From the NCBI RefSeq assembly GCF_002843315.1, contig NZ_MVDD01000002.1, forward strand, positions 434,001 through 498,000: DNA of 64,000 nucleotides, read 5' to 3'. Below, one piece after another: positions 1 through 64,000 of the stretch. Origin of the DNA: Labilibaculum filiforme. Lineage in GTDB: Bacteria > Bacteroidota > Bacteroidia > Bacteroidales > Marinifilaceae. The notes below the pieces were generated by a model that was not told the DNA's origin, did not search any database, and saw only the letters and a list, made by a program, of their open reading frames with translations. The position numbers were made by a program, and so were the translations under genes. Every line of letters starts with the position of its first letter. Position 1 is the stretch's first letter.

Positions 1-1
1 A

Positions 2-934
2 AAAGACATTACTAGTATTGAAGAAATGTCGAACCTTTCCTTAAAAGCAAGAACTGCTTTAGAAGAGAAGTACGAACTTGGTATTACAGCATCCACAAAA
101 ATGCAAGTTTCGGTAGATGGGACAAAAAAATACCTTTACCCCACCGCTCACGCTCATAAATATATCGAAACCGCTTATATTCCTGATCTGAAACGAAATA
201 CCCTTTGTGTATCCTCTCAGGTTGGTTGCAAAATGGGCTGTTTGTTTTGCATGACTGGCAAACAAGGTTTTCAGGGACAACTATCTAGTGGCGAAATAAT
301 TAATCAAATTAGAAGCTTGCCCGAAAGAGAGCACCTAAGCAATATTGTTTACATGGGAATGGGAGAACCATTGGATAATGTTCCCGAACTTATGAAATCA
401 TTAGAGATATTGACTTCGGATTATGGAATGGCGATGAGCCCAAGAAGAATCACCGTATCTACAATTGGGATTATTCCTGGAATGATCGAATTTCTTAATC
501 ATAGCGAATGTCATTTGGCAGTTAGTCTGCATACCCCTTTCGAGGACGAAAGAAAAAGATTAATGCCCGTTCAAAATGTATATCCTATAAAGGATGTTTT
601 AAAAATAGTTCGCGATTTCGATTTTGGACTTCAACGAAGAATTTCTTTCGAATACATCATGTTTAAGGGAATTAACGATACTCCTGCACACGTAAAAGAG
701 CTATGCAGAATATTAGATGGAATTAAATGCAGAATTAACTTAATTCGTTTTCATCCAATTCCCGATACTCCGTTAGAAGGTTCTGATGAAGCTACCATGG
801 AAGATTTTAAGGAACAACTCGTGAAAAAAGGAATTACCACCACAATAAGAAGATCCAGAGGATTGGATATTTTTGCTGCTTGCGGATTGCTTTCCACGAA
901 AGAATTGGTGAAAAAACAAGAAGAAGACTTCTAA
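2..934 (+). CDS. rlmN: 23S rRNA (adenine2503-C2)-methyltransferase RlmN, 5' end cut by the window
   Basis: Radical-SAM enzyme that methylates C2 of A2503 in 23S rRNA, and usually A37 of some tRNAs. The frame is open from base 2, and the residues before the first ATG (base 26) fit the family pattern that leads into an E-M-(S/T)-N-L-S segment, so the true start lies to the left of the window. The radical SAM cluster motif CKMGCLFC (C-x3-C-x2-C) is visible, followed by the GMGEP motif, a SLHTP segment and a C-terminal region IRRSRGLDIFAACGLL that carries the second catalytic Cys of the family. About 310 residues are present of a usual 340-350. It ends just before a strong hairpin shared with the convergent lacI-type gene. 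Confidence 0.95.
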   Translation, partial: KDITSIEEMSNLSLKARTALEEKYELGITASTKMQVSVDGTKKYLYPTAHAHKYIETAYIPDLKRNTLCVSSQVGCKMGCLFCMTGKQGFQGQLSSGEIINQIRSLPEREHLSNIVYMGMGEPLDNVPELMKSLEILTSDYGMAMSPRRITVSTIGIIPGMIEFLNHSECHLAVSLHTPFEDERKRLMPVQNVYPIKDVLKIVRDFDFGLQRRISFEYIMFKGINDTPAHVKELCRILDGIKCRINLIRFHPIPDTPLEGSDEATMEDFKEQLVKKGITTTIRRSRGLDIFAACGLLSTKELVKKQEEDF

Positions 935-940
935 AAAAAA

Positions 941-970
941 ATCCTGCTTAAAGTTAAGCAGGATTTTTTT
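941..970. terminator. bidirectional rho-independent terminator
   Basis: An 11-bp perfect stem (ATCCTGCTTAA / TTAAGCAGGAT) with a 2-nt loop is followed by a T-run on the + strand and preceded by an A-run that serves as the T-run on the - strand. It sits between the convergent rlmN and LacI-family genes and can stop both. Confidence 0.9.
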
Positions 971-984
971 TATTTCTATTTTTC

Positions 985-2004
985 TTATCTATCGCTTGAT
1001 GTTCTAACAATTAAATCGGCATGAACAACAACCTCTTTTATGGCTTTCGCATTAGGCGTTTTTTCCATTTGTTCAAACAATAACCTTGCCGCTTCGCGAC
1101 CAACTTCTTTTGGATTTTGATCCATGGTAGAAACCGAAGGTTCCATATAGCGTGATCTACGGCTATTTGAAAATCCTACTACTGCAAGATCTTCTGGAAT
1201 TCTAAGCCCTAATTCTTTTGCTGCAGCAATTGCTCCAATCGCCATATCGTCGTTAATAGCAAAAATAGCATCTGGACGATTTGATCGACTCAATAATCCC
1301 AATGCCAAGCTTTTTGCATCTTCAACAGTAAAATCACAACGCGAAATTAAAGTCTCATCAAGAGGAATTTTATTGTCCTCCAAAGCTTTTTTATAACCTC
1401 TTAGTCTGTTAGTTCCAAATAACATGAACTCTGGACCAGTCATAAAAGCTACTCGTTTTGCTCCACCATTAATTAAGTGAGTTACTGCTGTGTGAGCTGC
1501 AGAGGCATCGTCAGCCACTACTTTCGATACTTCTAATTCTTTAGAAGTTCTATCGAAAAGCACCATTGGAACTCCCAAATCTTGTATTTTGTGAATGTGA
1601 TCGTAGGTAGTTGTAGCACGAGTCAACGATAGAATAATACCATCCATTCTCATATTCAAAAAACCGTTCACATTTTTCTCTTCTTTCTCAATCTTCTCAT
1701 TCGAAGAACTAACAAACACCTGATAATTGTGCTCATCAGCAACCTGCTCTATACCTTTCACCACGGTAGCGTAAAAAGAACTCACAATTTGAGGAACAAC
1801 AACACCAATAGTATTGGATTTTTGTGTTTTTAACGCAACAGCCAATGGATTTGGCTGATACTTTAGTTCCTTAGCCAATTTCTGAACTGCTTCTCTAGTG
1901 GTTAAGCTAATTTCGGGATTGTTCTTTAGAGCACGTGATACTGTGGAAACGGAAATACTTAGTTTCTCAGCAATATCTTTAATGGTTACAGGTCTGTTTG
2001 CCAT
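985..2004 (-). CDS. LacI/GalR-family transcriptional regulator
   Basis: DNA-binding regulator of 339 residues, the normal length of the family. An N-terminal LacI helix-turn-helix (residues ~4-50, with TIKDIAEKLSISVSTVSRAL) and hinge (KYQPNPLAVAL) precede a periplasmic-binding-protein-like ligand domain (from ~GVVVPQI to the end, with the DAIFAINDDMAIGA segment typical of the sugar-binding fold). The start is an ATG. No sugar transporter or glycosidase gene lies next to it, so the effector cannot be inferred; the nearest neighbour in the same direction is pirin. A TATCTTTG element lies about 85 bases upstream of its start. Confidence 0.9.
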   Translation of the reverse strand: MANRPVTIKDIAEKLSISVSTVSRALKNNPEISLTTREAVQKLAKELKYQPNPLAVALKTQKSNTIGVVVPQIVSSFYATVVKGIEQVADEHNYQVFVSSSNEKIEKEEKNVNGFLNMRMDGIILSLTRATTTYDHIHKIQDLGVPMVLFDRTSKELEVSKVVADDASAAHTAVTHLINGGAKRVAFMTGPEFMLFGTNRLRGYKKALEDNKIPLDETLISRCDFTVEDAKSLALGLLSRSNRPDAIFAINDDMAIGAIAAAKELGLRIPEDLAVVGFSNSRRSRYMEPSVSTMDQNPKEVGREAARLLFEQMEKTPNAKAIKEVVVHADLIVRTSSDR

Positions 2005-2086
2005 AGTCTTATTTTTAGAATCTTACATTCGTCTGTCTGAAATTGTAATAAAAATAATGAATTATATCACTTTTCCCGACAACAAA

Positions 2087-2094
2087 CAAAGATA
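2087..2094 (-). promoter_or_regulatory. -7 promoter element (TATCTTTG) for the LacI-family gene
   Basis: Read on the - strand the site is TATCTTTG, matching the Bacteroidota -7 consensus TAnnTTTG, about 85 bases upstream of the ATG. No clear -33 TTTG is present at the usual distance, so support comes from the -7 box and position only. Confidence 0.5.
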
Positions 2095-2196
2095 ATATAA
2101 TTTAGACAGGTTCCATCCTGTGAATTATACTTTTTAATTGCGGATTATACCCATTTTTAATATTTTAGGAGCCTTAAAACTAATTTTGCATTTTAT

Positions 2197-2913
2197 TTAA
2201 CCCATTGGCATTTCAAAAACCAAAAACTCTGCATCTACAATTCCGCTCACAATCACTAGTTCCATCTCACTTAAACCCAATCCATCGCGAGATTTTATTA
2301 GCTCTCCATCCACTTTTAATTCTCCATTAAGAACAAAAATATAAACTCCGTTCGAATGCTCATTTAAAACATACTCCAGCGTATTTCCCTGATTTACTTT
2401 CGCTCGATACACATAGGCATTCTGATTAATTTTTAAGGTTTCGTGTTGCGATAATTTAGGAGCTACCAGTAGTTGTAATCCTCCAAGCTTGTTTATTTCC
2501 GTAAAAGTTCTTTGATGGTAACTGGGCTCCAATCCTTCGGCGTCGGGAATGATCCATATTTGAATAAAATGAACATCTTCTGTTTCGGAAGCATTGTATT
2601 CCGAATGCATAATTCCTCTTCCGGCAGTCATCACTTGAACATCGTTTACCTGAATCAGTTCTGAATTTCCGGCACTATCCTTATGTTTTAATGCGCCTTT
2701 TAAGGGAATGGAAATAATTTCCATATTTTGATGGCGATGCATTCCAAAACCCGTTCCAGCCTTAACAATATCATCGTTTAGCACTCGCAAAGTTCCAAAA
2801 TGAATTCGCTCGGGACAGTAATAATTGGCAAAACTAAAACTATGTTTGCTGTTCAACCAATCTAATTGACTGTTTCCTCTTGTTTTTGCTTCGTGAAATA
2901 CCCTTTTATTCAT
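2197..2913 (-). CDS. pirin family protein
   Basis: A 238-residue bicupin of the pirin family. The N-terminal cupin contains the metal-site pattern around residues 55-65 (GFGMHRHQNMEIIS), followed by the GRGIMHSE segment carrying further ligands, and a C-terminal cupin with the YVFVLNGEL-like strand seen here as YIFVLNGELKV. Pirins bind Fe or other metals; some act as quercetin 2,3-dioxygenases, but the physiological role in Bacteroidota is not settled. The gene stands alone, with its own promoter-like element upstream. Substrate is not inferable from the sequence. Confidence 0.9.
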   Translation of the reverse strand: MNKRVFHEAKTRGNSQLDWLNSKHSFSFANYYCPERIHFGTLRVLNDDIVKAGTGFGMHRHQNMEIISIPLKGALKHKDSAGNSELIQVNDVQVMTAGRGIMHSEYNASETEDVHFIQIWIIPDAEGLEPSYHQRTFTEINKLGGLQLLVAPKLSQHETLKINQNAYVYRAKVNQGNTLEYVLNEHSNGVYIFVLNGELKVDGELIKSRDGLGLSEMELVIVSGIVDAEFLVFEMPMG

Positions 2914-2943
2914 ATATACCTCGTATTATAAACTATTTACAAC

Positions 2944-2974
2944 AAATTTACTACAGAAGTGCTTGATCGTAAAT
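2944..2974 (-). promoter_or_regulatory. promoter of the pirin gene
   Basis: On the - strand the arrangement is TTTA-N19-TAAATTTG. The -7 box matches TAnnTTTG exactly, the -33 box differs from TTTG at one base, and spacing equals the consensus. It lies about 30 bases upstream of the ATG. Confidence 0.6.
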
Positions 2975-3030
2975 GGACAAAATTGCGTTTGTTTTGGACT
3001 ATTTATTGAATAGTAAGTTACAATTGATTT

Positions 3031-3112
3031 GCGTGAAGGATTGAAGTGTTACCCCACAGCGAAGTATGAGCGAGGAGTAGAAACGGAAAGCCTGACCCAA
3101 AGGGACACGCCC
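3031..3112. repeat. GC-rich structured intergenic element
   Basis: An 82-base stretch that is clearly richer in G+C than its surroundings. It begins GCGTG and ends with the complementary CACGC (then CC), and inside holds short self-complementary segments such as ACCC-AAA-GGGA. It contains no reading frame. The block resembles, from memory, dispersed REP-like intergenic elements of Bacteroidota genomes; no second copy was seen in this window, so its repeat nature is inference. Confidence 0.45.
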
Positions 3113-3164
3113 AAAATATGAAAATTGTTCTGCTCTATTTTCCCGAAAAAAGAGAACAAACATG

Positions 3165-3172
3165 TACATTTG
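3165..3172 (+). promoter_or_regulatory. -7 promoter element (TACATTTG) of the XRE-S24 regulator gene
   Basis: TACATTTG matches TAnnTTTG. It lies between two in-frame ATGs (3118 and 3208), so a transcript starting here would exclude the first one. This supports 3208 as the true start. The 8-base palindrome ATGTACAT (3162-3169) overlaps the box and could be an operator for the regulator itself. Confidence 0.6.
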
Positions 3173-3207
3173 CAATTCGAAAATTTTTACCTCTACAAAG
3201 TCACCTC

Positions 3208-3912
3208 ATGGAAAACTTAAATAAAAACCTAAAACATTTACGCTTACGCAAAAGATTATCGCAAGGCAGATTATCGCACAGAATAGGTATTGGAGCATCA
3301 TCGATTAGCGCTTACGAGAAAAAAAGAAGCACGCCAAAACTTACTACGCTGATGAAATATTCTAAATTCTTTAAACGGAATTTAGACGAACTGGTGAATG
3401 AGGATATTAGTGAACTGGATTTGGAAAAAATGCAGGATACTAAAGGCGATAAACTACGAGTTTTGCCCATTTTAGTGGATGCTCAAAATGAGGAAATGAT
3501 TAGCCTGGTTCCTGTTAAGGCTGCTGCCGGATACTTAAATGGATATTCGGATGCTGAATTTATAAGCGAATTACCCAACTTCAGGATGCCTTTTACCGAA
3601 CTATCGGAAAACAAAACCTACCGCGCTTTTCAGGTGGAAGGTGACAGTATGTTGCCAATTCCGTCGGGTGCTTATATTATTTGCGAGTATGTGCAAGATT
3701 GGGAGCTGGTAAAAGATTACACTTGTTGCATTGTTATTACTTCGGACGATGGTATTGTGTACAAGCGAGTAATTAAGGATTTTGAACACAATCAATTACG
3801 ACTTCATTCAGACAATCCTGAATATTTAGCTTATGAAGTTGGTTTAAACCAAGTGTTAGAAGTGTGGAAATCGTTAGGATTTGTAAGTTTTAAACTACCC
3901 GAAGTGCCGTAA
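3208..3912 (+). CDS. XRE-family helix-turn-helix regulator with S24 (LexA-like) peptidase domain
   Basis: A 234-residue repressor of the LexA/CI type. Residues ~5-60 form an XRE helix-turn-helix (LSQGRLSHRIGIGASSISAYE), and residues ~115-230 a signal-peptidase-like S24 domain. Both catalytic residues are in place: Ser147 in GDSM and Lys186 in VYKRV. An Ala-Gly pair in VKAAAGYLNG lies where LexA-type proteins are cut. This predicts a self-cleaving repressor responding to a stress signal such as RecA filaments, although stand-alone Bacteroidota members are little studied. An in-frame ATG at 3118 was rejected because the promoter -7 box lies downstream of it and the extra 30 residues look non-coding. 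No target operon is adjacent. Confidence 0.85.
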   Translation: MENLNKNLKHLRLRKRLSQGRLSHRIGIGASSISAYEKKRSTPKLTTLMKYSKFFKRNLDELVNEDISELDLEKMQDTKGDKLRVLPILVDAQNEEMISLVPVKAAAGYLNGYSDAEFISELPNFRMPFTELSENKTYRAFQVEGDSMLPIPSGAYIICEYVQDWELVKDYTCCIVITSDDGIVYKRVIKDFEHNQLRLHSDNPEYLAYEVGLNQVLEVWKSLGFVSFKLPEVP

Positions 3913-4044
3913 ACGGAATCACAAAAAAACAGGTTAAAATAACATCAAATTTTGTTACCGAAAGGGAGCTACTACTTTCAATTTTTCCTATTTTTGACTC
4001 CGTAAAATCATTCTAAATAAATTACATACAACACCAACTAAATA

Positions 4045-4986
4045 ATGATCCTAAACGGTATTTCGAACAATTACAAAGGGGTTTTATACGCCATGATAAC
4101 TGCCCTTTTATGGGGATTTCTACCAATATTCCTAAAGGTATCGTTAAAAGATCTGGATTCCATTTCGGTGGTATGGTTTCGTTTTACTTTTGCTTTTTCG
4201 ATTCTGTTTATTTACTATGCCTTAAGCGATAAAAAGCAACTGAAAATTATTAAAAAACCTCCTCTTATTTTGGTGATTGCCGCGCTTGCATTGGGCGTAA
4301 ACTACTTGGGATTTATGCAGGGAATTAACTATACCAGCCCAAGTAATGCCCAAATTACGATGCAAACGGCTCCTATTTTATTAGCCCTAGTTGGTATTTT
4401 CTTTTTTAAAGAAAAAGTAAACGGTAAACAATTGCTTGGATTTGGCATTGCAGGATTGGGCTTATTTCTCTTCTACAGAAATCAGTTACAAGCCTTTATA
4501 GAAGATGCCGATGCTTTTAACACTGGATTTTTCTGGATTGAATTAGGAGCAATAATGTGGGTTTTGTATGCCTCCTTACAAAAGCAGTTGGTGCAAAAGC
4601 ACCCAGCACAGCTACTAAATATGGTACTTTACGGAATACCTGCTATTCTTTATACTCCTTTTGTTGATTTTTCGGCCTTTGCAGGTCTTGATTTTTCCTC
4701 GTGGATGATTGTGATTTTTTTGGGCCTAAATACACTAATTGCCTACGGATGTTTAGCCTTAGCTTTTAAATACACCGAAGCCTATAAAGTGAGTTTAATA
4801 GTAACTGTGAATCCTATTATTACGCTGATAACGATGGCTATACTTGCCAGTATGAATGTACAATGGATTAAAACAGATAGTTTAAGTATTTACTCAATGC
4901 TTGGTGCTGCACTTGTAATTGGTGGTGCTATTACTGCAGTTTACTTTTCTAGAAAAAATAAAAAAACGCCTGCTGAAAATACCTGA
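4045..4986 (+). CDS. EamA/DMT-family transporter
   Basis: A 313-residue integral membrane protein with about ten predicted helices in two EamA repeats (residues ~15-145 and ~160-300), typical of drug/metabolite transporters. The first repeat starts with the ALLWGFLPIFLK helix and includes NYTSPSNAQI, close to the conserved loop before helix 4; the second ends in GAALVIGGAITAVYF. Members export amino acids, purines or other metabolites, and the substrate cannot be told here. The gene stands alone, convergent with the CDF transporter, 57 bases apart and without a clear hairpin between. Confidence 0.88.
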   Translation: MILNGISNNYKGVLYAMITALLWGFLPIFLKVSLKDLDSISVVWFRFTFAFSILFIYYALSDKKQLKIIKKPPLILVIAALALGVNYLGFMQGINYTSPSNAQITMQTAPILLALVGIFFFKEKVNGKQLLGFGIAGLGLFLFYRNQLQAFIEDADAFNTGFFWIELGAIMWVLYASLQKQLVQKHPAQLLNMVLYGIPAILYTPFVDFSAFAGLDFSSWMIVIFLGLNTLIAYGCLALAFKYTEAYKVSLIVTVNPIITLITMAILASMNVQWIKTDSLSIYSMLGAALVIGGAITAVYFSRKNKKTPAENT

Positions 4987-5043
4987 TCTACAATTAAATA
5001 ACCACATAGTAATAGTAGACAAAACAAACGGATTTCCTTTATA

Positions 5044-5934
5044 TTAGTTCAAATGCGGTTCGACATGAATAGTAGACATGTAGCCAAATTTTTCTTGAAT
5101 TGCTACTTCTAAAACAGTAGCAATATCGTGAGCATTTTTTAAGGGCATATCTGGCGGCAGCATAATATGAAAAGTTAATTCGGTATGATCGCCATAAACA
5201 TGAAGATGAAAATGGTGAGGTTTCAAATTATTAGGATTTACCTCCTCAATAGTCTGCTTCAGTTCTTTAATAACCGTATCGGAAGGGCTCTCGCCCAAAA
5301 GCGAATGAATAGAATCGCTAACAATTTCGTAGGCCGCATAACCAATCATGATTGCCACAATCATTCCTAAAGCTCCATCAATCCACCAAAAATACGGACC
5401 CAAAAATATTCCCGCCAAAATAACTAAAGAAGATATCGCATCGCTTCGGTGGTGCCAAGCATCTGCCTTTAGCACTTTCGAATTCGTTTTTTTCGCTCCG
5501 TAATAAGCAAATTGAGCTAACAATTCCTTTAACACCACAGAAACAATCATTACAATTACTGCAATACTTCCAAATTGTGATGATTCCTGATTTTTTAGCG
5601 TTTGATAGGATTCAATTATAAAATCGAAGGCAACAAAAAGCAATAGAATACCAATAATAAAAGCACTAATTAAATCGGCGCGCCCATGTCCAAAAGGATG
5701 ATCATCGTCGGCAGGTTTTTTCGATATTTTAGCTCCAACAATTACAATTACCGAACTTAAACTATCCGACAAGGTATGCCATGCGTCGGCAATAATTGCA
5801 ATAGAACCGGTAGCTATACCTGCCCAATATTTCAATCCAAAAAGCAATATGTTGCCTATTATAGAAAGCCAGCCTTCTACCGAGGCCCAGTTCGATTTAT
5901 CTAATTTAAATTTGGAATTTTTCAATGCAAACAA
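5044..5934 (-). CDS. cation diffusion facilitator (CDF) family transporter
   Basis: A metal/proton antiporter of 296 residues, usually exporting Zn2+, Fe2+, Mn2+ or Cd2+. Six membrane helices are followed by a cytoplasmic ferredoxin-like domain (from ~residue 205, HHFHLHVYGDHTELTFHI). The two transport-site motifs are HTLSD in helix 2 and HHRSD in helix 5, each preceded by DAW. The start is odd: the frame has no ATG or GTG before the first helix, and the best candidate is TTG at 5934 (ATT at 5937 is the only earlier non-stop codon). The metal is not predictable with confidence; the His/Asp quartet favours Zn or Fe. Confidence 0.9.
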   Translation of the reverse strand: MFALKNSKFKLDKSNWASVEGWLSIIGNILLFGLKYWAGIATGSIAIIADAWHTLSDSLSSVIVIVGAKISKKPADDDHPFGHGRADLISAFIIGILLLFVAFDFIIESYQTLKNQESSQFGSIAVIVMIVSVVLKELLAQFAYYGAKKTNSKVLKADAWHHRSDAISSLVILAGIFLGPYFWWIDGALGMIVAIMIGYAAYEIVSDSIHSLLGESPSDTVIKELKQTIEEVNPNNLKPHHFHLHVYGDHTELTFHIMLPPDMPLKNAHDIATVLEVAIQEKFGYMSTIHVEPHLN

Positions 5935-5983
5935 ATTTTAACAGCAACCAATAAACCTTAAGTTGCCTTTATTATTGTATTAA

Positions 5984-6916
5984 TTACGCTAAATTTTCCG
6001 CTACCTGAATCAATTTTGAGGCTGCTAATTTCGTATTATTCTTTTTATCGATGTAAAAATCTATTCGTCCCAAAGCAATACCAGCCCAGCCCACCTGATT
6101 GATCAAAACCTCATCCCCATCTAAATTTAAAACCCGTTCCGGAGTTTCCATTAAAGTGTGGGTATGTCCGCCAATAATTAAATCGATTCCTCTGGTTTGC
6201 TTTGCCAAATCAAGATCACCATCTCCATCGGTAAAACTTTTCAGTCCCATATGCGACAAGCAAATAACCAGATCGCATGCATTTTCATTTTTTAAGATGT
6301 TCACCATTTTTTCCGTAACTATCACCGGATCGATATAGGAAATAGCACCTCTGTTTTTGGGTTCTACGTATCCATCTAAATTTACGCCTAATCCAAAAAT
6401 ACCAATTTTTAAATCCCCTTTATCGAATATTTTATAAGCAGGAATTTGTCCCTCAAGTTCGGTTCCCGTAAAATTATAGTTTGCATTTAGCAATGGAAAA
6501 TTGAGGTGCTTCATTTGACTGGCAATTCCTTCTACTCCATTATCGAACTCGTGGTTGCCAAGCGTTCCAGCATCGTAACCTATCTTCGACATCAATTTAA
6601 ATTCTGCTTCTCCTTTAAAGAAATTAAAATAAGGCGTGCCTTGAAACACATCTCCAGCATCAAACAACAAAACCAATTCTTCTTCTTTTCTTATTTTTTG
6701 CACCAAAGCATGAATTCTGGCAAAACCGCCCAAACCCGAGTAGTTCGGATCCTCTTTGGGAAAAGGTTCAATGCGACTATGCAAGTCGTTGGTATGAAGA
6801 ATCGTAATTTTCTGTAATTCTTTCTTAGCAGCAGTAGCACTTTTAGGTAAAACACCTGTTCCCAAAAATAAACCTGCAAGTCCAATATTTTTCAAAAAAT
6901 CTCTTCTATTCCACAT
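5984..6916 (-). CDS. metallophosphoesterase, catalytic half of a split 5'-nucleotidase (Tat-exported)
   Basis: Calcineurin-like phosphoesterase of the UshA/5'-nucleotidase type, about 310 residues. It starts with a twin-arginine signal (NRRDFLKNIGLAGLFLGTG). All metal-site motifs are visible: DLH, GDVFQG, GNHEFDNG, a SHMG histidine and GGHTHT. The C-terminal substrate-binding domain that UshA carries in the same chain is missing here and is encoded by the gene just upstream. The ATG at 6916 is chosen over 6931 because it has a well-spaced GGGAGG upstream, which would lie inside the coding region if 6931 were used. It overlaps the upstream gene by 11 bases, indicating translational coupling. 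Confidence 0.9.
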   Translation of the reverse strand: MWNRRDFLKNIGLAGLFLGTGVLPKSATAAKKELQKITILHTNDLHSRIEPFPKEDPNYSGLGGFARIHALVQKIRKEEELVLLFDAGDVFQGTPYFNFFKGEAEFKLMSKIGYDAGTLGNHEFDNGVEGIASQMKHLNFPLLNANYNFTGTELEGQIPAYKIFDKGDLKIGIFGLGVNLDGYVEPKNRGAISYIDPVIVTEKMVNILKNENACDLVICLSHMGLKSFTDGDGDLDLAKQTRGIDLIIGGHTHTLMETPERVLNLDGDEVLINQVGWAGIALGRIDFYIDKKNNTKLAASKLIQVAENLA

Positions 6917-7688
6917 GATAAATCCTCCCATCTAATTTTGCAGCAATATTTATTCCCTTCCTATAATTACTGCTAATGTATTTAATTATCTCCGATCGTA
7001 GTTTTAAATGCATATGTCTGAATGTCTCTCTTGTTTCGAAAGCAGTTACGCCACCGCCGCCATTCACCAAATAATCAACCGATAAAATATGGTATATTTT
7101 TTCCGGATCAATGGCATTTCCACCTACCAAAATAGCAATTGCTTTATTCTCTTTAATCCCCATTTGCACCCCACTAATTCCTTCTCCACCAACGGCTGCA
7201 ATTTGATTTAAAAGAGTAATTACATCCGTTCCTTTCATACCAACAATTACCAATTTGTTTTTAAAAGGCAGCATCTCAAACATTCTTCCATTAGTAATTT
7301 CGCCTTTTGGCATGCCTGTGCGAATACCACCAAGGTTCATAATTACAAAATCTACTGAGTGATTCAATTTATTTTCCAAACAATAGTCTTTCCCGATCGC
7401 AAGCATGGCATCGGTAATAAAATTAGACAATTTACTCTCTGGTTTTCCAACAACCATTTCTTCATCACTTACAGATATAATTGCATTCATCTCTCCGTCG
7501 AGCTGCGATTTATAACTCTCAATTACCTGCGCAAAAGCAGTATCCTTCTGTGCGTCAAAATCAATAAGCGAATCGATACTGTAATTAGACTGATGCCCTG
7601 GTTTGTTGGTATTCCTTGTCACCGAACAGGCCAAAACAACTAGTAGTAACAATAACAATCTCAACATTTTATATAATTGAAATTTCAT
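6906..7688 (-). CDS. 5'-nucleotidase C-terminal domain lipoprotein
   Basis: A 260-residue protein consisting of the substrate-recognition domain of UshA-like 5'-nucleotidases without the catalytic domain. It has a lipoprotein signal (hydrophobic run ending VVLACS, lipidated Cys at ~21). Domain landmarks are NFITDAML, NLGGIRTGMPKGEI, MLPFKNKLVIVGMKG and YLVNGGGG. The catalytic partner follows in an 11-base overlap, so the two proteins probably assemble in the periplasm or at a membrane into one nucleotide or phosphoester hydrolase. Gene order is the reverse of the domain order in the fused enzyme. This arrangement is found in other Bacteroidota, from memory. Confidence 0.88.
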   Translation of the reverse strand: MKFQLYKMLRLLLLLLVVLACSVTRNTNKPGHQSNYSIDSLIDFDAQKDTAFAQVIESYKSQLDGEMNAIISVSDEEMVVGKPESKLSNFITDAMLAIGKDYCLENKLNHSVDFVIMNLGGIRTGMPKGEITNGRMFEMLPFKNKLVIVGMKGTDVITLLNQIAAVGGEGISGVQMGIKENKAIAILVGGNAIDPEKIYHILSVDYLVNGGGGVTAFETRETFRHMHLKLRSEIIKYISSNYRKGINIAAKLDGRIYHVE

Positions 7689-7889
7689 ACGTTTCTATTT
7701 TAAAAATTTTGTATTATCGTATATCCTCCCTGCTTGGAGGCACTTCTCATATCATTAATCCTCTTTATTTAAAAAGCCTTAACTCGTAAATTATTTTATA
7801 CTTACGAATTAAATACGTGTTTGTCTTTTTTTAAGGGATTGTAAAATTATAAAAATACCTCGGTTTTAAATTATATAAATCTTACTAAT

Positions 7890-8957
7890 TTAAAAATCTA
7901 AGGTTAATTGCTGAGGTTCAGAAAGATTGATTTGGTTGGATACGGTTAATCCTAGTAAGCGAATGCTTTCTTTTAGCTCTACTTGATTTAACAATTCATT
8001 TGCCAAACTAAGAATTTGATCCAACTGATTTAATTCAGTCAAAACAGTTTTACTTCTGGTTACCTGCTCAAAATTGCTGTATTTCACTTTTATACTTAGA
8101 GTTTTTCCTCGAAAACCACTCTTCTTTAACCTACGCAATAGATCTTCGGCAGTAGCCAGTAGGTCTTTTTTAATCAATTCCCGATCCGACAAATCGGTAA
8201 GAAAAGTATGTTCGGTACTTACCGATTTTCGAATTCGGTTTGGATTCACCGGACGATCATCAACTCCTTGAGCAATTTGGAAATAGTAAACTCCCGCCTT
8301 ACCAAAGGCACGAGTTAATTCTGCAAGACTTCGTTGCTTCAAGTCTTTTCCATGAAAGATGCCCAACCGATGCATTTTATCTGCTGTTACCTTTCCCACC
8401 CCAAAAAATTTATCGATGGCTAATTGCTCAATAAATTGCTCCACCTCTTTGGGAGGAATCACAAATAAACCATCTGGTTTTTTATAGTCGGATGCAATCT
8501 TAGCTAAAAATTTATTTACTGATATTCCAGCCGAAGCTGTTAAACCGGTTACCTCCTTAATTCTTTCTTTAATTTCTTTGGCAATTAAACTAGCCGAAGG
8601 CAGGTTTTTCTTGTTGTGCGTAACATCTAAAAAAGCTTCATCGATAGAAAGAGGCTCTACCAAGTCGGTAAACTCATAAAAGATACGCATAATTTGCTTA
8701 GAAACTTCTTTATATCTATCATGTCTACCCTTCACAAAAATTAAATTAGGACACCTTTTTTTTGCAATAGAAGAAGGCATTGCAGAACGCACACCAAACT
8801 TTCTTGCTTCATAACTGGCTGCAGCAACAACACCCCTATCGCCCGATCCGCCTACAGCAATTGGTTTGTTTCGTAGTTCAGGATTATCCATCTGTTCTAC
8901 CGAAGCAAAAAAAGCATCCATATCTACATGAATTATTTTGCGTTTCTCCTCTCCCAT
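7890..8957 (-). CDS. dinB: DNA polymerase IV (Y family)
   Basis: Error-prone translesion polymerase, 355 residues from the ATG at 8957. Catalytic motifs are near the start (HVDMDAFFASVE) and at ~105 (SIDEAFLDV), with the fingers motif YEARKFGVRSAMPS, a thumb HhH region (IDKFFGVGKVTADKMHRLGI) and a little-finger domain to the end. The C-terminus ends LTLDF, resembling a beta-clamp-binding peptide. A TTG two codons earlier is a poorer start. The LexA-like regulator at 3208 lies 5 kb away in the opposite direction; a regulatory link is possible but no shared operator was established. Confidence 0.95.
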   Translation of the reverse strand: MGEEKRKIIHVDMDAFFASVEQMDNPELRNKPIAVGGSGDRGVVAAASYEARKFGVRSAMPSSIAKKRCPNLIFVKGRHDRYKEVSKQIMRIFYEFTDLVEPLSIDEAFLDVTHNKKNLPSASLIAKEIKERIKEVTGLTASAGISVNKFLAKIASDYKKPDGLFVIPPKEVEQFIEQLAIDKFFGVGKVTADKMHRLGIFHGKDLKQRSLAELTRAFGKAGVYYFQIAQGVDDRPVNPNRIRKSVSTEHTFLTDLSDRELIKKDLLATAEDLLRRLKKSGFRGKTLSIKVKYSNFEQVTRSKTVLTELNQLDQILSLANELLNQVELKESIRLLGLTVSNQINLSEPQQLTLDF

Positions 8958-9122
8958 TTTCAATTTAAATATCCCTAAAAAATTTAAAAAATAATCGCTT
9001 CAATTTTCGTAATTTTACACGCCCAAAAATGGCAAACAATACCTACTCGCTATTTAAGCACTTTGCGAAAATAGGGAATAAATGTAATCAAACCTGTTCT
9101 TGCGGGAATCAAATTAAGGAAA

Positions 9123-10640
9123 GTGAATCAAATTAAAGATCTTACCAGTGGGAATATTTTTCCACAAATTATAAAACTGGCTATTCCCATAATTGCCACC
9201 TCGTTTGTGCAAATGGCGTACAACATGACAGATATGGCATGGCTAGGACAAGTTGGAAGCGAAACGGTTAGCGCCGTAGGAATGGCTCTGTATTTGGCAT
9301 GGTTTGGTTCATCGCTTCTATTCATTACCAAAATTGGTGCCGAAGTAGGAATTTCGCAATCCATTGGAAGCAAAAATATGGAGCGGGCCCAATCTTTTGC
9401 AAAAAATGCTTTTACATTATCTTTCCTTATTTCCATTACTTTTGCCTTATTGGTTTGGATATTTGCCGATCCTATTATTAGTCTTTTCAATATTAAAAGC
9501 GAGTTCGTAAATCAAACCGCTTTAAAATACTTGCGAATAATTGCCATTGGAATGCCATTTACCTACTCCAATATCACCATGGCAGGTATTTACAATGGAG
9601 TTGGCAACACAAAAACTTCATTTTGGATCAATGCCTTTGGCTTGATTATTAATATGATACTCGATCCTATTCTTATTTTTGGATGGGGAAGCATTCCAAG
9701 CATGGGTGCCGAAGGTGCTGGTATTGCAACCGTAATTTCTCAACTTAGTGTTTTTCTGATATTTATATACTTTCTGTATGTAAAAGAGAATCCCTTACAG
9801 GTTAAAAACTATTTAGGGAAGATTCAAAAAGAATTCTTTCTGCCAATTCTTAAAGTAGGTGGTCCGGTTGCTCTTCAATCGGCATGCTTCGCTTTTATTG
9901 CCATGATTTTGGCAAGAGTAATAAACGACATTGCCCATGGAAATTCGATTCCTTTTTCGGTTCAATCCATTGGAGCACAAATAGAAGCACTTTCGTGGAT
10001 GACAGCCTCTGGTTTTTCCACTGCACTTGGCACATTTACTGGTCAAAATTATGGCGCAAACCAATGGGGCCGAATACAAAAAGGCTTTTTTATTACCATA
10101 GGAATTGCTGGTTGCATCGGCTTAATAAGTACATTACTTTTTGTATTTGCCGGAGAGCACATTTTTGGATTATTTATTAATAATAGTGAAAATGACGTTG
10201 CAAAAATGGGTATTGTTTACCTAATGATTCTTGGCTTTTCGCAGATTTTTATGAGTATCGAAATTACTGCAACCGGTGCATTTAACGGAATAGGACGAGC
10301 AGTTCCCCCTGCAGTAGTAGGGATAGCAGGAAACCTTCTACGTATTCCTGTTGCCTATTTTTTAAGCTATACTTTAGTCGGTTACCTACCTGAATTTAGA
10401 AATTGGATCAGTCCGGAATCTGTTTCGGCAACAGGGGTTTGGTGGGGATTAACAATCACCAGCGTATTAAAAGGAAGTATTTTATTTTTATGGTTCCTAC
10501 TTTTACTAAATAAACAACCCGAAAACCTATCTCCTATTCCATTAAAGCGCTTGCTGATACGAATCATCCCAAGCAGAATCCGTCAATCTTCAACCATCAT
10601 TAATCCACTCGAGAATGAAGAATTTAAAAAGAGAGCTTAA
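9123..10640 (+). CDS. MATE family efflux transporter
   Basis: A multidrug/toxin exporter of 505 residues with two six-helix MatE repeats (about residues 15-175 and 240-410). Landmarks include NMTDMAWLGQVGSETVSAVG in helices 1-2 and the matching GAQIEALSWMTASGFSTALG in repeat two. The start is GTG at 9123; no ATG is available upstream in frame before a stop, and the following residues MNQIKDLTSGNIF fit the family's N-terminus. A TAAGGAAA purine run precedes it. The 3' end overlaps the start of mnmD by 26 bases, so the two are probably co-transcribed despite unrelated roles. Driving ion and substrates are unknown. Confidence 0.92.
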   Translation: MNQIKDLTSGNIFPQIIKLAIPIIATSFVQMAYNMTDMAWLGQVGSETVSAVGMALYLAWFGSSLLFITKIGAEVGISQSIGSKNMERAQSFAKNAFTLSFLISITFALLVWIFADPIISLFNIKSEFVNQTALKYLRIIAIGMPFTYSNITMAGIYNGVGNTKTSFWINAFGLIINMILDPILIFGWGSIPSMGAEGAGIATVISQLSVFLIFIYFLYVKENPLQVKNYLGKIQKEFFLPILKVGGPVALQSACFAFIAMILARVINDIAHGNSIPFSVQSIGAQIEALSWMTASGFSTALGTFTGQNYGANQWGRIQKGFFITIGIAGCIGLISTLLFVFAGEHIFGLFINNSENDVAKMGIVYLMILGFSQIFMSIEITATGAFNGIGRAVPPAVVGIAGNLLRIPVAYFLSYTLVGYLPEFRNWISPESVSATGVWWGLTITSVLKGSILFLWFLLLLNKQPENLSPIPLKRLLIRIIPSRIRQSSTIINPLENEEFKKRA

Positions 10641-11301
10641 AATTACTGAAGATGGTTCTCATACCTTATTTGTTCCTGAATTAAATGAACATTACCATTC
10701 CACACATGGCGCTATTCAAGAGGCAATGCATGTGTATTTAAATGCTGGCTTTAATTATTGTGATCAAAATCCAATTCATATTCTGGAAGTTGGGTTTGGA
10801 ACTGGTTTAAACTGTTTCCTGACTCTTATGGAAGCACAAAAACAAAAAAGACAGGTGGTTTACCATTCTATTGAGTTGTATCCTATACAGGAAGAACACA
10901 TTCAAAGTTTAAATTACACCGATCAAATAGAGAGAGCCGACAAAGCTGTTTTTTTCAAATTGCATCAGGCAATATGGAATCAAGAGGTTAAAATAACCGA
11001 AGACTTCACCCTTGAAAAACTGCAGGGCGATCTGCGAAGTTTTCAATTCCCTGCAAGTTATGATCTCATTTATTTTGATGCCTTTGCTCCCGATATTCAA
11101 CCCGAATTATGGACACAGGATATATTCGAAAAATTGCACCATCACCTAAAAGAAGAAGCAATTTTAACCACCTACTCTACAAAAGGAATCATAAAACAAG
11201 CCTTAAGAGCAGCTGGATTTGAAGTAAAACGCTTGCCCGGGCCTCCTGGAAAAAGACAAATGCTACGAGCAAAGAAAAGCAACATACACATCAATATATA
11301 A
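10615..11301 (+). CDS. mnmD: tRNA (mnm5s2U34)-methyltransferase, MnmD type
   Basis: SAM-dependent methyltransferase of 228 residues that carries out the last methylation of 5-aminomethyl-2-thiouridine at tRNA wobble position 34. It corresponds to the methyltransferase half of the bifunctional MnmC of enterobacteria, without the FAD-oxidase half. The SAM-binding loop is EVGFGTGLNC (~residues 60-70); YFDAFAPDIQPELWT and the C-terminal PGPPGKRQMLRA are family signatures. It begins inside the end of the MATE gene (26-base overlap), an operon-like arrangement. Stand-alone MnmD is common in Bacteroidota and Firmicutes. Confidence 0.9.
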   Translation: MKNLKRELKITEDGSHTLFVPELNEHYHSTHGAIQEAMHVYLNAGFNYCDQNPIHILEVGFGTGLNCFLTLMEAQKQKRQVVYHSIELYPIQEEHIQSLNYTDQIERADKAVFFKLHQAIWNQEVKITEDFTLEKLQGDLRSFQFPASYDLIYFDAFAPDIQPELWTQDIFEKLHHHLKEEAILTTYSTKGIIKQALRAAGFEVKRLPGPPGKRQMLRAKKSNIHINI

Positions 11302-11461
11302 GCTTGAATTAATATCTTTGCATCCTTAAAAAGTGCAAAAAAAGGTTAATTACAGACTGATTATCGATATTCTGAGAGAAAAGTTTTACCTTAGACGATT
11401 CTTATGACTTTACTGATCATAAACGACTTTGAATTATTATCATTAAATATACAATACCCGA

Positions 11462-12064
11462 ATGAAGTACACAGAAGAACAAGATAAGGTAAGCTATTGC
11501 CTTGGATTAAGCATCGCAAGTAATTTATTAACATCAGGAGTTAAAACAATAAGTGTTGAACCATTTATGGAAGCTTTAGATGCTGCTTTTAATGGAAAAA
11601 TGCCAGAATTATCTCCAGAAGAGGCCAATGCTATTCTTCAGGAATTTTTTGGAAAACTACAAGAAGAGCAAGCTGGAAAAGCGGTGGAAGCCGGTTCTAA
11701 ATTTTTAGAAGAAAACTCTAAAAAAGAAGGCGTTGTAAGTCTTGAAAGTGGATTGCAATACGAAATTATTACCGAAGGAAATGGCAACACTCCAAAAGGA
11801 ACCGATAGTGTTAAATGTCATTACCACGGAACTTTAATCGACGGAACTGTTTTCGATAGTTCGGTAAGAAGAGGTGAACCAGCTGTATTTCCTGTAAACG
11901 GAGTAATAAAAGGTTGGATTGAAGCTCTTCAATTAATGCCTTTAGGTTCAAAATGGAAATTATATGTTCCTTCGGACCTAGCTTATGGTGCACAAGGTGC
12001 TGGAAACTTAATTGGCCCGCACACCACTTTAATTTTTGAAGTTGAATTACTTGAAATCGTATAA
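11462..12064 (+). CDS. FKBP-type peptidyl-prolyl cis-trans isomerase (cytoplasmic)
   Basis: Prolyl isomerase of 200 residues. Residues 1-~90 form the helical dimerisation domain of FkpA/Mip-like proteins (QDKVSYCLGLSIASNL), and ~105-200 the FKBP catalytic domain with GTVFDSS, VIKGWIEALQLMPLGSKW and YGAQGAGNLIGPHTTLIFEVELL. There is no signal peptide, so it is expected in the cytoplasm. A paralogue with a lipoprotein signal follows 29 bases downstream with the same architecture, indicating a tandem duplication with different cell locations. A TATCTTTG element at 11313-11320 could be its promoter but is 140 bases away. Confidence 0.92.
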   Translation: MKYTEEQDKVSYCLGLSIASNLLTSGVKTISVEPFMEALDAAFNGKMPELSPEEANAILQEFFGKLQEEQAGKAVEAGSKFLEENSKKEGVVSLESGLQYEIITEGNGNTPKGTDSVKCHYHGTLIDGTVFDSSVRRGEPAVFPVNGVIKGWIEALQLMPLGSKWKLYVPSDLAYGAQGAGNLIGPHTTLIFEVELLEIV

Positions 12065-12093
12065 TTATATTAATAACTGTAATAAACCAAAAA

Positions 12094-12798
12094 ATGAAAT
12101 TAAAAGTATTATCGCTTGCATTTGGTCTTGGACTAATAACCTTTGCTTCTTGTACTCAAGAAAGAAATAAAAATGTAGCACTTAACAACGAACTTGACTC
12201 AGTTAGTTATAGTTTAGGAGCTAGTTTTGGTACTAACCTGGAACGTAACGGACTTACTGATCTTAACGAAGAAGTTCTTTTAGCAGCTTTGTATGCTTCT
12301 CTTGACAAAGATTCATTAGTGATTGATCCTCAACAAGGAAATGGAATCATTAACAATTACATTAAAGGTCTTCAGGAAAAAATTGGTGCTGAAAATCTTG
12401 CTAAAGGTGAAAAATTCTTAGAAGAAAATAAATCAAAAGAAGGTATCGTTGTAACTGAAAGCGGTTTACAGTACCGTATTATCAACGAAGGAACTGGTGA
12501 AAAACCACTTGCTACTGATAAAGTTTCAGTACACTATAAAGGAACAACTATTGATGGAACTGAATTTGATTCTTCTTACAAAAGAAACGAACCAGCTACT
12601 TTTGCAGCTAATCGTGTAATTAAAGGATGGACTGAAGCATTACAACTAATGCCTGTAGGTTCTAAATGGGAATTATTTATTCCTTCAAACCTTGCTTACG
12701 GTCCACGTGCAATGGGTGCTGATATTAAAGCAAACGAAACTCTAATTTTCGAAGTTGAACTATTGGAAATCGTAAAAGAAGAAGAACAAGCTAACTAA
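12094..12798 (+). CDS. FKBP-type peptidyl-prolyl cis-trans isomerase, lipoprotein
   Basis: A 234-residue paralogue of the preceding gene. It has a lipoprotein signal (hydrophobic run then FASCTQE, Cys at ~20), the helical N-terminal domain (DSVSYSLGASFGTNL) and a C-terminal FKBP domain (GTEFDSSYKRNEP, VIKGWTEALQLMPVGSKW, NETLIFEVELLEIV). It probably folds envelope proteins on the periplasmic face. It shares the operon with the cytoplasmic paralogue and ends before a strong hairpin terminator. Confidence 0.93.
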   Translation: MKLKVLSLAFGLGLITFASCTQERNKNVALNNELDSVSYSLGASFGTNLERNGLTDLNEEVLLAALYASLDKDSLVIDPQQGNGIINNYIKGLQEKIGAENLAKGEKFLEENKSKEGIVVTESGLQYRIINEGTGEKPLATDKVSVHYKGTTIDGTEFDSSYKRNEPATFAANRVIKGWTEALQLMPVGSKWELFIPSNLAYGPRAMGADIKANETLIFEVELLEIVKEEEQAN

Positions 12799-12841
12799 TT
12801 AAAAATTATTTTTAATTAGCACAACTTATTAAAAACACCAG

Positions 12842-12877
12842 CCCCTTCCGGATTTTTTCGGAAGGGGTTCTTTTTTC
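12842..12877 (+). terminator. rho-independent terminator of the FKBP operon
   Basis: A 9-bp perfect stem (CCCCTTCCG / CGGAAGGGG) with an 8-nt T-rich loop is followed by a long T-rich tract. Confidence 0.92.
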
Positions 12878-12880
12878 TTT

Positions 12881-12908
12881 TTTGACAAAGAATCTTTTTT
12901 TAGATTTG
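12881..12908 (+). promoter_or_regulatory. promoter upstream of the cyclophilin gene
   Basis: TTTG-N16-TAGATTTG. The -7 box matches TAnnTTTG; spacing is three bases shorter than the usual 19 (a TTTT three bases further upstream would give 19). The predicted leader to the ATG at 13148 is long, about 230 bases. This leader (12915-13147) holds no gene with a start codon; one frame is open for about 43 codons (NEPINKDEPSILGKKLL...) but has no start. Confidence 0.45.
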
Positions 12909-13147
12909 CATTCTTTTGCAACTGCAATTGCATTGTTGTAAATTTAAAATCTTGATTTTATAAGAATAGAGGAATATCCGTATAAAACTCTAATAACGAG
13001 CCAATTAATAAAGATGAGCCTTCTATCTTAGGAAAAAAACTTTTAGAAAAGAAATACGAAGTGTACTCGAAATGCTCAAAAATAAGCAGTAAAGAGTTGA
13101 AACTTCCGTTTTACTATTAAAATTGAAATAATTAAAAACAAATAAAA

Positions 13148-13585
13148 ATGATGCACGCAGAAATTCATACCGAAAAAGGAGTTATGAAAGTGGAATTCTT
13201 TGAGAATGATGCTCCAAAAACTGTTGAGAATTTTGTTAACCTGTCAGAATCCGGATTTTACGATGGGCTTACTTTTCACAGAGTTATTCCAAATTTTGTT
13301 ATTCAAGGCGGTTGCCCGGATGGAACTGGTGCTGGCGGACCAGGTTACAAAATCGATTGTGAATTGAATGGAGAAAATCAATTTCACGACAGAGGAGTAT
13401 TATCGATGGCTCATGCCGGAAGAAACACTGGTGGATCGCAGTTTTTCATTTGCCACGGTCGCGAAAACACTTCCCACTTAGATCGCCAACATACTTGTTT
13501 TGGAAAAGTGGTGGAAGGACTAGAAGTTATTGATGCAATTCGCGCAGGCGATAGTATTGATAAAATTGTGATCGTTAAAGAATAA
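13148..13585 (+). CDS. cyclophilin-type peptidyl-prolyl cis-trans isomerase
   Basis: Cytoplasmic cyclophilin of 145 residues, a compact single-domain form with no signal peptide. Active-site segments are FHRVIPNFVIQGG (catalytic Arg), GVLSMAHAGRNTGGSQFFI (Gln and Phe) and LDRQHTCFGKVVEG (His). The start has two consecutive ATG codons; the first is listed. It is followed 20 bases later by the DUF3127 gene, probably as one transcript, and it belongs to a stretch with three prolyl isomerases in a row. Confidence 0.93.
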   Translation: MMHAEIHTEKGVMKVEFFENDAPKTVENFVNLSESGFYDGLTFHRVIPNFVIQGGCPDGTGAGGPGYKIDCELNGENQFHDRGVLSMAHAGRNTGGSQFFICHGRENTSHLDRQHTCFGKVVEGLEVIDAIRAGDSIDKIVIVKE

Positions 13586-13605
13586 TACAAAATATACAGA
13601 ACATT

Positions 13606-13980
13606 ATGAATTTTGAAATTAATGGTAAAATGATCGTGAAAGAGGACACTCAATCAATAAGCGATCGTTTCAAAAAAAGAGAATTTGTTATTGAAGTTGA
13701 AAATGAAAGAAATTCTGAATGGAATGATTTTATAAAATTTCAGCTAACACAAGATCGTTGTGACTTATTAGAAACAGTTTCTTTGTACGAGGAAATTAAA
13801 GTTTCTTTCAACGTTCGCGGTCGTAAGTGGGAAAAAGATGGAAAAGTAAACTATTTCTCGAACCTTGAAGCTTGGAGAATTGAGAAAGTTCAAGCTGCAG
13901 GTTCTCCAGTTCCTGAAATGCCTGAATTTAGAGCAGAGGATGTTCCTCCAGCTCCAGAAGAAGATGATCTTCCATTTTAG
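13606..13980 (+). CDS. DUF3127 family protein with SSB-like acidic C-terminus
   Basis: A 124-residue protein of unknown function matching DUF3127, a family of Bacteroidota. Residues ~1-95 are beta-rich (NFEINGKMIVKEDTQSIS, then KREFVIEVENE, IKVSFNVRGRKW, YFSNLEAWRIEKV) in a pattern like an OB fold. A flexible Pro/acidic linker then leads to a terminal EEDDLPF, closely resembling the DDDIPF tip with which single-stranded DNA-binding proteins recruit repair and replication partners. A nucleic-acid role is therefore plausible but unproved. It is co-transcribed with the cyclophilin and ends at a strong terminator. Confidence 0.85.
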   Translation: MNFEINGKMIVKEDTQSISDRFKKREFVIEVENERNSEWNDFIKFQLTQDRCDLLETVSLYEEIKVSFNVRGRKWEKDGKVNYFSNLEAWRIEKVQAAGSPVPEMPEFRAEDVPPAPEEDDLPF

Positions 13981-13989
13981 AAGATACAA

Positions 13990-14017
13990 AACCGCACTTT
14001 TAGTGCGGTTTTTTTTG
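13990..14017 (+). terminator. rho-independent terminator after the DUF3127 gene
   Basis: An 8-bp stem (ACCGCACT / AGTGCGGT) with a 3-nt loop and a run of eight T. Confidence 0.93.
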
Positions 14018-14206
14018 TCAAAATTTTAAATGACACTTCCCTATCAATGCTATATTAATACCAATTTAATTTCAAAGTTGACTTTCATTAAAATGAATTA
14101 ATTTTTAGCTGTATGGAAACAAAAAAGTAAAGCTTTGCCAAGTTAGGGTGCATCTTTTTTAACGAGGATATAGCTGAAAAGAAACACTTTAGAATACTTA
14201 TTTTGA

Positions 14207-14635
14207 TTAATGCTGCAATAATTTGTGAGCAATTCGATCGAAAGCCGCCAATCCTGCAAAAGCAATAGCAATAATATAAACCATAGCAGGAAGTTGAATT
14301 AAACTCTCGAATACTTTGCTTAAAATATGATGAATGGGTTGCAGGAATGTATTATCAAGCTGATTTAAAAAGACATTATCCGTTGCGTTTACTAAAGTTC
14401 TTACATCGGTTCCTAATAGAATCAGTACAACCAATAAAATAAGACCACTTATCCAAATCCATTGATTTCTCGAAATAGGTTTCTTCATTTCAATCGGTTT
14501 TGCAAGCCAATCCTGCATCACACTATCCATTACTTTATTTGTAAACTGATCCGAAGGCTCCACTAAATCAATATTATTCATCAATTCCTTCACAAAATCA
14601 TCTTTATAGATATCCTCTTTTTTGCTCATTTCCAT
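14207..14635 (-). CDS. small membrane protein downstream of the ECF sigma factor, possible anti-sigma factor
   Basis: A 142-residue protein with a ~50-residue charged N-terminus, a helix at ~58-76 (WIWISGLILLVVLILLG) and a second one at ~115-135 (MVYIIAIAFAGLAAFDRI). It follows the sigma factor gene by 24 bases in the same direction. Size, topology and position suggest an anti-sigma factor, with the N-terminal part (ELMNNIDLVEPSDQFTNKVM) in the cytoplasm; that sequence resembles the start of Bacteroidota anti-sigma-like proteins. No zinc-finger HxxxCxxC motif is present. Either of the ATGs at 14635 or 14629 could be used. Confidence 0.7.
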   Translation of the reverse strand: MEMSKKEDIYKDDFVKELMNNIDLVEPSDQFTNKVMDSVMQDWLAKPIEMKKPISRNQWIWISGLILLVVLILLGTDVRTLVNATDNVFLNQLDNTFLQPIHHILSKVFESLIQLPAMVYIIAIAFAGLAAFDRIAHKLLQH

Positions 14636-14659
14636 CTAATTTACTATTTATTAGAAAAT

Positions 14660-15235
14660 CTATAATATCGTTTTTAATTCGTCATGCAAAGCTAGCTCTA
14701 ACTGAGCATAAAGTCTTTTTCTTGCACGATGCAATTTCACTTTCACGTTAGAAGCAGTCCATCCAGTAATCGAGCAAAGCTCATCAACCGATTTTTCTTC
14801 CAAGTAAAACAGAGTAATAAGAATCCTTTCGTCAGAAGTTAAGCTTTTTAAGGCTTCACCAAGATACTTTTTCCTTTCCGTATCCCTTAATTCCTGCAAA
14901 GTAGACTGTGTTGATTTCACATTAACAGATGTTGTAAAATCATCGTCGATAGAACTAACATCCAACTTTTTTTTTCTTAATCTTGATATTCCCGCATTAT
15001 AAATAATTCGGTAAATCCAAGTAGAAAATTTCGATTCTCCTTTATAGCTATCCAAAGCCTGATATGCTTTTAGAAAAGCATCCTGAGCAATTTCTTCAGC
15101 ATCCTCCCGATTGCCCATTAACTGCAACGCGACATTAAATGCCATTTTCTTGTATTTATTTACAAGAAAAGCATAAGCGCCAGGATCACCTTCTCTAATT
15201 TTGGCTATATAATAACTATCTTTTTGAAACTTCAT
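14660..15235 (-). CDS. RNA polymerase sigma factor, ECF (sigma-70 family)
   Basis: A 191-residue ECF sigma factor. Region 2 spans ~20-90 (AFNVALQLMGNREDAEEIAQDAFLKAY and FSTWIYRIIYN) and region 4 ~125-185 (LTSDERILITLFYLEEKSVDEL and SNVKVKLHRARKRL, the recognition helix). It is transcribed away from the DUF6249 gene and precedes a small membrane protein that may be its anti-sigma factor. A 363-base non-coding stretch lies between it and the divergent gene. Confidence 0.93.
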   Translation of the reverse strand: MKFQKDSYYIAKIREGDPGAYAFLVNKYKKMAFNVALQLMGNREDAEEIAQDAFLKAYQALDSYKGESKFSTWIYRIIYNAGISRLRKKKLDVSSIDDDFTTSVNVKSTQSTLQELRDTERKKYLGEALKSLTSDERILITLFYLEEKSVDELCSITGWTASNVKVKLHRARKRLYAQLELALHDELKTIL

Positions 15236-15455
15236 ATACAGTTTACAATTTCGATTGGAAGAATAAAATCATGCTCTTAAAAGACATCCTTTTGTTTCTT
15301 ACTGTTGCCTTGATTCTCCTTTTGTTTCATTTTAATTGAATCATCTATAACTTAGACGCCTTACCAACTAAATCGGTTACAGCTTATGCTCTCTTCTCAA
15401 CATCTTTTTTTTTGAACAGCATTTTATACTGCGTCAACACAACAATATTCATTGA

Positions 15456-15487
15456 TATTATTAGTTGCATAAAAAAAACTAATAATA
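15456..15487. repeat. 11-bp inverted repeat in the sigma factor / DUF6249 intergenic region
   Basis: TATTATTAGTT and AACTAATAATA form a perfect dyad with a 10-base A-rich spacer. It lies within the 363-base gap (15236-15598) between divergent genes, where no other gene or RNA is visible. It could be an operator or an mRNA hairpin. Confidence 0.4.
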
Positions 15488-15598
15488 ATTGTAACCTGTT
15501 TCAAAAAACCGGCGTCATAAAGTTGAATGCAAAAATCAAGCTTTGGTTCTTGAACCCAATAAAAAAAACAATAATAGTTTCATCTAAAAACTTAAATC

Positions 15599-15934
15599 AT
15601 GGATATAACAGGAGTAGTAGCAATCATTTCTGTATTTGGAGTAATTCCTTTGGTAGTATTTTTAGTACACCGACACAGAGAAAGACAAGCATTAATCGAA
15701 AAAGGAATGGACATTAGCCTGTTGCAAGGCGAAAAAAAGTGTAGTACGCTTGAAAGTTTAAAATATGGAGTTCTATTAATTGGTTTGGCAATTGGAATTC
15801 TCGTCGGAAACATTTTAGATGCTTACACTGGTTTAAATGAAGAGGTTTCCTACTTTTCAATGATTTTTTTATTCGGTGGACTAGCGCTATTAGTATTTTA
15901 CGGTATTGCTAAAAAGCAAGAAGAACAAAAATAA
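15599..15934 (+). CDS. DUF6249-type small membrane protein
   Basis: A 111-residue protein with three membrane helices: ~5-23 (VVAIISVFGVIPLVVFLV), ~58-75 and ~85-103. Between the first and second is a charged loop (HRHRERQALIEKGMDISLL) that is the signature of the DUF6249 group, often found near ECF sigma factors in Bacteroidota. It is divergent from the sigma factor gene, so it may belong to the same regulatory unit. Function unknown. Confidence 0.75.
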   Translation: MDITGVVAIISVFGVIPLVVFLVHRHRERQALIEKGMDISLLQGEKKCSTLESLKYGVLLIGLAIGILVGNILDAYTGLNEEVSYFSMIFLFGGLALLVFYGIAKKQEEQK

Positions 15935-15956
15935 CTCAAACCAAATATTACAAAAA

Positions 15957-15984
15957 AATGCGCTCCTTTTTGGAAGCGCATTTT
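15957..15984. terminator. terminator between convergent genes
   Basis: AATGCGCT-CC / GG-AAGCGCATT stem with one bulged base and a T5 loop, with an A-run on one side and TTTT on the other. It lies between the DUF6249 gene and the convergent M64 peptidase gene. Confidence 0.8.
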
Positions 15985-16011
15985 CGTTTGCGGTTTACTA
16001 AAATTATACCA

Positions 16012-17295
16012 TCACTCTCCAAGGTGATACAAAATTACCTCTTCGACAGCCTTTTCGCACACCGGACAGAAATGTTTCATTTGGTTCGATTTCATTTTAC
16101 AATCCTGCATGGGCGAATAAATCCCTTTTTCCATGTATCCTCCTCCTTCAAACACGCCTAATTTATCCGCAAAATCTTTAGTTCTGGGAGTAGGTATAGG
16201 AATAGAATCATTCAGCATATTTTTCCATTTCTTCTCAAAATTAACAAGCGTAGTAATATTTGGCTCCCAAGGTTCCACCTCCAGGTTATAAAAATCCTCA
16301 TATGCCACTTCCGAAGAGTAATACTCATCTCCTAAGCCAGCAAATCCATGACCAAATTCATGACTTGACACTTCGTAGGACAATACATGATCAGCCGAAC
16401 AACTCGAATAATAGTTATAAAAACCACCTCCTCCATATTTATCGGTATTCACCAATACAAATATCTGATCGTAAGGAACATTTGCAGAAATATCATGTAA
16501 AGATTTAAGATCAAATGTAGTTAGATAACGATCCACATCAAACGTATAAAAGGTGGAGTTTACAGCTGTATTTTTGTAAACATTTTCTCCTGGAATATCC
16601 GTACCCGAATCTTCCGAAACCGACTCCAGTGCATAAATATTAAAACGATCGGCATATTTACTAAATGGCGCAACATCCAACAAATAACCAGCAACACGCT
16701 TGGTATCTGCTCTAAACTTATCCATTTCAGCAGCAGTGTATCCTTCTGCAATAAATGCAATATCAACACTTTGTGCTGGATCGCCCGTTCCCATTATTTT
16801 CGTAAATCGGATAGGATTCGGTTTTTCCTTACCAATAAAATAATTGCTTGGATCAATTTTATACTCCCATATTTTCTCCATACTTCCATCCCATTTTCTG
16901 GATTCAAGAACAAATCGGGCTGTTTTTTTCGGATAAGGCATTACGTTTACCTGATAAAAGGCTCTTTTAACCTCTTTTGCCTCGGCTGTGGATTGCCATT
17001 CCTGAAATAAAGAATTAAATCCCTTTGAGTAAAGCAATTCCCCAGACTCCCAATCAAAAAGTTGAAACCGAAAGGAACCGTAACCAAAGCGGTCAATTAA
17101 ATTAGATTTACTTCCTCCCCACATAGGTTCTTCCTTCAACTCCTTCAGAAAAATTGTTTGAGAATCGGCATCACCACCCATCAAATAATCTATTCGGAGG
17201 GTTTTATTTTCAAAATATTTCTCAAAATTACTTTGTCCGTAGCAAACCGAATAGAATCCCATTAAAACAATTACCAGTAAAGATTTTGCACTCAT
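16012..17295 (-). CDS. secreted M64-family metallopeptidase
   Basis: A 427-residue zinc peptidase of the M64 (IgA-peptidase-like) family. It carries a signal peptide (residues 1-~20, ending VCYGQS). An N-terminal beta domain (~25-145) precedes the catalytic domain with SSHEFGHGFAGLGDEYY, in which HEFGH supplies two zinc ligands and the downstream acidic residues the rest. GTGDPAQSVDIAFIAEGYTA is the typical start of the M64 domain, and two Cys pairs near the end (CKMKSNQMKHFCPVC) may form disulfides or bind metal. There is no T9SS sorting domain, so a periplasmic or Sec-secreted enzyme is expected. Confidence 0.9.
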   Translation of the reverse strand: MSAKSLLVIVLMGFYSVCYGQSNFEKYFENKTLRIDYLMGGDADSQTIFLKELKEEPMWGGSKSNLIDRFGYGSFRFQLFDWESGELLYSKGFNSLFQEWQSTAEAKEVKRAFYQVNVMPYPKKTARFVLESRKWDGSMEKIWEYKIDPSNYFIGKEKPNPIRFTKIMGTGDPAQSVDIAFIAEGYTAAEMDKFRADTKRVAGYLLDVAPFSKYADRFNIYALESVSEDSGTDIPGENVYKNTAVNSTFYTFDVDRYLTTFDLKSLHDISANVPYDQIFVLVNTDKYGGGGFYNYYSSCSADHVLSYEVSSHEFGHGFAGLGDEYYSSEVAYEDFYNLEVEPWEPNITTLVNFEKKWKNMLNDSIPIPTPRTKDFADKLGVFEGGGYMEKGIYSPMQDCKMKSNQMKHFCPVCEKAVEEVILYHLGE

Positions 17296-17349
17296 ATTAG
17301 TTGTTTTTGTATTTAGAGTTTAAATTTACAAATTATTATGAAATACATT

Positions 17350-17380
17350 TTTCTTTTCCTGAAAGGAATAGATATCTTAG
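17350..17380 (+). promoter_or_regulatory. promoter upstream of the MscS gene
   Basis: TTTC-N19-TATCTTAG, each box one base away from the TTTG / TAnnTTTG consensus and with exact spacing, about 30 bases upstream of the ATG. Confidence 0.5.
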
Positions 17381-17410
17381 ATTTTTAATTTAAAGTAAAC
17401 TTAGTATCAC

Positions 17411-18649
17411 ATGAAAGAACTCTTAGGCGTTCAATTAAAAAATTGGTTGATCAACGAAGGAATTGCCGTTTACTGGGCAATAATATTACAATCACTCATC
17501 GCAATTGTTATCGTAGTTTTTATTGCTTTAATATGCGACTTTATAGCAAAAAGAGTGTTAATCTCGATCATTACTAAATTGGTACGAAAAACCAAAACAA
17601 GCTGGGACGACATACTCTTGGAACGAAAAGTATTTAATAAAATAGCTCATTTCGCACCAGCAGCAATCATTTATTATAGTGCAGGAATGCTCGACCATCC
17701 GGGATTGAGTAATTTTATTCAAAACAGTGCACATGTATATATGGTGGTATTGGCGATCATTCTAATCGACACCTTTTTAAATGCTGGAAATGATATCTAC
17801 AATACCTTACCTGGAAGCAAAACAAGACCGATTAAAGGCTACCTACAAATTGTAAAGATTTTTTTCTACTCCATGGGGATTATCTCCATAACCGCACTTC
17901 TATTTGATCAGAATCCTTTTAATATTGTAGCAGGAATGGGAGCTTTTGCTGCTGTTATCCTGTTAATATTTAAAGATACCATACTCGGCTTTGTAGCCTC
18001 TATTCAACTATCAGCCAATAAAATGGTAAATATTGGCGATTGGATTTCGATGCCAGCCAAAGGAGCCGATGGAACTGTAATTGATATCAGTTTAAATACC
18101 GTTAAAGTTCAAAACTGGGACAAAACTATTAGCACCATACCAACCTACGCTCTTGTTTCCGAATCGTTCAACAATTGGAAAGGAATGGAGGAATCGGGCG
18201 GACGAAGAATAAAACGCCATTTGAATATAGATGTAAAATCTATTCATTTCTTAAATGAGGAAGAAATCGCAAAATTTGAAAAAATTCGCTTGTTAAAGGA
18301 TTATTTAGTGGAGAAAAAGAATGAGATTCGAGCGAGCCATCCCGAAGGTGAAATCCCAGTAAATCAGCGACGATTAACCAATGTAGGTACCTTCCGAAAA
18401 TATGTGGAGGCCTATCTTCAGGAACACCCAAAAATTCATAACGAAATGACTTTTCTTGTTCGACAATTACAAGTATCGGAAAAAGGATTGCCTCTTGAAA
18501 TATATGTATTCTCTAACGATCAGGAATGGGCGAACTATGAAGCCATTCAAGCCGATATTTTCGATCATATTCTAGCCATTGTACCTGAATTCGGCTTACG
18601 AGTATTTCAAAACCCTACGGGAGATGATTTTCACAAACTAGTAAATTAA
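17411..18649 (+). CDS. mechanosensitive ion channel, MscS family
   Basis: A 412-residue channel protein. Helices lie at ~20-42, ~75-92, ~100-120, ~145-165 and the pore-lining region ~170-195 (IVAGMGAFAAVILLIFKDTILGF, Gly/Ala-rich). A beta domain (residues ~200-240, MVNIGDWISMPAKGADGTVIDI) and an extended cytoplasmic domain follow. It belongs to the longer MscS-like group of Bacteroidota, resembling the YbdG/MscM type with its ~55-residue insert containing NQRRLTNVGTFRKYVEAYL. It opens under hypo-osmotic stress. It is followed after 2 bases by a SemiSWEET-like gene. Confidence 0.92.
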   Translation: MKELLGVQLKNWLINEGIAVYWAIILQSLIAIVIVVFIALICDFIAKRVLISIITKLVRKTKTSWDDILLERKVFNKIAHFAPAAIIYYSAGMLDHPGLSNFIQNSAHVYMVVLAIILIDTFLNAGNDIYNTLPGSKTRPIKGYLQIVKIFFYSMGIISITALLFDQNPFNIVAGMGAFAAVILLIFKDTILGFVASIQLSANKMVNIGDWISMPAKGADGTVIDISLNTVKVQNWDKTISTIPTYALVSESFNNWKGMEESGGRRIKRHLNIDVKSIHFLNEEEIAKFEKIRLLKDYLVEKKNEIRASHPEGEIPVNQRRLTNVGTFRKYVEAYLQEHPKIHNEMTFLVRQLQVSEKGLPLEIYVFSNDQEWANYEAIQADIFDHILAIVPEFGLRVFQNPTGDDFHKLVN

Positions 18650-18651
18650 GC

Positions 18652-18945
18652 ATGAAAAAAGCTTTTGCCAAACTAAATTTTTTTGAATCACTAGGTTGGT
18701 TTGGAAACATTATTTTAAGCATTGGGGTTATTCCACAAGTGGTGCAAACTTACAAAACGCACGACGTTGCTAGTTTTAACTGGCCATTTTTACTCATGTG
18801 GGCTTTTGGTGTGTTCTTTACTTTTATTTATATTGTAAATGGAGATTTAAAATCGAACAAACGACAATACCCACTGTGGCTTAATTATATAGTAAATATA
18901 TTTGCTACCTTTTACCTATGCTATGCAAAACTAATATTTAGTTAA
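18652..18945 (+). CDS. SemiSWEET-like PQ-loop protein
   Basis: A 97-residue membrane protein with three helices (~12-30, ~43-62, ~76-95). The PQ-loop motif in helix 1 (GVIPQVVQTYKTHDVASFNW) marks the SemiSWEET/PQ-loop family, whose members form dimers that move sugars. It starts two bases after the stop of the mscS gene, so the two are surely co-translated. Substrate unknown; a link to osmotic release of small solutes is only suggested by the neighbour. Confidence 0.85.
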   Translation: MKKAFAKLNFFESLGWFGNIILSIGVIPQVVQTYKTHDVASFNWPFLLMWAFGVFFTFIYIVNGDLKSNKRQYPLWLNYIVNIFATFYLCYAKLIFS

Positions 18946-18986
18946 CCACTAAAAGTTAAATCATACATCAACCTAAGCTCATAAAA

Positions 18987-19541
18987 ATGAAAAAAACACT
19001 TATTATTTTTCTTTTACTAAGCAGTTTTTACGGATTTTCCCAAACAAGAGTTGGCGGCGTTGAATTTCCTAAGGAGCTGATTATTAAAGATAACCATTTG
19101 CAATTAAAAGGAGCAGGCACCCGCGTTAAACTTTGGATGGACATGTACGCAATGGGCTTGTATCTTTCAACGGATAGAAAAGATGCTGACAAAATTATTA
19201 TTGCTGATGAAAGTATGGGAATCCGCTTAGAGATTATATCTGGATTAATTACCTCTGAAAAAATGGAAAAAGCTACCAGAGAAGGTTTTAAAAATGCAAC
19301 CAACGGCGAAATGGAAAATATCAAACAAGAAATTGAAGATTTCATTTCTATTTTTATGGGCGATATCGAGAAAAAAGATGTATTTGAATTTATCTACTCG
19401 CCAACTATTGGCACAATGGTATATAAAAATGGAGAATTGAAACAAGCCATTCGCGGATTATCGTTTAAACAAGCCTTATTTGGAATATGGCTTTGTAACA
19501 AACCCGCAGACAAAAGTCTAAAAGAAAAATTAGTAAATTGA
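18987..19541 (+). CDS. chalcone-isomerase-like exported protein
   Basis: A 184-residue protein with a signal peptide (1-~18, ending FYGFSQ) and a chalcone isomerase-fold domain (VGGVEFPKELIIKDNHLQLKG shortened in other members; VKLWMDMYAMGLYL; FEFIYSPTIGTMVYKNG). Bacterial members are fatty-acid or lipid binding rather than flavonoid enzymes. It is likely in the same operon as mscS and the SemiSWEET gene (41-base gap). Possible periplasmic lipid carrier; function not established. Confidence 0.82.
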   Translation: MKKTLIIFLLLSSFYGFSQTRVGGVEFPKELIIKDNHLQLKGAGTRVKLWMDMYAMGLYLSTDRKDADKIIIADESMGIRLEIISGLITSEKMEKATREGFKNATNGEMENIKQEIEDFISIFMGDIEKKDVFEFIYSPTIGTMVYKNGELKQAIRGLSFKQALFGIWLCNKPADKSLKEKLVN

Positions 19542-19814
19542 TTCAGCCTGCCAGATAAGTACGCTTAAAGAGTTTGGTTTTGGCTTTTCATGTTTTTTTA
19601 TGAATTGTAGACCTTAACGACTACGCCTAAATATTGATAAAAAAACACCAATTTTAAAATAAATCTTTACCTTAGCGCCACATACCTAGCAGTAAGTTTA
19701 ACTTACAACTTATCAATAAACAAAATCTTTCGGACACAAAAAGATAGTCGCTTAAGAAAAATTTGTGCGCCAATAATAAGGGCACATATATTAGTTGAAA
19801 CAAAAACATTAACA

Positions 19815-20900
19815 ATGAGTACCAAAAGATTTTCGAAAATTGTTGGGTCCGGTAGTTATATCCCAACCGTTCAAGTTAAAAATGAGCATTTTTTGAATCA
19901 CAGTTTTTTTGATCCAAATGGCCAGAAAATTGAAACACCCAATGCTGAGATCATAGAGAAATTTAAGGACATCACTGGAATAAGTGAACGAAAATATGCT
20001 CCTGATGATCAGAGAAACTCTGACCTTGCCTATTTAGCAGCGAAAGATGCCTTAGAATCTTCCAAAATAGATAAAGAAAGCTTAGATTATATCATTGTTG
20101 CTCACAACTTTGGTGATGTAAAACCAAACTCTACGCTAACCAACCAATTACCTTGTTTGGCGGCAAAAGTGAAAAATCTGCTTCAAATAAAAAATCCTAA
20201 GACAATAGCTTACGATGTTCTTTTCGGCTGTCCGGGTTGGATTCAATGTATGATTCAAGCAAACTATTATATCAAATCGGGCGATGCCCAACGAGTAATG
20301 GTTATTGGATCCGAAACTCTATCGAGAGTGTGCGATCCGCACGACAGAGATAGTATGATTTATTCGGATGGTGCAGGAGCAACAATATTGGAAGCTTGCG
20401 AAACAGAAGAAGCATCGGGAATATTAGCTCATGCTACACGAACAGATACAATTAATGAAGCCTACTTTTTGCGTGCTGACATTTCGGACAAAGCCGATTT
20501 TGAAGGCAATAAAAACAATCTTTTCATTAAAATGCACGGTCGTAAAATTTACGAATATGCCATTTCGTATGTTCCAGGTGTTGTAAAAGAAGCAATTGAT
20601 AAGGCAGGATTAGATATTAAGGATATCAAAAAAATCCTCATCCATCAAGCAAATGAAAAAATGGATGAAGCCATTGCTAAACGTCTTTACCGTTTGTATC
20701 AGGAAAGAAATATTCCTGCGAAAATCATGCCTATGATTATTCAGGAAATGGGAAATAACTCTGTTGCTACTGTACCTATTCTTTACGATCAAATTGCTAA
20801 AGACAAATTAGAAGATCATAAACTAAAAAAAGGAGATTACATTGTTTTTGCTTCGGTTGGTGCCGGAATGAACATTAATTCTTTCGTTTATAAAGTTTAA
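19815..20900 (+). CDS. 3-oxoacyl-ACP synthase III-like ketosynthase
   Basis: A thiolase-fold condensing enzyme of the FabH type with 361 residues, slightly longer than housekeeping FabH (~320-330). The catalytic triad is Cys139 (VLFGCPGWI), His277 (LIHQANEKM) and Asn ~314 (MGNNSVATVP). An extended N-terminus and a Tyr/Asp-rich region (CDPHDRDSMIYSDGAGA) also fit. It may start fatty-acid or specialised lipid synthesis; there is no acyl carrier protein or reductase next to it. The TACCTTAG at 19668-19675 resembles a -7 box. A hairpin terminator follows 180 bases downstream. Confidence 0.88.
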   Translation: MSTKRFSKIVGSGSYIPTVQVKNEHFLNHSFFDPNGQKIETPNAEIIEKFKDITGISERKYAPDDQRNSDLAYLAAKDALESSKIDKESLDYIIVAHNFGDVKPNSTLTNQLPCLAAKVKNLLQIKNPKTIAYDVLFGCPGWIQCMIQANYYIKSGDAQRVMVIGSETLSRVCDPHDRDSMIYSDGAGATILEACETEEASGILAHATRTDTINEAYFLRADISDKADFEGNKNNLFIKMHGRKIYEYAISYVPGVVKEAIDKAGLDIKDIKKILIHQANEKMDEAIAKRLYRLYQERNIPAKIMPMIIQEMGNNSVATVPILYDQIAKDKLEDHKLKKGDYIVFASVGAGMNINSFVYKV

Positions 20901-21078
20901 TTAGGCTTTTTTCGATCCAATTCGAAAGATTTTAAAGAAAGACTTGTATTCAAGAATTAATTTTAGCAAATTAGCAGGGCTGAATCTGAAACAGACAAGG
21001 GAATTAGGAGATTGAGGAGATAGACAACATTCAGAAGTCAGAATCAAATTGCATTCTAACCCTAAGATTACTATAGAT

Positions 21079-21120
21079 AATTACCCGATCAAATTCGTTT
21101 GATTCGGGTAATTCTTTTTT
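21079..21120 (+). terminator. terminator after the FabH-like gene
   Basis: AATTACCCGA-TCAAA pairs with TTTGA-TTCGGGTAATT (one bulged base) around a TTCG tetraloop, then TTCTTTTTT. It ends a 3' region of about 180 bases (20901-21078) that shows no other gene. It may alternatively end a small unannotated RNA. Confidence 0.88.
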
Positions 21121-21220
21121 AAGACAAACTCCTTTTTCGAAGAAAGAATCCAAATTAGAGATAAAAAAAACAAGCTGGAAAAATACCTTTATCTTGCAGT
21201 TAATAAAAACGATAAACCGG

Positions 21221-22585
21221 ATGGATTCACTATATACTTTCGCTATTCTTATTTGTTTAGCAGCAGCCATTTTGTTCTTTATTACTCTACTTTATACCAG
21301 CATCATTTTTTGGAAAGAGAAGGAAAAAAGAGCCACTTTTCGGGCGGTTACATTCCTGTTCGTACTACCTGTTCCTTATCTGCTTTCTTGGTATTATTCG
21401 TGGGAAATAGTTGCCTTACTTTTATCCATTGATCTTTTGCTTACCTTTCTTGTTTTTGCAATTCCATTCCCAAGGCCTAAAAATATTTGCGACGATTTTC
21501 CAGCATCTCAAATTGATGAACGAGATATCATGTTCGCGAGAAACGAGTTAAAAGTTGGTTCGAATCGATACGATGAGTATTATCAGAATAATCCTGACAA
21601 AGAGATTCTGGATAATAAGTTTAGAAAAGAACCCGGTTTACTAACTAAAAAGTCCGTTTTTTACAACCGAATGGCTTATGCCGCATCCAATGCCAGTTTT
21701 TTTGCTGTAGACCATTTTAAAACGGCTATCGATGGAGAGGTGAATCCTATTCAGGAAGCTATTTCGCAGGAAAAAATGATTGTATTCCTAAAATCCTGGA
21801 CCAAAAAATTAGGCGCTCTTCAGGTTGGCTTCACAAAATTATCCGATTACCATTACTACTCACATAAAGGCAGAGGTGATCAATATGGAGAGCAAATAAA
21901 AAATCATCATTCCTACGCAATTGCCTTTACGGTTGAAATGAATCAAGAAATGGTAGCCGCAGCACCAAAAGCCTCCATAGTTATGGAATCGGCACAACAA
22001 TATTTAGAGGCAGGGAGAATTGCGGTACAAATTGGTCAATTCCTTCGAAATTTGGGCTATTCGGCAAAAGCCCATATCGATGGAAATTACGAAGTAATTT
22101 GTCCTCTTGTTGCAAGAGATGCTGGTTTGGGAGAAATTGGCCGTATGGGCTTATTAATGACTCCAAAAGAAGGCCCTCGTGTTCGTTTAGGAGTAGTTAC
22201 CACCGATTTTGTACTGCCATCCAAGCAATGGAAAAAAAACAACAGTTTGCTCGATTTCTGTAATCGATGCAAGAAATGTGCAGCAGTTTGTCCGAGCAAA
22301 TCGATTTCTTTTGATCCACCCCACAGGATAGATGGAATAAAACGCTGGCAAATAAATTCCGAAAGTTGTTTTACCTATTGGAGCAAAGCAGGAACAGATT
22401 GTGGACGTTGCATGGCGAGTTGTCCTTATTCTCATCCAAATAATTTCTTACACAATTCTATTCGCTGGGGAATTCAACACTCTCCTTTATTCCGAAGAAT
22501 TGCCGTACCATTGGATGATTTCTTTTATGGCAGAAAACCTAAAGCAGCAAAAATGCCAAACTGGATTCCCAATGAGAAATTATAA
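21221..22585 (+). CDS. membrane-anchored reductive-dehalogenase-like corrinoid/Fe-S protein
   Basis: A 454-residue member of the RdhA/QueG superfamily of corrinoid-dependent reductases. Instead of the Tat signal of classical RdhA it has three predicted N-terminal membrane helices (~3-27, ~38-58, ~60-78). The catalytic part begins near residue ~90 (DERDIMFARNEL) and includes a corrinoid-site region with ARDAGLGEIGRMGLLMTP (~residues 300-320). Two 4Fe-4S motifs follow: C347-x2-C350-x2-C353-x3-C357-P, and C383 with C394-x2-C397-x3-C401-P, the pattern of bacterial ferredoxin-like RdhA. The ATG at 21221 is preferred to a TTG nine codons upstream. No RdhB-type anchor gene follows. TM-anchored RdhA-like proteins have been reported from Bacteroidota (memory); the electron acceptor is unknown. 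Confidence 0.8.
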   Translation: MDSLYTFAILICLAAAILFFITLLYTSIIFWKEKEKRATFRAVTFLFVLPVPYLLSWYYSWEIVALLLSIDLLLTFLVFAIPFPRPKNICDDFPASQIDERDIMFARNELKVGSNRYDEYYQNNPDKEILDNKFRKEPGLLTKKSVFYNRMAYAASNASFFAVDHFKTAIDGEVNPIQEAISQEKMIVFLKSWTKKLGALQVGFTKLSDYHYYSHKGRGDQYGEQIKNHHSYAIAFTVEMNQEMVAAAPKASIVMESAQQYLEAGRIAVQIGQFLRNLGYSAKAHIDGNYEVICPLVARDAGLGEIGRMGLLMTPKEGPRVRLGVVTTDFVLPSKQWKKNNSLLDFCNRCKKCAAVCPSKSISFDPPHRIDGIKRWQINSESCFTYWSKAGTDCGRCMASCPYSHPNNFLHNSIRWGIQHSPLFRRIAVPLDDFFYGRKPKAAKMPNWIPNEKL

Positions 22586-22631
22586 TAAATAAGAAAAATA
22601 AGCCACTTGTATTTCGCTTAATTTATTACAT

Positions 22632-23492
22632 CTATTGATAATCCTTAACTTTTTCATGTTCATTACATTTTTTGTAAAGGTTATACAATGCATTCTTTAC
22701 ATTGTTATTTGGTTTTAATTTGTATGCCACTAACAAAAATGGTTCTGCTTTGCGCATATCAGCTCTTGCAACATCTAAATTTTTTATACATTTCTGATAA
22801 TCGTTATCAGTTGGTTTAACAATAGCTTCATATTTCTCAACTGCGGTATCGTAAGCCCGATTTGCCTCTAAAAACAAAATAACTCCTAAGTTCATATTTG
22901 AATTCACATCATCAGACTTACAGTCGATTGCTTTCCGATACTCAAGCACAGCATTTTCAACATCCTCTAATTTCTGATATGCGATTGCCTTAAAATAGTG
23001 ATATTTATAATTCCCCGAATCCCAAACCAGCAATTCATCACATAGCGGAATTAACTCTTTAAATTTTCCAGTATTTACATATAAATATGCAAGACTCTTA
23101 ACAGATTCCCTATACTCATGCGGTAAATTCTTACTTTTAGTCAACAATACAAATTCTTGTCCATCAGTATCATTTTCCGATTTATAAATCGCCAATAATT
23201 TAGAATAAAAACTTGGCCCTGGAGTTCCCATACCTATTGCAATTCGGTAATTTTTCTTTGCCTCTTCCATCTTACCTCGCTCTTGCTGGCAAACTCCAAC
23301 ATATCCAAAAGCCCACGATCGTTGTATTGTATCACCAATACCAGTTGCTATTAGTTCTTGATAACTTATTAAAGCTTCCGTATAGTTTTCCTCAAAAAAT
23401 TTACTGTTTGCCTTATTCAACTCACTATCAAAATCTTGTCCGAATCCAAAAAATGACAAGAAAATCAGAAATACAGTTAAAACTACTTTCAT
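22632..23492 (-). CDS. exported tetratricopeptide-repeat protein
   Basis: A 286-residue protein with a signal peptide (1-~18, ending FFGFGQ) and about five to six TPR-type helical repeats covering ~22-275 (for example NKANSKFFEENYTEALISYQ and NYKYHYFKAIAYQKLEDVEN). It probably scaffolds a periplasmic assembly. Convergent with the RdhA-like gene and about 140 bases from rlmB; a terminator for rlmB lies between them, so it is a separate transcript. No specific function is recognisable. Confidence 0.8.
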   Translation of the reverse strand: MKVVLTVFLIFLSFFGFGQDFDSELNKANSKFFEENYTEALISYQELIATGIGDTIQRSWAFGYVGVCQQERGKMEEAKKNYRIAIGMGTPGPSFYSKLLAIYKSENDTDGQEFVLLTKSKNLPHEYRESVKSLAYLYVNTGKFKELIPLCDELLVWDSGNYKYHYFKAIAYQKLEDVENAVLEYRKAIDCKSDDVNSNMNLGVILFLEANRAYDTAVEKYEAIVKPTDNDYQKCIKNLDVARADMRKAEPFLLVAYKLKPNNNVKNALYNLYKKCNEHEKVKDYQ

Positions 23493-23577
23493 AATTCTAT
23501 TGTTTACGTTTTTAATACACCTACAATATAATAACGTTTAAATAGGAAACTAGGGTGACTGTATTCAATAATATTTC

Positions 23578-23608
23578 ATAAAAAAAACGCAGAAATAAAA
23601 TTTCTGCG
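23578..23608 (-). terminator. terminator of the rlmB transcript
   Basis: The 9-bp stem ACGCAGAAA / TTTCTGCGT with a 5-nt loop is followed on the - strand by eight T. Confidence 0.9.
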
Positions 23609-23632
23609 TTCAAATAAATATCTATTATCGGA

Positions 23633-24373
23633 TTATCCTCTTTGTCGAACCGCTTCGTAAACCATTAGAGAAGCTGCAACAGAAACATTTAAAGATTGAA
23701 TGGCTCCTAAAATAGGAATCTTCACCTGCTCATCCGCCAAACGTAATAAAGCATCTTCAATACCAGTATCTTCCGATCCCATAATAATTGCTGTTGCAAG
23801 AGTAAAATCACCTTCGGTATACACTTTATCTGCTTTTTCAGTAGCTGCTACAATTCGAATTCCCTCTTTCTTCAAATTTCGAGTAAGTGTTTTTAAGTTT
23901 TGCACTCTACAAACTGGAATATTGTACAACGCTCCTGCAGATGTTTTAATAGAATCGGGAGTAATTTTTGCTGAATTCTTAAATGGAATTACAATTGCAT
24001 GCACGCCTGCACACTCTGCCGATCGAGCAATAGCACCAAAGTTTCGCACATCAGTTACCTGATCTAAAATCAAAATTAAAGGAGTTTTACCTTGCGTAAG
24101 CAATTCCGGAATAACTTCTTCTATTTCTTGATAAGGAATTGGTACAATTAAGGCAATTACTCCTTGATTGTTATGCTGATCCAAAGAATTTAACTTCTCA
24201 ACAGGAACGAACTGATATTCAACTCCTTTTTCGCGAATTAAATCGAATAACTCTTGAAATAAAGCACCCGATAAACCAGTACGGATTAATACTTTTTCAA
24301 TTTCCTTTTCACTCTTTATTGCTTCCATTGTTGCTCTAATTCCGAACAACATCTCCTGTTTTTGTTTAGCCAT
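23633..24373 (-). CDS. rlmB: 23S rRNA (guanosine2251-2'-O)-methyltransferase, RlmB/SpoU type
   Basis: SPOUT-class methyltransferase of 246 residues that modifies G2251 of 23S rRNA. An N-terminal substrate-binding domain (MLFGIRATMEAI) precedes the knotted catalytic domain with VTDVRNFGAIARSAECAGVHA, VAATEKADKVY and IMGSEDTGIE, ending SLNVSVAASLMVYEAVRQRG, the SAM-binding knot. The gene is followed on the same strand by the terminator above and preceded by the DUF418 gene. Confidence 0.93.
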   Translation of the reverse strand: MAKQKQEMLFGIRATMEAIKSEKEIEKVLIRTGLSGALFQELFDLIREKGVEYQFVPVEKLNSLDQHNNQGVIALIVPIPYQEIEEVIPELLTQGKTPLILILDQVTDVRNFGAIARSAECAGVHAIVIPFKNSAKITPDSIKTSAGALYNIPVCRVQNLKTLTRNLKKEGIRIVAATEKADKVYTEGDFTLATAIIMGSEDTGIEDALLRLADEQVKIPILGAIQSLNVSVAASLMVYEAVRQRG

Positions 24374-24385
24374 CGATTTATTTGC

Positions 24386-25627
24386 TTATTGGTATTTTAC
24401 ATTCAGTGATAATTGTGGTTTTTCCTTATAAGTTAAGTATCGCCACAACCATTCAAATGGTCCCATTTTATAATATTTCAACCAAATAGAGGAAGAAATC
24501 AATTGAAATGTCCAAATTATCAAAACCCAAATCAGTAATTCTGCTCTTGAGTAGCGTGCAAACATTCCAAAGCCATAACTATAAAAAATAATGGAACAAA
24601 TTATGGATTGACAAAGGTAGTTCGTAAAAGCCATTCGACCAACTGCTTCAAGCGCTTTTGTGAAAAAACGCAAAATTTTCATTTGATATATCAAAAGGAT
24701 CAAGCCAATGTATCCCAACGCAGTAAATAAACTCCCAAAATAGTTGAACTGATAGCCATATTTAAAAAAGTAAATCATCTCCCATTTGCTAGCCACAATG
24801 TGCTGAAATCCTTCATGAGCAAAAAAAGTACCCATACCAATGCCTAAAACAGCCATCCAAAAATAAAAGTATTTCGTTTTTTTGGCTGCTAGCACTCCAT
24901 TATTTAATAATACCATTCCCAATAACATAACTCCGGTTGTTCTCCATAAAGAGAGCATAAAAAAGGAACCTAGCTGGTAATTCATATTTAATTGAGCCCG
25001 TTTCACAAAAATATCAAACCAAGTCCCCGTTTGGTACAAATCAATTTCCCCGGCCACCGCATTAGGAGCAGGATTAAAATCTGCCATGGCTTCTTTAGCC
25101 ATTTCTGCGGGCATACTTTCAAATAAGCCACCTACTAAATAGAAAAAAGCCATCGGAATTAAATATAGTACCACACACAAAATAATTTTATGGTTTTTTG
25201 GCATCTTTCTAAGTAAAACAGCAATAAGTCCTACCACTGCATAAGCAACCAAAATATCACCAAACCAAATTAAATAAGCGTGTAACATCCCAAAAATAAG
25301 CAAGAAAATCATTCTCCTCACTTGAAATTTAAAGCCATCCAATCCCCTCTCATTCAATCGATTGATAAACAATACAATTCCCGCCCCGAATAAAATAGAA
25401 AAAATGGTCATGAATTTTAGCTCTCCAAATACATTCACAAAGTAATAGGAAAAATAATCAGAAGCAGACAATTCCCCCATTACTGAAGGATTCGAAAAGG
25501 AGGCATTGGGAAGCCCAAATAATTGAATATTGATGAGTAAAATTCCTAGTAAAGCAAAACCCCGGAGTACATCCAGAGAATGTATTCTTTCTTTAGGCAA
25601 AGTAGGAATAGCTTGTATATTAGGCAT
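24386..25627 (-). CDS. DUF418 family membrane protein
   Basis: An integral membrane protein of about 413 residues with some eight to ten helices. It starts with LDVLRGFALLGILLINIQLF, the N-terminal signature of the DUF418/YeiB family, and has the C-terminal DUF418 block (AFTNYLCQSIICSIIFYSYG and KMGPFEWLWRYLTY). The frame opens at 25675 but the ATG at 25627 is preferred: the extra 16 residues are not family-like and the earlier start would overlap the ABC-F stop codon. Function is unknown; distantly related proteins include acyltransferases of the same fold. Confidence 0.87.
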   Translation of the reverse strand: MPNIQAIPTLPKERIHSLDVLRGFALLGILLINIQLFGLPNASFSNPSVMGELSASDYFSYYFVNVFGELKFMTIFSILFGAGIVLFINRLNERGLDGFKFQVRRMIFLLIFGMLHAYLIWFGDILVAYAVVGLIAVLLRKMPKNHKIILCVVLYLIPMAFFYLVGGLFESMPAEMAKEAMADFNPAPNAVAGEIDLYQTGTWFDIFVKRAQLNMNYQLGSFFMLSLWRTTGVMLLGMVLLNNGVLAAKKTKYFYFWMAVLGIGMGTFFAHEGFQHIVASKWEMIYFFKYGYQFNYFGSLFTALGYIGLILLIYQMKILRFFTKALEAVGRMAFTNYLCQSIICSIIFYSYGFGMFARYSRAELLIWVLIIWTFQLISSSIWLKYYKMGPFEWLWRYLTYKEKPQLSLNVKYQ

Positions 25628-25674
25628 TTTTTTTGAAGTTAAGATGATTTCAGGGAAAATGCACGGGAAGCACA

Positions 25675-27615
25675 CTACTCCCCTTTCTCTGCAATTAGCA
25701 GCTCCAATTCTTCATTAAAACGCTCCCAATCCAACATTTCTTTTTCAAGGTCTTTTTTGGATTTTTCATATTTTGCAAACAGAGAATGATCCTGAATATT
25801 CTCCGGATTTGCAAGCAGATCTTCCATTTCGGCTATTTGTTCTTCAAATCGCGCAATATTTTCTTCCGAGTTAGAAACAGCTCTTTCCATTTTAGAGATT
25901 TTCTTACTCATCTCTTTTCGCTCCAAATAGTTCAGCTTATTATCGGAAGGAGCAACTTCAACCTGTACAGAGCTTGCAACATTTTTCACTTCCAATTCCT
26001 TTAAGGAGTCCATCTTCTTGGTTTGAAGAAAATCATAAATTCCTCCCAAATGTTCTTTTATCTTCTTATTGGTAAACTCATACACTTTCGATGATAATCC
26101 ATTTAAAAATTCACGATCGTGAGAAACAACAATAACAGTTCCGTCAAACTGATTCAATGCTTCTTTCAAAACATCTTTCGATCTCATATCTAAATGGTTG
26201 GTTGGCTCATCGAGCACCAATAAATTTACTGGTTCCAAAAGCAGACGAATCATAGCCAAACGAGAACGCTCTCCTCCAGACAATACTTTCACTTTTTTAT
26301 CAATGTCCTCGCCTCTAAACATAAAAGCACCTAAAATATCACGAATCTTAGTTCTTACATCTCCAACAGCAACATCATCAATCGTTTCGAATACCGACTT
26401 GTTTTCATTCAGCATTTGAGCCTGATTCTGAGCAAAATAACCAATTTTTACATTGTGTCCAATTTTACAGATTCCCGTATGCTCCAGCTCTCCCATCAAA
26501 ACTTTCACCAGAGTTGATTTTCCTTCTCCATTTTTTCCCACAAAGGCAAGTTTCTCACCTCTTTCAATTACAAATTCGAGCTCGTTTAAAACCAAATGAT
26601 CCCCATAAGCCTTGCTCAGATTTTTCACCTCACACACCAAGTCTCCCGATCGCGGTGCTGGTGGGAACTTCAAGCTCAGCTTCGAGCTATCCTCCTCATC
26701 AATCTCAATACGATCAATTTTTTCCAATTGCTTGATCCGAGATTGAACCTGAACCGATTTGGTTGCTTTGTAACGAAAACGCTCAATAAAATCCTCGGTA
26801 TCTTTAATTTGCTTTTGCTGATTAATGTAGGCTTTCATTTGTTGTTCGCGACGCTCTGCATGCAAAATTACATACTGAGAATAAGAAACCTTATAATCAT
26901 ATATTTTCCCAACAGAAATTTCAACGGTTCTATTGGTAATATTATCTAAAAATGCCCGGTCATGCGATACCAAAACCACAGCTCCAGGATAGGTCTTCAA
27001 GAAATCCTCTAGCCATTGAATGGATTCAATATCTAAATGGTTTGTAGGCTCATCGAGAAGAAAAACATCCGGACGACGCAACAAAATCTTAGCCAATTCT
27101 ATTCGCATTCTCCACCCTCCACTAAACTCGTTAGTTTGGCGAGTAAAATCGCTTCGTAAAAAACCCAATCCAATTAATGTACGTTCCGCTTCTGCCTCAA
27201 TATTCTCACCACCCATCATATGATAGCGGTCATTTCTCTCCGTCAGTCGCTCAATAAGCTTCATGTAGTCATCCGACTCATAATCGGTTCGCTCGGCAAT
27301 CTCTAAATTAATAGCTGCAATTTCCTTTTCTAAACCCAACACTTCTTCAAAAGCCGACAAAGCCTCTTCCATTACGGTATTGCCGTCGATATGATTTACC
27401 TGCTGTGGTAAATACCCAATTTTAATCTCATTTGGCAAAGATACAGTTCCAGCTGTAGGGGCTTGAAAACCAGCAAATATTTTTAGCAAAGTTGATTTCC
27501 CTGCACCATTCTTGCCAACCAAACCAATGCGATCGCGAGAATTTACAATAAAAGTAACTTGCTTAAAAAGGGTAAAGCCACCAAATTCAACCGTAAGATT
27601 GTTAATAGAGATCAT
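25675..27615 (-). CDS. ABC-F family ATP-binding protein
   Basis: A soluble tandem ABC ATPase of 646 residues without membrane domains. The first ATPase has Walker A GKNGAGKST, signature FSGGWRMR and LLDEPTNHLD; the second GKNGEGKST, LSGGERSR and LVLDEPTNHLD. A ~70-residue inter-domain linker (RREQQMKAYINQQKQIKDTE) and a coiled-coil C-terminus (KISKMERAVSNSEENIARFE to the end) fit the Uup/YdiF type, which act on ribosomes, or bind DNA in the Uup case. The TATCTTTG promoter box is 29 bases upstream of the ATG. Confidence 0.93.
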   Translation of the reverse strand: MISINNLTVEFGGFTLFKQVTFIVNSRDRIGLVGKNGAGKSTLLKIFAGFQAPTAGTVSLPNEIKIGYLPQQVNHIDGNTVMEEALSAFEEVLGLEKEIAAINLEIAERTDYESDDYMKLIERLTERNDRYHMMGGENIEAEAERTLIGLGFLRSDFTRQTNEFSGGWRMRIELAKILLRRPDVFLLDEPTNHLDIESIQWLEDFLKTYPGAVVLVSHDRAFLDNITNRTVEISVGKIYDYKVSYSQYVILHAERREQQMKAYINQQKQIKDTEDFIERFRYKATKSVQVQSRIKQLEKIDRIEIDEEDSSKLSLKFPPAPRSGDLVCEVKNLSKAYGDHLVLNELEFVIERGEKLAFVGKNGEGKSTLVKVLMGELEHTGICKIGHNVKIGYFAQNQAQMLNENKSVFETIDDVAVGDVRTKIRDILGAFMFRGEDIDKKVKVLSGGERSRLAMIRLLLEPVNLLVLDEPTNHLDMRSKDVLKEALNQFDGTVIVVSHDREFLNGLSSKVYEFTNKKIKEHLGGIYDFLQTKKMDSLKELEVKNVASSVQVEVAPSDNKLNYLERKEMSKKISKMERAVSNSEENIARFEEQIAEMEDLLANPENIQDHSLFAKYEKSKKDLEKEMLDWERFNEELELLIAEKGE

Positions 27616-27643
27616 ACTTATTCTTGTTTTTCTGTTAAAGCGA

Positions 27644-27651
27644 CAAAGATA
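27644..27651 (-). promoter_or_regulatory. -7 promoter element of the ABC-F gene
   Basis: TATCTTTG on the - strand, the canonical Bacteroidota -7 box, 29 bases upstream of the ATG; gives a leader of about 20 bases. The -33 is not clear. Confidence 0.6.
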
Positions 27652-27700
27652 ACAACTGTTTGCACTTATCTGTAATCATTAATCAGTTTATACCAACATC

Positions 27701-28447
27701 CTAATTATTACAACTCATCAGTCGTTTTTCTTCCAACAAAATTGTCGCTTTTTTTACTAATTCCGCTTGAATGATATTCTCTTTTACTTCCCGCATCACA
27801 ATGGTTTCAGCTTCGGCAAATGAAATATCATAAATTCGGTTTACTTTTTGATATTCCTTCGGATATTTTGAAATTAACCTATCGTACAATTGATCCAAAT
27901 AAATTTTAGATGGATTATGAAATTCCAGCTTCAGTTCAAAACGTCGAACCAGCGCCTCATCAATCAGTCCAATTTGATTTGTTGCAGCAATTAGAATAGA
28001 ATTTTTAGGCAAAGAATCGATCAATTGAATCATACTATTTACCACTCGTTTCATTTCACTGCTATCGGTATTATCGTAGTTTCTTTCTTTCCCTAAAGAA
28101 TCAAACTCATCGAAAAACAAAACAGCCTCCTGACTTTCTACCATTTTAAAAGCTGCCGCGATATTCCTTGAAGTTTCACCAAGTTTCGAAGAAACAATAT
28201 TCCCCAAATTAATTGTTTTTAATTTCTTCTCCAGCTTATTCGCAATTGCTTTTGCTGTCATGGTTTTACCACATCCCGATTTCCCAAAAAGCAAGAGTTT
28301 ATTTACTACTGGCAAACCAAATTTGCTAAGTATTTCAAAATGTTCGTATTCCCGCAGAAACTGTGCTACCTGAACCGACAATTCCTGATCAAATACAATA
28401 TCTTCAAAATCAACCTTTCCCATATTGGGAACAAATAAATGATTCAT
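27701..28447 (-). CDS. AAA+ family ATPase
   Basis: A 248-residue single-domain AAA+ ATPase. Walker A is GKSGCGKTMTAK (~55), Walker B LFFDEFDSLG (~108), sensor 1 AATNQ and an arginine pair in ALVRRFELKL. A short C-terminal lid ends the chain. Its sequence is nearest to FtsH/CDC48-like ATPase cores, but there is no protease domain or membrane helix. The divergent neighbour is a STAS-like protein, 174 bases away. Many such AAA ATPases act with an adjacent peptidase; none is present here, so the partner is unknown. Confidence 0.85.
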   Translation of the reverse strand: MNHLFVPNMGKVDFEDIVFDQELSVQVAQFLREYEHFEILSKFGLPVVNKLLLFGKSGCGKTMTAKAIANKLEKKLKTINLGNIVSSKLGETSRNIAAAFKMVESQEAVLFFDEFDSLGKERNYDNTDSSEMKRVVNSMIQLIDSLPKNSILIAATNQIGLIDEALVRRFELKLEFHNPSKIYLDQLYDRLISKYPKEYQKVNRIYDISFAEAETIVMREVKENIIQAELVKKATILLEEKRLMSCNN

Positions 28448-28487
28448 GCTTAAACGTATGTGTTTGTTAGTCTGTTTAAATATTCTG

Positions 28488-28495
28488 CAAACCTA
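28488..28495 (-). promoter_or_regulatory. -7 promoter element of the AAA+ ATPase gene
   Basis: TAGGTTTG on the - strand, matching TAnnTTTG, about 40 bases upstream of the ATG; a TTTC lies about 20 bases further upstream. Confidence 0.45.
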
Positions 28496-28525
28496 GCATT
28501 TTTATCTTCAATCCGGAAAAAATCA

Positions 28526-28556
28526 TTTGGCGCTTTTATAAAATTAATTGCATTTG
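28526..28556 (+). promoter_or_regulatory. promoter of the STAS-like gene
   Basis: TTTG-N19-TGCATTTG: perfect -33, exact spacing, -7 one base from TAnnTTTG. It lies 65 bases upstream of the GTG start. Confidence 0.6.
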
Positions 28557-28620
28557 CAGCCCCATTAAAAAACTGATCTATGAATATACAAATCAGTTAA
28601 TTAACAAAATAAAGAATAAG

Positions 28621-29061
28621 GTGAGAAATTCTTATTACAACTATGTAGAAGAGCATAAGCTTTTAATTGAATGCTTTTGCGGTGAGACGAAGATAAAAGA
28701 TGTATTTGAATTAAAATGCGAAACCGGATCTCATTTACACAATGTGCCTAAATTCAGCGTACTTGCTGATATTCGGAGAAGTAACAGTAAACCATCTTTT
28801 AAAGAGATTGATGAATTTATTGAATTATATTTACAATCGAAGCTAAGTTCAAAAATTGATAGAATTGCAATTATCACCAGCACTCCAAGGCAGGTGGCCA
28901 ACGCAATGCTAATTATTGATAGTGTTGAAAATGAAATAGATATACCAATAAAAGTTTTTAGTTCTGTTGAATCTGCATTAAAATGGTTACGTTGCAACAT
29001 GTGTAGCAGCAAGGTAAATACGATACTCGAAAACTTTCAAGCTACAAATGCAATAGTATAA
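28621..29061 (+). CDS. STAS/SEC14-like domain protein
   Basis: A 146-residue protein of the small alpha/beta group sometimes called STAS/SEC14-like, seen in many Bacteroidota. It has the typical VLADIRRSN strand (~55) followed by a helix (SFKEIDEFIELYLQSK), an IDRIAIITSTPRQVANAMLI region and a KVFSSVESALKWL segment. Start is GTG at 28621, the only plausible start in the frame. It ends at a perfect bidirectional terminator. Function unknown, perhaps regulatory like anti-sigma antagonists, but no sigma or kinase partner is next to it. Confidence 0.7.
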   Translation: MRNSYYNYVEEHKLLIECFCGETKIKDVFELKCETGSHLHNVPKFSVLADIRRSNSKPSFKEIDEFIELYLQSKLSSKIDRIAIITSTPRQVANAMLIIDSVENEIDIPIKVFSSVESALKWLRCNMCSSKVNTILENFQATNAIV

Positions 29062-29063
29062 TA

Positions 29064-29090
29064 AAAGGGAGCTCCATTGGAACTCCCTTT
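29064..29090. terminator. bidirectional terminator
   Basis: AAAGGGAG-C-TCC / GGA-A-CTCCCTTT stem with a 3-nt loop between convergent genes (STAS-like and the GHL10-type lipoprotein). Confidence 0.88.
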
Positions 29091-29114
29091 CTGTTTATTT
29101 TAATAAATTCCTTC

Positions 29115-30230
29115 TTACTTTTTGGTGTAATCTTTATAAATCGCCTTCTGAAATTCAGTCCAATGTGCTTCGGTCATTCTATCGGGCGTAAATAAACAAA
29201 TTCCTGTTGCTCCATTTACCATCGATTCCCTAATTGCTTCTCCTAATTCTTCCGGCAACAAACCATGATTTTCAGGATCAGCTTCTTTCGACTTAGAATC
29301 GGGTTTTGGACAAATAAACAAACCACTGTAAATCGGTTTTTCACCATTTACACTTTCGCTGGATTCCTTACACATTTTACCAACCCACTCGGTTCCTTCC
29401 AAGTAAAAATCGTTGTAGTTCATTGGTAAAAAAGCATCTAAATCCCATTTATTCCATTCCTGACGAACCATTTTCACAGCATGAGAATGTGGACCAGGAA
29501 ATACTGCTGCAGTAATTTCTTTTCCTTGTGCATGCACATCTTCCACCAAACGATTTACCATTTTCGTAATTAAATCCTGACGAAACTGCTTCCATTCCTG
29601 TAAATCCCGCCCTTGAGCCTGATCTACAAGCTCAATTCCTGTTTTGGCTTTAAAATCAGCCTTACATTTATCACAATAACAGTAATCAAACTCGGGATAT
29701 TCCTTATCCATCACCAAATTGTACTTCTCCCAAAGACCTTTAGCCAATATTACATCCGGATAACGAATATAATCCAAATGAATTCCATCCACTTCGGGCA
29801 AAGCTGCTATTTTGGTATATAAACCAGACAAATATTGATACACTTCTTCCCGATTCGGACACAAAAAGGTATAATGATCTACATAAGCTGGCTTATCGTA
29901 TGCCGATTCACCATTTCCATTTACGGCATATAAATCTGCAGGAATATTTTCATTCCTTCCCTGAACCATGGTAGGTATCCAAGTATGAAATTCGAGACCT
30001 GCATCTTTTGCAATTTTCCCCACTCGTTGATAAACAGCAGCATCATGCCCTCCATTGTACATTAAGCCATCAATCCCTTTCTCCTTTAAATCGGTAAAGT
30101 TCGCTTTTAACTCTGTATCGGTAGCCTCGCCCGGGCCACCCAGCCATGCAAAACATGGAACTTTCGTTGCTTGTTTGGTTCCACACGAAACCAATAAAAA
30201 TAATGCAAAAACAGCAAGTAACTTGTTCAT
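29115..30230 (-). CDS. GHL10-type glycosyl hydrolase-like lipoprotein
   Basis: A 371-residue lipoprotein (lipobox LLVSC, Cys at ~16) with a TIM-barrel domain of the GHL10 type (glycosyl hydrolase-like 10, formerly DUF187). Signature segments are GIDGLMYNGGHDA, EFHTWIPTM, DGIHLDYIRYPDV, LDAFLPMNYNDFY and ICLFTPD. The conserved Asp in HLDYIRYP and the Tyr-Asn motif lie where the active site is expected. A CYCDKC cluster (~184-189), common in this group, may bind a metal. It is predicted at the periplasmic or outer surface and may act on a polysaccharide; no SusC/D pair is near. Convergent with the STAS-like gene. Confidence 0.85.
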   Translation of the reverse strand: MNKLLAVFALFLLVSCGTKQATKVPCFAWLGGPGEATDTELKANFTDLKEKGIDGLMYNGGHDAAVYQRVGKIAKDAGLEFHTWIPTMVQGRNENIPADLYAVNGNGESAYDKPAYVDHYTFLCPNREEVYQYLSGLYTKIAALPEVDGIHLDYIRYPDVILAKGLWEKYNLVMDKEYPEFDYCYCDKCKADFKAKTGIELVDQAQGRDLQEWKQFRQDLITKMVNRLVEDVHAQGKEITAAVFPGPHSHAVKMVRQEWNKWDLDAFLPMNYNDFYLEGTEWVGKMCKESSESVNGEKPIYSGLFICPKPDSKSKEADPENHGLLPEELGEAIRESMVNGATGICLFTPDRMTEAHWTEFQKAIYKDYTKK

Positions 30231-30384
30231 AGTACTTTTATAAAAAATTGAAATGTGGCTTTGAAATACGAAGTAAAGATATAAAATTAAGTAGTAACCG
30301 CGATTCCTTTTTCGCTGTTTGTCTTTAGTTTAGGGGATTTCAGATAATAATAAAAATGTCTTTCTACTTTTTAAGCTTTCCTTC

Positions 30385-30414
30385 TTTCCAGCTTTCGACT
30401 TTTATCTATCTTTG
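30385..30414 (+). promoter_or_regulatory. promoter upstream of rlmD
   Basis: TTTC-N18-TATCTTTG, followed by GCGCC as at many Bacteroidota start sites; about 26 bases upstream of the GTG start. Confidence 0.6.
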
Positions 30415-30439
30415 CGCCAATATTTAAAACAATTGAATC

Positions 30440-31849
30440 GTGGGAAGAAATAGAAAGCAAAAACCACTTCTGGAAAAAGTAGTTATAGAGAAGTTAGCCG
30501 CCGAAGGCAAGGCAATTGGTAAAGTAGATGACAAAATTGTATTTGTTACCGGTGTAATACCAGGCGATATTGTTGATGTACAAGTCAACAAAAAACGCAA
30601 AAGTTTTATGGAAGGCTATCCGGTTGCTTTTCACCAGCATTCACCAATGAAGATAGACGCTTTTTGTGAGCATTTTGGAGTTTGTGGTGGATGTAAATGG
30701 CAAAATTTACCCTACGAAGAACAACTAAAATTTAAACAGCAGGAAGTTATTGACAATTTAGAGAGAATTGGCAAAGTAGAACTGAATGGTATCAATAACA
30801 TCCTGGCATCAGAAAAAACTGAATTCTACCGAAATAAACTGGAATATACTTTTTCGAACAAGCGCTACCTAACCAACGAGGAAATTGCCCTTAATGATGA
30901 TATAAAAAGAACACCTGCACTTGGTTTTCATGTTCCAAAACTATTCGATAAAGTAGTTGATATTAATAAATGTCACCTGCAACCAGAACCATCGAATGCG
31001 GTTCGTTTAGCGATTAAAGAATATGCTTTCGCAAACAATCTATCCTTTTTCGATATCCGAAATCAAGAAGGTTTCCTAAGAACATTGGTTATTAGAACCT
31101 CTTCGACAGGCGACAACATGATTATTGTAGTATTCTATCACGAAGATGTGGAGAAACGAGAGGGATTGCTGAATCATCTGTCGGAAAAATTCCCCGAAAT
31201 CACTTCCCTAATGTATGTGATTAATGAGAAAGCCAACGACTCCATTACCGATCAGGAAGCAATTCTATACAAAGGTGTTGATCATATTTTTGAGCAAATG
31301 GAAGATTTACGCTTTAAAATTGGTCCTAAATCGTTCTACCAAACCAATTCGGAGCAGGCTTACAATTTGTATTGCAAAACTCGTGATTTTGCCGAATTAA
31401 CTGGCGACGAAATTGTTTACGATTTGTATACCGGAACCGGAACCATTGCTAATTTTATTGCAAAACAAGCTAAAAAAGTAATTGGAATTGAATACGTTCC
31501 CGAAGCTATTGCCGATGCAAAAGTGAATTCTGAAATTAACGGAATTAACAACACGGAGTTTTTTGCTGGCGACATGAAAAATGTACTTACTAGCGAATTC
31601 ATAGCTCTTCACGGTCAACCCGATACTATTATTGTTGATCCTCCACGAGCAGGAATGCACGCCGATGTTGTGGAAACAATTCTGCAAGCGGCACCAAAAC
31701 GAATTGTGTACGTAAGCTGTAATTCGGCAACTCAAGCTCGCGATTTGGCCATGATGAACGAGGCCTACAAAGTAACAAAAGTGCAAGCTGTTGATATGTT
31801 CCCCCACACCCATCATGTGGAGAATATTGTGCAGTTGGAAAAAAGATAA
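30440..31849 (+). CDS. rlmD: 23S rRNA (uracil1939-C5)-methyltransferase, RlmD type
   Basis: RumA-like methyltransferase of 469 residues. An N-terminal TRAM domain (~10-60) precedes a 4Fe-4S cluster motif (C-x5-C-x2-C in CEHFGVCGGC, with a fourth Cys in INKCHLQ), a central domain, and the SAM-dependent domain with LYTGTGTIANF and the catalytic Cys427 in VYVSCNSATQ. The start is GTG at 30440, next to a canonical -7 box. It could also act as a tRNA m5U54-type enzyme, as the family members differ in target. A strong terminator follows. Confidence 0.92.
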   Translation: MGRNRKQKPLLEKVVIEKLAAEGKAIGKVDDKIVFVTGVIPGDIVDVQVNKKRKSFMEGYPVAFHQHSPMKIDAFCEHFGVCGGCKWQNLPYEEQLKFKQQEVIDNLERIGKVELNGINNILASEKTEFYRNKLEYTFSNKRYLTNEEIALNDDIKRTPALGFHVPKLFDKVVDINKCHLQPEPSNAVRLAIKEYAFANNLSFFDIRNQEGFLRTLVIRTSSTGDNMIIVVFYHEDVEKREGLLNHLSEKFPEITSLMYVINEKANDSITDQEAILYKGVDHIFEQMEDLRFKIGPKSFYQTNSEQAYNLYCKTRDFAELTGDEIVYDLYTGTGTIANFIAKQAKKVIGIEYVPEAIADAKVNSEINGINNTEFFAGDMKNVLTSEFIALHGQPDTIIVDPPRAGMHADVVETILQAAPKRIVYVSCNSATQARDLAMMNEAYKVTKVQAVDMFPHTHHVENIVQLEKR

Positions 31850-31866
31850 ACTCTCGCTATAAAACT

Positions 31867-31902
31867 AAAACCTCTTAAAAATTAACTTTAAGAGGTTTTT
31901 TT
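31867..31902 (+). terminator. terminator of rlmD
   Basis: A 13-bp perfect stem (AAAACCTCTTAAA / TTTAAGAGGTTTT) with a 7-nt loop and a T-run. Confidence 0.92.
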
Positions 31903-32083
31903 ATACCCAACAAAAGGATTTCAGCTATTCCCTGAAAAAAAAGATTTAAAAAATTACGCGGAAACAATAGGGTTCCCAGTTTTAAACTTTCCTAACAAAT
32001 GTTCTTTTTTATCCAACTAAAAATCCATAGTATTGATGTTTCAATGGATCGATACTTAAATACTCAAGCATAAACTATAAAAG

Positions 32084-34669
32084 ATGAAAAAATATTTTGT
32101 ACCAACAATGATGGTACTACTAACTGCAACAACATGCAGTTTTGCGCAAAAAGAAAGTAACAAAAATATTCCCATTACCAATTGGCTGCAAACTAATCCG
32201 GCATCAATTCAACTGCCTGCATTCCATTCTAGCCAAAATATAAACGGAAAAAACTACGAATTACAACACCTATTGCAGGAAAATCAGTTGGAAATAAATT
32301 CTATTCGCCCAAGCGAGCAGGAGCACTTAAAATGGAACAAAGAAAGCCTGCAATGGAGCAAAACAAGCACGAATAAAAAAGGTTTTGTAAGCAGTAAAGT
32401 CGCCGCAAATAAGTTGTTATTTTATGTCGCTTATTTCTCGACCGATGAATGGTTGCAAGCAAAATTGAATATGGAAACGTACCCCATGTTAGAGGTGTAT
32501 ATTAATGGAGAAAAAAAGATTTCGCATTACGAATCAGCAGTAGATAAAGCCAAAGAAATTTCGGAAACTTTAAAACTAGAACCTGGAAAACATTGCATTC
32601 TGGTAAAAGTTATTAGCGGAGAAAAAAATAATGATTTTAAATTAAGCATTACTCCTACCGAAAATTGGACAGAGAGTAATTTCACATTCTCCATATCACC
32701 CGAACAAAATACAACCATTCATAAAGTTTTAGATGGAGTAAATGTGCAGAATATCGAATTAGCTTCCGATGGAAAATTGGCCTTACTAAGCTTTAGCAGA
32801 ACCCTTCCCCCGTCAGACAATACCGAAAACTGGAAAGAAATACAAGAAGTTGCAAGTGGTAAAACCTTATACACCTTCCGAGGAAGTCAACTGGCAAACA
32901 TACAGTGGTTACCAACAGGAAACCGGATTTCGTACACCAAAGAATACAACGAAAAAACGAGTCTTTATATTTTTGATTTTACCATCGGAAATGAAACTGA
33001 GATAGCCACTAACATTGCTGATTTTTCGAATTACAACTGGACTCCCGATGGAAAACAAATCATTTACTCCGTATCAAAAGATTATTCTGAAGAATGGAAA
33101 ATTAGAAAATTTCAGGGAATGGAAGATCGCTTACCTTGGTTTCGCACCCGAAGTTTCTTATACAAGTTAGATGTTGCTAGCGGCATAAAACAACGCTTAA
33201 CCTATGGAAGTATAACAACCAGTCTGCAAGCGATCAGTCCCGATAGCAAGCACATTCTTTTTTCTCAATCGCGCCCCGATTACGAAACATATCCTTACGA
33301 GAAGCAAAATCTTTACCAAATGAACCTCGAAACCTTTCAAGTAGATACCATCTGGAGCGATAAACTATTTGGCGGACTGGCACAATACTCTCCTAATGGC
33401 TCGCAACTTTTAGTGCAAGCCGGACCTTCGTGCTTTGGTACGCTAGGCGAAAACATTGGAAAGCAAACTCTGGCAAATAATTACGACGGACAACTGTACA
33501 TTTACGATATTAAAAGCCAAAAAGCCGATCCAATCACCATTAATTTTGATCCATCGGTTAGTCGGGCGATTTGGAACAAGAATGACAACAACATTTACTT
33601 GCTTGCCAATGACAAAGATTACATTCGCCTATTTCAATATCAACCAACAAGCAAAGAATTCAATACTTTACCAATAGATTCAGATGTTGTAGGTAGTTTT
33701 AGCTTGTCCGAAAATGGAAAAAACATTGCTTACACAGCATGTAGCATATCTACCCCCTACAAGGCTTTCGTATACGAATTGGCAGCTAATACCAGCTCAA
33801 TTATCGCTCATCCGCAAGAAAAGAATCTAACTCATGTAAAATTTGGCAAAACCGAAGATTGGAATTTTACGAAAGAAGATGGAAAAACGATTATGGGTAG
33901 AGTTTACTATCCTCCAAACTTCGATTCCAGTAAGAAATATCCTGTAATTGTAAACTATTATGCGGGCACATCGCCTGTTGAAAGAAGTTACGGTGGCAGA
34001 TATCCTCTGAATCTTTATGCTGCAATGGGATACGTTGTATACCTGCTTCAGCCAAGCGGAGCCATTGGTTTTGGGCAAGAGTTTTCTGCCGAGCATCAAA
34101 ATAACTGGGGAATTACCACTGCCAACGAAATTATCGAAGGAACCAAACAATTCCTAAAATCCCATTCTTTTGCCGATGCCGATCGTGTTGGTTGCATTGG
34201 AGCATCCTACGGTGGATTTATGACCATGTTATTGCAAACCAGAACCGATATTTTTGCTGCTGCTATTTCTCATGCCGGAATTAGCGATATTACAAGCTAT
34301 TGGGGCGAAGGCTATTGGGGATATTCTTACAGTGTAAATGCTTCGGGCAAATCATTCCCTTGGAACAATAGAAAACTATATATCGACCAAAGTCCTTTAT
34401 TTAATGCTGATAAAATAACAACACCACTATTATTAATCCACGGAAGTGTTGATACGAATGTACCATTGGGCGAAAGTATACAAATGTATCAGGCCCTAAA
34501 ACTATTGGGAAAAGATGTGGATTTTGTTCAGGTAAAAAATCAGGACCATCATATTAAAAATTACACCCAACGAATACTTTGGAACAACACCATATTTGCC
34601 TATTTCGCGAAACACTTAAAAAAACAACCACAATGGTGGAACGATTTGTATCCGGATAAAAATTTATAA
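32084..34669 (+). CDS. S9 family peptidase (dipeptidyl-peptidase/prolyl oligopeptidase type), exported
   Basis: An 861-residue serine peptidase with a signal peptide (1-~20, ending TCSFAQ). Residues ~20-200 form an extra N-terminal part that looks like a carbohydrate-binding jelly roll (FYVAYFSTDEWLQAKLNME). Residues ~225-610 form a beta-propeller with DPP-type repeats (for example YNWTPDGKQIIYSVS), and ~630-861 the alpha/beta-hydrolase domain. The catalytic triad is Ser708 (GASYGGFM), Asp790 (HGSVDTNV) and His ~823 (QDHHIKNY). The N-terminal module is unusual for DPP4-like peptidases. It probably digests peptides in the periplasm. Confidence 0.92.
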   Translation: MKKYFVPTMMVLLTATTCSFAQKESNKNIPITNWLQTNPASIQLPAFHSSQNINGKNYELQHLLQENQLEINSIRPSEQEHLKWNKESLQWSKTSTNKKGFVSSKVAANKLLFYVAYFSTDEWLQAKLNMETYPMLEVYINGEKKISHYESAVDKAKEISETLKLEPGKHCILVKVISGEKNNDFKLSITPTENWTESNFTFSISPEQNTTIHKVLDGVNVQNIELASDGKLALLSFSRTLPPSDNTENWKEIQEVASGKTLYTFRGSQLANIQWLPTGNRISYTKEYNEKTSLYIFDFTIGNETEIATNIADFSNYNWTPDGKQIIYSVSKDYSEEWKIRKFQGMEDRLPWFRTRSFLYKLDVASGIKQRLTYGSITTSLQAISPDSKHILFSQSRPDYETYPYEKQNLYQMNLETFQVDTIWSDKLFGGLAQYSPNGSQLLVQAGPSCFGTLGENIGKQTLANNYDGQLYIYDIKSQKADPITINFDPSVSRAIWNKNDNNIYLLANDKDYIRLFQYQPTSKEFNTLPIDSDVVGSFSLSENGKNIAYTACSISTPYKAFVYELAANTSSIIAHPQEKNLTHVKFGKTEDWNFTKEDGKTIMGRVYYPPNFDSSKKYPVIVNYYAGTSPVERSYGGRYPLNLYAAMGYVVYLLQPSGAIGFGQEFSAEHQNNWGITTANEIIEGTKQFLKSHSFADADRVGCIGASYGGFMTMLLQTRTDIFAAAISHAGISDITSYWGEGYWGYSYSVNASGKSFPWNNRKLYIDQSPLFNADKITTPLLLIHGSVDTNVPLGESIQMYQALKLLGKDVDFVQVKNQDHHIKNYTQRILWNNTIFAYFAKHLKKQPQWWNDLYPDKNL

Positions 34670-34689
34670 CAATCCGTAATGATTCATTC

Positions 34690-34722
34690 AAAGGGTGTTC
34701 TTAGTTAGAGCACCCTTTTGTT
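34690..34722 (+). terminator. terminator of the S9 peptidase gene
   Basis: AAAGGGTG / CACCCTTT stem with a 13-nt loop and a T-rich tail. Confidence 0.85.
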
Positions 34723-34833
34723 TTTCAGAATCAGATTATAGACAAAAACTAAGTCATTATCAATAATTATAAACACTATTGATGATTCGATCTTTTATAT
34801 CTAAATTTAAAATTGAATCAAAAAAAACAAATT

Positions 34834-35604
34834 ATGCTAATCGTTATATCGCCAGCAAAAACACTCGATTTTGAAAGTCCGGCAGTTTCAGACATCTATT
34901 CTGATGCCTCCTTTTTAAAAGAATCCAGACTTTTAATAAAAGAGCTTCGCAATTTGAAAGTGGATGACATTGCCAACTTAATGGGAATTAGTGCAAATCT
35001 TGCACAACTGAATTTTGAGCGATTCCACATGTGGAGCACACCATTTACCAAAGAAAACTCGAAACAAGCTTTATTAGCCTTTAAAGGCGATGTTTATACA
35101 GGTATTAATGCGTCTACCTTCTCGGATGGAGATTTTATCCAATCGCAATCCAATCTTCGAATTCTATCGGGTTTGTACGGAGTTCTAAAACCTATGGATC
35201 TGATACAAGCCTACCGACTGGAAATGGGAAAAAAAATAAAAACCAGCCGAGGAGAGAATCTGTATCAATTCTGGGGAGACAGCATAACCAAATCAATTAA
35301 CAAAAGTTTAAAAGCATCCAATCACAAACATTTAATCAATTTAGCTTCCAACGAATATTTTAAATCTATCGATAAAAAAAAGGTTCAAGCAGAAATAATC
35401 ACACCTGTTTTTAAGGATTTAAAAAATGGGGAATACAAAATAATAAGCTTTTTTGCCAAGAAAGCCAGAGGATTAATGACTCGATTCATTATTCAGAATA
35501 AAATTACGGATCCTGAAGATCTAAAAGCTTTTGATTTGGATGGATACATGTACAATTCAATGCTTTCCAAAGAAAGAGAACCTGTTTTCACAAGAGATCA
35601 TTAA
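34834..35604 (+). CDS. yaaA: peroxide stress protein YaaA (DUF328)
   Basis: A 256-residue protein of the YaaA family, which in E. coli lowers free iron after peroxide exposure. It starts with MLIVISPAKTLDFE, the family signature, and has the conserved DVYTGINAS, LRILSGLYGVLKPMDLI and YRLEMG segments. The frame is open from a TTG at 34813 but the ATG at 34834 gives the right N-terminus. It belongs to the DNA-processing-like fold (helix-hairpin-helix cradle) reported for the family. It stands alone between strong hairpins and the unknown gene at 35700. Confidence 0.93.
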   Translation: MLIVISPAKTLDFESPAVSDIYSDASFLKESRLLIKELRNLKVDDIANLMGISANLAQLNFERFHMWSTPFTKENSKQALLAFKGDVYTGINASTFSDGDFIQSQSNLRILSGLYGVLKPMDLIQAYRLEMGKKIKTSRGENLYQFWGDSITKSINKSLKASNHKHLINLASNEYFKSIDKKKVQAEIITPVFKDLKNGEYKIISFFAKKARGLMTRFIIQNKITDPEDLKAFDLDGYMYNSMLSKEREPVFTRDH

Positions 35605-35699
35605 AGAAAAGTTACTTTATTTAAAGCCTTGTTTTTACTTCTAATTTTTACTAAGTTTAAATAAGACAATCACAATAAAAACCTGAAAACCCTTCTCTT

Positions 35700-36416
35700 A
35701 TGACTGATAAAAACATTGTAGTTAAATTTGGAAGCTTACTAAAAGAGGAAACTCTTGAAGTAATAGACAGTAAGATATTACCTGGAACGATTGTTTTAGA
35801 AGCAACTAACCCTTTTCCTGGTTACTATGAATATTACGAAGGAATTCAAAAAGACGTAAAGCCTCATTACATTTATTTGGTAACGGCCAAAAAATGCGAT
35901 TTGGAAAAGTTTACCCGAGCTACACAAAAAATCATGTCGTATTTTGAGGAAGATTTTCATGCCGCAATGGCTACCATTACTATTTATAATGATATTTACC
36001 ACGCAATAAGAATTAGAAGGTTGAGTAAGTACGACCAAATTAAAGAATTACAATCGTACTATATTGAAGAAGGTCTTAGTTTAAAATTGAACACGACCAT
36101 ACCTCACAATTCAAAAGCAATGATTCAACTGGATAAGTTTTTTGCTTTGGATGAAATTGGAGATGGATATTTCTTTGATCATATTGAGCCAAACCATGGA
36201 TATTTTACAATTCCTCAAAAACTCAGCTGGAAAGAATTTGAGCAATTAACAAAGCAAGTGCAATACAATATGGAAATGTTTCATTTTGATGCCTCTCTGG
36301 GCTTTATTTATGACAATTTTAAAGCAATTGACATGATTCGGATTTATGCAGAAAACCTTGATCTTGAAATAATGAAAAAAATTAAAACGAAATTTATGGA
36401 GAGAATTAAAGAATAA
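35700..36416 (+). CDS. conserved hypothetical protein of Bacteroidales type
   Basis: A soluble 238-residue protein with no signal peptide or membrane helix. It is rich in aromatic residues, including FPGYYEYYEGIQKDVKPHYI near residue 45 and YFFDHIEPNHGYFTIP near residue 165. No catalytic motif or known fold could be recognised. It lies 95 bases after yaaA on the same strand, without an intervening terminator, so it may share a transcript. It ends before the strongest inverted repeat of the window. Confidence 0.7.
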   Translation: MTDKNIVVKFGSLLKEETLEVIDSKILPGTIVLEATNPFPGYYEYYEGIQKDVKPHYIYLVTAKKCDLEKFTRATQKIMSYFEEDFHAAMATITIYNDIYHAIRIRRLSKYDQIKELQSYYIEEGLSLKLNTTIPHNSKAMIQLDKFFALDEIGDGYFFDHIEPNHGYFTIPQKLSWKEFEQLTKQVQYNMEMFHFDASLGFIYDNFKAIDMIRIYAENLDLEIMKKIKTKFMERIKE

Positions 36417-36455
36417 AATTAAACTTTCTATATCTAAAGTGATATTGTAGTTCCA

Positions 36456-36500
36456 ATATATAAAGAAAGGGCTGTCGATGACAGCCCTTTCTTTATATAT
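36456..36500. terminator. very strong bidirectional terminator
   Basis: A 21-bp perfect stem, 36456-36476 pairing with 36480-36500 around a 3-nt loop, A/T-rich at its base with GGGCTGTC/GACAGCCC at the top. It lies between convergent genes and can end either transcript. Confidence 0.92.
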
Positions 36501-36522
36501 TTTATTCAATTTACCAGTAAAT

Positions 36523-37518
36523 TTAAAACACTGGAGAGTGAACCGCTTTCATTTTTCTTTTTCTTTTACTTGTATCAAATGCTAATGGAAATGAGAAGGA
36601 AACCTCATGTGCACCAGTATTCGTATGAATTAGCTTTGTAATAGCATAATCGTAACTATAAGCAACTTTAAACCTTTCGGTAACAAAACCAACCATGGCA
36701 ATAAAAGAATCGTAATTCAATTCGAAATTCTGATTAAACCACAATCCAAATACTATAGAACTCTTGCTAGCATACAAACCGTAATTCATTTGAGAAAAAT
36801 CGCCTTGTTGTTGAAATAATAAAGCCGGAGCAATTATCCATTTATCCACATAACTTCGACTTCTTCCTCCCAACACAAATTCAGCACCTGCATGAAAAGT
36901 ATATTTCGTTTCTAATTGATCTTCCATTTCATCATCAAAACTAAGATCTGGCTTTGCAAGGTGATGAGCTGCAATACCAAAATAAAAATCCTTGTAATAC
37001 GCAATTGCTCCCAATGAAAAATCCCATCCGTCTTTTCTCCTATTTGCAGGATCACTATTATTATTGTGCGGATATTTATTTCCATAAATCGGTGAAATCT
37101 GATCCGGAAAAACCAAATTTGACCAATCTACTTTTTTCTGCAAAAAAGAAGCTTGAATAGCTGGTCGTATAATTAACTCATCATTAATCCTCAAGTAAAA
37201 AGAATACATCGCCGCAAAATTTGTCGTTTTAAGAGCTCCGTCTCCCTGATCATCCTGAATAACCATGATACCAATTCCACCGTTTATCGCTTCATAAAAA
37301 TTATCGAATGAAACACTATAAGTAACGTATGGCAAATCTAAATTTGGCCATTGATTCCTATAGTTTAAACTTACATTGGAGTAATTGGTTGAACCTGCTA
37401 AAGCTGGATTCAAATAGAGTTTATTAGCATAAAATTGCGAAAAACGAATATCCTGAGCTTTAGTCGTAGATACAATTCCTGCAATTAATATACAAAAAGC
37501 AAATAACGCCTTTTTCAT
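36523..37518 (-). CDS. PorP/SprF family type IX secretion membrane protein
   Basis: Outer membrane beta-barrel protein of 331 residues; signal peptide 1-~21 (ending VSTTKAQ). PorP/SprF landmarks include DIRFSQFYANKLYLNPALAGS right after the signal peptide, LNYRNQWP and a C-terminal barrel (VAYSYDYAITKL, GAHEVSFSF). In Flavobacterium johnsoniae SprF is needed for secretion of the adhesin SprB through the T9SS. Here it lies directly downstream of a giant SprB-like gene on the same strand, 252 bases away. The frame opens with TTG at 37557 but ATG at 37518 gives the signal peptide. Confidence 0.92.
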   Translation of the reverse strand: MKKALFAFCILIAGIVSTTKAQDIRFSQFYANKLYLNPALAGSTNYSNVSLNYRNQWPNLDLPYVTYSVSFDNFYEAINGGIGIMVIQDDQGDGALKTTNFAAMYSFYLRINDELIIRPAIQASFLQKKVDWSNLVFPDQISPIYGNKYPHNNNSDPANRRKDGWDFSLGAIAYYKDFYFGIAAHHLAKPDLSFDDEMEDQLETKYTFHAGAEFVLGGRSRSYVDKWIIAPALLFQQQGDFSQMNYGLYASKSSIVFGLWFNQNFELNYDSFIAMVGFVTERFKVAYSYDYAITKLIHTNTGAHEVSFSFPLAFDTSKRKRKMKAVHSPVF

Positions 37519-37585
37519 AACTATTATCGTTAAAGTTCTCGATGAGAGAATTTTCAATTAGTGGTTAATTTAGTACTATACGCAT

Positions 37586-37612
37586 CGAATTTTATTTTGT
37601 TAACAAAATTCG
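37586..37612. repeat. inverted repeat upstream of the SprF-like gene
   Basis: CGAATTTT and AAAATTCG flank a centre that contains the perfect palindrome ATTTTGTTAACAAAAT. About 70-90 bases upstream of the SprF-like ATG, it may be an operator. Confidence 0.4.
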
Positions 37613-37681
37613 ACATTTTTTTATTTGTGCAATATATACTAGTGGAAACATCTACAAATACAGCCACAAGTAATAGATTCA

Positions 37682-37730
37682 TTACGTGCGTTTTGAACAT
37701 CTTAAACGACAGATCCCAAAACGCACGTAA
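37682..37730. repeat. 14-bp perfect inverted repeat between adhesin and sprF genes
   Basis: TTACGTGCGTTTTG and CAAAACGCACGTAA with a 21-base spacer, GC-rich compared with the surroundings. No T-run follows on the - strand, so it is not a classic terminator. Between the end of the giant adhesin and the sprF-like start it could be a hairpin that separates or processes the two messages. Confidence 0.55.
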
Positions 37731-37770
37731 ATTAAATTCATTTTATTAAGAAAACGAAGCTTTTCACCAA

Positions 37771-40700
37771 TTATCTTATCAACATAAAGGTTCCTTTATT
37801 GGTAAGCTCTCCATTTATAAATACGATCCACACATAAGCTCCGGCTGGACAAAGTTTCCCTTTGTAGGTTCCATCCCATCCGCCTTTGTATCCTTGTTCA
37901 TTCGTTTTATATAATAACTCGCCCCAACGATCATAAACATACATCTCAAATTTTTCAATAATAGAGAATCTTGCATCAGCTTCGGAACCCATATTTAGAT
38001 TACCATCACCAAGATAAAATACATCATTAATATTATCGTTAGCTAGAGGTAAAAATGCATTTGAAGACTCTATCCCAACTGGTTTCACTTCAATATCGAC
38101 AGAGTCAATTGCAACACATCCCAAATTATCTTCAACCTTCAGCGTATAAGTGCCTGTTTCAGAAACTTCAAAACTCCGAAAAATACTACCATCTTGCCAC
38201 TCATAAAAGTAAGGTTCATAATACGATGGAAGATTTGTTGCTAATGTCAATGTTTGTCCTTCAAAGATTATCACTGGTATCTTTACATATATCGTTTTCC
38301 CGTCAACGATCTTCGCTACGGAGTCGACAACTAATTTTTGCCCTTCATAAAACAAATTGTCTTTCAATCCTAAATTCATTTTTGGATTGATTACGAACAA
38401 TTGTTCATCACCACATTTATAATCATTGGAAACTGTTAATAAATATTCCCCTGGATTTTCAATTGTTCTTATTGGAAAAGTATCATCATTATCATTCCAA
38501 ACAGGATTTTCCAATCCAGTGAGATCTACCTCAAATTTATCACCATAACAGCCAAATCTATCCTCTCCTACTGTAGGATCAGCAACGATGGTAACTGTTA
38601 CTTCACCAGCAGCATCACAACCGTATAAATCAGTTACACTGATGGCATAAGTATGAGTTCCCTCAGGAGCATCAATAATCTGAGGACTGCTAATGTCTGA
38701 ATGATCTAAATGATCTGGATTAGTCCAACTAATCACATCCTTATCTCCAACAATATCAGTTTGTAAAACCAACTGATTACATTGACCCACAGTTGTGTCG
38801 TTTATTGTTGTTACCACAGGAAGAGGAGCAACTGAAAGGTTTAACAAATCAATTCCTTCACATCCATGCTCATCCTTAACCATTGCTAACAATACTTGAG
38901 ATTTTCCAGGAGTAAATATCGGATTCATTGAATTACGATTATCCAAATTATCTGGCAATACCCTGTTGTTATCCTGAATTTTAAACCATTGAATATTATC
39001 CTCATCGGTTTTAGCAGTCAATGGTGTCGGATTACAACTACCAACAGTAATATCATCGGTAACATCAACAACAGGTAAAACATCTACGGTTAGATCTGTA
39101 ATTGGCGTCACATTTGAGCAACCATACTCATCAGTATATGAATAGTGAACTGCATAAGTTCCAGCTCCACGTTCAGAAGGATTAAATACTGTTTCAGAGA
39201 TTCCATTTACCCAATAAATTCCTCCGGTATGATTACCTCCAGTTAACTCAAACTCTCCTTCACAAACTCCTTTCGAATCCAAACTTGTTAAATTTACAAT
39301 AGGAAGTTGATTTAAAATAACAGCCGAATCAACTCTTGACTTACATCCAGTTGCTAAATCGGTGATTTCAACAGACAGACTACCTAGAGGATCTTCCTTC
39401 CAAGTAACTCTGGTTTTCGCTCCTTCTTCAGGTCCAGCAAATATTCCACCATTTACATTCCAATTGTACACATCAGCATCAACCTGATTCAGTACATAAG
39501 TAACACGATCTTCTTTAGCACATAGTACCATTCGACCATAAATTGCAGTATTAGGAAGTGCATTTACAATTAATCTGGTTGGTTTCGTAGAACGATAATC
39601 GGTACATTCATCAGACAGAATACAAGTATAATAACCGCTGTGAGCAACTTGTGCTGAATCTATGGATAAAGAATTTGTATTGGCTCCTGTAATTACTCCA
39701 GGAACATCTACAACATCAACTCCATCCACTTTCCACTGATAACTTACATTATTACCTATCGCATCGGCCGTGAACAACACATCTTCACCCATACAAACCT
39801 CCATATCAACCATATCAGATAAGACTTGCAATTGAGGAGTTACATCTAATGTAATCTCAGGACTTAATTCATCTCCACAACCAGAATATACTCTGCAATT
39901 ATAAGAGCCAATGTCTGTAAGTTGAATGTTTGTTAAGCTTAAAGTCTCACTTGTTTTTCCTGCCAGATCAATACCATCTTTTCTCCACTGATATTTTAAC
40001 TGTTCTCCTTTATATTCAACGTTAAACTCAACTAGTGGAGTATTTTCACACACTACTGTATCGTTAGATATTGAAACAAATGCTGGCAATTCAATTACTT
40101 CCAGTTTAGCTTTGGTAGAAACATCTCCACAAAGACTAGTTACCTGAACCTCATAATTACCTTCATTACTTAAAGCAAGAGCATCGTAATGAAGAATTTT
40201 CTGATCGGAAACATCCACACCATTCAAAGTCCATTGATAAGTCATTACTGCTGTACCATCAATTCCAGCACTCCAATCCAAATCAACACCTTCACACAAA
40301 ATACGATCCTCTATAGGAGTAACTAAAGCTGTCTGAGAATAAACTCTTACTGTAGTAGTTTCTGAAATCACAGTAACACCTTCTCCTTCTATTTCACATT
40401 TATAAATAGCAGCATCAGTTAGATCAACTGCAGAAATAAAATAATTCAAACTTGTTTCTCCTACTATCTCAACGTCATTTTTAAACCATTTAATGGATGT
40501 AATTTGACCAGAAGCAGTAATCGACAAACTTAACGGATCGCCAACACATTTTTCTTCCAAAGCAACCAAACCAGAAGTAATACTAACCGGTTCTTTAACG
40601 GTTAACTTACCAGAAGCTAATCGTTGACCACAAGTACCAATAATTTTACAAGTATAGTAACCAGCATCAGCCATTGCAATATTAGTAAGGTTAATAGTTG

Positions 40701-43700
40701 GTCCTGTTTCAGCAAGAGGAACTTTTGTTCCATCAGCTAATTCGTGAGTCCAAGAAAAAACCAAATCAACACCACTAACATCTACTGTCATTGTGTGATT
40801 ATCGCCTACATATTTTACAACATTCTTAAGTGTTGCATGAAGAACTGTGTTAGGATTAACCAGTAATGTAGTTGCTTCTGAAGCAACACCACAACCCGTT
40901 GTACTAGTTATATTACAAACAACATTATAGGTTTGAGAAGTATTTAGATCGAAAGCTAACACCGCAGCAGCATCAATAATCAATTCCGAAGAATTAACCC
41001 CTTGATCTACTCCGTCAACCAACCACTGATAGTTCAAACCAGCTCCTGTTGCAACTGCCTTAAACACAACATCGTTTCCTGCACAAACAGTTTGTGATGC
41101 AATTGGGTCAAGCATTAAGGTTGGATTTACAACCAACTCCCCTAAAGAAGCATCCGAACCACATTTATTACTCACCGTAACTAAATAGTTACCAGCTTCT
41201 GTTAATTCAGCTGTTCCTAAGTCCAAAGAATTTACTGTAGTAGTTACTTGCGTAATATGATCATTTAATGTCCAAACAGGATCATTATAGGTTCCACTTA
41301 CTACAATTGGTCCAAGCTCCAGAGCATCTCCCTCGCAAACTGCTGGTATCACTTCTATACCTGTAGTAATTTCGGGTGCACCTATAACGCTAATAACTAT
41401 TGTATAAACAACAACCGCATCACAAGAACTTGATACTGTACAAGTGTATGTTCCTGCATCAGCAGCGGTTAATGCATTAAATTTAAGACTTGCTTTATTT
41501 CCAACTGGAGTTCTTGTTGCATCCGGATAGGTCCATACGTAAGTTGGATTATCTCCACTCACTTTTGCATTAAGCGTTAGGTCTGTTCCCAAGCAATAAG
41601 CTTCTGATGGTTTCCAAGAATTTATTTTAACAATAGGATCATAAACATTTACAAAGCCAGAAATACTTTGAGAAGAACAACCATCTGATACTTCCACTTT
41701 ATACAAACCAGTTTCTGTCGATGACAAACCTGGGATAGTATAAGTTGCAGATGTTCCTAATACTGTAGGATCACCATCTTTCGTCCAAGAATAACCAGGA
41801 GTCCAATGTCCATCAATATTTGAAGTAGTAACAGTAAGTTCTTCTTTAGGAATTTCACCCACACAAGTTTCATTTCCATTTGTCCAAGCATTCAAAGCCA
41901 AATCTGTATAATGATCGATAGCAAACTCATCCGTTTTTACAGGACAAACACCATTACCAACACTAACTTTATAATTTGCATCGGTAGCATTTGCTGCGGT
42001 TAAAGTTAATTGAGAATTAGTTCCCAAATTAGTTGCCCCACGATCCCATGAATAACTATATGGTCCTGTACCCGCAAGATTCTGAATTTTAAAATGAGTT
42101 CCTGTCCCACTACAAAGCGTTACATCAGCAATCTCATCAAATGTTACTGGAACAAACACATTTACTTTTACAGTATTTGATACATCCGGAGTGGTTACAC
42201 CAAAACTTACAATACATCTAAATTCCCAATTTTTCATTGGTTCTGTAATTGTAGGTAAATTAAGTGTTGGGTTTCCATTGGTCATACCTCCAGTAGTAAC
42301 ATCCACAAAGGCATCAGAACTACTTTCACGATATACCCAATTATATACAGAACTAGCTGTAGCAGATACAGTAAAACTACCACCAACTGCACCTACACAA
42401 GCATTAAAGCCTTTAGGTTGTACTAATATCTTCACATTAGCATCAATTTCTAACAACGCAGGATTACTAATCTTTGGAGTACATGCATTATCTACAACAC
42501 ATCTGTATTTATTTGTATCGTATGTACCTTTATCGATACCAGTCATGATTAAAGTTGCACTTGCAGCTCCCGAATAAACTCCCCCGTTAGAAATATTAGT
42601 CCATGGACCAGTACCATCAACTGACTCTTGCCATTGATAAGTAAGTGTTGGATCGCCACTAGCAACTACAGAGAATGAAGCATCACCACCATCAGCAATT
42701 TTAACATCATCAGGATGATCAGTAATTAGTACTTCCTCCTTAACTATCAAACTTGCTTTATCGGATTGCATATCATTACAATTATCACCCGAAACAATAC
42801 AATAGTAGTTTTGACCATTGTTCGCCAATGGATCAGCAATTGATAAAGTAGATGAATTTCCACCAACTACATTATCATCTTTATCATACCATGTATATAC
42901 CAAAACACCATCACCAGTAGCCGCTACAGTAAAAGTTGCAGGTGCTACACTAGCACAAATTTCTACATCTGCTGGTTGACTTGTAATGGCTACATGTTCT
43001 TTCACATTCACATTAAAAATACGTGTATCTCCATCACAACCGTTCAGACTATATACCTCACAAGTATATGATTTATTATCCGAAGCATCCGCTACACCCA
43101 AACTTAATGTTTTAGATGTACCAATTATTACTCCCGGAGTACCAGTCACATACCATTTATATGCCACTCCATCTCCTGTTGCATTCACAACTAATGACAA
43201 TGGCGATCCCGCACAAGGTGTTGGATTTAAATTAGAGGTAGAGGTAATTTTAATTGGCTCATAAATTGTAACCAAAACATTAGTCGTAACAGCATCACAA
43301 TAATCAGTTGTTACTTTAGCTACATAAGTTCCTTCGGAAGTTGGATCGGTAGCACCAGTAATAGTATAATTAATTCCATTACCATATTTTACAGTTTCAT
43401 CAGCATTCCACCATTCTACTCCATTATAATCACTTCCTACAATTCCAATAGAAAGAACAATATCCCCTTCGCAGGCAACCACTGGATCTACCGGAGTAAT
43501 TGTTGGTTTTTCATGTACAATTACACGATAGGTCTTAATTGGACTTTCACATTTACCAACAACTGTAGCTGAATATAAATATGATCCAGAAGAAGTATGT
43601 GCATCTAACTGAATAGAATTTCCTGATCCAATAATCACGCCCCCAGCATCTTTCCAAACAATTGAATAGTCAGTAGGCTTTCCATTAATCTCCGAATTTA

Positions 43701-46700
43701 GCAAACTAAGCAAAGGTTTTTCCCCTACACAAAGATCAACTATTTTATCAGTAGCATCAAATAAAGCAACATGAGCATTCACCTTCAATTCTCGTCGAAT
43801 AACCACATCGGTTCCACATATCAATTCAACAGTACAATAATAAGTACCAGCTTGTGCTAAACTAACATTGGTTAAGCTTAAAGTTTCAGTAGTTCCAACA
43901 ATAGGACCACTAGTCGCATCATTAAATCTCCATTCAAAAGTTGGATTACCTAAATACGAAATTGTTGTTGAAAAATTATCTCCTTCACAAATAGTTACAG
44001 CCGCTGCCGTTGTAGGAGAAGTAACCGCTTCCTTCGTTAAATTCGCATTATCAGTTTTGCTGTTTCCACACTGATCGGTAACAACAACTGTATAAGTTCC
44101 TAGATTTGAATCCTGAACATTTAAGATCTCTAATTTATCCGAATTGGTTCCAATAGGATTACCTAAATTATCTGTCCAAGCATAAGTAAGCACTGAACCA
44201 GTAGGAATAGAAGAAATATCCGCTTCGAAAGTTACATTTTCACCTATACAAGTTCCAACATCTTCCACTGAAAGTGTACCAAAATCAGAATACATTTTTA
44301 GGGTAGGTTTAAATGAAACTGGAGTATCACATGAGCTACTCACTAAAAACTCAAAATCACCTTGATTACCTGCATCTACTGTGAAGGTATAAGGATTAGT
44401 TATTGTTTTTATTGTTCCTCCCGGCTCTATAACCTGATAAACATACACAGCTCCATTATTAACAACATTGAAAGTTGCTGTTACAGCAGTTGCATTACAA
44501 AATGGACCATATTTATCTAAACTAAAACCTTTTACCTCAATTTTAGGAGTAACCATTAAATCAGCTGCCGAAAATTCAGAATTACATTGATTAGTAACAT
44601 CCACTCTATAATTTCCTGCATCTGTAACTTTTACATCCGACAGATTATAAGAGGACAAGTTATTTGTAATTGGTGCTCCCTCTTTTGTCCATGAATAAGT
44701 ATAAAAATCACCTGGATATTTCATGGTAACACTAAAGGAGTGATTTTTCCCTGCACAAACAGTAGCATCAGCTAAAAGCTTATCAAACTCAACTAAAGGA
44801 ATAATATTTAAATCAAATACAGCCTTTCCAGAACCATTCACACACTCTATTGTTTCAGATGCAATTGTGTAAACACTTTTCACTTTCACTTTAAAAGTAG
44901 ATTCACGATCTAAAATTGAAGCTGTATAATTCAAAACATTTCCTGTTTCGGATAATAAGTCAGAATCTCGCTGCCAAGTATAAACCAAGGTACCATCGCC
45001 TGTTGCCTGTGCAGTAATTATAATATTTTTACCTACACACAAGTTATCGTTAGATGTTAAACTAACTAGCTCTGGTGTTGACAATACATTTATTACCACT
45101 TCATCAAAAGCAACTCCACAACCATTTCCTGCTTCGCAACGAACAGTATAAGTTCCTGTTGGATAATTAAATAAAAATGATTTTCCTACTGAAATTGGTG
45201 ACGTGTCGCCATTAATATACCACTTAACTTCGCCTGCATCGCCAGTTACTATTGCGTTTAAAGTAGTACTAGCTCCAGAACAAAAGTTAACCTTATCGGT
45301 CTCAATTCTAACCGTAGCAGCCTCATCAACAAAAACAGTTAAACTTACATCTACTGTAGCGTCTGATGTTGCACAATCCTTATATTCTGGCTTAAACCCA
45401 ATAGTACATATATATATACCTTCTTGAGCATCTTGAGGATTCTTAAATGTTAATTCATGTGACTTAACACCATCAAATAATGTTCCATTCACTAAATCAA
45501 CACCATCTTTTGACCAAGAATAATTGTACCAACTAGTATCTCCATTTGAAACATCTAAGGAATTGGCAACCCCTTTACAAAAATGAACTTCTCCATCTTT
45601 AACAGTGCTAAAATTGGGTATTACCCTTGCAGTGAATGTTTCAGTATCCTGAACCGCCTGAACAAAGGATATACTATCCAGAGCAAAAAATGTATCATTA
45701 GCATCAAGATTCTGATTGAGTATCTTAATTGTAGCCTTCCTTTCTGTTCCTGGTTTCCAAAGAGCTGAAAAAGATTGCCACTCTGTAAATTTATCTATTT
45801 TAAAATTTTCAATAATTACTTCATCATTAATTAACACCTTAAGTGATTGACTAGAAGATGCATTTTTTTGAGCTAAACGCCCGTACATTTTAAAAATATA
45901 ACTAAAATTTTCTTCTACAGGCAATTCGTTCACCTGATAAACAACTTCTCCCTGTCTATCAGAATATCCTAAAAACATCCTTCCCCCGTCCATTGCACTA
46001 TAATCAGCTAAAGCAGGATTTTCTGTTACAGGACTAGATGCTAAGGCAAAATATCCAGGATCAACAAGGTTACCAGTTACAGGCATACCGTAATCAGACT
46101 CAAACCCGTTAAAACCATCAGAAAAATCACCATTAAATAAAAGGTCCAAACTTGGATCTCTGTAATATCCTATAACATGATAGAGAGTTTCAACATCTGG
46201 CGCTGGTACAACCAAAGGTCCATTCTCAATAAAAGGTTCTGTTGAATCGTTTACGTACCATTCGTAAAAATCAGGCAATGGTTCCACAAGAGAAACACCT
46301 ATGTTCTCATCATAACTTTCACAAACCAAACTTAATTCTGTGTCTATATTTAGCACCGGATGAATTGGTGATACTGCTTTTGTAAAACCAGAATAATATC
46401 CTGCGGCACCCAAAGTATTCGAGCTCGCTGTCCAAGCAACGTTTATAGCTTTACTCCCAGTAAAACGACAATCGCCACTTATACTAGGTACCTTGTAATA
46501 AACCCATTCTGTTGTTCCTGTCACATCCTGAGGATTACTTAAAGATACTCCATTACGCTGTACATCTACATTCTTTTGCGCCAAAACCGTAACCGTTGGA
46601 TTTATAAGACCTCCATCCCCAGTAGTAATGTGATCAGCGTTAGGAATCACTACCTCCTTAATTCCCAAACCTGTGAGTGGGGGAATAAAATTAAGTCCAA

Positions 46701-47928
46701 TATTGGTCCAGTCATTATTGGTACCACACATGGTTTGATAAACATATACATCTTTACCTTTAGTATCGATATAAAGTGTTGGTATTGCAGTAGGATTAAC
46801 AATATCATCTAAAATGATAAAATCACCAGCTTTAGCAAGTGTTCCTTTATTACTTCCATTTGCCCAAACTTGAGTATTATCTTGAGTCGCTACAACAATC
46901 GTTCTTTCCTGCCCAGCATGATAAGCATTCGAATTTGGTTCAGCTTTACCTTCTCCTTTCATTACGATATACTTATCTCGTACCTGATCGACCGGAACAA
47001 TTTGGTCAAAACCAATATCTTGAGAAGGCTTTGCCCCAGCTGTCCATGAACCGCAATTCACAACAATCTTTTGTTTGGATGTAATATGAGTTCCATTCAG
47101 TCCGTTTCGAACCATCGAAGATTCGCTATTAAACTTATTAGCATGCAAATTTACCCCAATAACGTAACTTTGCCCTTTACTCAGTGTTCTTGTTATCTTC
47201 TCAGAAGGATCTATTGATTGCAAAACCACTTTTCCTCCTTCGTATTTTGTAATATACTTGCATTTAATTCCAGAGAAACTGACTTCTGTTTGCCCATCTT
47301 CAACAGCCATTACCGAAATAAAGTGACTTCGAATAGGATAGCCTCCACTATACGAAGGATCTGAGTTGTTAATTGTGTGACTATACAAATGCCCCGAATA
47401 AAAATCTTGTCCTTTGGCATACGCTCCTTTTGCAGAAAGAGAACCTCCATGCGTTAAAGCTCCAGATTCTCCACCATTACTAAACCCATGTCTTATATTC
47501 GCAAAGAAAGGACCATCATACGAATAAATCCTTAACCCTTGCCCATCTATGGGTTTGTTAAGATCCTTAGGACCAATAATCCCATACGAATAACTACATC
47601 CATCAGGATAAGTACTCGAATTATGGGAACCATATGTATCTCCTCCTGGAGTAGTAAAAATATAAGTTTTACTTACATTACGACTAATTGTAAACGGTCC
47701 TGCAACTGTCTTTCCCTGTCCATCTTCAATAAAAATCTTAAGGTCTTTTTCAGAATTGGTTGACAAGAATACTTCTTGTTTCCCCACCTGAGCCGAGCAG
47801 TAAAACGGCGGCACATAATGTTCGTAATCGTACTGCGCCATCCCACTAAATGGCAGAACAAACAATAAACCAATTAAGGTTAACTTAAACATCTTCACTA
47901 ATTGAGTAGAAATTTTACCATTCCTCAT
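37771..47928 (-). CDS. giant Ig-repeat adhesin with gliding-motility-type C-terminal domain (SprB-like)
   Basis: Surface protein of 3385 residues. A signal peptide (to ~QYDYEHYV, cleavage after GMAQ) precedes an N-terminal region resembling IgGFc-binding protein domains (~residues 80-560, with GGYPIRSHFISVMAVEDG and QERTIVVATQDNTQVW). A jelly-roll-like segment follows (~620-770), then about 25-28 Ig-like modules of ~80-100 residues, each with a recurring CxG start and GxYxC end, and finally a CHU_C / gliding-motility-associated domain (NDVFYLGDGN, FEMYVYDRWGELLYKT, GTFMLIR at the very end), which is the sorting domain for type IX secretion. The SprF-type partner lies downstream. TTG at 47967 opens the frame; the ATG at 47928 is better, and ATG at 47892 is possible. 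Confidence 0.9.
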   Translation of the reverse strand: MRNGKISTQLVKMFKLTLIGLLFVLPFSGMAQYDYEHYVPPFYCSAQVGKQEVFLSTNSEKDLKIFIEDGQGKTVAGPFTISRNVSKTYIFTTPGGDTYGSHNSSTYPDGCSYSYGIIGPKDLNKPIDGQGLRIYSYDGPFFANIRHGFSNGGESGALTHGGSLSAKGAYAKGQDFYSGHLYSHTINNSDPSYSGGYPIRSHFISVMAVEDGQTEVSFSGIKCKYITKYEGGKVVLQSIDPSEKITRTLSKGQSYVIGVNLHANKFNSESSMVRNGLNGTHITSKQKIVVNCGSWTAGAKPSQDIGFDQIVPVDQVRDKYIVMKGEGKAEPNSNAYHAGQERTIVVATQDNTQVWANGSNKGTLAKAGDFIILDDIVNPTAIPTLYIDTKGKDVYVYQTMCGTNNDWTNIGLNFIPPLTGLGIKEVVIPNADHITTGDGGLINPTVTVLAQKNVDVQRNGVSLSNPQDVTGTTEWVYYKVPSISGDCRFTGSKAINVAWTASSNTLGAAGYYSGFTKAVSPIHPVLNIDTELSLVCESYDENIGVSLVEPLPDFYEWYVNDSTEPFIENGPLVVPAPDVETLYHVIGYYRDPSLDLLFNGDFSDGFNGFESDYGMPVTGNLVDPGYFALASSPVTENPALADYSAMDGGRMFLGYSDRQGEVVYQVNELPVEENFSYIFKMYGRLAQKNASSSQSLKVLINDEVIIENFKIDKFTEWQSFSALWKPGTERKATIKILNQNLDANDTFFALDSISFVQAVQDTETFTARVIPNFSTVKDGEVHFCKGVANSLDVSNGDTSWYNYSWSKDGVDLVNGTLFDGVKSHELTFKNPQDAQEGIYICTIGFKPEYKDCATSDATVDVSLTVFVDEAATVRIETDKVNFCSGASTTLNAIVTGDAGEVKWYINGDTSPISVGKSFLFNYPTGTYTVRCEAGNGCGVAFDEVVINVLSTPELVSLTSNDNLCVGKNIIITAQATGDGTLVYTWQRDSDLLSETGNVLNYTASILDRESTFKVKVKSVYTIASETIECVNGSGKAVFDLNIIPLVEFDKLLADATVCAGKNHSFSVTMKYPGDFYTYSWTKEGAPITNNLSSYNLSDVKVTDAGNYRVDVTNQCNSEFSAADLMVTPKIEVKGFSLDKYGPFCNATAVTATFNVVNNGAVYVYQVIEPGGTIKTITNPYTFTVDAGNQGDFEFLVSSSCDTPVSFKPTLKMYSDFGTLSVEDVGTCIGENVTFEADISSIPTGSVLTYAWTDNLGNPIGTNSDKLEILNVQDSNLGTYTVVVTDQCGNSKTDNANLTKEAVTSPTTAAAVTICEGDNFSTTISYLGNPTFEWRFNDATSGPIVGTTETLSLTNVSLAQAGTYYCTVELICGTDVVIRRELKVNAHVALFDATDKIVDLCVGEKPLLSLLNSEINGKPTDYSIVWKDAGGVIIGSGNSIQLDAHTSSGSYLYSATVVGKCESPIKTYRVIVHEKPTITPVDPVVACEGDIVLSIGIVGSDYNGVEWWNADETVKYGNGINYTITGATDPTSEGTYVAKVTTDYCDAVTTNVLVTIYEPIKITSTSNLNPTPCAGSPLSLVVNATGDGVAYKWYVTGTPGVIIGTSKTLSLGVADASDNKSYTCEVYSLNGCDGDTRIFNVNVKEHVAITSQPADVEICASVAPATFTVAATGDGVLVYTWYDKDDNVVGGNSSTLSIADPLANNGQNYYCIVSGDNCNDMQSDKASLIVKEEVLITDHPDDVKIADGGDASFSVVASGDPTLTYQWQESVDGTGPWTNISNGGVYSGAASATLIMTGIDKGTYDTNKYRCVVDNACTPKISNPALLEIDANVKILVQPKGFNACVGAVGGSFTVSATASSVYNWVYRESSSDAFVDVTTGGMTNGNPTLNLPTITEPMKNWEFRCIVSFGVTTPDVSNTVKVNVFVPVTFDEIADVTLCSGTGTHFKIQNLAGTGPYSYSWDRGATNLGTNSQLTLTAANATDANYKVSVGNGVCPVKTDEFAIDHYTDLALNAWTNGNETCVGEIPKEELTVTTSNIDGHWTPGYSWTKDGDPTVLGTSATYTIPGLSSTETGLYKVEVSDGCSSQSISGFVNVYDPIVKINSWKPSEAYCLGTDLTLNAKVSGDNPTYVWTYPDATRTPVGNKASLKFNALTAADAGTYTCTVSSSCDAVVVYTIVISVIGAPEITTGIEVIPAVCEGDALELGPIVVSGTYNDPVWTLNDHITQVTTTVNSLDLGTAELTEAGNYLVTVSNKCGSDASLGELVVNPTLMLDPIASQTVCAGNDVVFKAVATGAGLNYQWLVDGVDQGVNSSELIIDAAAVLAFDLNTSQTYNVVCNITSTTGCGVASEATTLLVNPNTVLHATLKNVVKYVGDNHTMTVDVSGVDLVFSWTHELADGTKVPLAETGPTINLTNIAMADAGYYTCKIIGTCGQRLASGKLTVKEPVSITSGLVALEEKCVGDPLSLSITASGQITSIKWFKNDVEIVGETSLNYFISAVDLTDAAIYKCEIEGEGVTVISETTTVRVYSQTALVTPIEDRILCEGVDLDWSAGIDGTAVMTYQWTLNGVDVSDQKILHYDALALSNEGNYEVQVTSLCGDVSTKAKLEVIELPAFVSISNDTVVCENTPLVEFNVEYKGEQLKYQWRKDGIDLAGKTSETLSLTNIQLTDIGSYNCRVYSGCGDELSPEITLDVTPQLQVLSDMVDMEVCMGEDVLFTADAIGNNVSYQWKVDGVDVVDVPGVITGANTNSLSIDSAQVAHSGYYTCILSDECTDYRSTKPTRLIVNALPNTAIYGRMVLCAKEDRVTYVLNQVDADVYNWNVNGGIFAGPEEGAKTRVTWKEDPLGSLSVEITDLATGCKSRVDSAVILNQLPIVNLTSLDSKGVCEGEFELTGGNHTGGIYWVNGISETVFNPSERGAGTYAVHYSYTDEYGCSNVTPITDLTVDVLPVVDVTDDITVGSCNPTPLTAKTDEDNIQWFKIQDNNRVLPDNLDNRNSMNPIFTPGKSQVLLAMVKDEHGCEGIDLLNLSVAPLPVVTTINDTTVGQCNQLVLQTDIVGDKDVISWTNPDHLDHSDISSPQIIDAPEGTHTYAISVTDLYGCDAAGEVTVTIVADPTVGEDRFGCYGDKFEVDLTGLENPVWNDNDDTFPIRTIENPGEYLLTVSNDYKCGDEQLFVINPKMNLGLKDNLFYEGQKLVVDSVAKIVDGKTIYVKIPVIIFEGQTLTLATNLPSYYEPYFYEWQDGSIFRSFEVSETGTYTLKVEDNLGCVAIDSVDIEVKPVGIESSNAFLPLANDNINDVFYLGDGNLNMGSEADARFSIIEKFEMYVYDRWGELLYKTNEQGYKGGWDGTYKGKLCPAGAYVWIVFINGELTNKGTFMLIR

Positions 47929-48023
47929 ATCATTAAAATTCAAAGTTAGAACGAAATTAATTTGCAATGAAAGACACTTTACATCGAATAAACAACATAA
48001 AATGAATCAATCAAAACAACTCA

Positions 48024-48045
48024 CAAAACTATCTAAGCAGATAGT
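48024..48045 (-). promoter_or_regulatory. candidate promoter and dyad upstream of the adhesin gene
   Basis: TAGTTTTG (48024-48031 on the - strand) matches TAnnTTTG; overlapping it is a 7-4-7 dyad (ACTATCT-AAGC-AGATAGT, 48028-48045). It lies about 95 bases upstream of the ATG at 47928. A second TAAATTTG box is at 48175-48182. The rest of the 47929-48263 gap shows no gene. Confidence 0.35.
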
Positions 48046-48207
48046 CTTAAACAGTTTCAATTAGAACCAAGTAGAAATTAACTGATCACTTACTTAGGTT
48101 CTAAAAAAAGCTCCACAAACTATCTCCTTAAACTGATAAAAGTTAATTTTTGTTACATATTGACTATAAAAATTCAAATTTAAGTAAAATTAAACGGATT
48201 AACTATA

Positions 48208-48240
48208 ATAAAAAAGGCGATACTCTCTAGGAATACCGCC
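48208..48240 (-). terminator. terminator of the aminopeptidase gene
   Basis: On the - strand AGGCGGTATTC pairs with GAGTATCGCCT (one mismatch) around AGAG-type loop bases, followed by TTTTTT. Confidence 0.8.
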
Positions 48241-48263
48241 TCTCACAATAATTTATGTGATAT

Positions 48264-49649
48264 TTAACACATTATTTTCTCAACCTCCTCAACGCTAACA
48301 GGAATTCTTTTACCAATCAATCTATTACCATCTTTGGTCACTAATACATCATCTTCCAGACGAATTCCACCAAAATTACGATATTCATTTACCTTATCGT
48401 AATTAATAAAATCTAAGTGCAAACCTTCCTGCTTCCATTTATCCATTAATGCAGGAATAAAATAAATTCCTGGCTCATTCGTAATCACAAAACCTGGTTT
48501 CAATTCTTTTCCCAATCGAAGATAAGCGGTACCAAATTGATCAATTCGTTGTACTTTTTCATCGTATCCAACCAAATTCTCCCCAAAATCTTCCATATCG
48601 TGAACGTCCAGTCCCATCATATGACCAAGACCATGAGGCATAAATAATGCATGAGCACCAGCCTTTACAGCATCCTCAACATTTCCTTTCATTAAACCAA
48701 TTTCTTTTAAGCCCGAAGCTAAAACTTTACAAACCTCTAAATGAATACTTTGATAAGTAACTCCCGGACGTATCAGTTCATTCCCTTTATTAATTCCAGC
48801 CAAAACAATTTCATATACTTCTTTTTGCTTTTGACTAAATTTACCTCCAACAGGAATGGTTCGAGTATTATCCGAAGCATAATGGGTATCCGTTTCAGCA
48901 CCACTATCAACAAGTAGTAAATCTCCTTTTTTAAGCAGATTCCCATGTTCGTGGTTGTGTAATGTCTCCCCTCTTTTCGAAACAATAGCAGGAAATGAAA
49001 GAAGTCCTCCGGCCCGTAAAGCAATAGCTTCACATTCTCCGGCTATTTCTCTTTCATAAACGCCATCCTTAGCCATTTTCATTGCTGTTGTATGAATTTC
49101 GTAGCCAATTGCAGCTGCACGTTCCAATTCTTTAATTTCATACTCATCTTTTATTTCACGAAGCGAAATTACAGCCTTCACAAATTCCTCCGATGCATTC
49201 TCTTTAATAGCATTCAAAGGTGTTCCTAACATTTCATGAATCAAGATTTTATTCTCGGCACGATACACCGGCAAAAAATGAATTTTTCGACCTGCTTTAA
49301 TTGCTTCCGCAAGTATAGAGTTTAAATCATTAAATGGAGCAGTATGCTCAATACCAAAACGTGCTGCTTGTTCAACAACACTTGGCTGAGGTCCCATCCA
49401 AATGATATCATCAATATCAACATCATTACCAAAAATATAATCTTTATTATTATCGATATCAAAAACTCCTGCAAAACCAGGATGATCAATACCAAAAAAA
49501 TACAAAAATGTACTATCCTGACGATAATGATAAACATTACCGGCGTAATTCATTGGCGCTTCAGGATTACCTAATACCAACGCAATTCCGTCTTTCATTA
49601 TTTCGCGTAATTGGTTACGTCTTTTAATATATACTTCTTTTGGAAACAT
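48264..49649 (-). CDS. Xaa-Pro aminopeptidase (M24B), PepP type
   Basis: A 461-residue dinuclear metallo-aminopeptidase that removes N-terminal residues ahead of proline. The N-terminal creatinase-like domain covers ~1-170, and the pita-bread catalytic domain ~175-455. Metal ligands lie in LLVDSGAETDTHYASDNTRT (two Asp), MPHGLGHMMGLDVHD (His), TNEPGIYF (Glu) and GGIRLEDDVL (Glu). There is no signal peptide, so the enzyme is cytoplasmic. It is monocistronic, with a terminator on its 3' side and the lrp transcript upstream ended by another. Confidence 0.92.
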   Translation of the reverse strand: MFPKEVYIKRRNQLREIMKDGIALVLGNPEAPMNYAGNVYHYRQDSTFLYFFGIDHPGFAGVFDIDNNKDYIFGNDVDIDDIIWMGPQPSVVEQAARFGIEHTAPFNDLNSILAEAIKAGRKIHFLPVYRAENKILIHEMLGTPLNAIKENASEEFVKAVISLREIKDEYEIKELERAAAIGYEIHTTAMKMAKDGVYEREIAGECEAIALRAGGLLSFPAIVSKRGETLHNHEHGNLLKKGDLLLVDSGAETDTHYASDNTRTIPVGGKFSQKQKEVYEIVLAGINKGNELIRPGVTYQSIHLEVCKVLASGLKEIGLMKGNVEDAVKAGAHALFMPHGLGHMMGLDVHDMEDFGENLVGYDEKVQRIDQFGTAYLRLGKELKPGFVITNEPGIYFIPALMDKWKQEGLHLDFINYDKVNEYRNFGGIRLEDDVLVTKDGNRLIGKRIPVSVEEVEKIMC

Positions 49650-49744
49650 GTTTAGTTATTTTTTAAGTGTTTTGTATTAATGAATTCGAAAGATACAAAA
49701 AAGAGAGGTATTTGATAAAGGATTAAGAGTATTTATACATACAA

Positions 49745-49771
49745 AAAAAAGGCTTCCATTACTGAAAGCCT
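49745..49771 (-). terminator. terminator of the Lrp/AsnC gene
   Basis: On the - strand AGGCTT pairs with AAGCCT and a run of eight T follows. Confidence 0.88.
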
Positions 49772-49792
49772 CTCAATTTGATAATTTTATTG

Positions 49793-50248
49793 TTATAGTT
49801 TAATTTCTCGATCAACGGTTTGATCCAAAGAAATAAATGTTTCTGTTTTTGATATTCCAGGAATATTCTGCAAAGTATTAATTAAAATCCCCATTAAATG
49901 TTGATTATCTCGACATAACATTTTCACCAAAAAAGTGAAATTACCCGTAGTAAAATGACATTCTACAATTTCAGGTATTGCATCGATTTTCTCAACAACC
50001 ATTTTGTATTGATGTGCATGATCTAGCGAAATACCTACAAAAGCACAAACCTCGTACCCTAAAGCTCTTGGCTTAACGATAAACCTAGATCCATCAATAA
50101 TTCCAGCATCTTCAAGCTTTTTAACTCTTTGATGAATTGCTGCGCCAGAAATTCCGCACTCTCGCGCTATTTCCAAAAATGGAATTCTTGCATTTTTAAT
50201 CAGATAAGATAAAATCTTCTGATCTACTTCATCAATATGAACTTTCAT
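49793..50248 (-). CDS. Lrp/AsnC family transcriptional regulator
   Basis: A 151-residue regulator. Residues ~5-60 form the AsnC helix-turn-helix (DQKILSYLIKNARIPFLEIAREC and SGAAIHQRVKKLEDAGII) and ~65-150 the RAM ligand/oligomerisation domain (FVGISLDHAHQYKMVVEKI, VECHFTTGNFTFLVKMLCRD). Such proteins sense amino acids. Upstream a promoter at 50404-50434 leaves a leader of about 150 bases which contains repeated ATGGTT boxes that could be autoregulatory sites. Divergent from cobQ. Confidence 0.92.
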   Translation of the reverse strand: MKVHIDEVDQKILSYLIKNARIPFLEIARECGISGAAIHQRVKKLEDAGIIDGSRFIVKPRALGYEVCAFVGISLDHAHQYKMVVEKIDAIPEIVECHFTTGNFTFLVKMLCRDNQHLMGILINTLQNIPGISKTETFISLDQTVDREIKL

Positions 50249-50403
50249 TAGTTTTATGATTTAGATATAAATAGTTGGTAAATGGTTACATGAATTATAA
50301 AAAAAACAGGATTAAAGAATAAAAATACCATACGAACCATATTTTTACACTCCGAAGAAATTCTTGAATTCGAACCATTTGTTACAAATCATTACAATAT
50401 TAA

Positions 50404-50434
50404 CAAAATTATTAATAATTCATAAGTAAATAAA
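50404..50434 (-). promoter_or_regulatory. promoter of the Lrp/AsnC gene with nearby repeated boxes
   Basis: TTTA-N19-TAATTTTG on the - strand, with exact spacing and -7 consensus. Within the leader between promoter and ATG, CGAACCAT occurs twice (50333-50340 and 50371-50378) and ATGGTTAC once at 50282, all versions of the same ATGGTT box. Confidence 0.5.
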
Positions 50435-50566
50435 TACCAGAACACCATATTTACAATATTTAGAACCAATTCACTCAAGCCCAATTTTCCAATTCTAATG
50501 TAAATAAACCAACTAAAATTCAACGAAATACTGCTTTACAACAAAAACAACTCCATAAAAAAAGAC

Positions 50567-50574
50567 TAATTTTG
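50567..50574 (+). promoter_or_regulatory. -7 promoter element of cobQ
   Basis: TAATTTTG, matching TAnnTTTG, 62 bases upstream of the ATG. No cobalamin riboswitch element (GCCACTG box) was seen in the 387-base gap 50249-50635; the rest shows no gene. Confidence 0.45.
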
Positions 50575-50635
50575 AAAACTAATTGAAATTTTCACTCCTA
50601 TCTAATATAGTGAATTGAATTGAAAACAAGTCCTT

Positions 50636-52114
50636 ATGATTAAATTAAGACCACTAATGTTTGTAGGAACTGGTTCTGATGTAGGAAAAAGCATTGTGAA
50701 TACAGGATTTTGTAGAATCCTTAAGCAAGATGGCTACCAACCAGTTCCATTCAAGGCTCAAAACATGTCCTTAAATTCTTTTGCAACTCCAGAAGGATTT
50801 GAAATTGGAAGAGCACAAGCAGTTCAAGCAGAAGCCTGTGGTTTGCCATGTCACACAGATATGAATCCGGTTTTATTAAAACCAACCAATGATAAAAGTT
50901 CACAAGTGGTTTTAAATGGGAAACCTATTGGTACCCAAACCGCTGTTGAATATTTTATGGGAAACAATAAACTTGCATTATTCGACGAAGCTAAAGCTGC
51001 ATTTCATCGTTTAAATAAAAAGTATAACCCCGTAGTTTTAGAAGGAGCTGGCAGTATATCCGAATTAAATTTAAAAAGTCGCGATATCACAAACATGCGA
51101 ATGGCTGTTGAGGCCAACGCAGCTACCTATTTAATTGCTGATATTGATAAAGGTGGGGTTTTCGCAAGTGTTTATGGCAGTATTCAATTACTTGATGAAG
51201 AGGAACGCAAACAAATTAAAGGGATAATCATCAATAAATTTAGAGGAGACATAAAATTATTCGAAGATGGAAAAAAAATTATTGAAGAACTTACCGGCAA
51301 ACCAGTAATAGGAGTTCTTCCTTATTTTAAGGATATTCATATTGAAGAAGAAGATTCGGTAAGTCTTGATAAAAAATTTAGAACATCCAGCAAAGAAAAG
51401 ATAAACTGCGCAGTAGTTATTCTACCCAGGATGGCTAATTTTACCGACTTTAACGTACTAGAGCACGATCCAAGAGTACATCTTTTTTACACAAACAATC
51501 CATTAGAGATTGAAACTGCTGATGTCATCATTATTCCAGGAAGCAAAAATACCATTTCTGATCTTCAGGAACTAAAGCAAAATGGAGTTGCTGTATCTAT
51601 TGTAAAAGCTCACAAAAACGGAAAAAAAGTAATAGGAATTTGTGGTGGCTTCCAAATGATGGGCGAAATAATAAGCGATCCGCTTCAAATTGAAGGCAAT
51701 ATACCTAGCATTGCCGGTCTGGGTATTCTGCCTGTAAAAACAAATATTACCAACGAAAAACTTACAGAACAATGCTCATTTAAATTTAAAGATTCGAAAC
51801 AGGATTGTATTGGATATGAAATACATATGGGGGAAACCGTTGCTGTCGGAAATAACATTCCTTTATGCACCTTTCCTAACGGAAAAACAGATGGTTATTT
51901 TCTTAACCAAAACTGTTGGGGTAGTTACATTCATGGTATTCTAGATAACAAAATTGTCACTCAAGATCTACTATCCGGATTTAATCTGGAACAAGAAAGT
52001 GATTTTAACTATCAGGAATTTAAAGAAGAGCAATACGATAAACTCGCTGGATTAATAAGAGAAAACATAGACATGGACTTATTTTACAGCCACTTAAAAG
52101 AAGAAGAAGAATAA
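50636..52114 (+). CDS. cobQ: cobyric acid synthase
   Basis: Glutamine-dependent amidotransferase of 492 residues that amidates four side chains of adenosylcobyrinic a,c-diamide, a late step of cobalamin synthesis. An N-terminal dethiobiotin-synthetase-like ATPase domain (GTGSDVGKSIVNTGFCRIL; FKAQNMSLNSFATPEG) is followed by a class I glutaminase domain with Cys336 (GICGGFQMMG) and His433 (SYIHGIL). It heads a probable two-gene unit with the small NTPase 4 bases downstream. The enzymes that make the corrin ring are not in this window, so salvage or a distant pathway must supply the substrate. Confidence 0.94.
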   Translation: MIKLRPLMFVGTGSDVGKSIVNTGFCRILKQDGYQPVPFKAQNMSLNSFATPEGFEIGRAQAVQAEACGLPCHTDMNPVLLKPTNDKSSQVVLNGKPIGTQTAVEYFMGNNKLALFDEAKAAFHRLNKKYNPVVLEGAGSISELNLKSRDITNMRMAVEANAATYLIADIDKGGVFASVYGSIQLLDEEERKQIKGIIINKFRGDIKLFEDGKKIIEELTGKPVIGVLPYFKDIHIEEEDSVSLDKKFRTSSKEKINCAVVILPRMANFTDFNVLEHDPRVHLFYTNNPLEIETADVIIIPGSKNTISDLQELKQNGVAVSIVKAHKNGKKVIGICGGFQMMGEIISDPLQIEGNIPSIAGLGILPVKTNITNEKLTEQCSFKFKDSKQDCIGYEIHMGETVAVGNNIPLCTFPNGKTDGYFLNQNCWGSYIHGILDNKIVTQDLLSGFNLEQESDFNYQEFKEEQYDKLAGLIRENIDMDLFYSHLKEEEE

Positions 52115-52117
52115 GAC

Positions 52118-52666
52118 ATGAACGAATACCATAATCGCTATATAATTACGGGTGGACCTGGATCCGGAAAATCTACCCTACTAAATAAGCTATCGGAACA
52201 TGGACACCAATGTTTTAAGGAAGTATCGCGAATGGTTATACAGGAACAACACCTTATTGGTGGCGATAAAGTACCTTGGCGCAACTTATCCGAGTTTGCC
52301 GAAATTTGCTTTGAGCGCATGAGTTCTCAACTAAGTAAATGCAAATTAGAAGGAATTTGTTTTTTTGATCGAGGTTTACCTGATATTATTGCCTATGTAA
52401 GGCGAGGAAAATTGACCGTTCCTACTAAATACTTCAACAAATCGAAACAATACAACCAGACCGTATTTTTGGCTCCACCTTGGCAGGAGATTTTCATTAA
52501 CGACGCCGAAAGACCCGAATCTTTTGAAGATGCTGTAGAAATAGCTGCATTTTTAAAAAACACTTACCAAGAATTAGGTTTTACGGTAATTGAACTTCCA
52601 AAATTTTCAGTGAGCAAAAGAGCTCAATTTATTACCAACTATTTAGATTCCGAAAGCGATTCCTGA
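52118..52666 (+). CDS. small P-loop NTPase (AAA_28 type)
   Basis: A 182-residue ATP-binding protein. Walker A GGPGSGKSTLLNKL lies at ~12; a KEVSRMVIQE motif and a FFDRGLPDIIAY motif follow, the latter typical of the AAA_28 family that includes small kinase-like proteins. It starts four bases after the cobQ stop, an arrangement that suggests a role in corrinoid metabolism, though the reaction is not established. Its 3' end overlaps the convergent cbiZ gene by 28 bases. Confidence 0.82.
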   Translation: MNEYHNRYIITGGPGSGKSTLLNKLSEHGHQCFKEVSRMVIQEQHLIGGDKVPWRNLSEFAEICFERMSSQLSKCKLEGICFFDRGLPDIIAYVRRGKLTVPTKYFNKSKQYNQTVFLAPPWQEIFINDAERPESFEDAVEIAAFLKNTYQELGFTVIELPKFSVSKRAQFITNYLDSESDS

Positions 52667-53307
52667 AGAGCTTGATAGCTAGCTTTCGCTAACATTTCAC
52701 CAAACAACACATGCTTTCCACAATAATCAACCGCAGGACCATTACCGCAAGCTATTGCTGTTGAGTCAGTTCCAGTCCCTGTCGCTACCAATCCACTTTG
52801 TGGACTTTTCACCTTTAAATCCTGCAAACATGCTGCTTTTGCCTCTGCTACCATCATAATACACTCCACCATACTTGCATCGGTGAGCGTAGCATTGGTA
52901 GCAAGAAGAATGTTTATTGTGCCAATTTTTTGACAATCCTCATTCATCAAACGATAATCGGCTTTATCACCCGCCCTACGTGCATTCGACACTCCCGATG
53001 TCACAAAAACTTCGATCCATACACCCTGCTTTTCCATTCGCACACTTCGAAAAGAACTCATTAAAGCAGCAGTCATCATTCCCACGCAATTTCCCTTCCA
53101 TTTTTGAAAATCAACCAACTTTTGAAGCGTAATATTCGGCAACTCAAAATCTGATTTTTCCCCATTAAAATTGGCATCTACTTTTACATTCAAAAAATGA
53201 TTGGCATATTGACAACCACCATTTAAAATTGCAGAACTTATCATCCTAACCGGATGATTAAAAGCAATATGACAGTATTGATCCGTTAATTCTACAGAGA
53301 GCTCCAT
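52639..53307 (-). CDS. cbiZ: adenosylcobinamide amidohydrolase, CbiZ type
   Basis: A 222-residue enzyme that removes the aminopropanol side chain of (pseudo)cobinamide or pseudo-B12, giving adenosylcobyric acid for remodelling. Family signatures present are VTSGVSNARRAGD, GTINILLATNATLTDASM and TGTGTDSTAIACG. The product, cobyric acid, is the same compound that CobQ makes, linking the two convergent transcripts into corrinoid salvage. It is the last gene of a unit tetR - dus - cbiZ, with a 4-base gap to dus. Its 3' end overlaps the small NTPase gene by 28 bases. Confidence 0.9.
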   Translation of the reverse strand: MELSVELTDQYCHIAFNHPVRMISSAILNGGCQYANHFLNVKVDANFNGEKSDFELPNITLQKLVDFQKWKGNCVGMMTAALMSSFRSVRMEKQGVWIEVFVTSGVSNARRAGDKADYRLMNEDCQKIGTINILLATNATLTDASMVECIMMVAEAKAACLQDLKVKSPQSGLVATGTGTDSTAIACGNGPAVDYCGKHVLFGEMLAKASYQALQESLSESK

Positions 53308-53311
53308 TCTT

Positions 53312-54256
53312 CTACTCCTTTATATTTTGTTGGAAAGCAAAAGCTACTGCTTCGTGATATTTTTTTAAACCACCAGATTTTTTTATCCCTTTAAATACCT
53401 TCCGTTCCTCCTCAAAATGAGCCGAGAAGTATTCCCAAAATGGTTTTACTTTTTGCAAGATTTGGGTATCTCCGCTTAAAAATGACGCATAAGTAGAAAA
53501 AATTTCGTCGTGCATGTTACGCAATGCTTTTTTACGAATAGCTACTGTTGGAATTTCGATTCCCTTTATTTTCGCAGGTAACCAATAATCTTTCAAAACA
53601 CCCCTCCCTAGCATTACATGATTTAACTTCGGGAATTGAGCATGCAAACTTTCAAAATCTTCCAATGTCGAAATATCTCCATTAAATCCCATGCTTTTAT
53701 TAAAACCATTCTGTAATTCTTGAAAATAATCTCTATCCGCACTTCCCTTATACATTTGTTTTCCAATACGAGGATGAACAATAACTTCGTCAATATTAAA
53801 TTGTTTAATCACATCCAAAACGGCAAGAATTTCCGACTTTTCTTCCAAACCCAATCGCATTTTTATCGATAAATCGATTTTTCCAGAATAAGCATTCTCT
53901 AAAATATCCTTTATTATTTCGGGGAAGGGCAATAAGCCAGATCCTTTCTTTTTTCGAGTAACCAATGGAAAAGGACAACCCAAATTCCAATTCATCTTTT
54001 TGTATCCTAAATCTGAAAAATAGGTTTCGAAAAATTGAAATTCCGCTACGGAACCGGCCAAAAATTGTGGCACCAAGCTTTTATTTCTCTCTACAAAAGG
54101 CTCTACCTCTCTTTTGTGCGAGGTTCTTATTTCTCCTGAATTTTGAAGAACAAGAAAAGGGGTATAGAACTCATCTATGCCCCCAATACATTTGTCGTAT
54201 GCTTGTCGGAACACCCAATCAGTATATCCCTGAAGAGGTGCTAATGAAATTTTCAT
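53312..54256 (-). CDS. dus: tRNA-dihydrouridine synthase family protein
   Basis: FMN-dependent enzyme of 314 residues that reduces uridine to dihydrouridine in tRNA D-loops. The barrel begins ISLAPLQGYTDWVFR and has the catalytic Cys in NLGCPFPLVTRKKKGSG; the FMN/tRNA-site histidine lies in VIVHPRIGKQMYKG. The specific Dus subfamily is not assigned. The ATG at 54256 is better than the TTG at 54268, because the latter would overlap the tetR stop. It sits in the middle of the tetR-dus-cbiZ unit. Confidence 0.9.
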   Translation of the reverse strand: MKISLAPLQGYTDWVFRQAYDKCIGGIDEFYTPFLVLQNSGEIRTSHKREVEPFVERNKSLVPQFLAGSVAEFQFFETYFSDLGYKKMNWNLGCPFPLVTRKKKGSGLLPFPEIIKDILENAYSGKIDLSIKMRLGLEEKSEILAVLDVIKQFNIDEVIVHPRIGKQMYKGSADRDYFQELQNGFNKSMGFNGDISTLEDFESLHAQFPKLNHVMLGRGVLKDYWLPAKIKGIEIPTVAIRKKALRNMHDEIFSTYASFLSGDTQILQKVKPFWEYFSAHFEEERKVFKGIKKSGGLKKYHEAVAFAFQQNIKE

Positions 54257-54257
54257 A

Positions 54258-54884
54258 TTATCGTCCAAAACTTAAAACTCCTAATAATTGTTTTCGCTGA
54301 CGGTAATAATTAATGCCGTCCTCGGTACCTATACTCTTTATAAACTGATCAATCATTGTATCATAAATAGTTCCAAATTTAAATCGCTCTGGCGGATATA
54401 ATTCTGGATTATGCATATCTTCTAGTCGCGAAAGATACATACGTCCAACCATCTCATCACTAAGATCATTTCGATACATTCCCTGTGCCATTCCCTTCTG
54501 AATATTGATCCTGATTTTATCAAAAATAAATTCCATTCTTTCCTCCATATGTTTTTTATAAACTTCCGGAAAAAGACTTTCAAACTCCATAGTTATGGAT
54601 GGGGATAAATTTTCAAAACGATCATTCATCTCCTGACTAACGATAAATAGGATATCAATAGCATTCTGACCTTCAAAATTGTACTGTGTAAAAATAGATT
54701 CGAAAGATTTTCGTTCGTACTCCAGAATTTTTTCGACCAACTCCTCCACGGAACCAACAAATTTGGAAACATCAGAAGGTGACACACCAAAATCTTGAAC
54801 TTTATCAAAAGAAAAGTCTTTTAAACCATTTTTGAACAAATACGCTCTTACTTTCTCTATAATTTGAATAAAATCCTTATCCAT
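54258..54884 (-). CDS. TetR-type transcriptional regulator (divergent helix-turn-helix)
   Basis: A 208-residue, mainly helical protein of TetR type. The N-terminal ~50 residues form three helices (IIEKVRAYLFKNGLKDFSF, then VSPSDVSKFVGSVEELV as a weak recognition part), and the rest a ligand domain. The recognition segment is less typical than in most TetR members. It is the first gene of the tetR-dus-cbiZ unit, one base before dus. A 10-bp inverted repeat flanks its presumed promoter, consistent with autoregulation. Confidence 0.75.
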   Translation of the reverse strand: MDKDFIQIIEKVRAYLFKNGLKDFSFDKVQDFGVSPSDVSKFVGSVEELVEKILEYERKSFESIFTQYNFEGQNAIDILFIVSQEMNDRFENLSPSITMEFESLFPEVYKKHMEERMEFIFDKIRINIQKGMAQGMYRNDLSDEMVGRMYLSRLEDMHNPELYPPERFKFGTIYDTMIDQFIKSIGTEDGINYYRQRKQLLGVLSFGR

Positions 54885-54916
54885 AAACTATTAGTGCTAA
54901 AAAATAAATAAACTAA

Positions 54917-54960
54917 ACCTAAATTTCTTTGATACTCTCAAGATAGGCATAAATTTAGGT
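54917..54960. repeat. 10-bp inverted repeat upstream of the tetR-type gene
   Basis: ACCTAAATTT and AAATTTAGGT, a perfect dyad with a 24-base spacer, starting 33 bases upstream of the ATG. TetR regulators often bind such dyads near their own promoter. Confidence 0.45.
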
Positions 54961-55229
54961 ATTTTTCAGTTGTAATAGTAAAACAAGTTACTATTTAGAT
55001 GATTTAAATTCCAATTCGCCAAATTAAATTGACAGAAGCATTTCTAACTTAAAAAATAACAGACTTGCCCCCTTTTAAATAGGAGTTTCCATTTGTAGGA
55101 AAATCTATAAAATGGAACCACCAATAGGCAATTTAGCTCTTTTCGTATCCAAATATCTAAATAGATAACCATATCTTACATAAGCATTCTTTCTAACTTA
55201 TTGTTCATCCTTTGTCCATGCCACAAATC

Positions 55230-55316
55230 GATAAGTGAACTTGAAACAAGAAAATTGAGAAGACGTTCATAATCTTCTCACACAATTGTTCATCAAAAAT
55301 CAGCCATTCACTTATC
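55230..55316. repeat. nested inverted repeats in a long non-coding gap
   Basis: Outer arms GATAAGTGAA (55230-55239) / TTCACTTATC (55307-55316); within them TGAGAAGA / TCTTCTCA (55256-55280). They lie in a 735-base gap (54885-55619) that has no gene apart from a candidate small RNA; the outer and inner arms could fold into a two-tier hairpin. Function unknown. Confidence 0.35.
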
Positions 55317-55387
55317 AAAATGATTGATTCATAAAAAGAAACTATCTGAACAATAAGAAAAACAAATCATACACTATCTTTGAACTC

Positions 55388-55482
55388 GAAGGAAGTCTGT
55401 TAAGCACTTAGTCGTTTAATTGTACTAATTCATAAGTAAATTTAAGTAGTAGTTTAGGGCGGCTAGTCACCGCCCTTTTTTT
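55388..55482 (+). ncRNA. candidate small RNA with its own promoter and terminator
   Basis: A canonical -7 box TATCTTTG (55375-55382) is followed about 75 bases later by a perfect terminator, AGGGCGG / CCGCCCT stem with 7-nt loop (55456-55476) and seven T. The transcript would be about 95 bases long, has no ATG and no reading frame with a start, and lies isolated in a gap of 735 bases. The -33 box is not clear. The RNA family is not recognised. Confidence 0.55.
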
Positions 55483-55619
55483 CTAATTCATTCCTTTCTC
55501 ACCCTATTTCCCAACTTGTAATTACAACAAAAAAAAAGCTCTTATTACATAGTAAACAGAAGGATAAAAAGAAAATAAATTATATTTTTAGTGCTTTAAC
55601 AGTTGTCTTACACAACATA

Positions 55620-56141
55620 TTATTTCTTCAATTCTTCTTCAATCACTTTTTTCATTCCTTCGAACTCTTCCGTACTAAATAAGCGCGTAAGATATATAAT
55701 TTCACCTTCCTTATTAACAATCACATTACGAGTTACACCACTCTCTTTATGAGCGTATTTAGTAAATATTTTTGCCTTATCATCTAATGCAACCGGATAC
55801 GTTATACCTGTTGCTACGATTAATTTCTCGGCCTTTTCAAGTGGCTCATCCAAATCTAAAGCATACAAAACAAAATCCTTCTCTTTATGCTTCTGCCAAA
55901 TTTCTTTCTCGATATAAGGCATTTCCTTGCGACAAACGCCACACCAACTAGCTGTAAACTGTAGCATAACAACTTTTCCTTTTAACTGAGAAAGCTTAAT
56001 TTTACTTCCATCGGTTAAATTCATCTCAAAATCAGGCGCCATATCGCCTAACTTCACAATATACCCTCTAGCATCTGGCGCTTGTGCCATTCCTGAAAAA
56101 CTTAGCCCCATAAACAATACCGTTAATAATAATTTATTCAT
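55620..56141 (-). CDS. TlpA-family thioredoxin-like protein (exported)
   Basis: A 173-residue thioredoxin-fold protein with a signal peptide (1-~20, ending SFSGMAQ) from the ATG at 56141; an upstream in-frame ATG at 56219 gives 26 extra residues without family support. The redox motif WCGVC lies at ~65 in TASWCGVCRKEMPYI, with the cis-Pro segment VTRNVIVNKEGE, where the Pro is replaced. It probably reduces or resolves disulfides in the periplasm. It lies 85 bases after the sigma-54 regulator on the same strand and may share its transcript. Confidence 0.88.
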   Translation of the reverse strand: MNKLLLTVLFMGLSFSGMAQAPDARGYIVKLGDMAPDFEMNLTDGSKIKLSQLKGKVVMLQFTASWCGVCRKEMPYIEKEIWQKHKEKDFVLYALDLDEPLEKAEKLIVATGITYPVALDDKAKIFTKYAHKESGVTRNVIVNKEGEIIYLTRLFSTEEFEGMKKVIEEELKK

Positions 56142-56226
56142 TTTATTTTCGTTTTCATTAATCGTATTTAAACAATCAAACCTAAACAAATCAAAAAGAA
56201 ATTCAAACAGGCTAATCACTGCCCTA

Positions 56227-57546
56227 TTAAATATTATAAATCTTCATTTTGCGATAAAGCGTTTTCCTATCGATATTTAATAAACGTGCTGCCTTACTTT
56301 TATTATTATTCGTAATATGCAAAGCTCTTTTAATCTTCTCATCTTCACCCTCGAAGGGAACACCACAGCAATCCTGAATATTTTCATAAAATGAGGATGG
56401 CAACTCATCCAATGTAATTACATCTTTTTTGGAGAGAAGTACTGCACGCTGAATAGTATTTTTCATTTCTCTCAAATTTCCAGGCCACGTATATCTATTA
56501 AGCACATATGTTGCACATTCGTCAAAACCTTTTATCGATTTTCCCAACTTAGTATTTGCCGAATCGAGAAAGAACGTTGCAAAATGCATTAAATCTGACT
56601 TTCGCTCTCGAAGCGCAGGAACGTTAATTTGAAATTCATTTAATCGATGATACAGATCTTCGCGAAAAGAACCAATCTGAACCGATTCTTTTAAATCCTC
56701 GTTAGTAGCAGCAAGAATTCGAACATCAACTGCCACTTCCCGATTACTTCCAACTGGTTTTATTTTTCGTTCCTGCAAAGCACGCAACAACACCACTTGG
56801 GTTGAATAATTTAAGTTTCCCACCTCATCTAAAAATAAAACACCTCCATTTGCAGCTTCAAAACATCCAACTTTATCTGACACAGCTCCCGTAAAAGCCC
56901 CTTTATCATGGCCAAAAAATTCACTCAGAGCTAATGTTTTAGAAATTGAACCACAATCAACAGCAATAAAAGGATTCTTAGCACGATCACTCTTTTCATG
57001 AATCATTTTGGCTACCATTTCCTTCCCGGTACCACTCTCTCCAACAATTAATACCGACATAAAAGTAGGAGCGGTTAATTCAATATAATTGAGCAGCTGT
57101 TGCGATAGTTTTCCTTTTCCATGATAAAACTTCGAAACAGAAATGGTTGCTGGTAGTATTTCATTCTTTTGCTTCTCATTCCCTTTTCGATGTGAAAGAG
57201 CATCTTCGATCATATCTAAAACTTCATCGGGACCAAATGGTTTCGAAATGAAATTAAAAGCACCCAATTTAATAGACTTTACTGCATTAGAAACACTAGC
57301 GTATCCAGTCATCATCAACACCTCTGTTTCTGGCACCTCCTGCTTGATATAACTTATTAATTCCATACCACAAACATCAGGCATTCGCAAATCGGTAAGA
57401 ACGATATCATAAAACTTCGTACTAACCATTTTTTTTGCCTCTACTGACGAAAAACTTGTTGCTACTAAAAAACTTTTTTTTTCTAAAAATGTCTTCAGCA
57501 TTAAACAGAAGGTTGCATCATCATCTACAATAAGAATACTCTCCAT
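56227..57546 (-). CDS. sigma-54-dependent response regulator (NtrC family)
   Basis: A 439-residue regulator with three domains: an N-terminal receiver (residues 1-~120, phosphoacceptor Asp52 in VLTDLRMPD), a central AAA+ sigma-54 activation domain (~140-370, Walker A GESGTGKEMV, the loop GAFTGA that contacts sigma-54, Walker B VLFLDEVGNL) and a C-terminal Fis helix-turn-helix (~395-435, NNNKSKAARLLNIDRKTLYRKM). No sensor kinase gene is next to it. A small exported protein gene lies upstream on the same strand, with features resembling sigma-54 control further upstream. Confidence 0.93.
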   Translation of the reverse strand: MESILIVDDDATFCLMLKTFLEKKSFLVATSFSSVEAKKMVSTKFYDIVLTDLRMPDVCGMELISYIKQEVPETEVLMMTGYASVSNAVKSIKLGAFNFISKPFGPDEVLDMIEDALSHRKGNEKQKNEILPATISVSKFYHGKGKLSQQLLNYIELTAPTFMSVLIVGESGTGKEMVAKMIHEKSDRAKNPFIAVDCGSISKTLALSEFFGHDKGAFTGAVSDKVGCFEAANGGVLFLDEVGNLNYSTQVVLLRALQERKIKPVGSNREVAVDVRILAATNEDLKESVQIGSFREDLYHRLNEFQINVPALRERKSDLMHFATFFLDSANTKLGKSIKGFDECATYVLNRYTWPGNLREMKNTIQRAVLLSKKDVITLDELPSSFYENIQDCCGVPFEGEDEKIKRALHITNNNKSKAARLLNIDRKTLYRKMKIYNI

Positions 57547-57610
57547 ACTAGTTAATCAATGAAGTTGCTAATAATGAACATATAAAATATTGAAACGCTA
57601 GCAACTGAAT

Positions 57611-57651
57611 AACCTCTATCGAAATATTACGATACTATCTCGATAGAGGTT
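57611..57651. repeat. 12-bp inverted repeat between the sigma-54 regulator and the upstream gene
   Basis: AACCTCTATCGA and TCGATAGAGGTT with a 17-base spacer, 50-90 bases downstream of the small exported protein gene and upstream of the regulator. There is no long T-run after it, so it is either a weak terminator for that gene or an operator. Confidence 0.45.
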
Positions 57652-57699
57652 GAACATCAAAAAAAATTGGGACTTAATTAAATAATCAACAACATACAC

Positions 57700-58017
57700 C
57701 TAGACATCAAGATCTTCTTGTTTTACAAACTCCCCTTTTACACTGTAGAATACTGCAATGTTTTGATCTGGAGCAGACAAAATCACTTTATAAGAACCAT
57801 CGTTTCCAATGTATGATTTCAAAATTGCAAAATCCGAATACGACTTGCTTAATCCTTCTTGAACCAATTTAGGAAGTTCTTCAGCTTTTATTTCTTCATA
57901 CTTTACCTCTTCTTGTGCAACTGTAAATTCAGAAGTAACATTTCCATTTGCAGCAAACGCAGGAATACTCAAACTAAATAGAAGCGCTGTTGCCGACATA
58001 ACTAATACTCTTTTCAT
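57700..58017 (-). CDS. small exported protein (PepSY-like / DUF2874-like)
   Basis: A 105-residue exported protein with a clear signal peptide (1-~22, ending SIPAFA). The remaining part has a single PepSY/BLIP-like alpha-beta unit: a helix (IKAEELPKLVQEGLSKSYSDF) then strands (YKVILSAPDQNIAVFYS and KGEFVKQEDLDV), as in DUF2874/PepSY-like proteins of Bacteroidota. Such proteins may inhibit proteases or bind lipids; function unproved. Between it and the sigma-54 regulator there is a 12-bp dyad. Possible sigma-54 sites lie upstream. Confidence 0.72.
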   Translation of the reverse strand: MKRVLVMSATALLFSLSIPAFAANGNVTSEFTVAQEEVKYEEIKAEELPKLVQEGLSKSYSDFAILKSYIGNDGSYKVILSAPDQNIAVFYSVKGEFVKQEDLDV

Positions 58018-58067
58018 AACTAATCAAATTTTATATAAATAAAAAAATATAATAACATGATCCTATT

Positions 58068-58085
58068 ATGAAATATCTATGCCAA
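58068..58085 (-). promoter_or_regulatory. weak candidate sigma-54 promoter of the small exported protein gene
   Basis: On the - strand TTGGCATAGATATTTCAT, close to the sigma-54 form TTGGCAC-N4-TTGCA except that the -12 GC dinucleotide is TC. It lies about 50 bases upstream of the ATG. The match is incomplete; the case rests on the neighbouring regulator. Confidence 0.3.
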
Positions 58086-58108
58086 AATAAAAGCCACAAC
58101 ATTCAAAT

Positions 58109-58208
58109 ACAATAAAGTGTTGTTCCTCTAATACTTACACTTAATTGAATAATAATAATATAAAATATCCCCTTATGATAATGTGTGGACTACACAATAA
58201 AGTGTGGA
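58109..58208. promoter_or_regulatory. repeat-rich region, possible upstream activating sequences
   Basis: ACAATAAAGTGT occurs twice (58109-58120, 58194-58205), GTGTGGA twice (58183-58189, 58202-58208), and TGTGT-GGACT-ACACA is a perfect 5-5-5 dyad at 58182-58196. ACAC-AATAAA-GTGT (58192-58205) is itself a dyad. The cluster lies about 25-140 bases upstream of the sigma-54-like site. Confidence 0.4.
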
Positions 58209-58252
58209 TTAATTCCTCTTTTTATTTACTATAAAAAAAAGATACTTGATTA

Positions 58253-58765
58253 CTATTTTAGCAATCTAAACCTATCTAAAAAGAATTTTTTCACTTGCTT
58301 TTTCTTCTCTTTTAAATATAAAACCATTGCCTGAGAAAGTAATTTGTCGTTAACAAGAAATTTTTTTAGAAGATAAGCTGAGCCAGCATACGGCAAAGCC
58401 GCAACAAATATATCTACCAGACTTACTCTACCCTTAAGAACGGAGCCGATATAAATTAACTTTGATGAGAAATTTACGATCATAAATACAATTGGAGGAG
58501 TAAGGACTTTATAATCAATAACACCATGAAAAACAGCATAAACAATAATACCTGGGAAGAGAATAACATCAATTACTCCCACAACTAGGCTCCAAACAAC
58601 TAAAACGGTACTAACATAGAGAACTCCTGACAGATTATCATTTACAATAACCTTTACCAAGTATTCTTTCTCCGAACTTGTAAAAGACTCCTCATTCTCC
58701 ACATAAGTACAAAAACTACTACGAGAACAAGCACACTTCTCTTGATAGGTTAGCTTTATAATCAT
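58253..58765 (-). CDS. hypothetical membrane protein
   Basis: A 170-residue protein with an N-terminal Cys-containing segment (QEKCACSRSSFCTYV), then three to four hydrophobic stretches (~50-80 VLYVSTVLVVWSLVVGVIDV; ~93-105; ~113-140) and a basic C-terminal tail (KEKKKQVKKFFLDRFRLLK). No known family was recognised. It begins with the ATGA overlap of the stop of the DoxX gene, so it is translationally coupled to it and probably acts with it in the inner membrane. Confidence 0.7.
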   Translation of the reverse strand: MIIKLTYQEKCACSRSSFCTYVENEESFTSSEKEYLVKVIVNDNLSGVLYVSTVLVVWSLVVGVIDVILFPGIIVYAVFHGVIDYKVLTPPIVFMIVNFSSKLIYIGSVLKGRVSLVDIFVAALPYAGSAYLLKKFLVNDKLLSQAMVLYLKEKKKQVKKFFLDRFRLLK

Positions 58766-59190
58766 CGATTAGCATTTTTTTTCAAACAACTCCTATACAA
58801 TTCGGGTAAATTAGCCCTAAACATTAATATCCCACTAAAAGTAAGGGCAATAACTGCCATAACAAATAATTGTCCTCCATCGGAGATACCATTGTATTCT
58901 ACAACTACACCCAAGGGACTAAAAAAATGAAAACCAAGTGCTCCAAGCATTAAACCAACAGTAATAACCGTCGCCACTTTCCACCAATTAGGTAAGAAAA
59001 ACAATATCCCAGCTATTAATTCAATTGCTCCAATACCAAATCGTCCCCAGGGCTCCATACCAATTGTAGAAAAAATATATACCGCCTCGGGATGTCCGGT
59101 AAATTTAAAATGCAAAGTTTGAATCAGTATAATTGCGGTTACTATTCGCAACAACATTTCAACAGCTCTATATTTTCGTTTCGATTTCAT
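58762..59190 (-). CDS. DoxX-like membrane protein
   Basis: A 142-residue protein with four predicted helices of the DoxX fold (~10-30, ~48-66, ~70-88, ~108-125). Family segments include VTAIILIQTLHFKFTGHPEAV and GRFGIGAIELIAGILFFLP. DoxX proteins are found in quinol oxidation and redox-related inner-membrane roles. It forms the first gene of a pair with the following hypothetical membrane protein (four-base overlap). The promoter is not clear. Confidence 0.82.
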   Translation of the reverse strand: MKSKRKYRAVEMLLRIVTAIILIQTLHFKFTGHPEAVYIFSTIGMEPWGRFGIGAIELIAGILFFLPNWWKVATVITVGLMLGALGFHFFSPLGVVVEYNGISDGGQLFVMAVIALTFSGILMFRANLPELYRSCLKKNANR

Positions 59191-59318
59191 GGCAACTACT
59201 CTTTTCCCTAAATTTACAAAAATTGTAAGATGTATTCTAAGTTTCTGATTAAAATGAAAATAACTTTTATCTTCTATCTAACTTGCTAGTTCACTTATCA
59301 AAATAAAATAAACATTAA

Positions 59319-59669
59319 TTTATACAGAATAGATATATTCTGCCTGATCCTATCCCTCAATCAGGAATGTATTATCGATCCGATCATTTCAGTTTTGCCC
59401 GTGTGGAAATGCCTGCTTTATTTGCTCGTGGCAATAATGACCCCCGAGAGAAAAGAATTAAATACATGTCGACCAAAGAAAAAAAATGGTTGGCAAATAA
59501 TTACCACAAGCCTTCCGATGAATACGAAGAATGGTGAGATTTAGATGGTATTGTAGAAGATGCCCAATTACTTTTCCGTGTTGGCTGTGAACTTGCCAAT
59601 CAGGATGAGTTTCCAAGATGGAAAGACGGTTCGAAATTTAAAGCAATCCGTGAAAAAGATTTAAAATAG
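59319..59669 (+). pseudogene. remnant of an M28-family peptidase
   Basis: Translating the + strand shows a peptidase M28 C-terminus: QNRYILPDP, then MYYRSDHFSFARVEMPALFA, YHKPSDEYEEW, DLDGIVEDAQLLFRVGCELA, ending at TAG 59667. A TGA at 59535-59537 interrupts it after EEW, within a frame that is otherwise open from 59319, and there is a stop (TAA) just upstream. The N-terminal and most of the catalytic domain is absent; no start or promoter is present. One base change (TGG to TGA) would restore the frame. It is a decayed fragment, not a gene. Confidence 0.85.
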
Positions 59670-59690
59670 TTGAGGCTATAACTTTTAAAT

Positions 59691-59727
59691 AAGAGGTTAA
59701 TTCACAATGAAATCAACCTCTTTATTT
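59691..59727. terminator. terminator between pseudogene and sdaA
   Basis: AAGAGGTT (59691-59698) pairs with AACCTCTT (59715-59722), 16-nt loop, followed by a T-rich tract on the + strand. It may end the L-serine dehydratase transcript on the - strand as well. Confidence 0.6.
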
Positions 59728-59728
59728 T

Positions 59729-60934
59729 TTATTTATAGTTGAACACCTTCAAAGATGCCAAACCTCCAAGCGATGTTTCTTTGTAGGTGTAAGGTAAATC
59801 AAGTCCGGTCTTCATCATTGTTTCGGTAACCTGATCAAAACTAATTCTGTGGCGACCGTCGGATAACAAAGCATAAGTATTATGATTCAGGGCTCGCGCG
59901 GCCGCAAAAACATTACGTTCAATGCACGGAATTTGCACCAAGCCTAACACAGGATCACAAGTTAAGCCCAAATGGTGTTCTAAACCCATTTCAGCAGAAT
60001 ATTCAATCTGAAATACAGTTCCTCCGTGCAACTGGGTTGCCGCTCCCGAAGCCATAGCACAAGCAGTACCCACCTCGCCTTGACAACCAACTTCGGCACC
60101 AGAAATTGATGCATTGGTTTTTACCAAATTTCCAATTAAACCAGCCGTAGCTAATGCTTTTAACACATCCTTTTTTCCAAACTTATAAAATTTCTTGTGA
60201 TAGTAAAGCACTGCAGGTAAAACGCCACAAGCCCCACAAGTAGGAGCAGTAACAATAATCCCTCCGCTTGAATTTTCTTCTGAAACAGCCAAAGCAAATG
60301 AATATAACATAGATCGTTTTCGCATAGGACCGCTTAATGTTTTTGCCTTTAAGTAGTACGAATGCGATTTACGTTCCAGCTCTAATCCTCCAGGCAATTC
60401 GCCCTCTTTATTCATACCTCTTTTGATGGCATTTTTCATTGCGGTCCAAACCTCATCCAGATAATCCCAAATACCCTCTCCTTCCATCAGCACCACATAC
60501 TCCCAAAGTTGCTTTTTATTGATCCTACACCACTTCAGAATCTCATCCATAGTAGTTAGCTCATATATTTTTTTAGCAACCAACACGCTAGCATCATCTA
60601 CAATTGCTCCTCCGCCAATACTATATGCAGTCCATTCCTCAAGCAACTCATCAGTAATTGAAAAAGCCTTAAATCGTAAAGCATTAGGATGTTTTTTTAA
60701 AAACTCTTCAGGCTTCCAAATTAAATTTAGATTTTTGCCCTCAAATACTTTCTCAATAGCAACACCAGTTAAATGTCCTTTTCCAGTAGCTGCCAGACTC
60801 CCAAATAGAGTCACCTCAAATCTCTCTGCTTTAGAATGACGCAACAAAAACTGTTCTGCCGCCTTTCTTGGTCCCATGGTATGACTGCTTGAAGGGCCGT
60901 AGCCAATTCGATAAAGTTCTTTTATTGATTCCAT
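59729..60934 (-). CDS. sdaA: L-serine ammonia-lyase, iron-sulfur dependent
   Basis: Single-chain L-serine dehydratase of 401 residues, converting serine to pyruvate and ammonia. The N-terminal beta-domain (IGYGPSSSHTMGPRKAAEQFL) precedes the catalytic alpha-domain with Cys residues for a 4Fe-4S cluster in TAPTCGACGVLPAV, GAEVGCQGEVGTACAMASGA and the C-terminal VQIPCIERN. The length is a little shorter than E. coli SdaA (454), as in other Bacteroidota. A TATTTTTG box lies about 35 bases upstream of the ATG. Confidence 0.92.
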   Translation of the reverse strand: MESIKELYRIGYGPSSSHTMGPRKAAEQFLLRHSKAERFEVTLFGSLAATGKGHLTGVAIEKVFEGKNLNLIWKPEEFLKKHPNALRFKAFSITDELLEEWTAYSIGGGAIVDDASVLVAKKIYELTTMDEILKWCRINKKQLWEYVVLMEGEGIWDYLDEVWTAMKNAIKRGMNKEGELPGGLELERKSHSYYLKAKTLSGPMRKRSMLYSFALAVSEENSSGGIIVTAPTCGACGVLPAVLYYHKKFYKFGKKDVLKALATAGLIGNLVKTNASISGAEVGCQGEVGTACAMASGAATQLHGGTVFQIEYSAEMGLEHHLGLTCDPVLGLVQIPCIERNVFAAARALNHNTYALLSDGRHRISFDQVTETMMKTGLDLPYTYKETSLGGLASLKVFNYK

Positions 60935-60965
60935 TATGGTGTTTCGTTGTTGTGTAAGTTGGTTG

Positions 60966-60973
60966 CAAAAATA
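60966..60973 (-). promoter_or_regulatory. -7 promoter element of sdaA
   Basis: TATTTTTG on the - strand, matching TAnnTTTG, about 32 bases upstream of the ATG. No clear -33. Confidence 0.45.
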
Positions 60974-61019
60974 AGAAAGTCGTGCTATTTTCAGCAGAGC
61001 CTCTCAAAATATAATGCAC

Positions 61020-61047
61020 AAAAAAAGAGAAACCATGTGATTTCTCT
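61020..61047 (-). terminator. terminator of the tRNA operon
   Basis: On the - strand AGAGAAA / TTTCTCT stem with an 8-nt loop and a T-run, downstream of the last tRNA-Pro. Confidence 0.85.
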
Positions 61048-61053
61048 CTCTTG

Positions 61054-61128
61054 TCGGGGTGGCAGGATTCGAACCTGCGACCTCCTGCTCCCAAAGCAGG
61101 CGCGATAACCGGGCTACGCTACACCCCG
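61054..61128 (-). tRNA. tRNA-Pro (UGG), copy 3 of operon
   Basis: 75 bases folding to a cloverleaf: acceptor CGGGGTG / CACCCCG, anticodon loop TTTGGGA (anticodon TGG), T-arm GGTTCGAATCC, discriminator A. No encoded CCA. Sequence identical in structure to the two following copies. The + strand open frame that runs across it is spurious. Confidence 0.95.
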
Positions 61129-61186
61129 AAACTTGATTCCGGTATTCTATTGGATAAAAAGAAGCTTTTAACTCCTCAAAGTATTG

Positions 61187-61261
61187 TCGGGGTGGCAGGA
61201 TTCGAACCTGCGACCTCCTGCTCCCAAAGCAGGCGCGATAACCGGGCTACGCTACACCCCG
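61187..61261 (-). tRNA. tRNA-Pro (UGG), copy 2 of operon
   Basis: 75 bases, same sequence as the other two copies, anticodon TGG, no CCA. The 58-base and 68-base spacers on either side are similar to each other (both contain a run starting AAACTT and an ATTCCGGTA segment), pointing to tandem duplication of tRNA plus spacer. Confidence 0.95.
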
Positions 61262-61329
61262 AAACTTACATTCCGGTACTCTATTTAGATAAAAAAAGAG
61301 AAGTTTTTAAACTCCTCTAAAAATTTTCG

Positions 61330-61404
61330 TCGGGGTGGCAGGATTCGAACCTGCGACCTCCTGCTCCCAAAGCAGGCGCGATAACCGGGCTACGCTACAC
61401 CCCG
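61330..61404 (-). tRNA. tRNA-Pro (UGG), copy 1 of operon
   Basis: 75 bases, identical to copies 2 and 3, anticodon TGG, no CCA. It follows tRNA-Ser in the operon. Confidence 0.95.
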
Positions 61405-61443
61405 AAAATTTGTGGAGATAAAACTCCTTTTCAATCTAAACAA

Positions 61444-61537
<94 letters not shown>

Positions 61538-61551
61538 TGATCTTGCGGTAG

Positions 61552-61582
61552 CAAAAGTATGTAAAAAATTCAGATGTGCAAA
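61552..61582 (-). promoter_or_regulatory. promoter of the tRNA operon
   Basis: On the - strand TTTG-N19-TACTTTTG: both boxes and spacing match the Bacteroidota consensus exactly. The predicted start falls a few bases upstream of the tRNA-Ser 5' end. Confidence 0.85.
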
Positions 61583-61684
61583 ATTTTTATCCCGCATTAA
61601 ACAAAGATTTCGGCCCTTTGGATTATAGTAAATTATAAATCAATGAGATTCATTTTTATTTTTTTTTCAAAATACCCAAAATAA

Positions 61685-61714
61685 AACCGGGAAACATACA
61701 AATACTCCCCGGTT
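61685..61714 (-). terminator. terminator of the floA unit
   Basis: On the - strand AACCGGG pairs with CCCGGTT, a 16-base loop, and TTTTATTTT follows. Confidence 0.7.
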
Positions 61715-61738
61715 CCTATTAAAATTAGTCTGTTTTAT

Positions 61739-62716
61739 TTATTTCTTTTTCCCTTTATCGGATGGATTTGCGATATTATCCCTCATATTAGTATCTGCTT
61801 CGATATTCTTCATTCGGTAATAATCCATTATTCCCAACTGACCATTTCGGAAAGCTTCTGCCATTGCACGAGGAACTTCTGCTTCTGCTTCAATTACCTT
61901 CGCGCGCATTTGCTGAGCCAATGCTTTATTTTCCTGTTCTAAGGCTACAGCCATTGCTCTTCTTTCCTCTGCTTTAGCCTGTGCTATTTTTAAATCGGCT
62001 TCGGCTTGATCGGTTTGTAATACCGCTCCAATATTCTTTCCTATATCAATATCTGCGATATCAATCGATAAAATTTCAAAAGCAGTACCAGCATCCAAAC
62101 CTTTTTCCAACACTACACGAGAGATATAATCAGGATTTTCAAGAACTGACTTATGCGATTCATTTGAACCAATTGAAGATACAATTCCTTCTCCAACCCT
62201 TGCTAGTACAGTTTCCTCTCCTGCTCCTCCAACTAATTGTCGAATATTCGCACGTAAAGTAACCCTCGCTTTAGCGATTAACTGAATACCATCTTTAGAA
62301 ACAGCTGTTACAGGTGGAGTGTTAATTACTTTAGGAATAACGCTCATTTGTACTGCTTCATACACATCTCTACCAGCCAAGTCGATTGCTGTAGCCATTT
62401 TAAAGGACAAATCGATATTCGCCTTTGATGCCGAAACCAAAGCATGTGTAACCTGAGCAACGCGCCCTCCAGCTAAATAGTGAGCTTCGAGTTCATCCCG
62501 ATTCAATACTAAACCAGCTTTTGTACCTTCAATTAAAGCACTTACAATTACTTTTGGTGGAACTTTTCTCCATCTCATAAACACAAGCTGAAGTAAAGAA
62601 ATTTTAACTCCTGACAAAAGAGCCGAAAACCAAAGACCAACTGGGACGAAATAGAATAATATATATATTCCAACCCCAACGGCGACAATTAACATTATTA
62701 ATGCACCAATTTCCAT
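61739..62716 (-). CDS. floA: flotillin-like protein FloA
   Basis: A 325-residue SPFH/flotillin-like protein of the UPF0365/FloA family, which organises membrane microdomains in bacteria. A hydrophobic N-terminus (~5-30) and a second hydrophobic stretch (~33-48) anchor it; the SPFH part follows ([21 protein letters not shown]) and a long Ala/Glu-rich coiled coil ([19 protein letters not shown]) makes up the end. It lies directly downstream of an NfeD-type gene (10-base gap), the usual bacterial pairing. Confidence 0.92.
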
Positions 62717-62726
62717 TTGATTTATT

Positions 62727-63191
62727 TTAGATAGGTTTTACAATTACAACTTTATCAACAATACCAACTACTATAACTTTTGTTTTCTCGTCAACGTAGG
62801 AACCTGTAGATCTTGCCTCTACAATTTTTTGATCCAACTTCACTTTTCCCATTGGAGCCAAACGAGAGACGCAGATCCCTTGATCCCCAATATTAATATT
62901 TTCATCATCTAGCTTTTGAACTTTCGAATCCACTTCTGTATTCAACATGATTTTATTCCAAGTTTTCGACTTTAAAGCTAGAAATAAGGAAATTATACCA
63001 AAAATTACTGTCGCCAAAATAGTTAAATGTCCAATAGAACTTCCATAATGATCGTAGGACATATAAATACCACCTACTATCATTAAAACACCTCCAATAG
63101 CTGCCACTGTAATTCCAGGAATTACTAAGAATTCCAAAAGCAACAGAACAATTCCAAAAACAATAAGAAGTACAATAATTAGCGCTGTCAT
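62727..63191 (-). CDS. NfeD-like membrane protein
   Basis: A 154-residue protein with three or four membrane helices (~2-20, ~27-46, ~55-74) and a C-terminal OB-fold domain (~90-154, with [20 protein letters not shown] and [12 protein letters not shown]), as in NfeD1b partner proteins of flotillins. It contains no protease domain, so it is the short NfeD form. It probably stabilises FloA in microdomains; gene order nfeD-floA with a 10-base gap supports this. Confidence 0.88.
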
Positions 63192-63217
63192 TTTCTACAA
63201 ATCTGATTTATTTAACA

Positions 63218-63502
63218 CTATACAATATTAACTTTTAATCCTTTCTCTGCTAATCTATCGCGCATTGGCTTAATGGTACTCATCTTGCCTTTCTTTACAT
63301 CACATTTCCCTTTATAATGAGTAATGTAAGCACATTGTTCTGCCTGATCCGGTTCATGTTCACAGACATCAACCAATGCATCCACAACAAAATCAAAGGT
63401 GTGAAAATCATCATTAATAAGCATTAATGTTTTGCGATTTAAAAGATCGCTAATTACATCGCTCTCCTCTTTATCTGTGCGTATATCTCTGCTCCCAAAC
63501 AT
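63218..63502 (-). CDS. clpS: ATP-dependent Clp protease adaptor ClpS
   Basis: A 94-residue adaptor that delivers N-degron substrates to ClpA-type or ClpC-type Clp proteases. Core segments are NDDFHTFDFVVDAL, HEPDQAEQCAYITHYKGKC (position of the substrate-binding pocket) and KMSTIKPMRDRLAEKGL. Length and motifs are standard. It lies 15 bases downstream of the SPOR-domain gene and 26 upstream of nfeD, so it may be part of the same transcript. Confidence 0.92.
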   Translation of the reverse strand: MFGSRDIRTDKEESDVISDLLNRKTLMLINDDFHTFDFVVDALVDVCEHEPDQAEQCAYITHYKGKCDVKKGKMSTIKPMRDRLAEKGLKVNIV

Positions 63503-63517
63503 AGTAGATATCTCTAA

Positions 63518-64000
63518 TTATTGTCTTAAAATTTCGAGTGCTTGCTGAATAGTAATTTTATCATTTCCTGAAAATGCCACTGTAAAAGCATCACCCAATC
63601 CAGCTTCCCGAAGTTCCATTTTCAATTTACTCACTTTGCTGTAAGAATCAAAATCGCCAACGGTACAAATTGTATATCCCCTATAATCCTTTGAATAATC
63701 GATCGGATACTTTGAAAAACGTTTCAATTTTAACTTAACATCTTCGGGCACCTCGGTAGCATACGCTCCAACCTGAACCCGAAAAGAAACCTGCTCATTA
63801 ACAACTGCAGTAGTAGTTTTTGCAGGACTAACCTGCTCGGCTGGTTTCGCTTCATATTTATAGTCCTGATCGGTAGCTTTAATTGCAGCACTTAAGCTAG
63901 CTTTCACCCCATCCTTGTAGGCAACCACGAAAGTATTGGGAAATAATTGACGAACTTCAGGAATTTCCTTCTTCGCTGCCGCAAAAGTTGGATAAGACCC
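63518..64000 (-). CDS. SPOR-domain protein, 5' end cut by the window
   Basis: The frame is open from the right edge (GSYPTFAAAKKEIPEVRQL visible before an apparent GTG start at 63928), so the true start lies to the right of the window. The C-terminal ~80 residues form a SPOR domain (SFRVQVGAYATEVPEDVK, with LFPNTFVVAYKDG before it suggesting a second repeat). SPOR domains bind denuded peptidoglycan at division sites. The protein is preceded by Thr/Ala-rich linker sequence (KTTTAVVNEQ). The rest of the gene is unknown. Confidence 0.8.
   Translation of the reverse strand, partial: GSYPTFAAAKKEIPEVRQLFPNTFVVAYKDGVKASLSAAIKATDQDYKYEAKPAEQVSPAKTTTAVVNEQVSFRVQVGAYATEVPEDVKLKLKRFSKYPIDYSKDYRGYTICTVGDFDSYSKVSKLKMELREAGLGDAFTVAFSGNDKITIQQALEILRQ

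Follow-up and report, generated by a model that had tools for sequence, protein, structure and literature searches.

The locus and its genomic setting

A gene encoding a membrane-fused RdhA ('hybrid' or transmembrane reductive dehalogenase) of 454 aa is found at 21221..22585 (+) of the window, the whole stretch of 64,000 nucleotides of Labilibaculum filiforme DNA that was analysed. Its frame contains no inner stop codon on translation. An alternative TTG start lies 27 bases 5' of the annotated Met, and near relatives (L005-L010) share that Met. The 5' neighbour is an ACP-synthase-III-like gene that ends 320 bases before the fused gene, and the other neighbours are a convergent TPR protein gene and an rRNA methylase gene. 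An inverted repeat, ATTACCCGA...TCGGGTAAT, accompanied by a T run, was read by eye at 21080..21120 (+); the automatic terminator scan listed none at these positions. This hairpin is likely the terminator of the ACP-synthase-III-like gene, and the fused gene is therefore probably transcribed on its own as a monocistronic unit. Elsewhere in the window, three consecutive equal-scoring tRNA-Pro(tgg) genes adjoin a tRNA-Ser(gct) gene at 61053-61537 (-).

In agreement with the original prediction, the Tat motif RRx[FVIL] was not found in the first 60 residues, and no RdhB gene accompanies the fused gene among its neighbours. At the scale of the family, an RdhB HMM searched at E 0.01 against ORFs of 50-160 aa gave zero matches in 88 fused-gene loci, of which 4 are duplicates and several have short flanks. 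The same HMM recovered 11/11 RdhBs in Tat-RdhA loci, which are the very sequences from which it was built. The genome (5.2 Mb) also encodes two twin-Arg RdhAs (L155, L156) of different types, each with an RdhB gene and each with an FMN-binding/4Fe-4S (RdhC/NosR-like) membrane protein nearby, and their products are, from their sequences, candidate respiratory dehalogenases. The genome encodes its own QueG (L004) as well. An OsmC-domain protein was observed about 2 kb from one of the two Tat-RdhA/RdhB loci.

Relatives of the fused gene are dispersed across phyla. A genome scan confirmed 290 relatives, and the best 80 of these 290, most of them from MAGs, comprise 62 from Bacteroidota, 4 from Chloroflexota, 4 from Chlorobiota, 3 from Gemmatimonadota and 2 from Ignavibacteriota, with single members from Fidelibacterota, Latescibacterota, Spirochaetota and Calditrichota and one unassigned. 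The named near relatives of the query belong to Labilibaculum, Marinifilum and Ancylomarina. The gene is rare in even draws of genomes (4/395 of the class and 1/395 of the phylum, the query genome being counted) and is present in 16/56 Marinifilaceae genomes. A full-length Tat-RdhA profile match was obtained in 11/56 genomes of this family, every one of them within the 16 that carry the fused gene; ten encode type I, four type II and three both. The chance of this co-occurrence is 3e-8 on the assumption that genomes are independent, which they are not, and it may reflect shared ancestry.

Gene neighbourhoods were compared by clustering the neighbour genes of 81 loci, with inspection of the 30 most recurrent families and of 13 loci in detail. 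Neighbours were judged mostly by eye and three were checked with Pfam. Recurrent neighbours identified by Pfam include a TPR/SpoIIE regulator and a dimethylargininase-like protein, and those recognised by eye only include polysaccharide-type, nitrilase-like and AMP-ligase-like genes. No dehalogenation partner was recognised among these 30 families. The neighbourhood is conserved only among close kin, and deducing the substrate from gene context was rejected, as the recurrent neighbours are confined to small groups and form no consistent pathway.

Assignment to the reductive dehalogenase family

The NCBIfam reductive dehalogenase model TIGR02486 scores the query at 146.7 bits, below its cut-off of 160.35, and the QueG model TIGR00276 scores it at 32.7 bits against a cut-off of 200. 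Both models match 82/82 scanned fused members, the QueG model far more weakly (best E 6e-12, compared with 1.6e-53 for TIGR02486). Sequence matches to solved structures rank NpRdhA (3e-38) before SmPceA (6e-30), DhPceA (2e-26) and QueG (6e-5). In parallel, an AlphaFold2 model built from an 82-row alignment (pLDDT 95.2, pTM 0.91) was compared with the PDB by Foldseek, and the top 36 matches are all RdhAs. The first of them is 8q4h_A (7.2e-19), chain A of the menaquinol:organohalide oxidoreductase PceA2B2, by a small margin, with NpRdhA (1.7e-18) and SmPceA (1.9e-18) almost level, and the TM-score ranks NpRdhA (up to 0.62) nearer to the model than 8q4h (0.56). The best QueG match has an E of 4e-7.

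The same separation is seen in a tree of 61 catalytic cores, a set from which the sequences of PMC6797604 themselves are absent by accession. The membrane-fused proteins form one clade (29/61 rows, support 99/99) and QueG a separate one (10 rows, 100/100). The 17 rows of Tat-RdhAs, catabolic RdhAs and three others come together with weak support (84/79), and five more RdhA-like rows stand apart from the named clades. Long branches (L149, L160 and L157) leave the branching order among non-hybrid RdhAs unsure. On these sequence and model comparisons the query is an RdhA-family protein distinct from QueG. Neither of the two outcomes that would have refuted the original prediction was seen: the tree sets the query apart from QueG, and its fold agrees better with corrinoid RdhAs. 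It had first been described as 'RdhA/QueG-like': the RdhA half of this label stands, and the QueG half falls away except for one feature, Asp287. Moreover, the length of 454 aa leaves no room for a second corrinoid domain as in catabolic RdhA.

The query belongs to the published family of hybrid or transmembrane reductive dehalogenases, whose role in dehalogenation is putative. The accessible parts of PMC6797604 (Atashgahi 2019) describe 'hybrid putative RDases' from Bacteroidota, Deltaproteobacteria and candidate divisions, mostly with three N-terminal transmembrane helices (TMHs) and without Tat motif or rdhB, which bears out the original prediction's statement that such fused proteins had been reported from Bacteroidota. 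These proteins resemble the query in length, in the three helices, in an EXE motif placed after helix 1, in the lack of Tat and rdhB and in two Fe-S motifs C-terminal to the anchor. Table 1 of that paper, as far as it was available, contains several Marinifilaceae, including a 454-aa Labilibaculum filiforme protein that, to judge from its description, may be the query or close kin. Transmembrane RdhAs are also given as one of four RdhA subfamilies in the part of PMC10463259 consulted. The query is thus less new than the original prediction implied, as the family was described in 2019. Nothing was found to set it apart from the hybrids, and its kind is already known. The topology read from charges, the register of the helices and the Asp of the active site, all set out below, are features of the whole hybrid family that are added by the present comparison; the main text of PMC6797604, in its accessible portions and supplements aside, does not mention Asp, Asn, Tyr, quinol or the positive-inside rule. 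A literature search recognised no functional study of the fused RdhA family. In excerpts of PMC12090745, RDase genes without rdhB were transcribed in PCE cultures, and these passages are silent on whether the genes are fused. A Marinifilaceae bin in the excerpted part of PMC12908670 carries an RDase of the Tat type, as shown by its RdhB and its twin-Arg motif.

The cofactor-binding motifs are where they had been placed. Two 4Fe-4S motifs were found by sequence and alignment: the first, CxxCxxCxxxCP (C347, C350, C353, C357), at 22259..22291 (+) and the second (C383, C394, C397, C401) at 22367..22423 (+). Each of the eight Cys is invariant in 84/84 aligned family members, the query being one of the 84, which takes them beyond chance. 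The GLGEIGRMG motif of the corrinoid region (aa 302-310, 22124..22150, +) is nearly invariant across the family. In addition, the alignment revealed a family-specific linker motif, IDERD (aa 98-102, 21512..21526, +), in which D99, E100 and R101 are invariant in the 82-row alignment.

A proposed composite active site

Three residues of the active site, Tyr261, Asp287 and Arg322, are each invariant in 84/84 members. Tyr261 (22001..22003, +) aligns with SmPceA Tyr246 and NpRdhA Tyr426, the proposed proton donor. Arg322 (22184..22186, +) aligns with SmPceA Arg305 and NpRdhA Lys488 and is found in 29/29 hybrids, and Arg is likewise found in 11/11 Tat-RdhAs. Trp387 is the same residue in 7/11 Tat-RdhAs and in both PceA structures. 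Asp287 lies in the AHIDGNY motif (aa 284-290, 22070..22090, +). HMMER aligns it with SmPceA Asn272 and with an NpRdhA Asn, and hhalign aligns it with the Asp of the QueG AFVD motif. According to the sections of PMC4646009 that were available, SmPceA Asn272 matches Asp-130 of QueG, for which a role as proton donor has been proposed; Tyr246 has a counterpart in QueG, and Arg305 has none there.

When the position of Asp287 is counted without gaps from a conserved Gly, Asp is found in 0/19 non-hybrid RdhAs and Asn in 10/19, namely 6/6 type-I Tat-RdhAs, 2/2 PceA chains and 2/3 others. The remaining residues are Thr (4) or Ile (1) in type-II Tat-RdhAs, Ala (2) or Val (1) in catabolic RdhAs and one Leu, so that Asn at that count is missing from 5/11 Tat-RdhAs. 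The type-II Tat-RdhAs of Marinifilaceae read GGDT, with an Asp one place before the Asp287 position. MAFFT and hhalign differ in where they place a two-residue gap of this loop, and the equivalence with Asn272 is based on the HMMER alignment to SmPceA, on the ungapped Gly count and on the match of Asn272 to QueG Asp-130 published in PMC4646009, as far as that source was seen. AHID was present in one of the two scan patterns by which members were collected; Asp at 287 is equally present in L005-L008, L010-L012 and L136-L138, which were collected independently of any pattern. The invariance of Tyr261, Arg322 and Asp287 together with the equivalence to the QueG Asp points to a composite site, in which the fused family would join the Tyr-Arg pair of RdhA with a QueG-type Asp.

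The known enzymes differ from the query in distinct ways. Respiratory RdhAs of the PceA type have Tat and RdhB, which the query lacks while scoring below the TIGR02486 cut-off, and the query keeps their Tyr and Arg and not their Asn272. Catabolic RdhAs (NpRdhA 4ras, BhbA type) share the corrinoid and Fe-S domains, the Tyr and a probable cytoplasmic site; unlike them, the query has no duplicated or reductase domain, has Arg322 instead of Lys and possesses a transmembrane anchor. QueG shares the class III corrinoid, two 4Fe-4S clusters, the position of the catalytic Asp and, in the part of PMC4646009 consulted, a Tyr equivalent, but it stands in a separate clade and offers no counterpart of Arg322.

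The same scaffold could act on a substrate other than an organohalide and catalyse reductive C-O or epoxide cleavage, with Asp287 protonating an oxygen leaving group as in QueG. The invariance of this Asp at the position of the QueG Asp and of PceA Asn272, its absence from the 19 non-hybrid RdhAs and the lack of dehalogenase-related families among the recurrent neighbours (judged mostly by eye) all speak for this chemistry. Nevertheless, Arg322 is kept in all hybrids as in all 11 Tat-RdhAs and has no equivalent in QueG in the excerpts of PMC4646009, Trp387 is shared with the PceA structures and most Tat-RdhAs, the fused gene co-occurs with Tat-RdhA in Marinifilaceae, and Asp287 could merely sit near the Tyr as Asn272 does; a shift of substrate class is accordingly rather unlikely. 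From its sequence the fused enzyme is probably a dehalogenase, with a possible widening of its substrate range through Asp287.

The membrane anchor, the putative quinone pocket and the probable direction of the active site

The three N-terminal membrane helices of the original prediction were recovered as hydrophobic segments that are helical in the AlphaFold2 model (residues 2-32, 36-58 and 62-79, the second broken at 49). Helix 1 (aa 2-32, 21224..21316, +; hydrophobicity, profile comparison and model) aligns with RdhB helix 2. It is followed by an ExExRA motif (aa 33-38, 21317..21334, +; E33, E35) in a K/R-rich loop on the catalytic side, which corresponds to the 'EXE' loop of RdhB; E33 is conserved in 82/84 and E35 in 77/84 members, two rows being gapped. 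The start of helix 2 (aa 36-58, 21326..21394, +; profile comparison and model) aligns with that of RdhB helix 3, and helix 3 (aa 62-79, 21404..21457, +; same evidence) lies beyond the RdhB profile alignment and returns the chain to the catalytic side. By hhalign, the hybrid segment from TM1 through EXE to the start of TM2 aligns with the RdhB segment from TMH2 through EXE to the start of TMH3 (probability 94.6%, E 7e-8, 41 columns), the E-value referring to the one profile comparison from which the register is taken. The TM-ExExxA-TM pattern of the RdhB anchor is thus present as a domain in the fused protein, which confirms the anticipated N-terminal anchor and makes it RdhB-like.

In RdhBs the motif reads ExEPxA in 8/11 and ExVPRA in 3/11 and is positioned after the second of three helices, as also described for PceB in the available part of PMC10624902, whereas in fused proteins it follows helix 1. 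In the alignment the short PceB of Sulfurospirillum (74 aa) has no helix 1, so that RdhB helix 1 seems dispensable. The RdhB C-terminus lies opposite its catalytic partner, and a fusion ahead of RdhA would need an extra crossing, which helix 3 would provide.

In the PceA2B2 complex, the quinone is located between two C-terminal helices of PceA and TMH2 and TMH3 of PceB (PMC10624902, seen in part). The fused protein has both sides: the two anchor helices matching PceB TMH2/TMH3 and, in the stretch H405-Y436 (22433..22528, +; alignment and model, and PMC10624902 as above), two C-terminal helices, 409-420 and 422-436, that correspond to helices 17-18 of PceA on the catalytic-chain side of the pocket. 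H411 and R415 align with HDVAR in DhPceA; judged by spacing, this stretch is H495...R499 among the pocket residues named in the accessible text of PMC10624902. H411 and Y436 are found in 29/29 hybrids, 11/11 Tat-RdhAs and 0/3 catabolic RdhAs; the H411 column also holds His in 9/10 QueG rows, inside a gapped stretch. His405 replaces DhPceA K489, which is Lys in 11/11 Tat-RdhAs. R415, conserved in 84/84 members in one alignment and 27/29 in another, was dropped as a pocket marker, being matched in 1/11 Tat-RdhAs and Lys in 2/29 hybrids, as was D432, which catabolic RdhAs also carry. The menaquinone pocket of PceA thus appears partly kept in the fused protein, and the genome encodes MenD and CbiH, both above family cut-offs.

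Electrons could also come from ferredoxin or another cytoplasmic donor, with the helices just holding a cytoplasm-facing RdhA near lipophilic substrates. No linked donor gene is seen in the window, a reductase domain is fused to some catabolic RdhAs (PMC10463259, in part), and a gene for an Fe-S/CCG-domain protein lies 77 bases 5' of the fused RdhA in one locus (L105 3825-5888, by Pfam), while L116 and L124 have related genes at distances of up to 4 kb. This protein was dropped as a donor because three loci are too rare. The RdhB-like character of the anchor, the retention of EXE Glu residues and the conserved pocket His and Tyr argue against a soluble donor, which we consider quite unlikely. 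Menaquinol-dependent reduction by a self-anchored enzyme is preferred.

The direction of the anchor was examined through its charges. K+R are in excess on the catalytic side in 82/82 scored fused members, the EXE loop averaging 3.1 and the segment after TM3 averaging 2.7, compared with 0.24 before TM1 and 0.48 in the TM2-TM3 loop. In RdhBs the pattern is reversed in 11/11, with 0-2 K+R on the EXE side, N-terminus included, and 7-8 on the opposite one, the rules for cutting segments being slightly different between the two groups. Combined with the positive-inside rule, this pattern, a charge statistic over 82 members that are related and not independent, indicates that the anchor is probably turned over relative to RdhB and the active site probably cytoplasmic, as had been anticipated. 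Export of corrinoid and Fe-S proteins normally proceeds in the folded state, via Tat, and a cytoplasmic site agrees with the absent Tat motif. Conversely, the catalytic domain would be exoplasmic, as in classical RdhA, according to many TMHMM calls in Table 1 of PMC6797604, that for Labilibaculum filiforme included, although the results for hybrids in the part of the source seen are mixed, with cytoplasmic and exoplasmic C-termini. With the charges against it in every scored member and no Tat motif for a folded cofactor protein, this orientation is very improbable. A non-catalytic ferredoxin-type membrane protein is scarcely credible, since, even though the Pfam models above cut-off on the query are generic 4Fe-4S only and PF13486 (Dehalogenase) stays below (17.6 vs 24.3 bits), the active-site Tyr and Arg are invariant, the GLGEIGRMG region is nearly so and the fold match spans 360-400 RdhA columns.

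Taken with the model, these comparisons somewhat favour a self-anchored, menaquinol-dependent, cytoplasm-facing corrinoid reductase of the reductive dehalogenase family. As in PceA2B2, menaquinol would bind where TM1/TM2 face the two C-terminal helices, and electrons would travel through the distal and then the proximal cluster to reach cob(I)alamin. Reduction of the substrate would take place in the cytoplasm, the proton being handled by Tyr261, Arg322 and Asp287; this substrate would most likely be a lipophilic organohalide that has found its way into the cell. Quinol oxidation and substrate reduction would both occur on the inner side, so that the enzyme itself would be electroneutral; it would act as a sink for electrons or in detoxification, and only steps upstream of it would conserve energy. 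The inward orientation would make Tat export and a separate RdhB no longer needed. PceA2B2 (8q4h; PMC10624902, in part) shares the fold, the Fe-S chain, the Tyr-Arg pair, the EXE loop and the pocket His/Asp/Tyr; compared with it, the query is a single chain with a probably inverted anchor, without RdhB helix 1 and with an extra helix 3, has Asp287 for Asn and His405 for Lys, and lacks Tat. A bolder proposal, that the flipped RdhB-type anchor fused to RdhA and the change of Asn to a QueG-type Asp have produced an inside-out menaquinol oxidoreductase that also cleaves non-halide groups (C-O, epoxides), is doubtful. If true, such a composite Tyr-Arg-Asp enzyme would be a widespread cytoplasmic quinol-driven link between dehalogenases and epoxyqueuosine reductases.

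The available portion of PMC6797604 raises the questions whether hybrids act as dehalogenases, what they would do if cytoplasmic and, if exoplasmic, by which route they could be exported. Definite predictions on these points now follow from the charge pattern, the register of the helices and the partial quinone pocket, and Asp287 would serve as a one-residue discriminator between dehalogenase-like and QueG-like chemistry. The presence of the fused gene in cultured marine Marinifilaceae (Marinifilum, Ancylomarina) makes tests feasible, and the subject would bear on the marine halogen cycle.

Within the genus, the intact fused gene is found in 3/9 genomes. In five others (L045-L049) the upstream gene is kept and is followed by the rRNA methylase without an rdhA-like gene, and G005, a 63% complete genome, retains only a C-terminal remnant at the same site (L013/L050). 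Recurrent loss of the fused gene in the genus is therefore likely.

Other RdhA-like proteins were encountered outside the hybrid clade. G019, a Marinifilaceae genome without the hybrid gene, encodes L014 and L149 (418 and 324 aa), both devoid of Tat motif and anchor; in the tree L014 falls with catabolic RdhAs, yet it is too short for the duplicated domain. Finally, other Bacteroidia have a small group of RdhA-like open frames, L140-L143, each 317-373 codons long, that stand apart from QueG and from RdhA in the tree, on a long branch.
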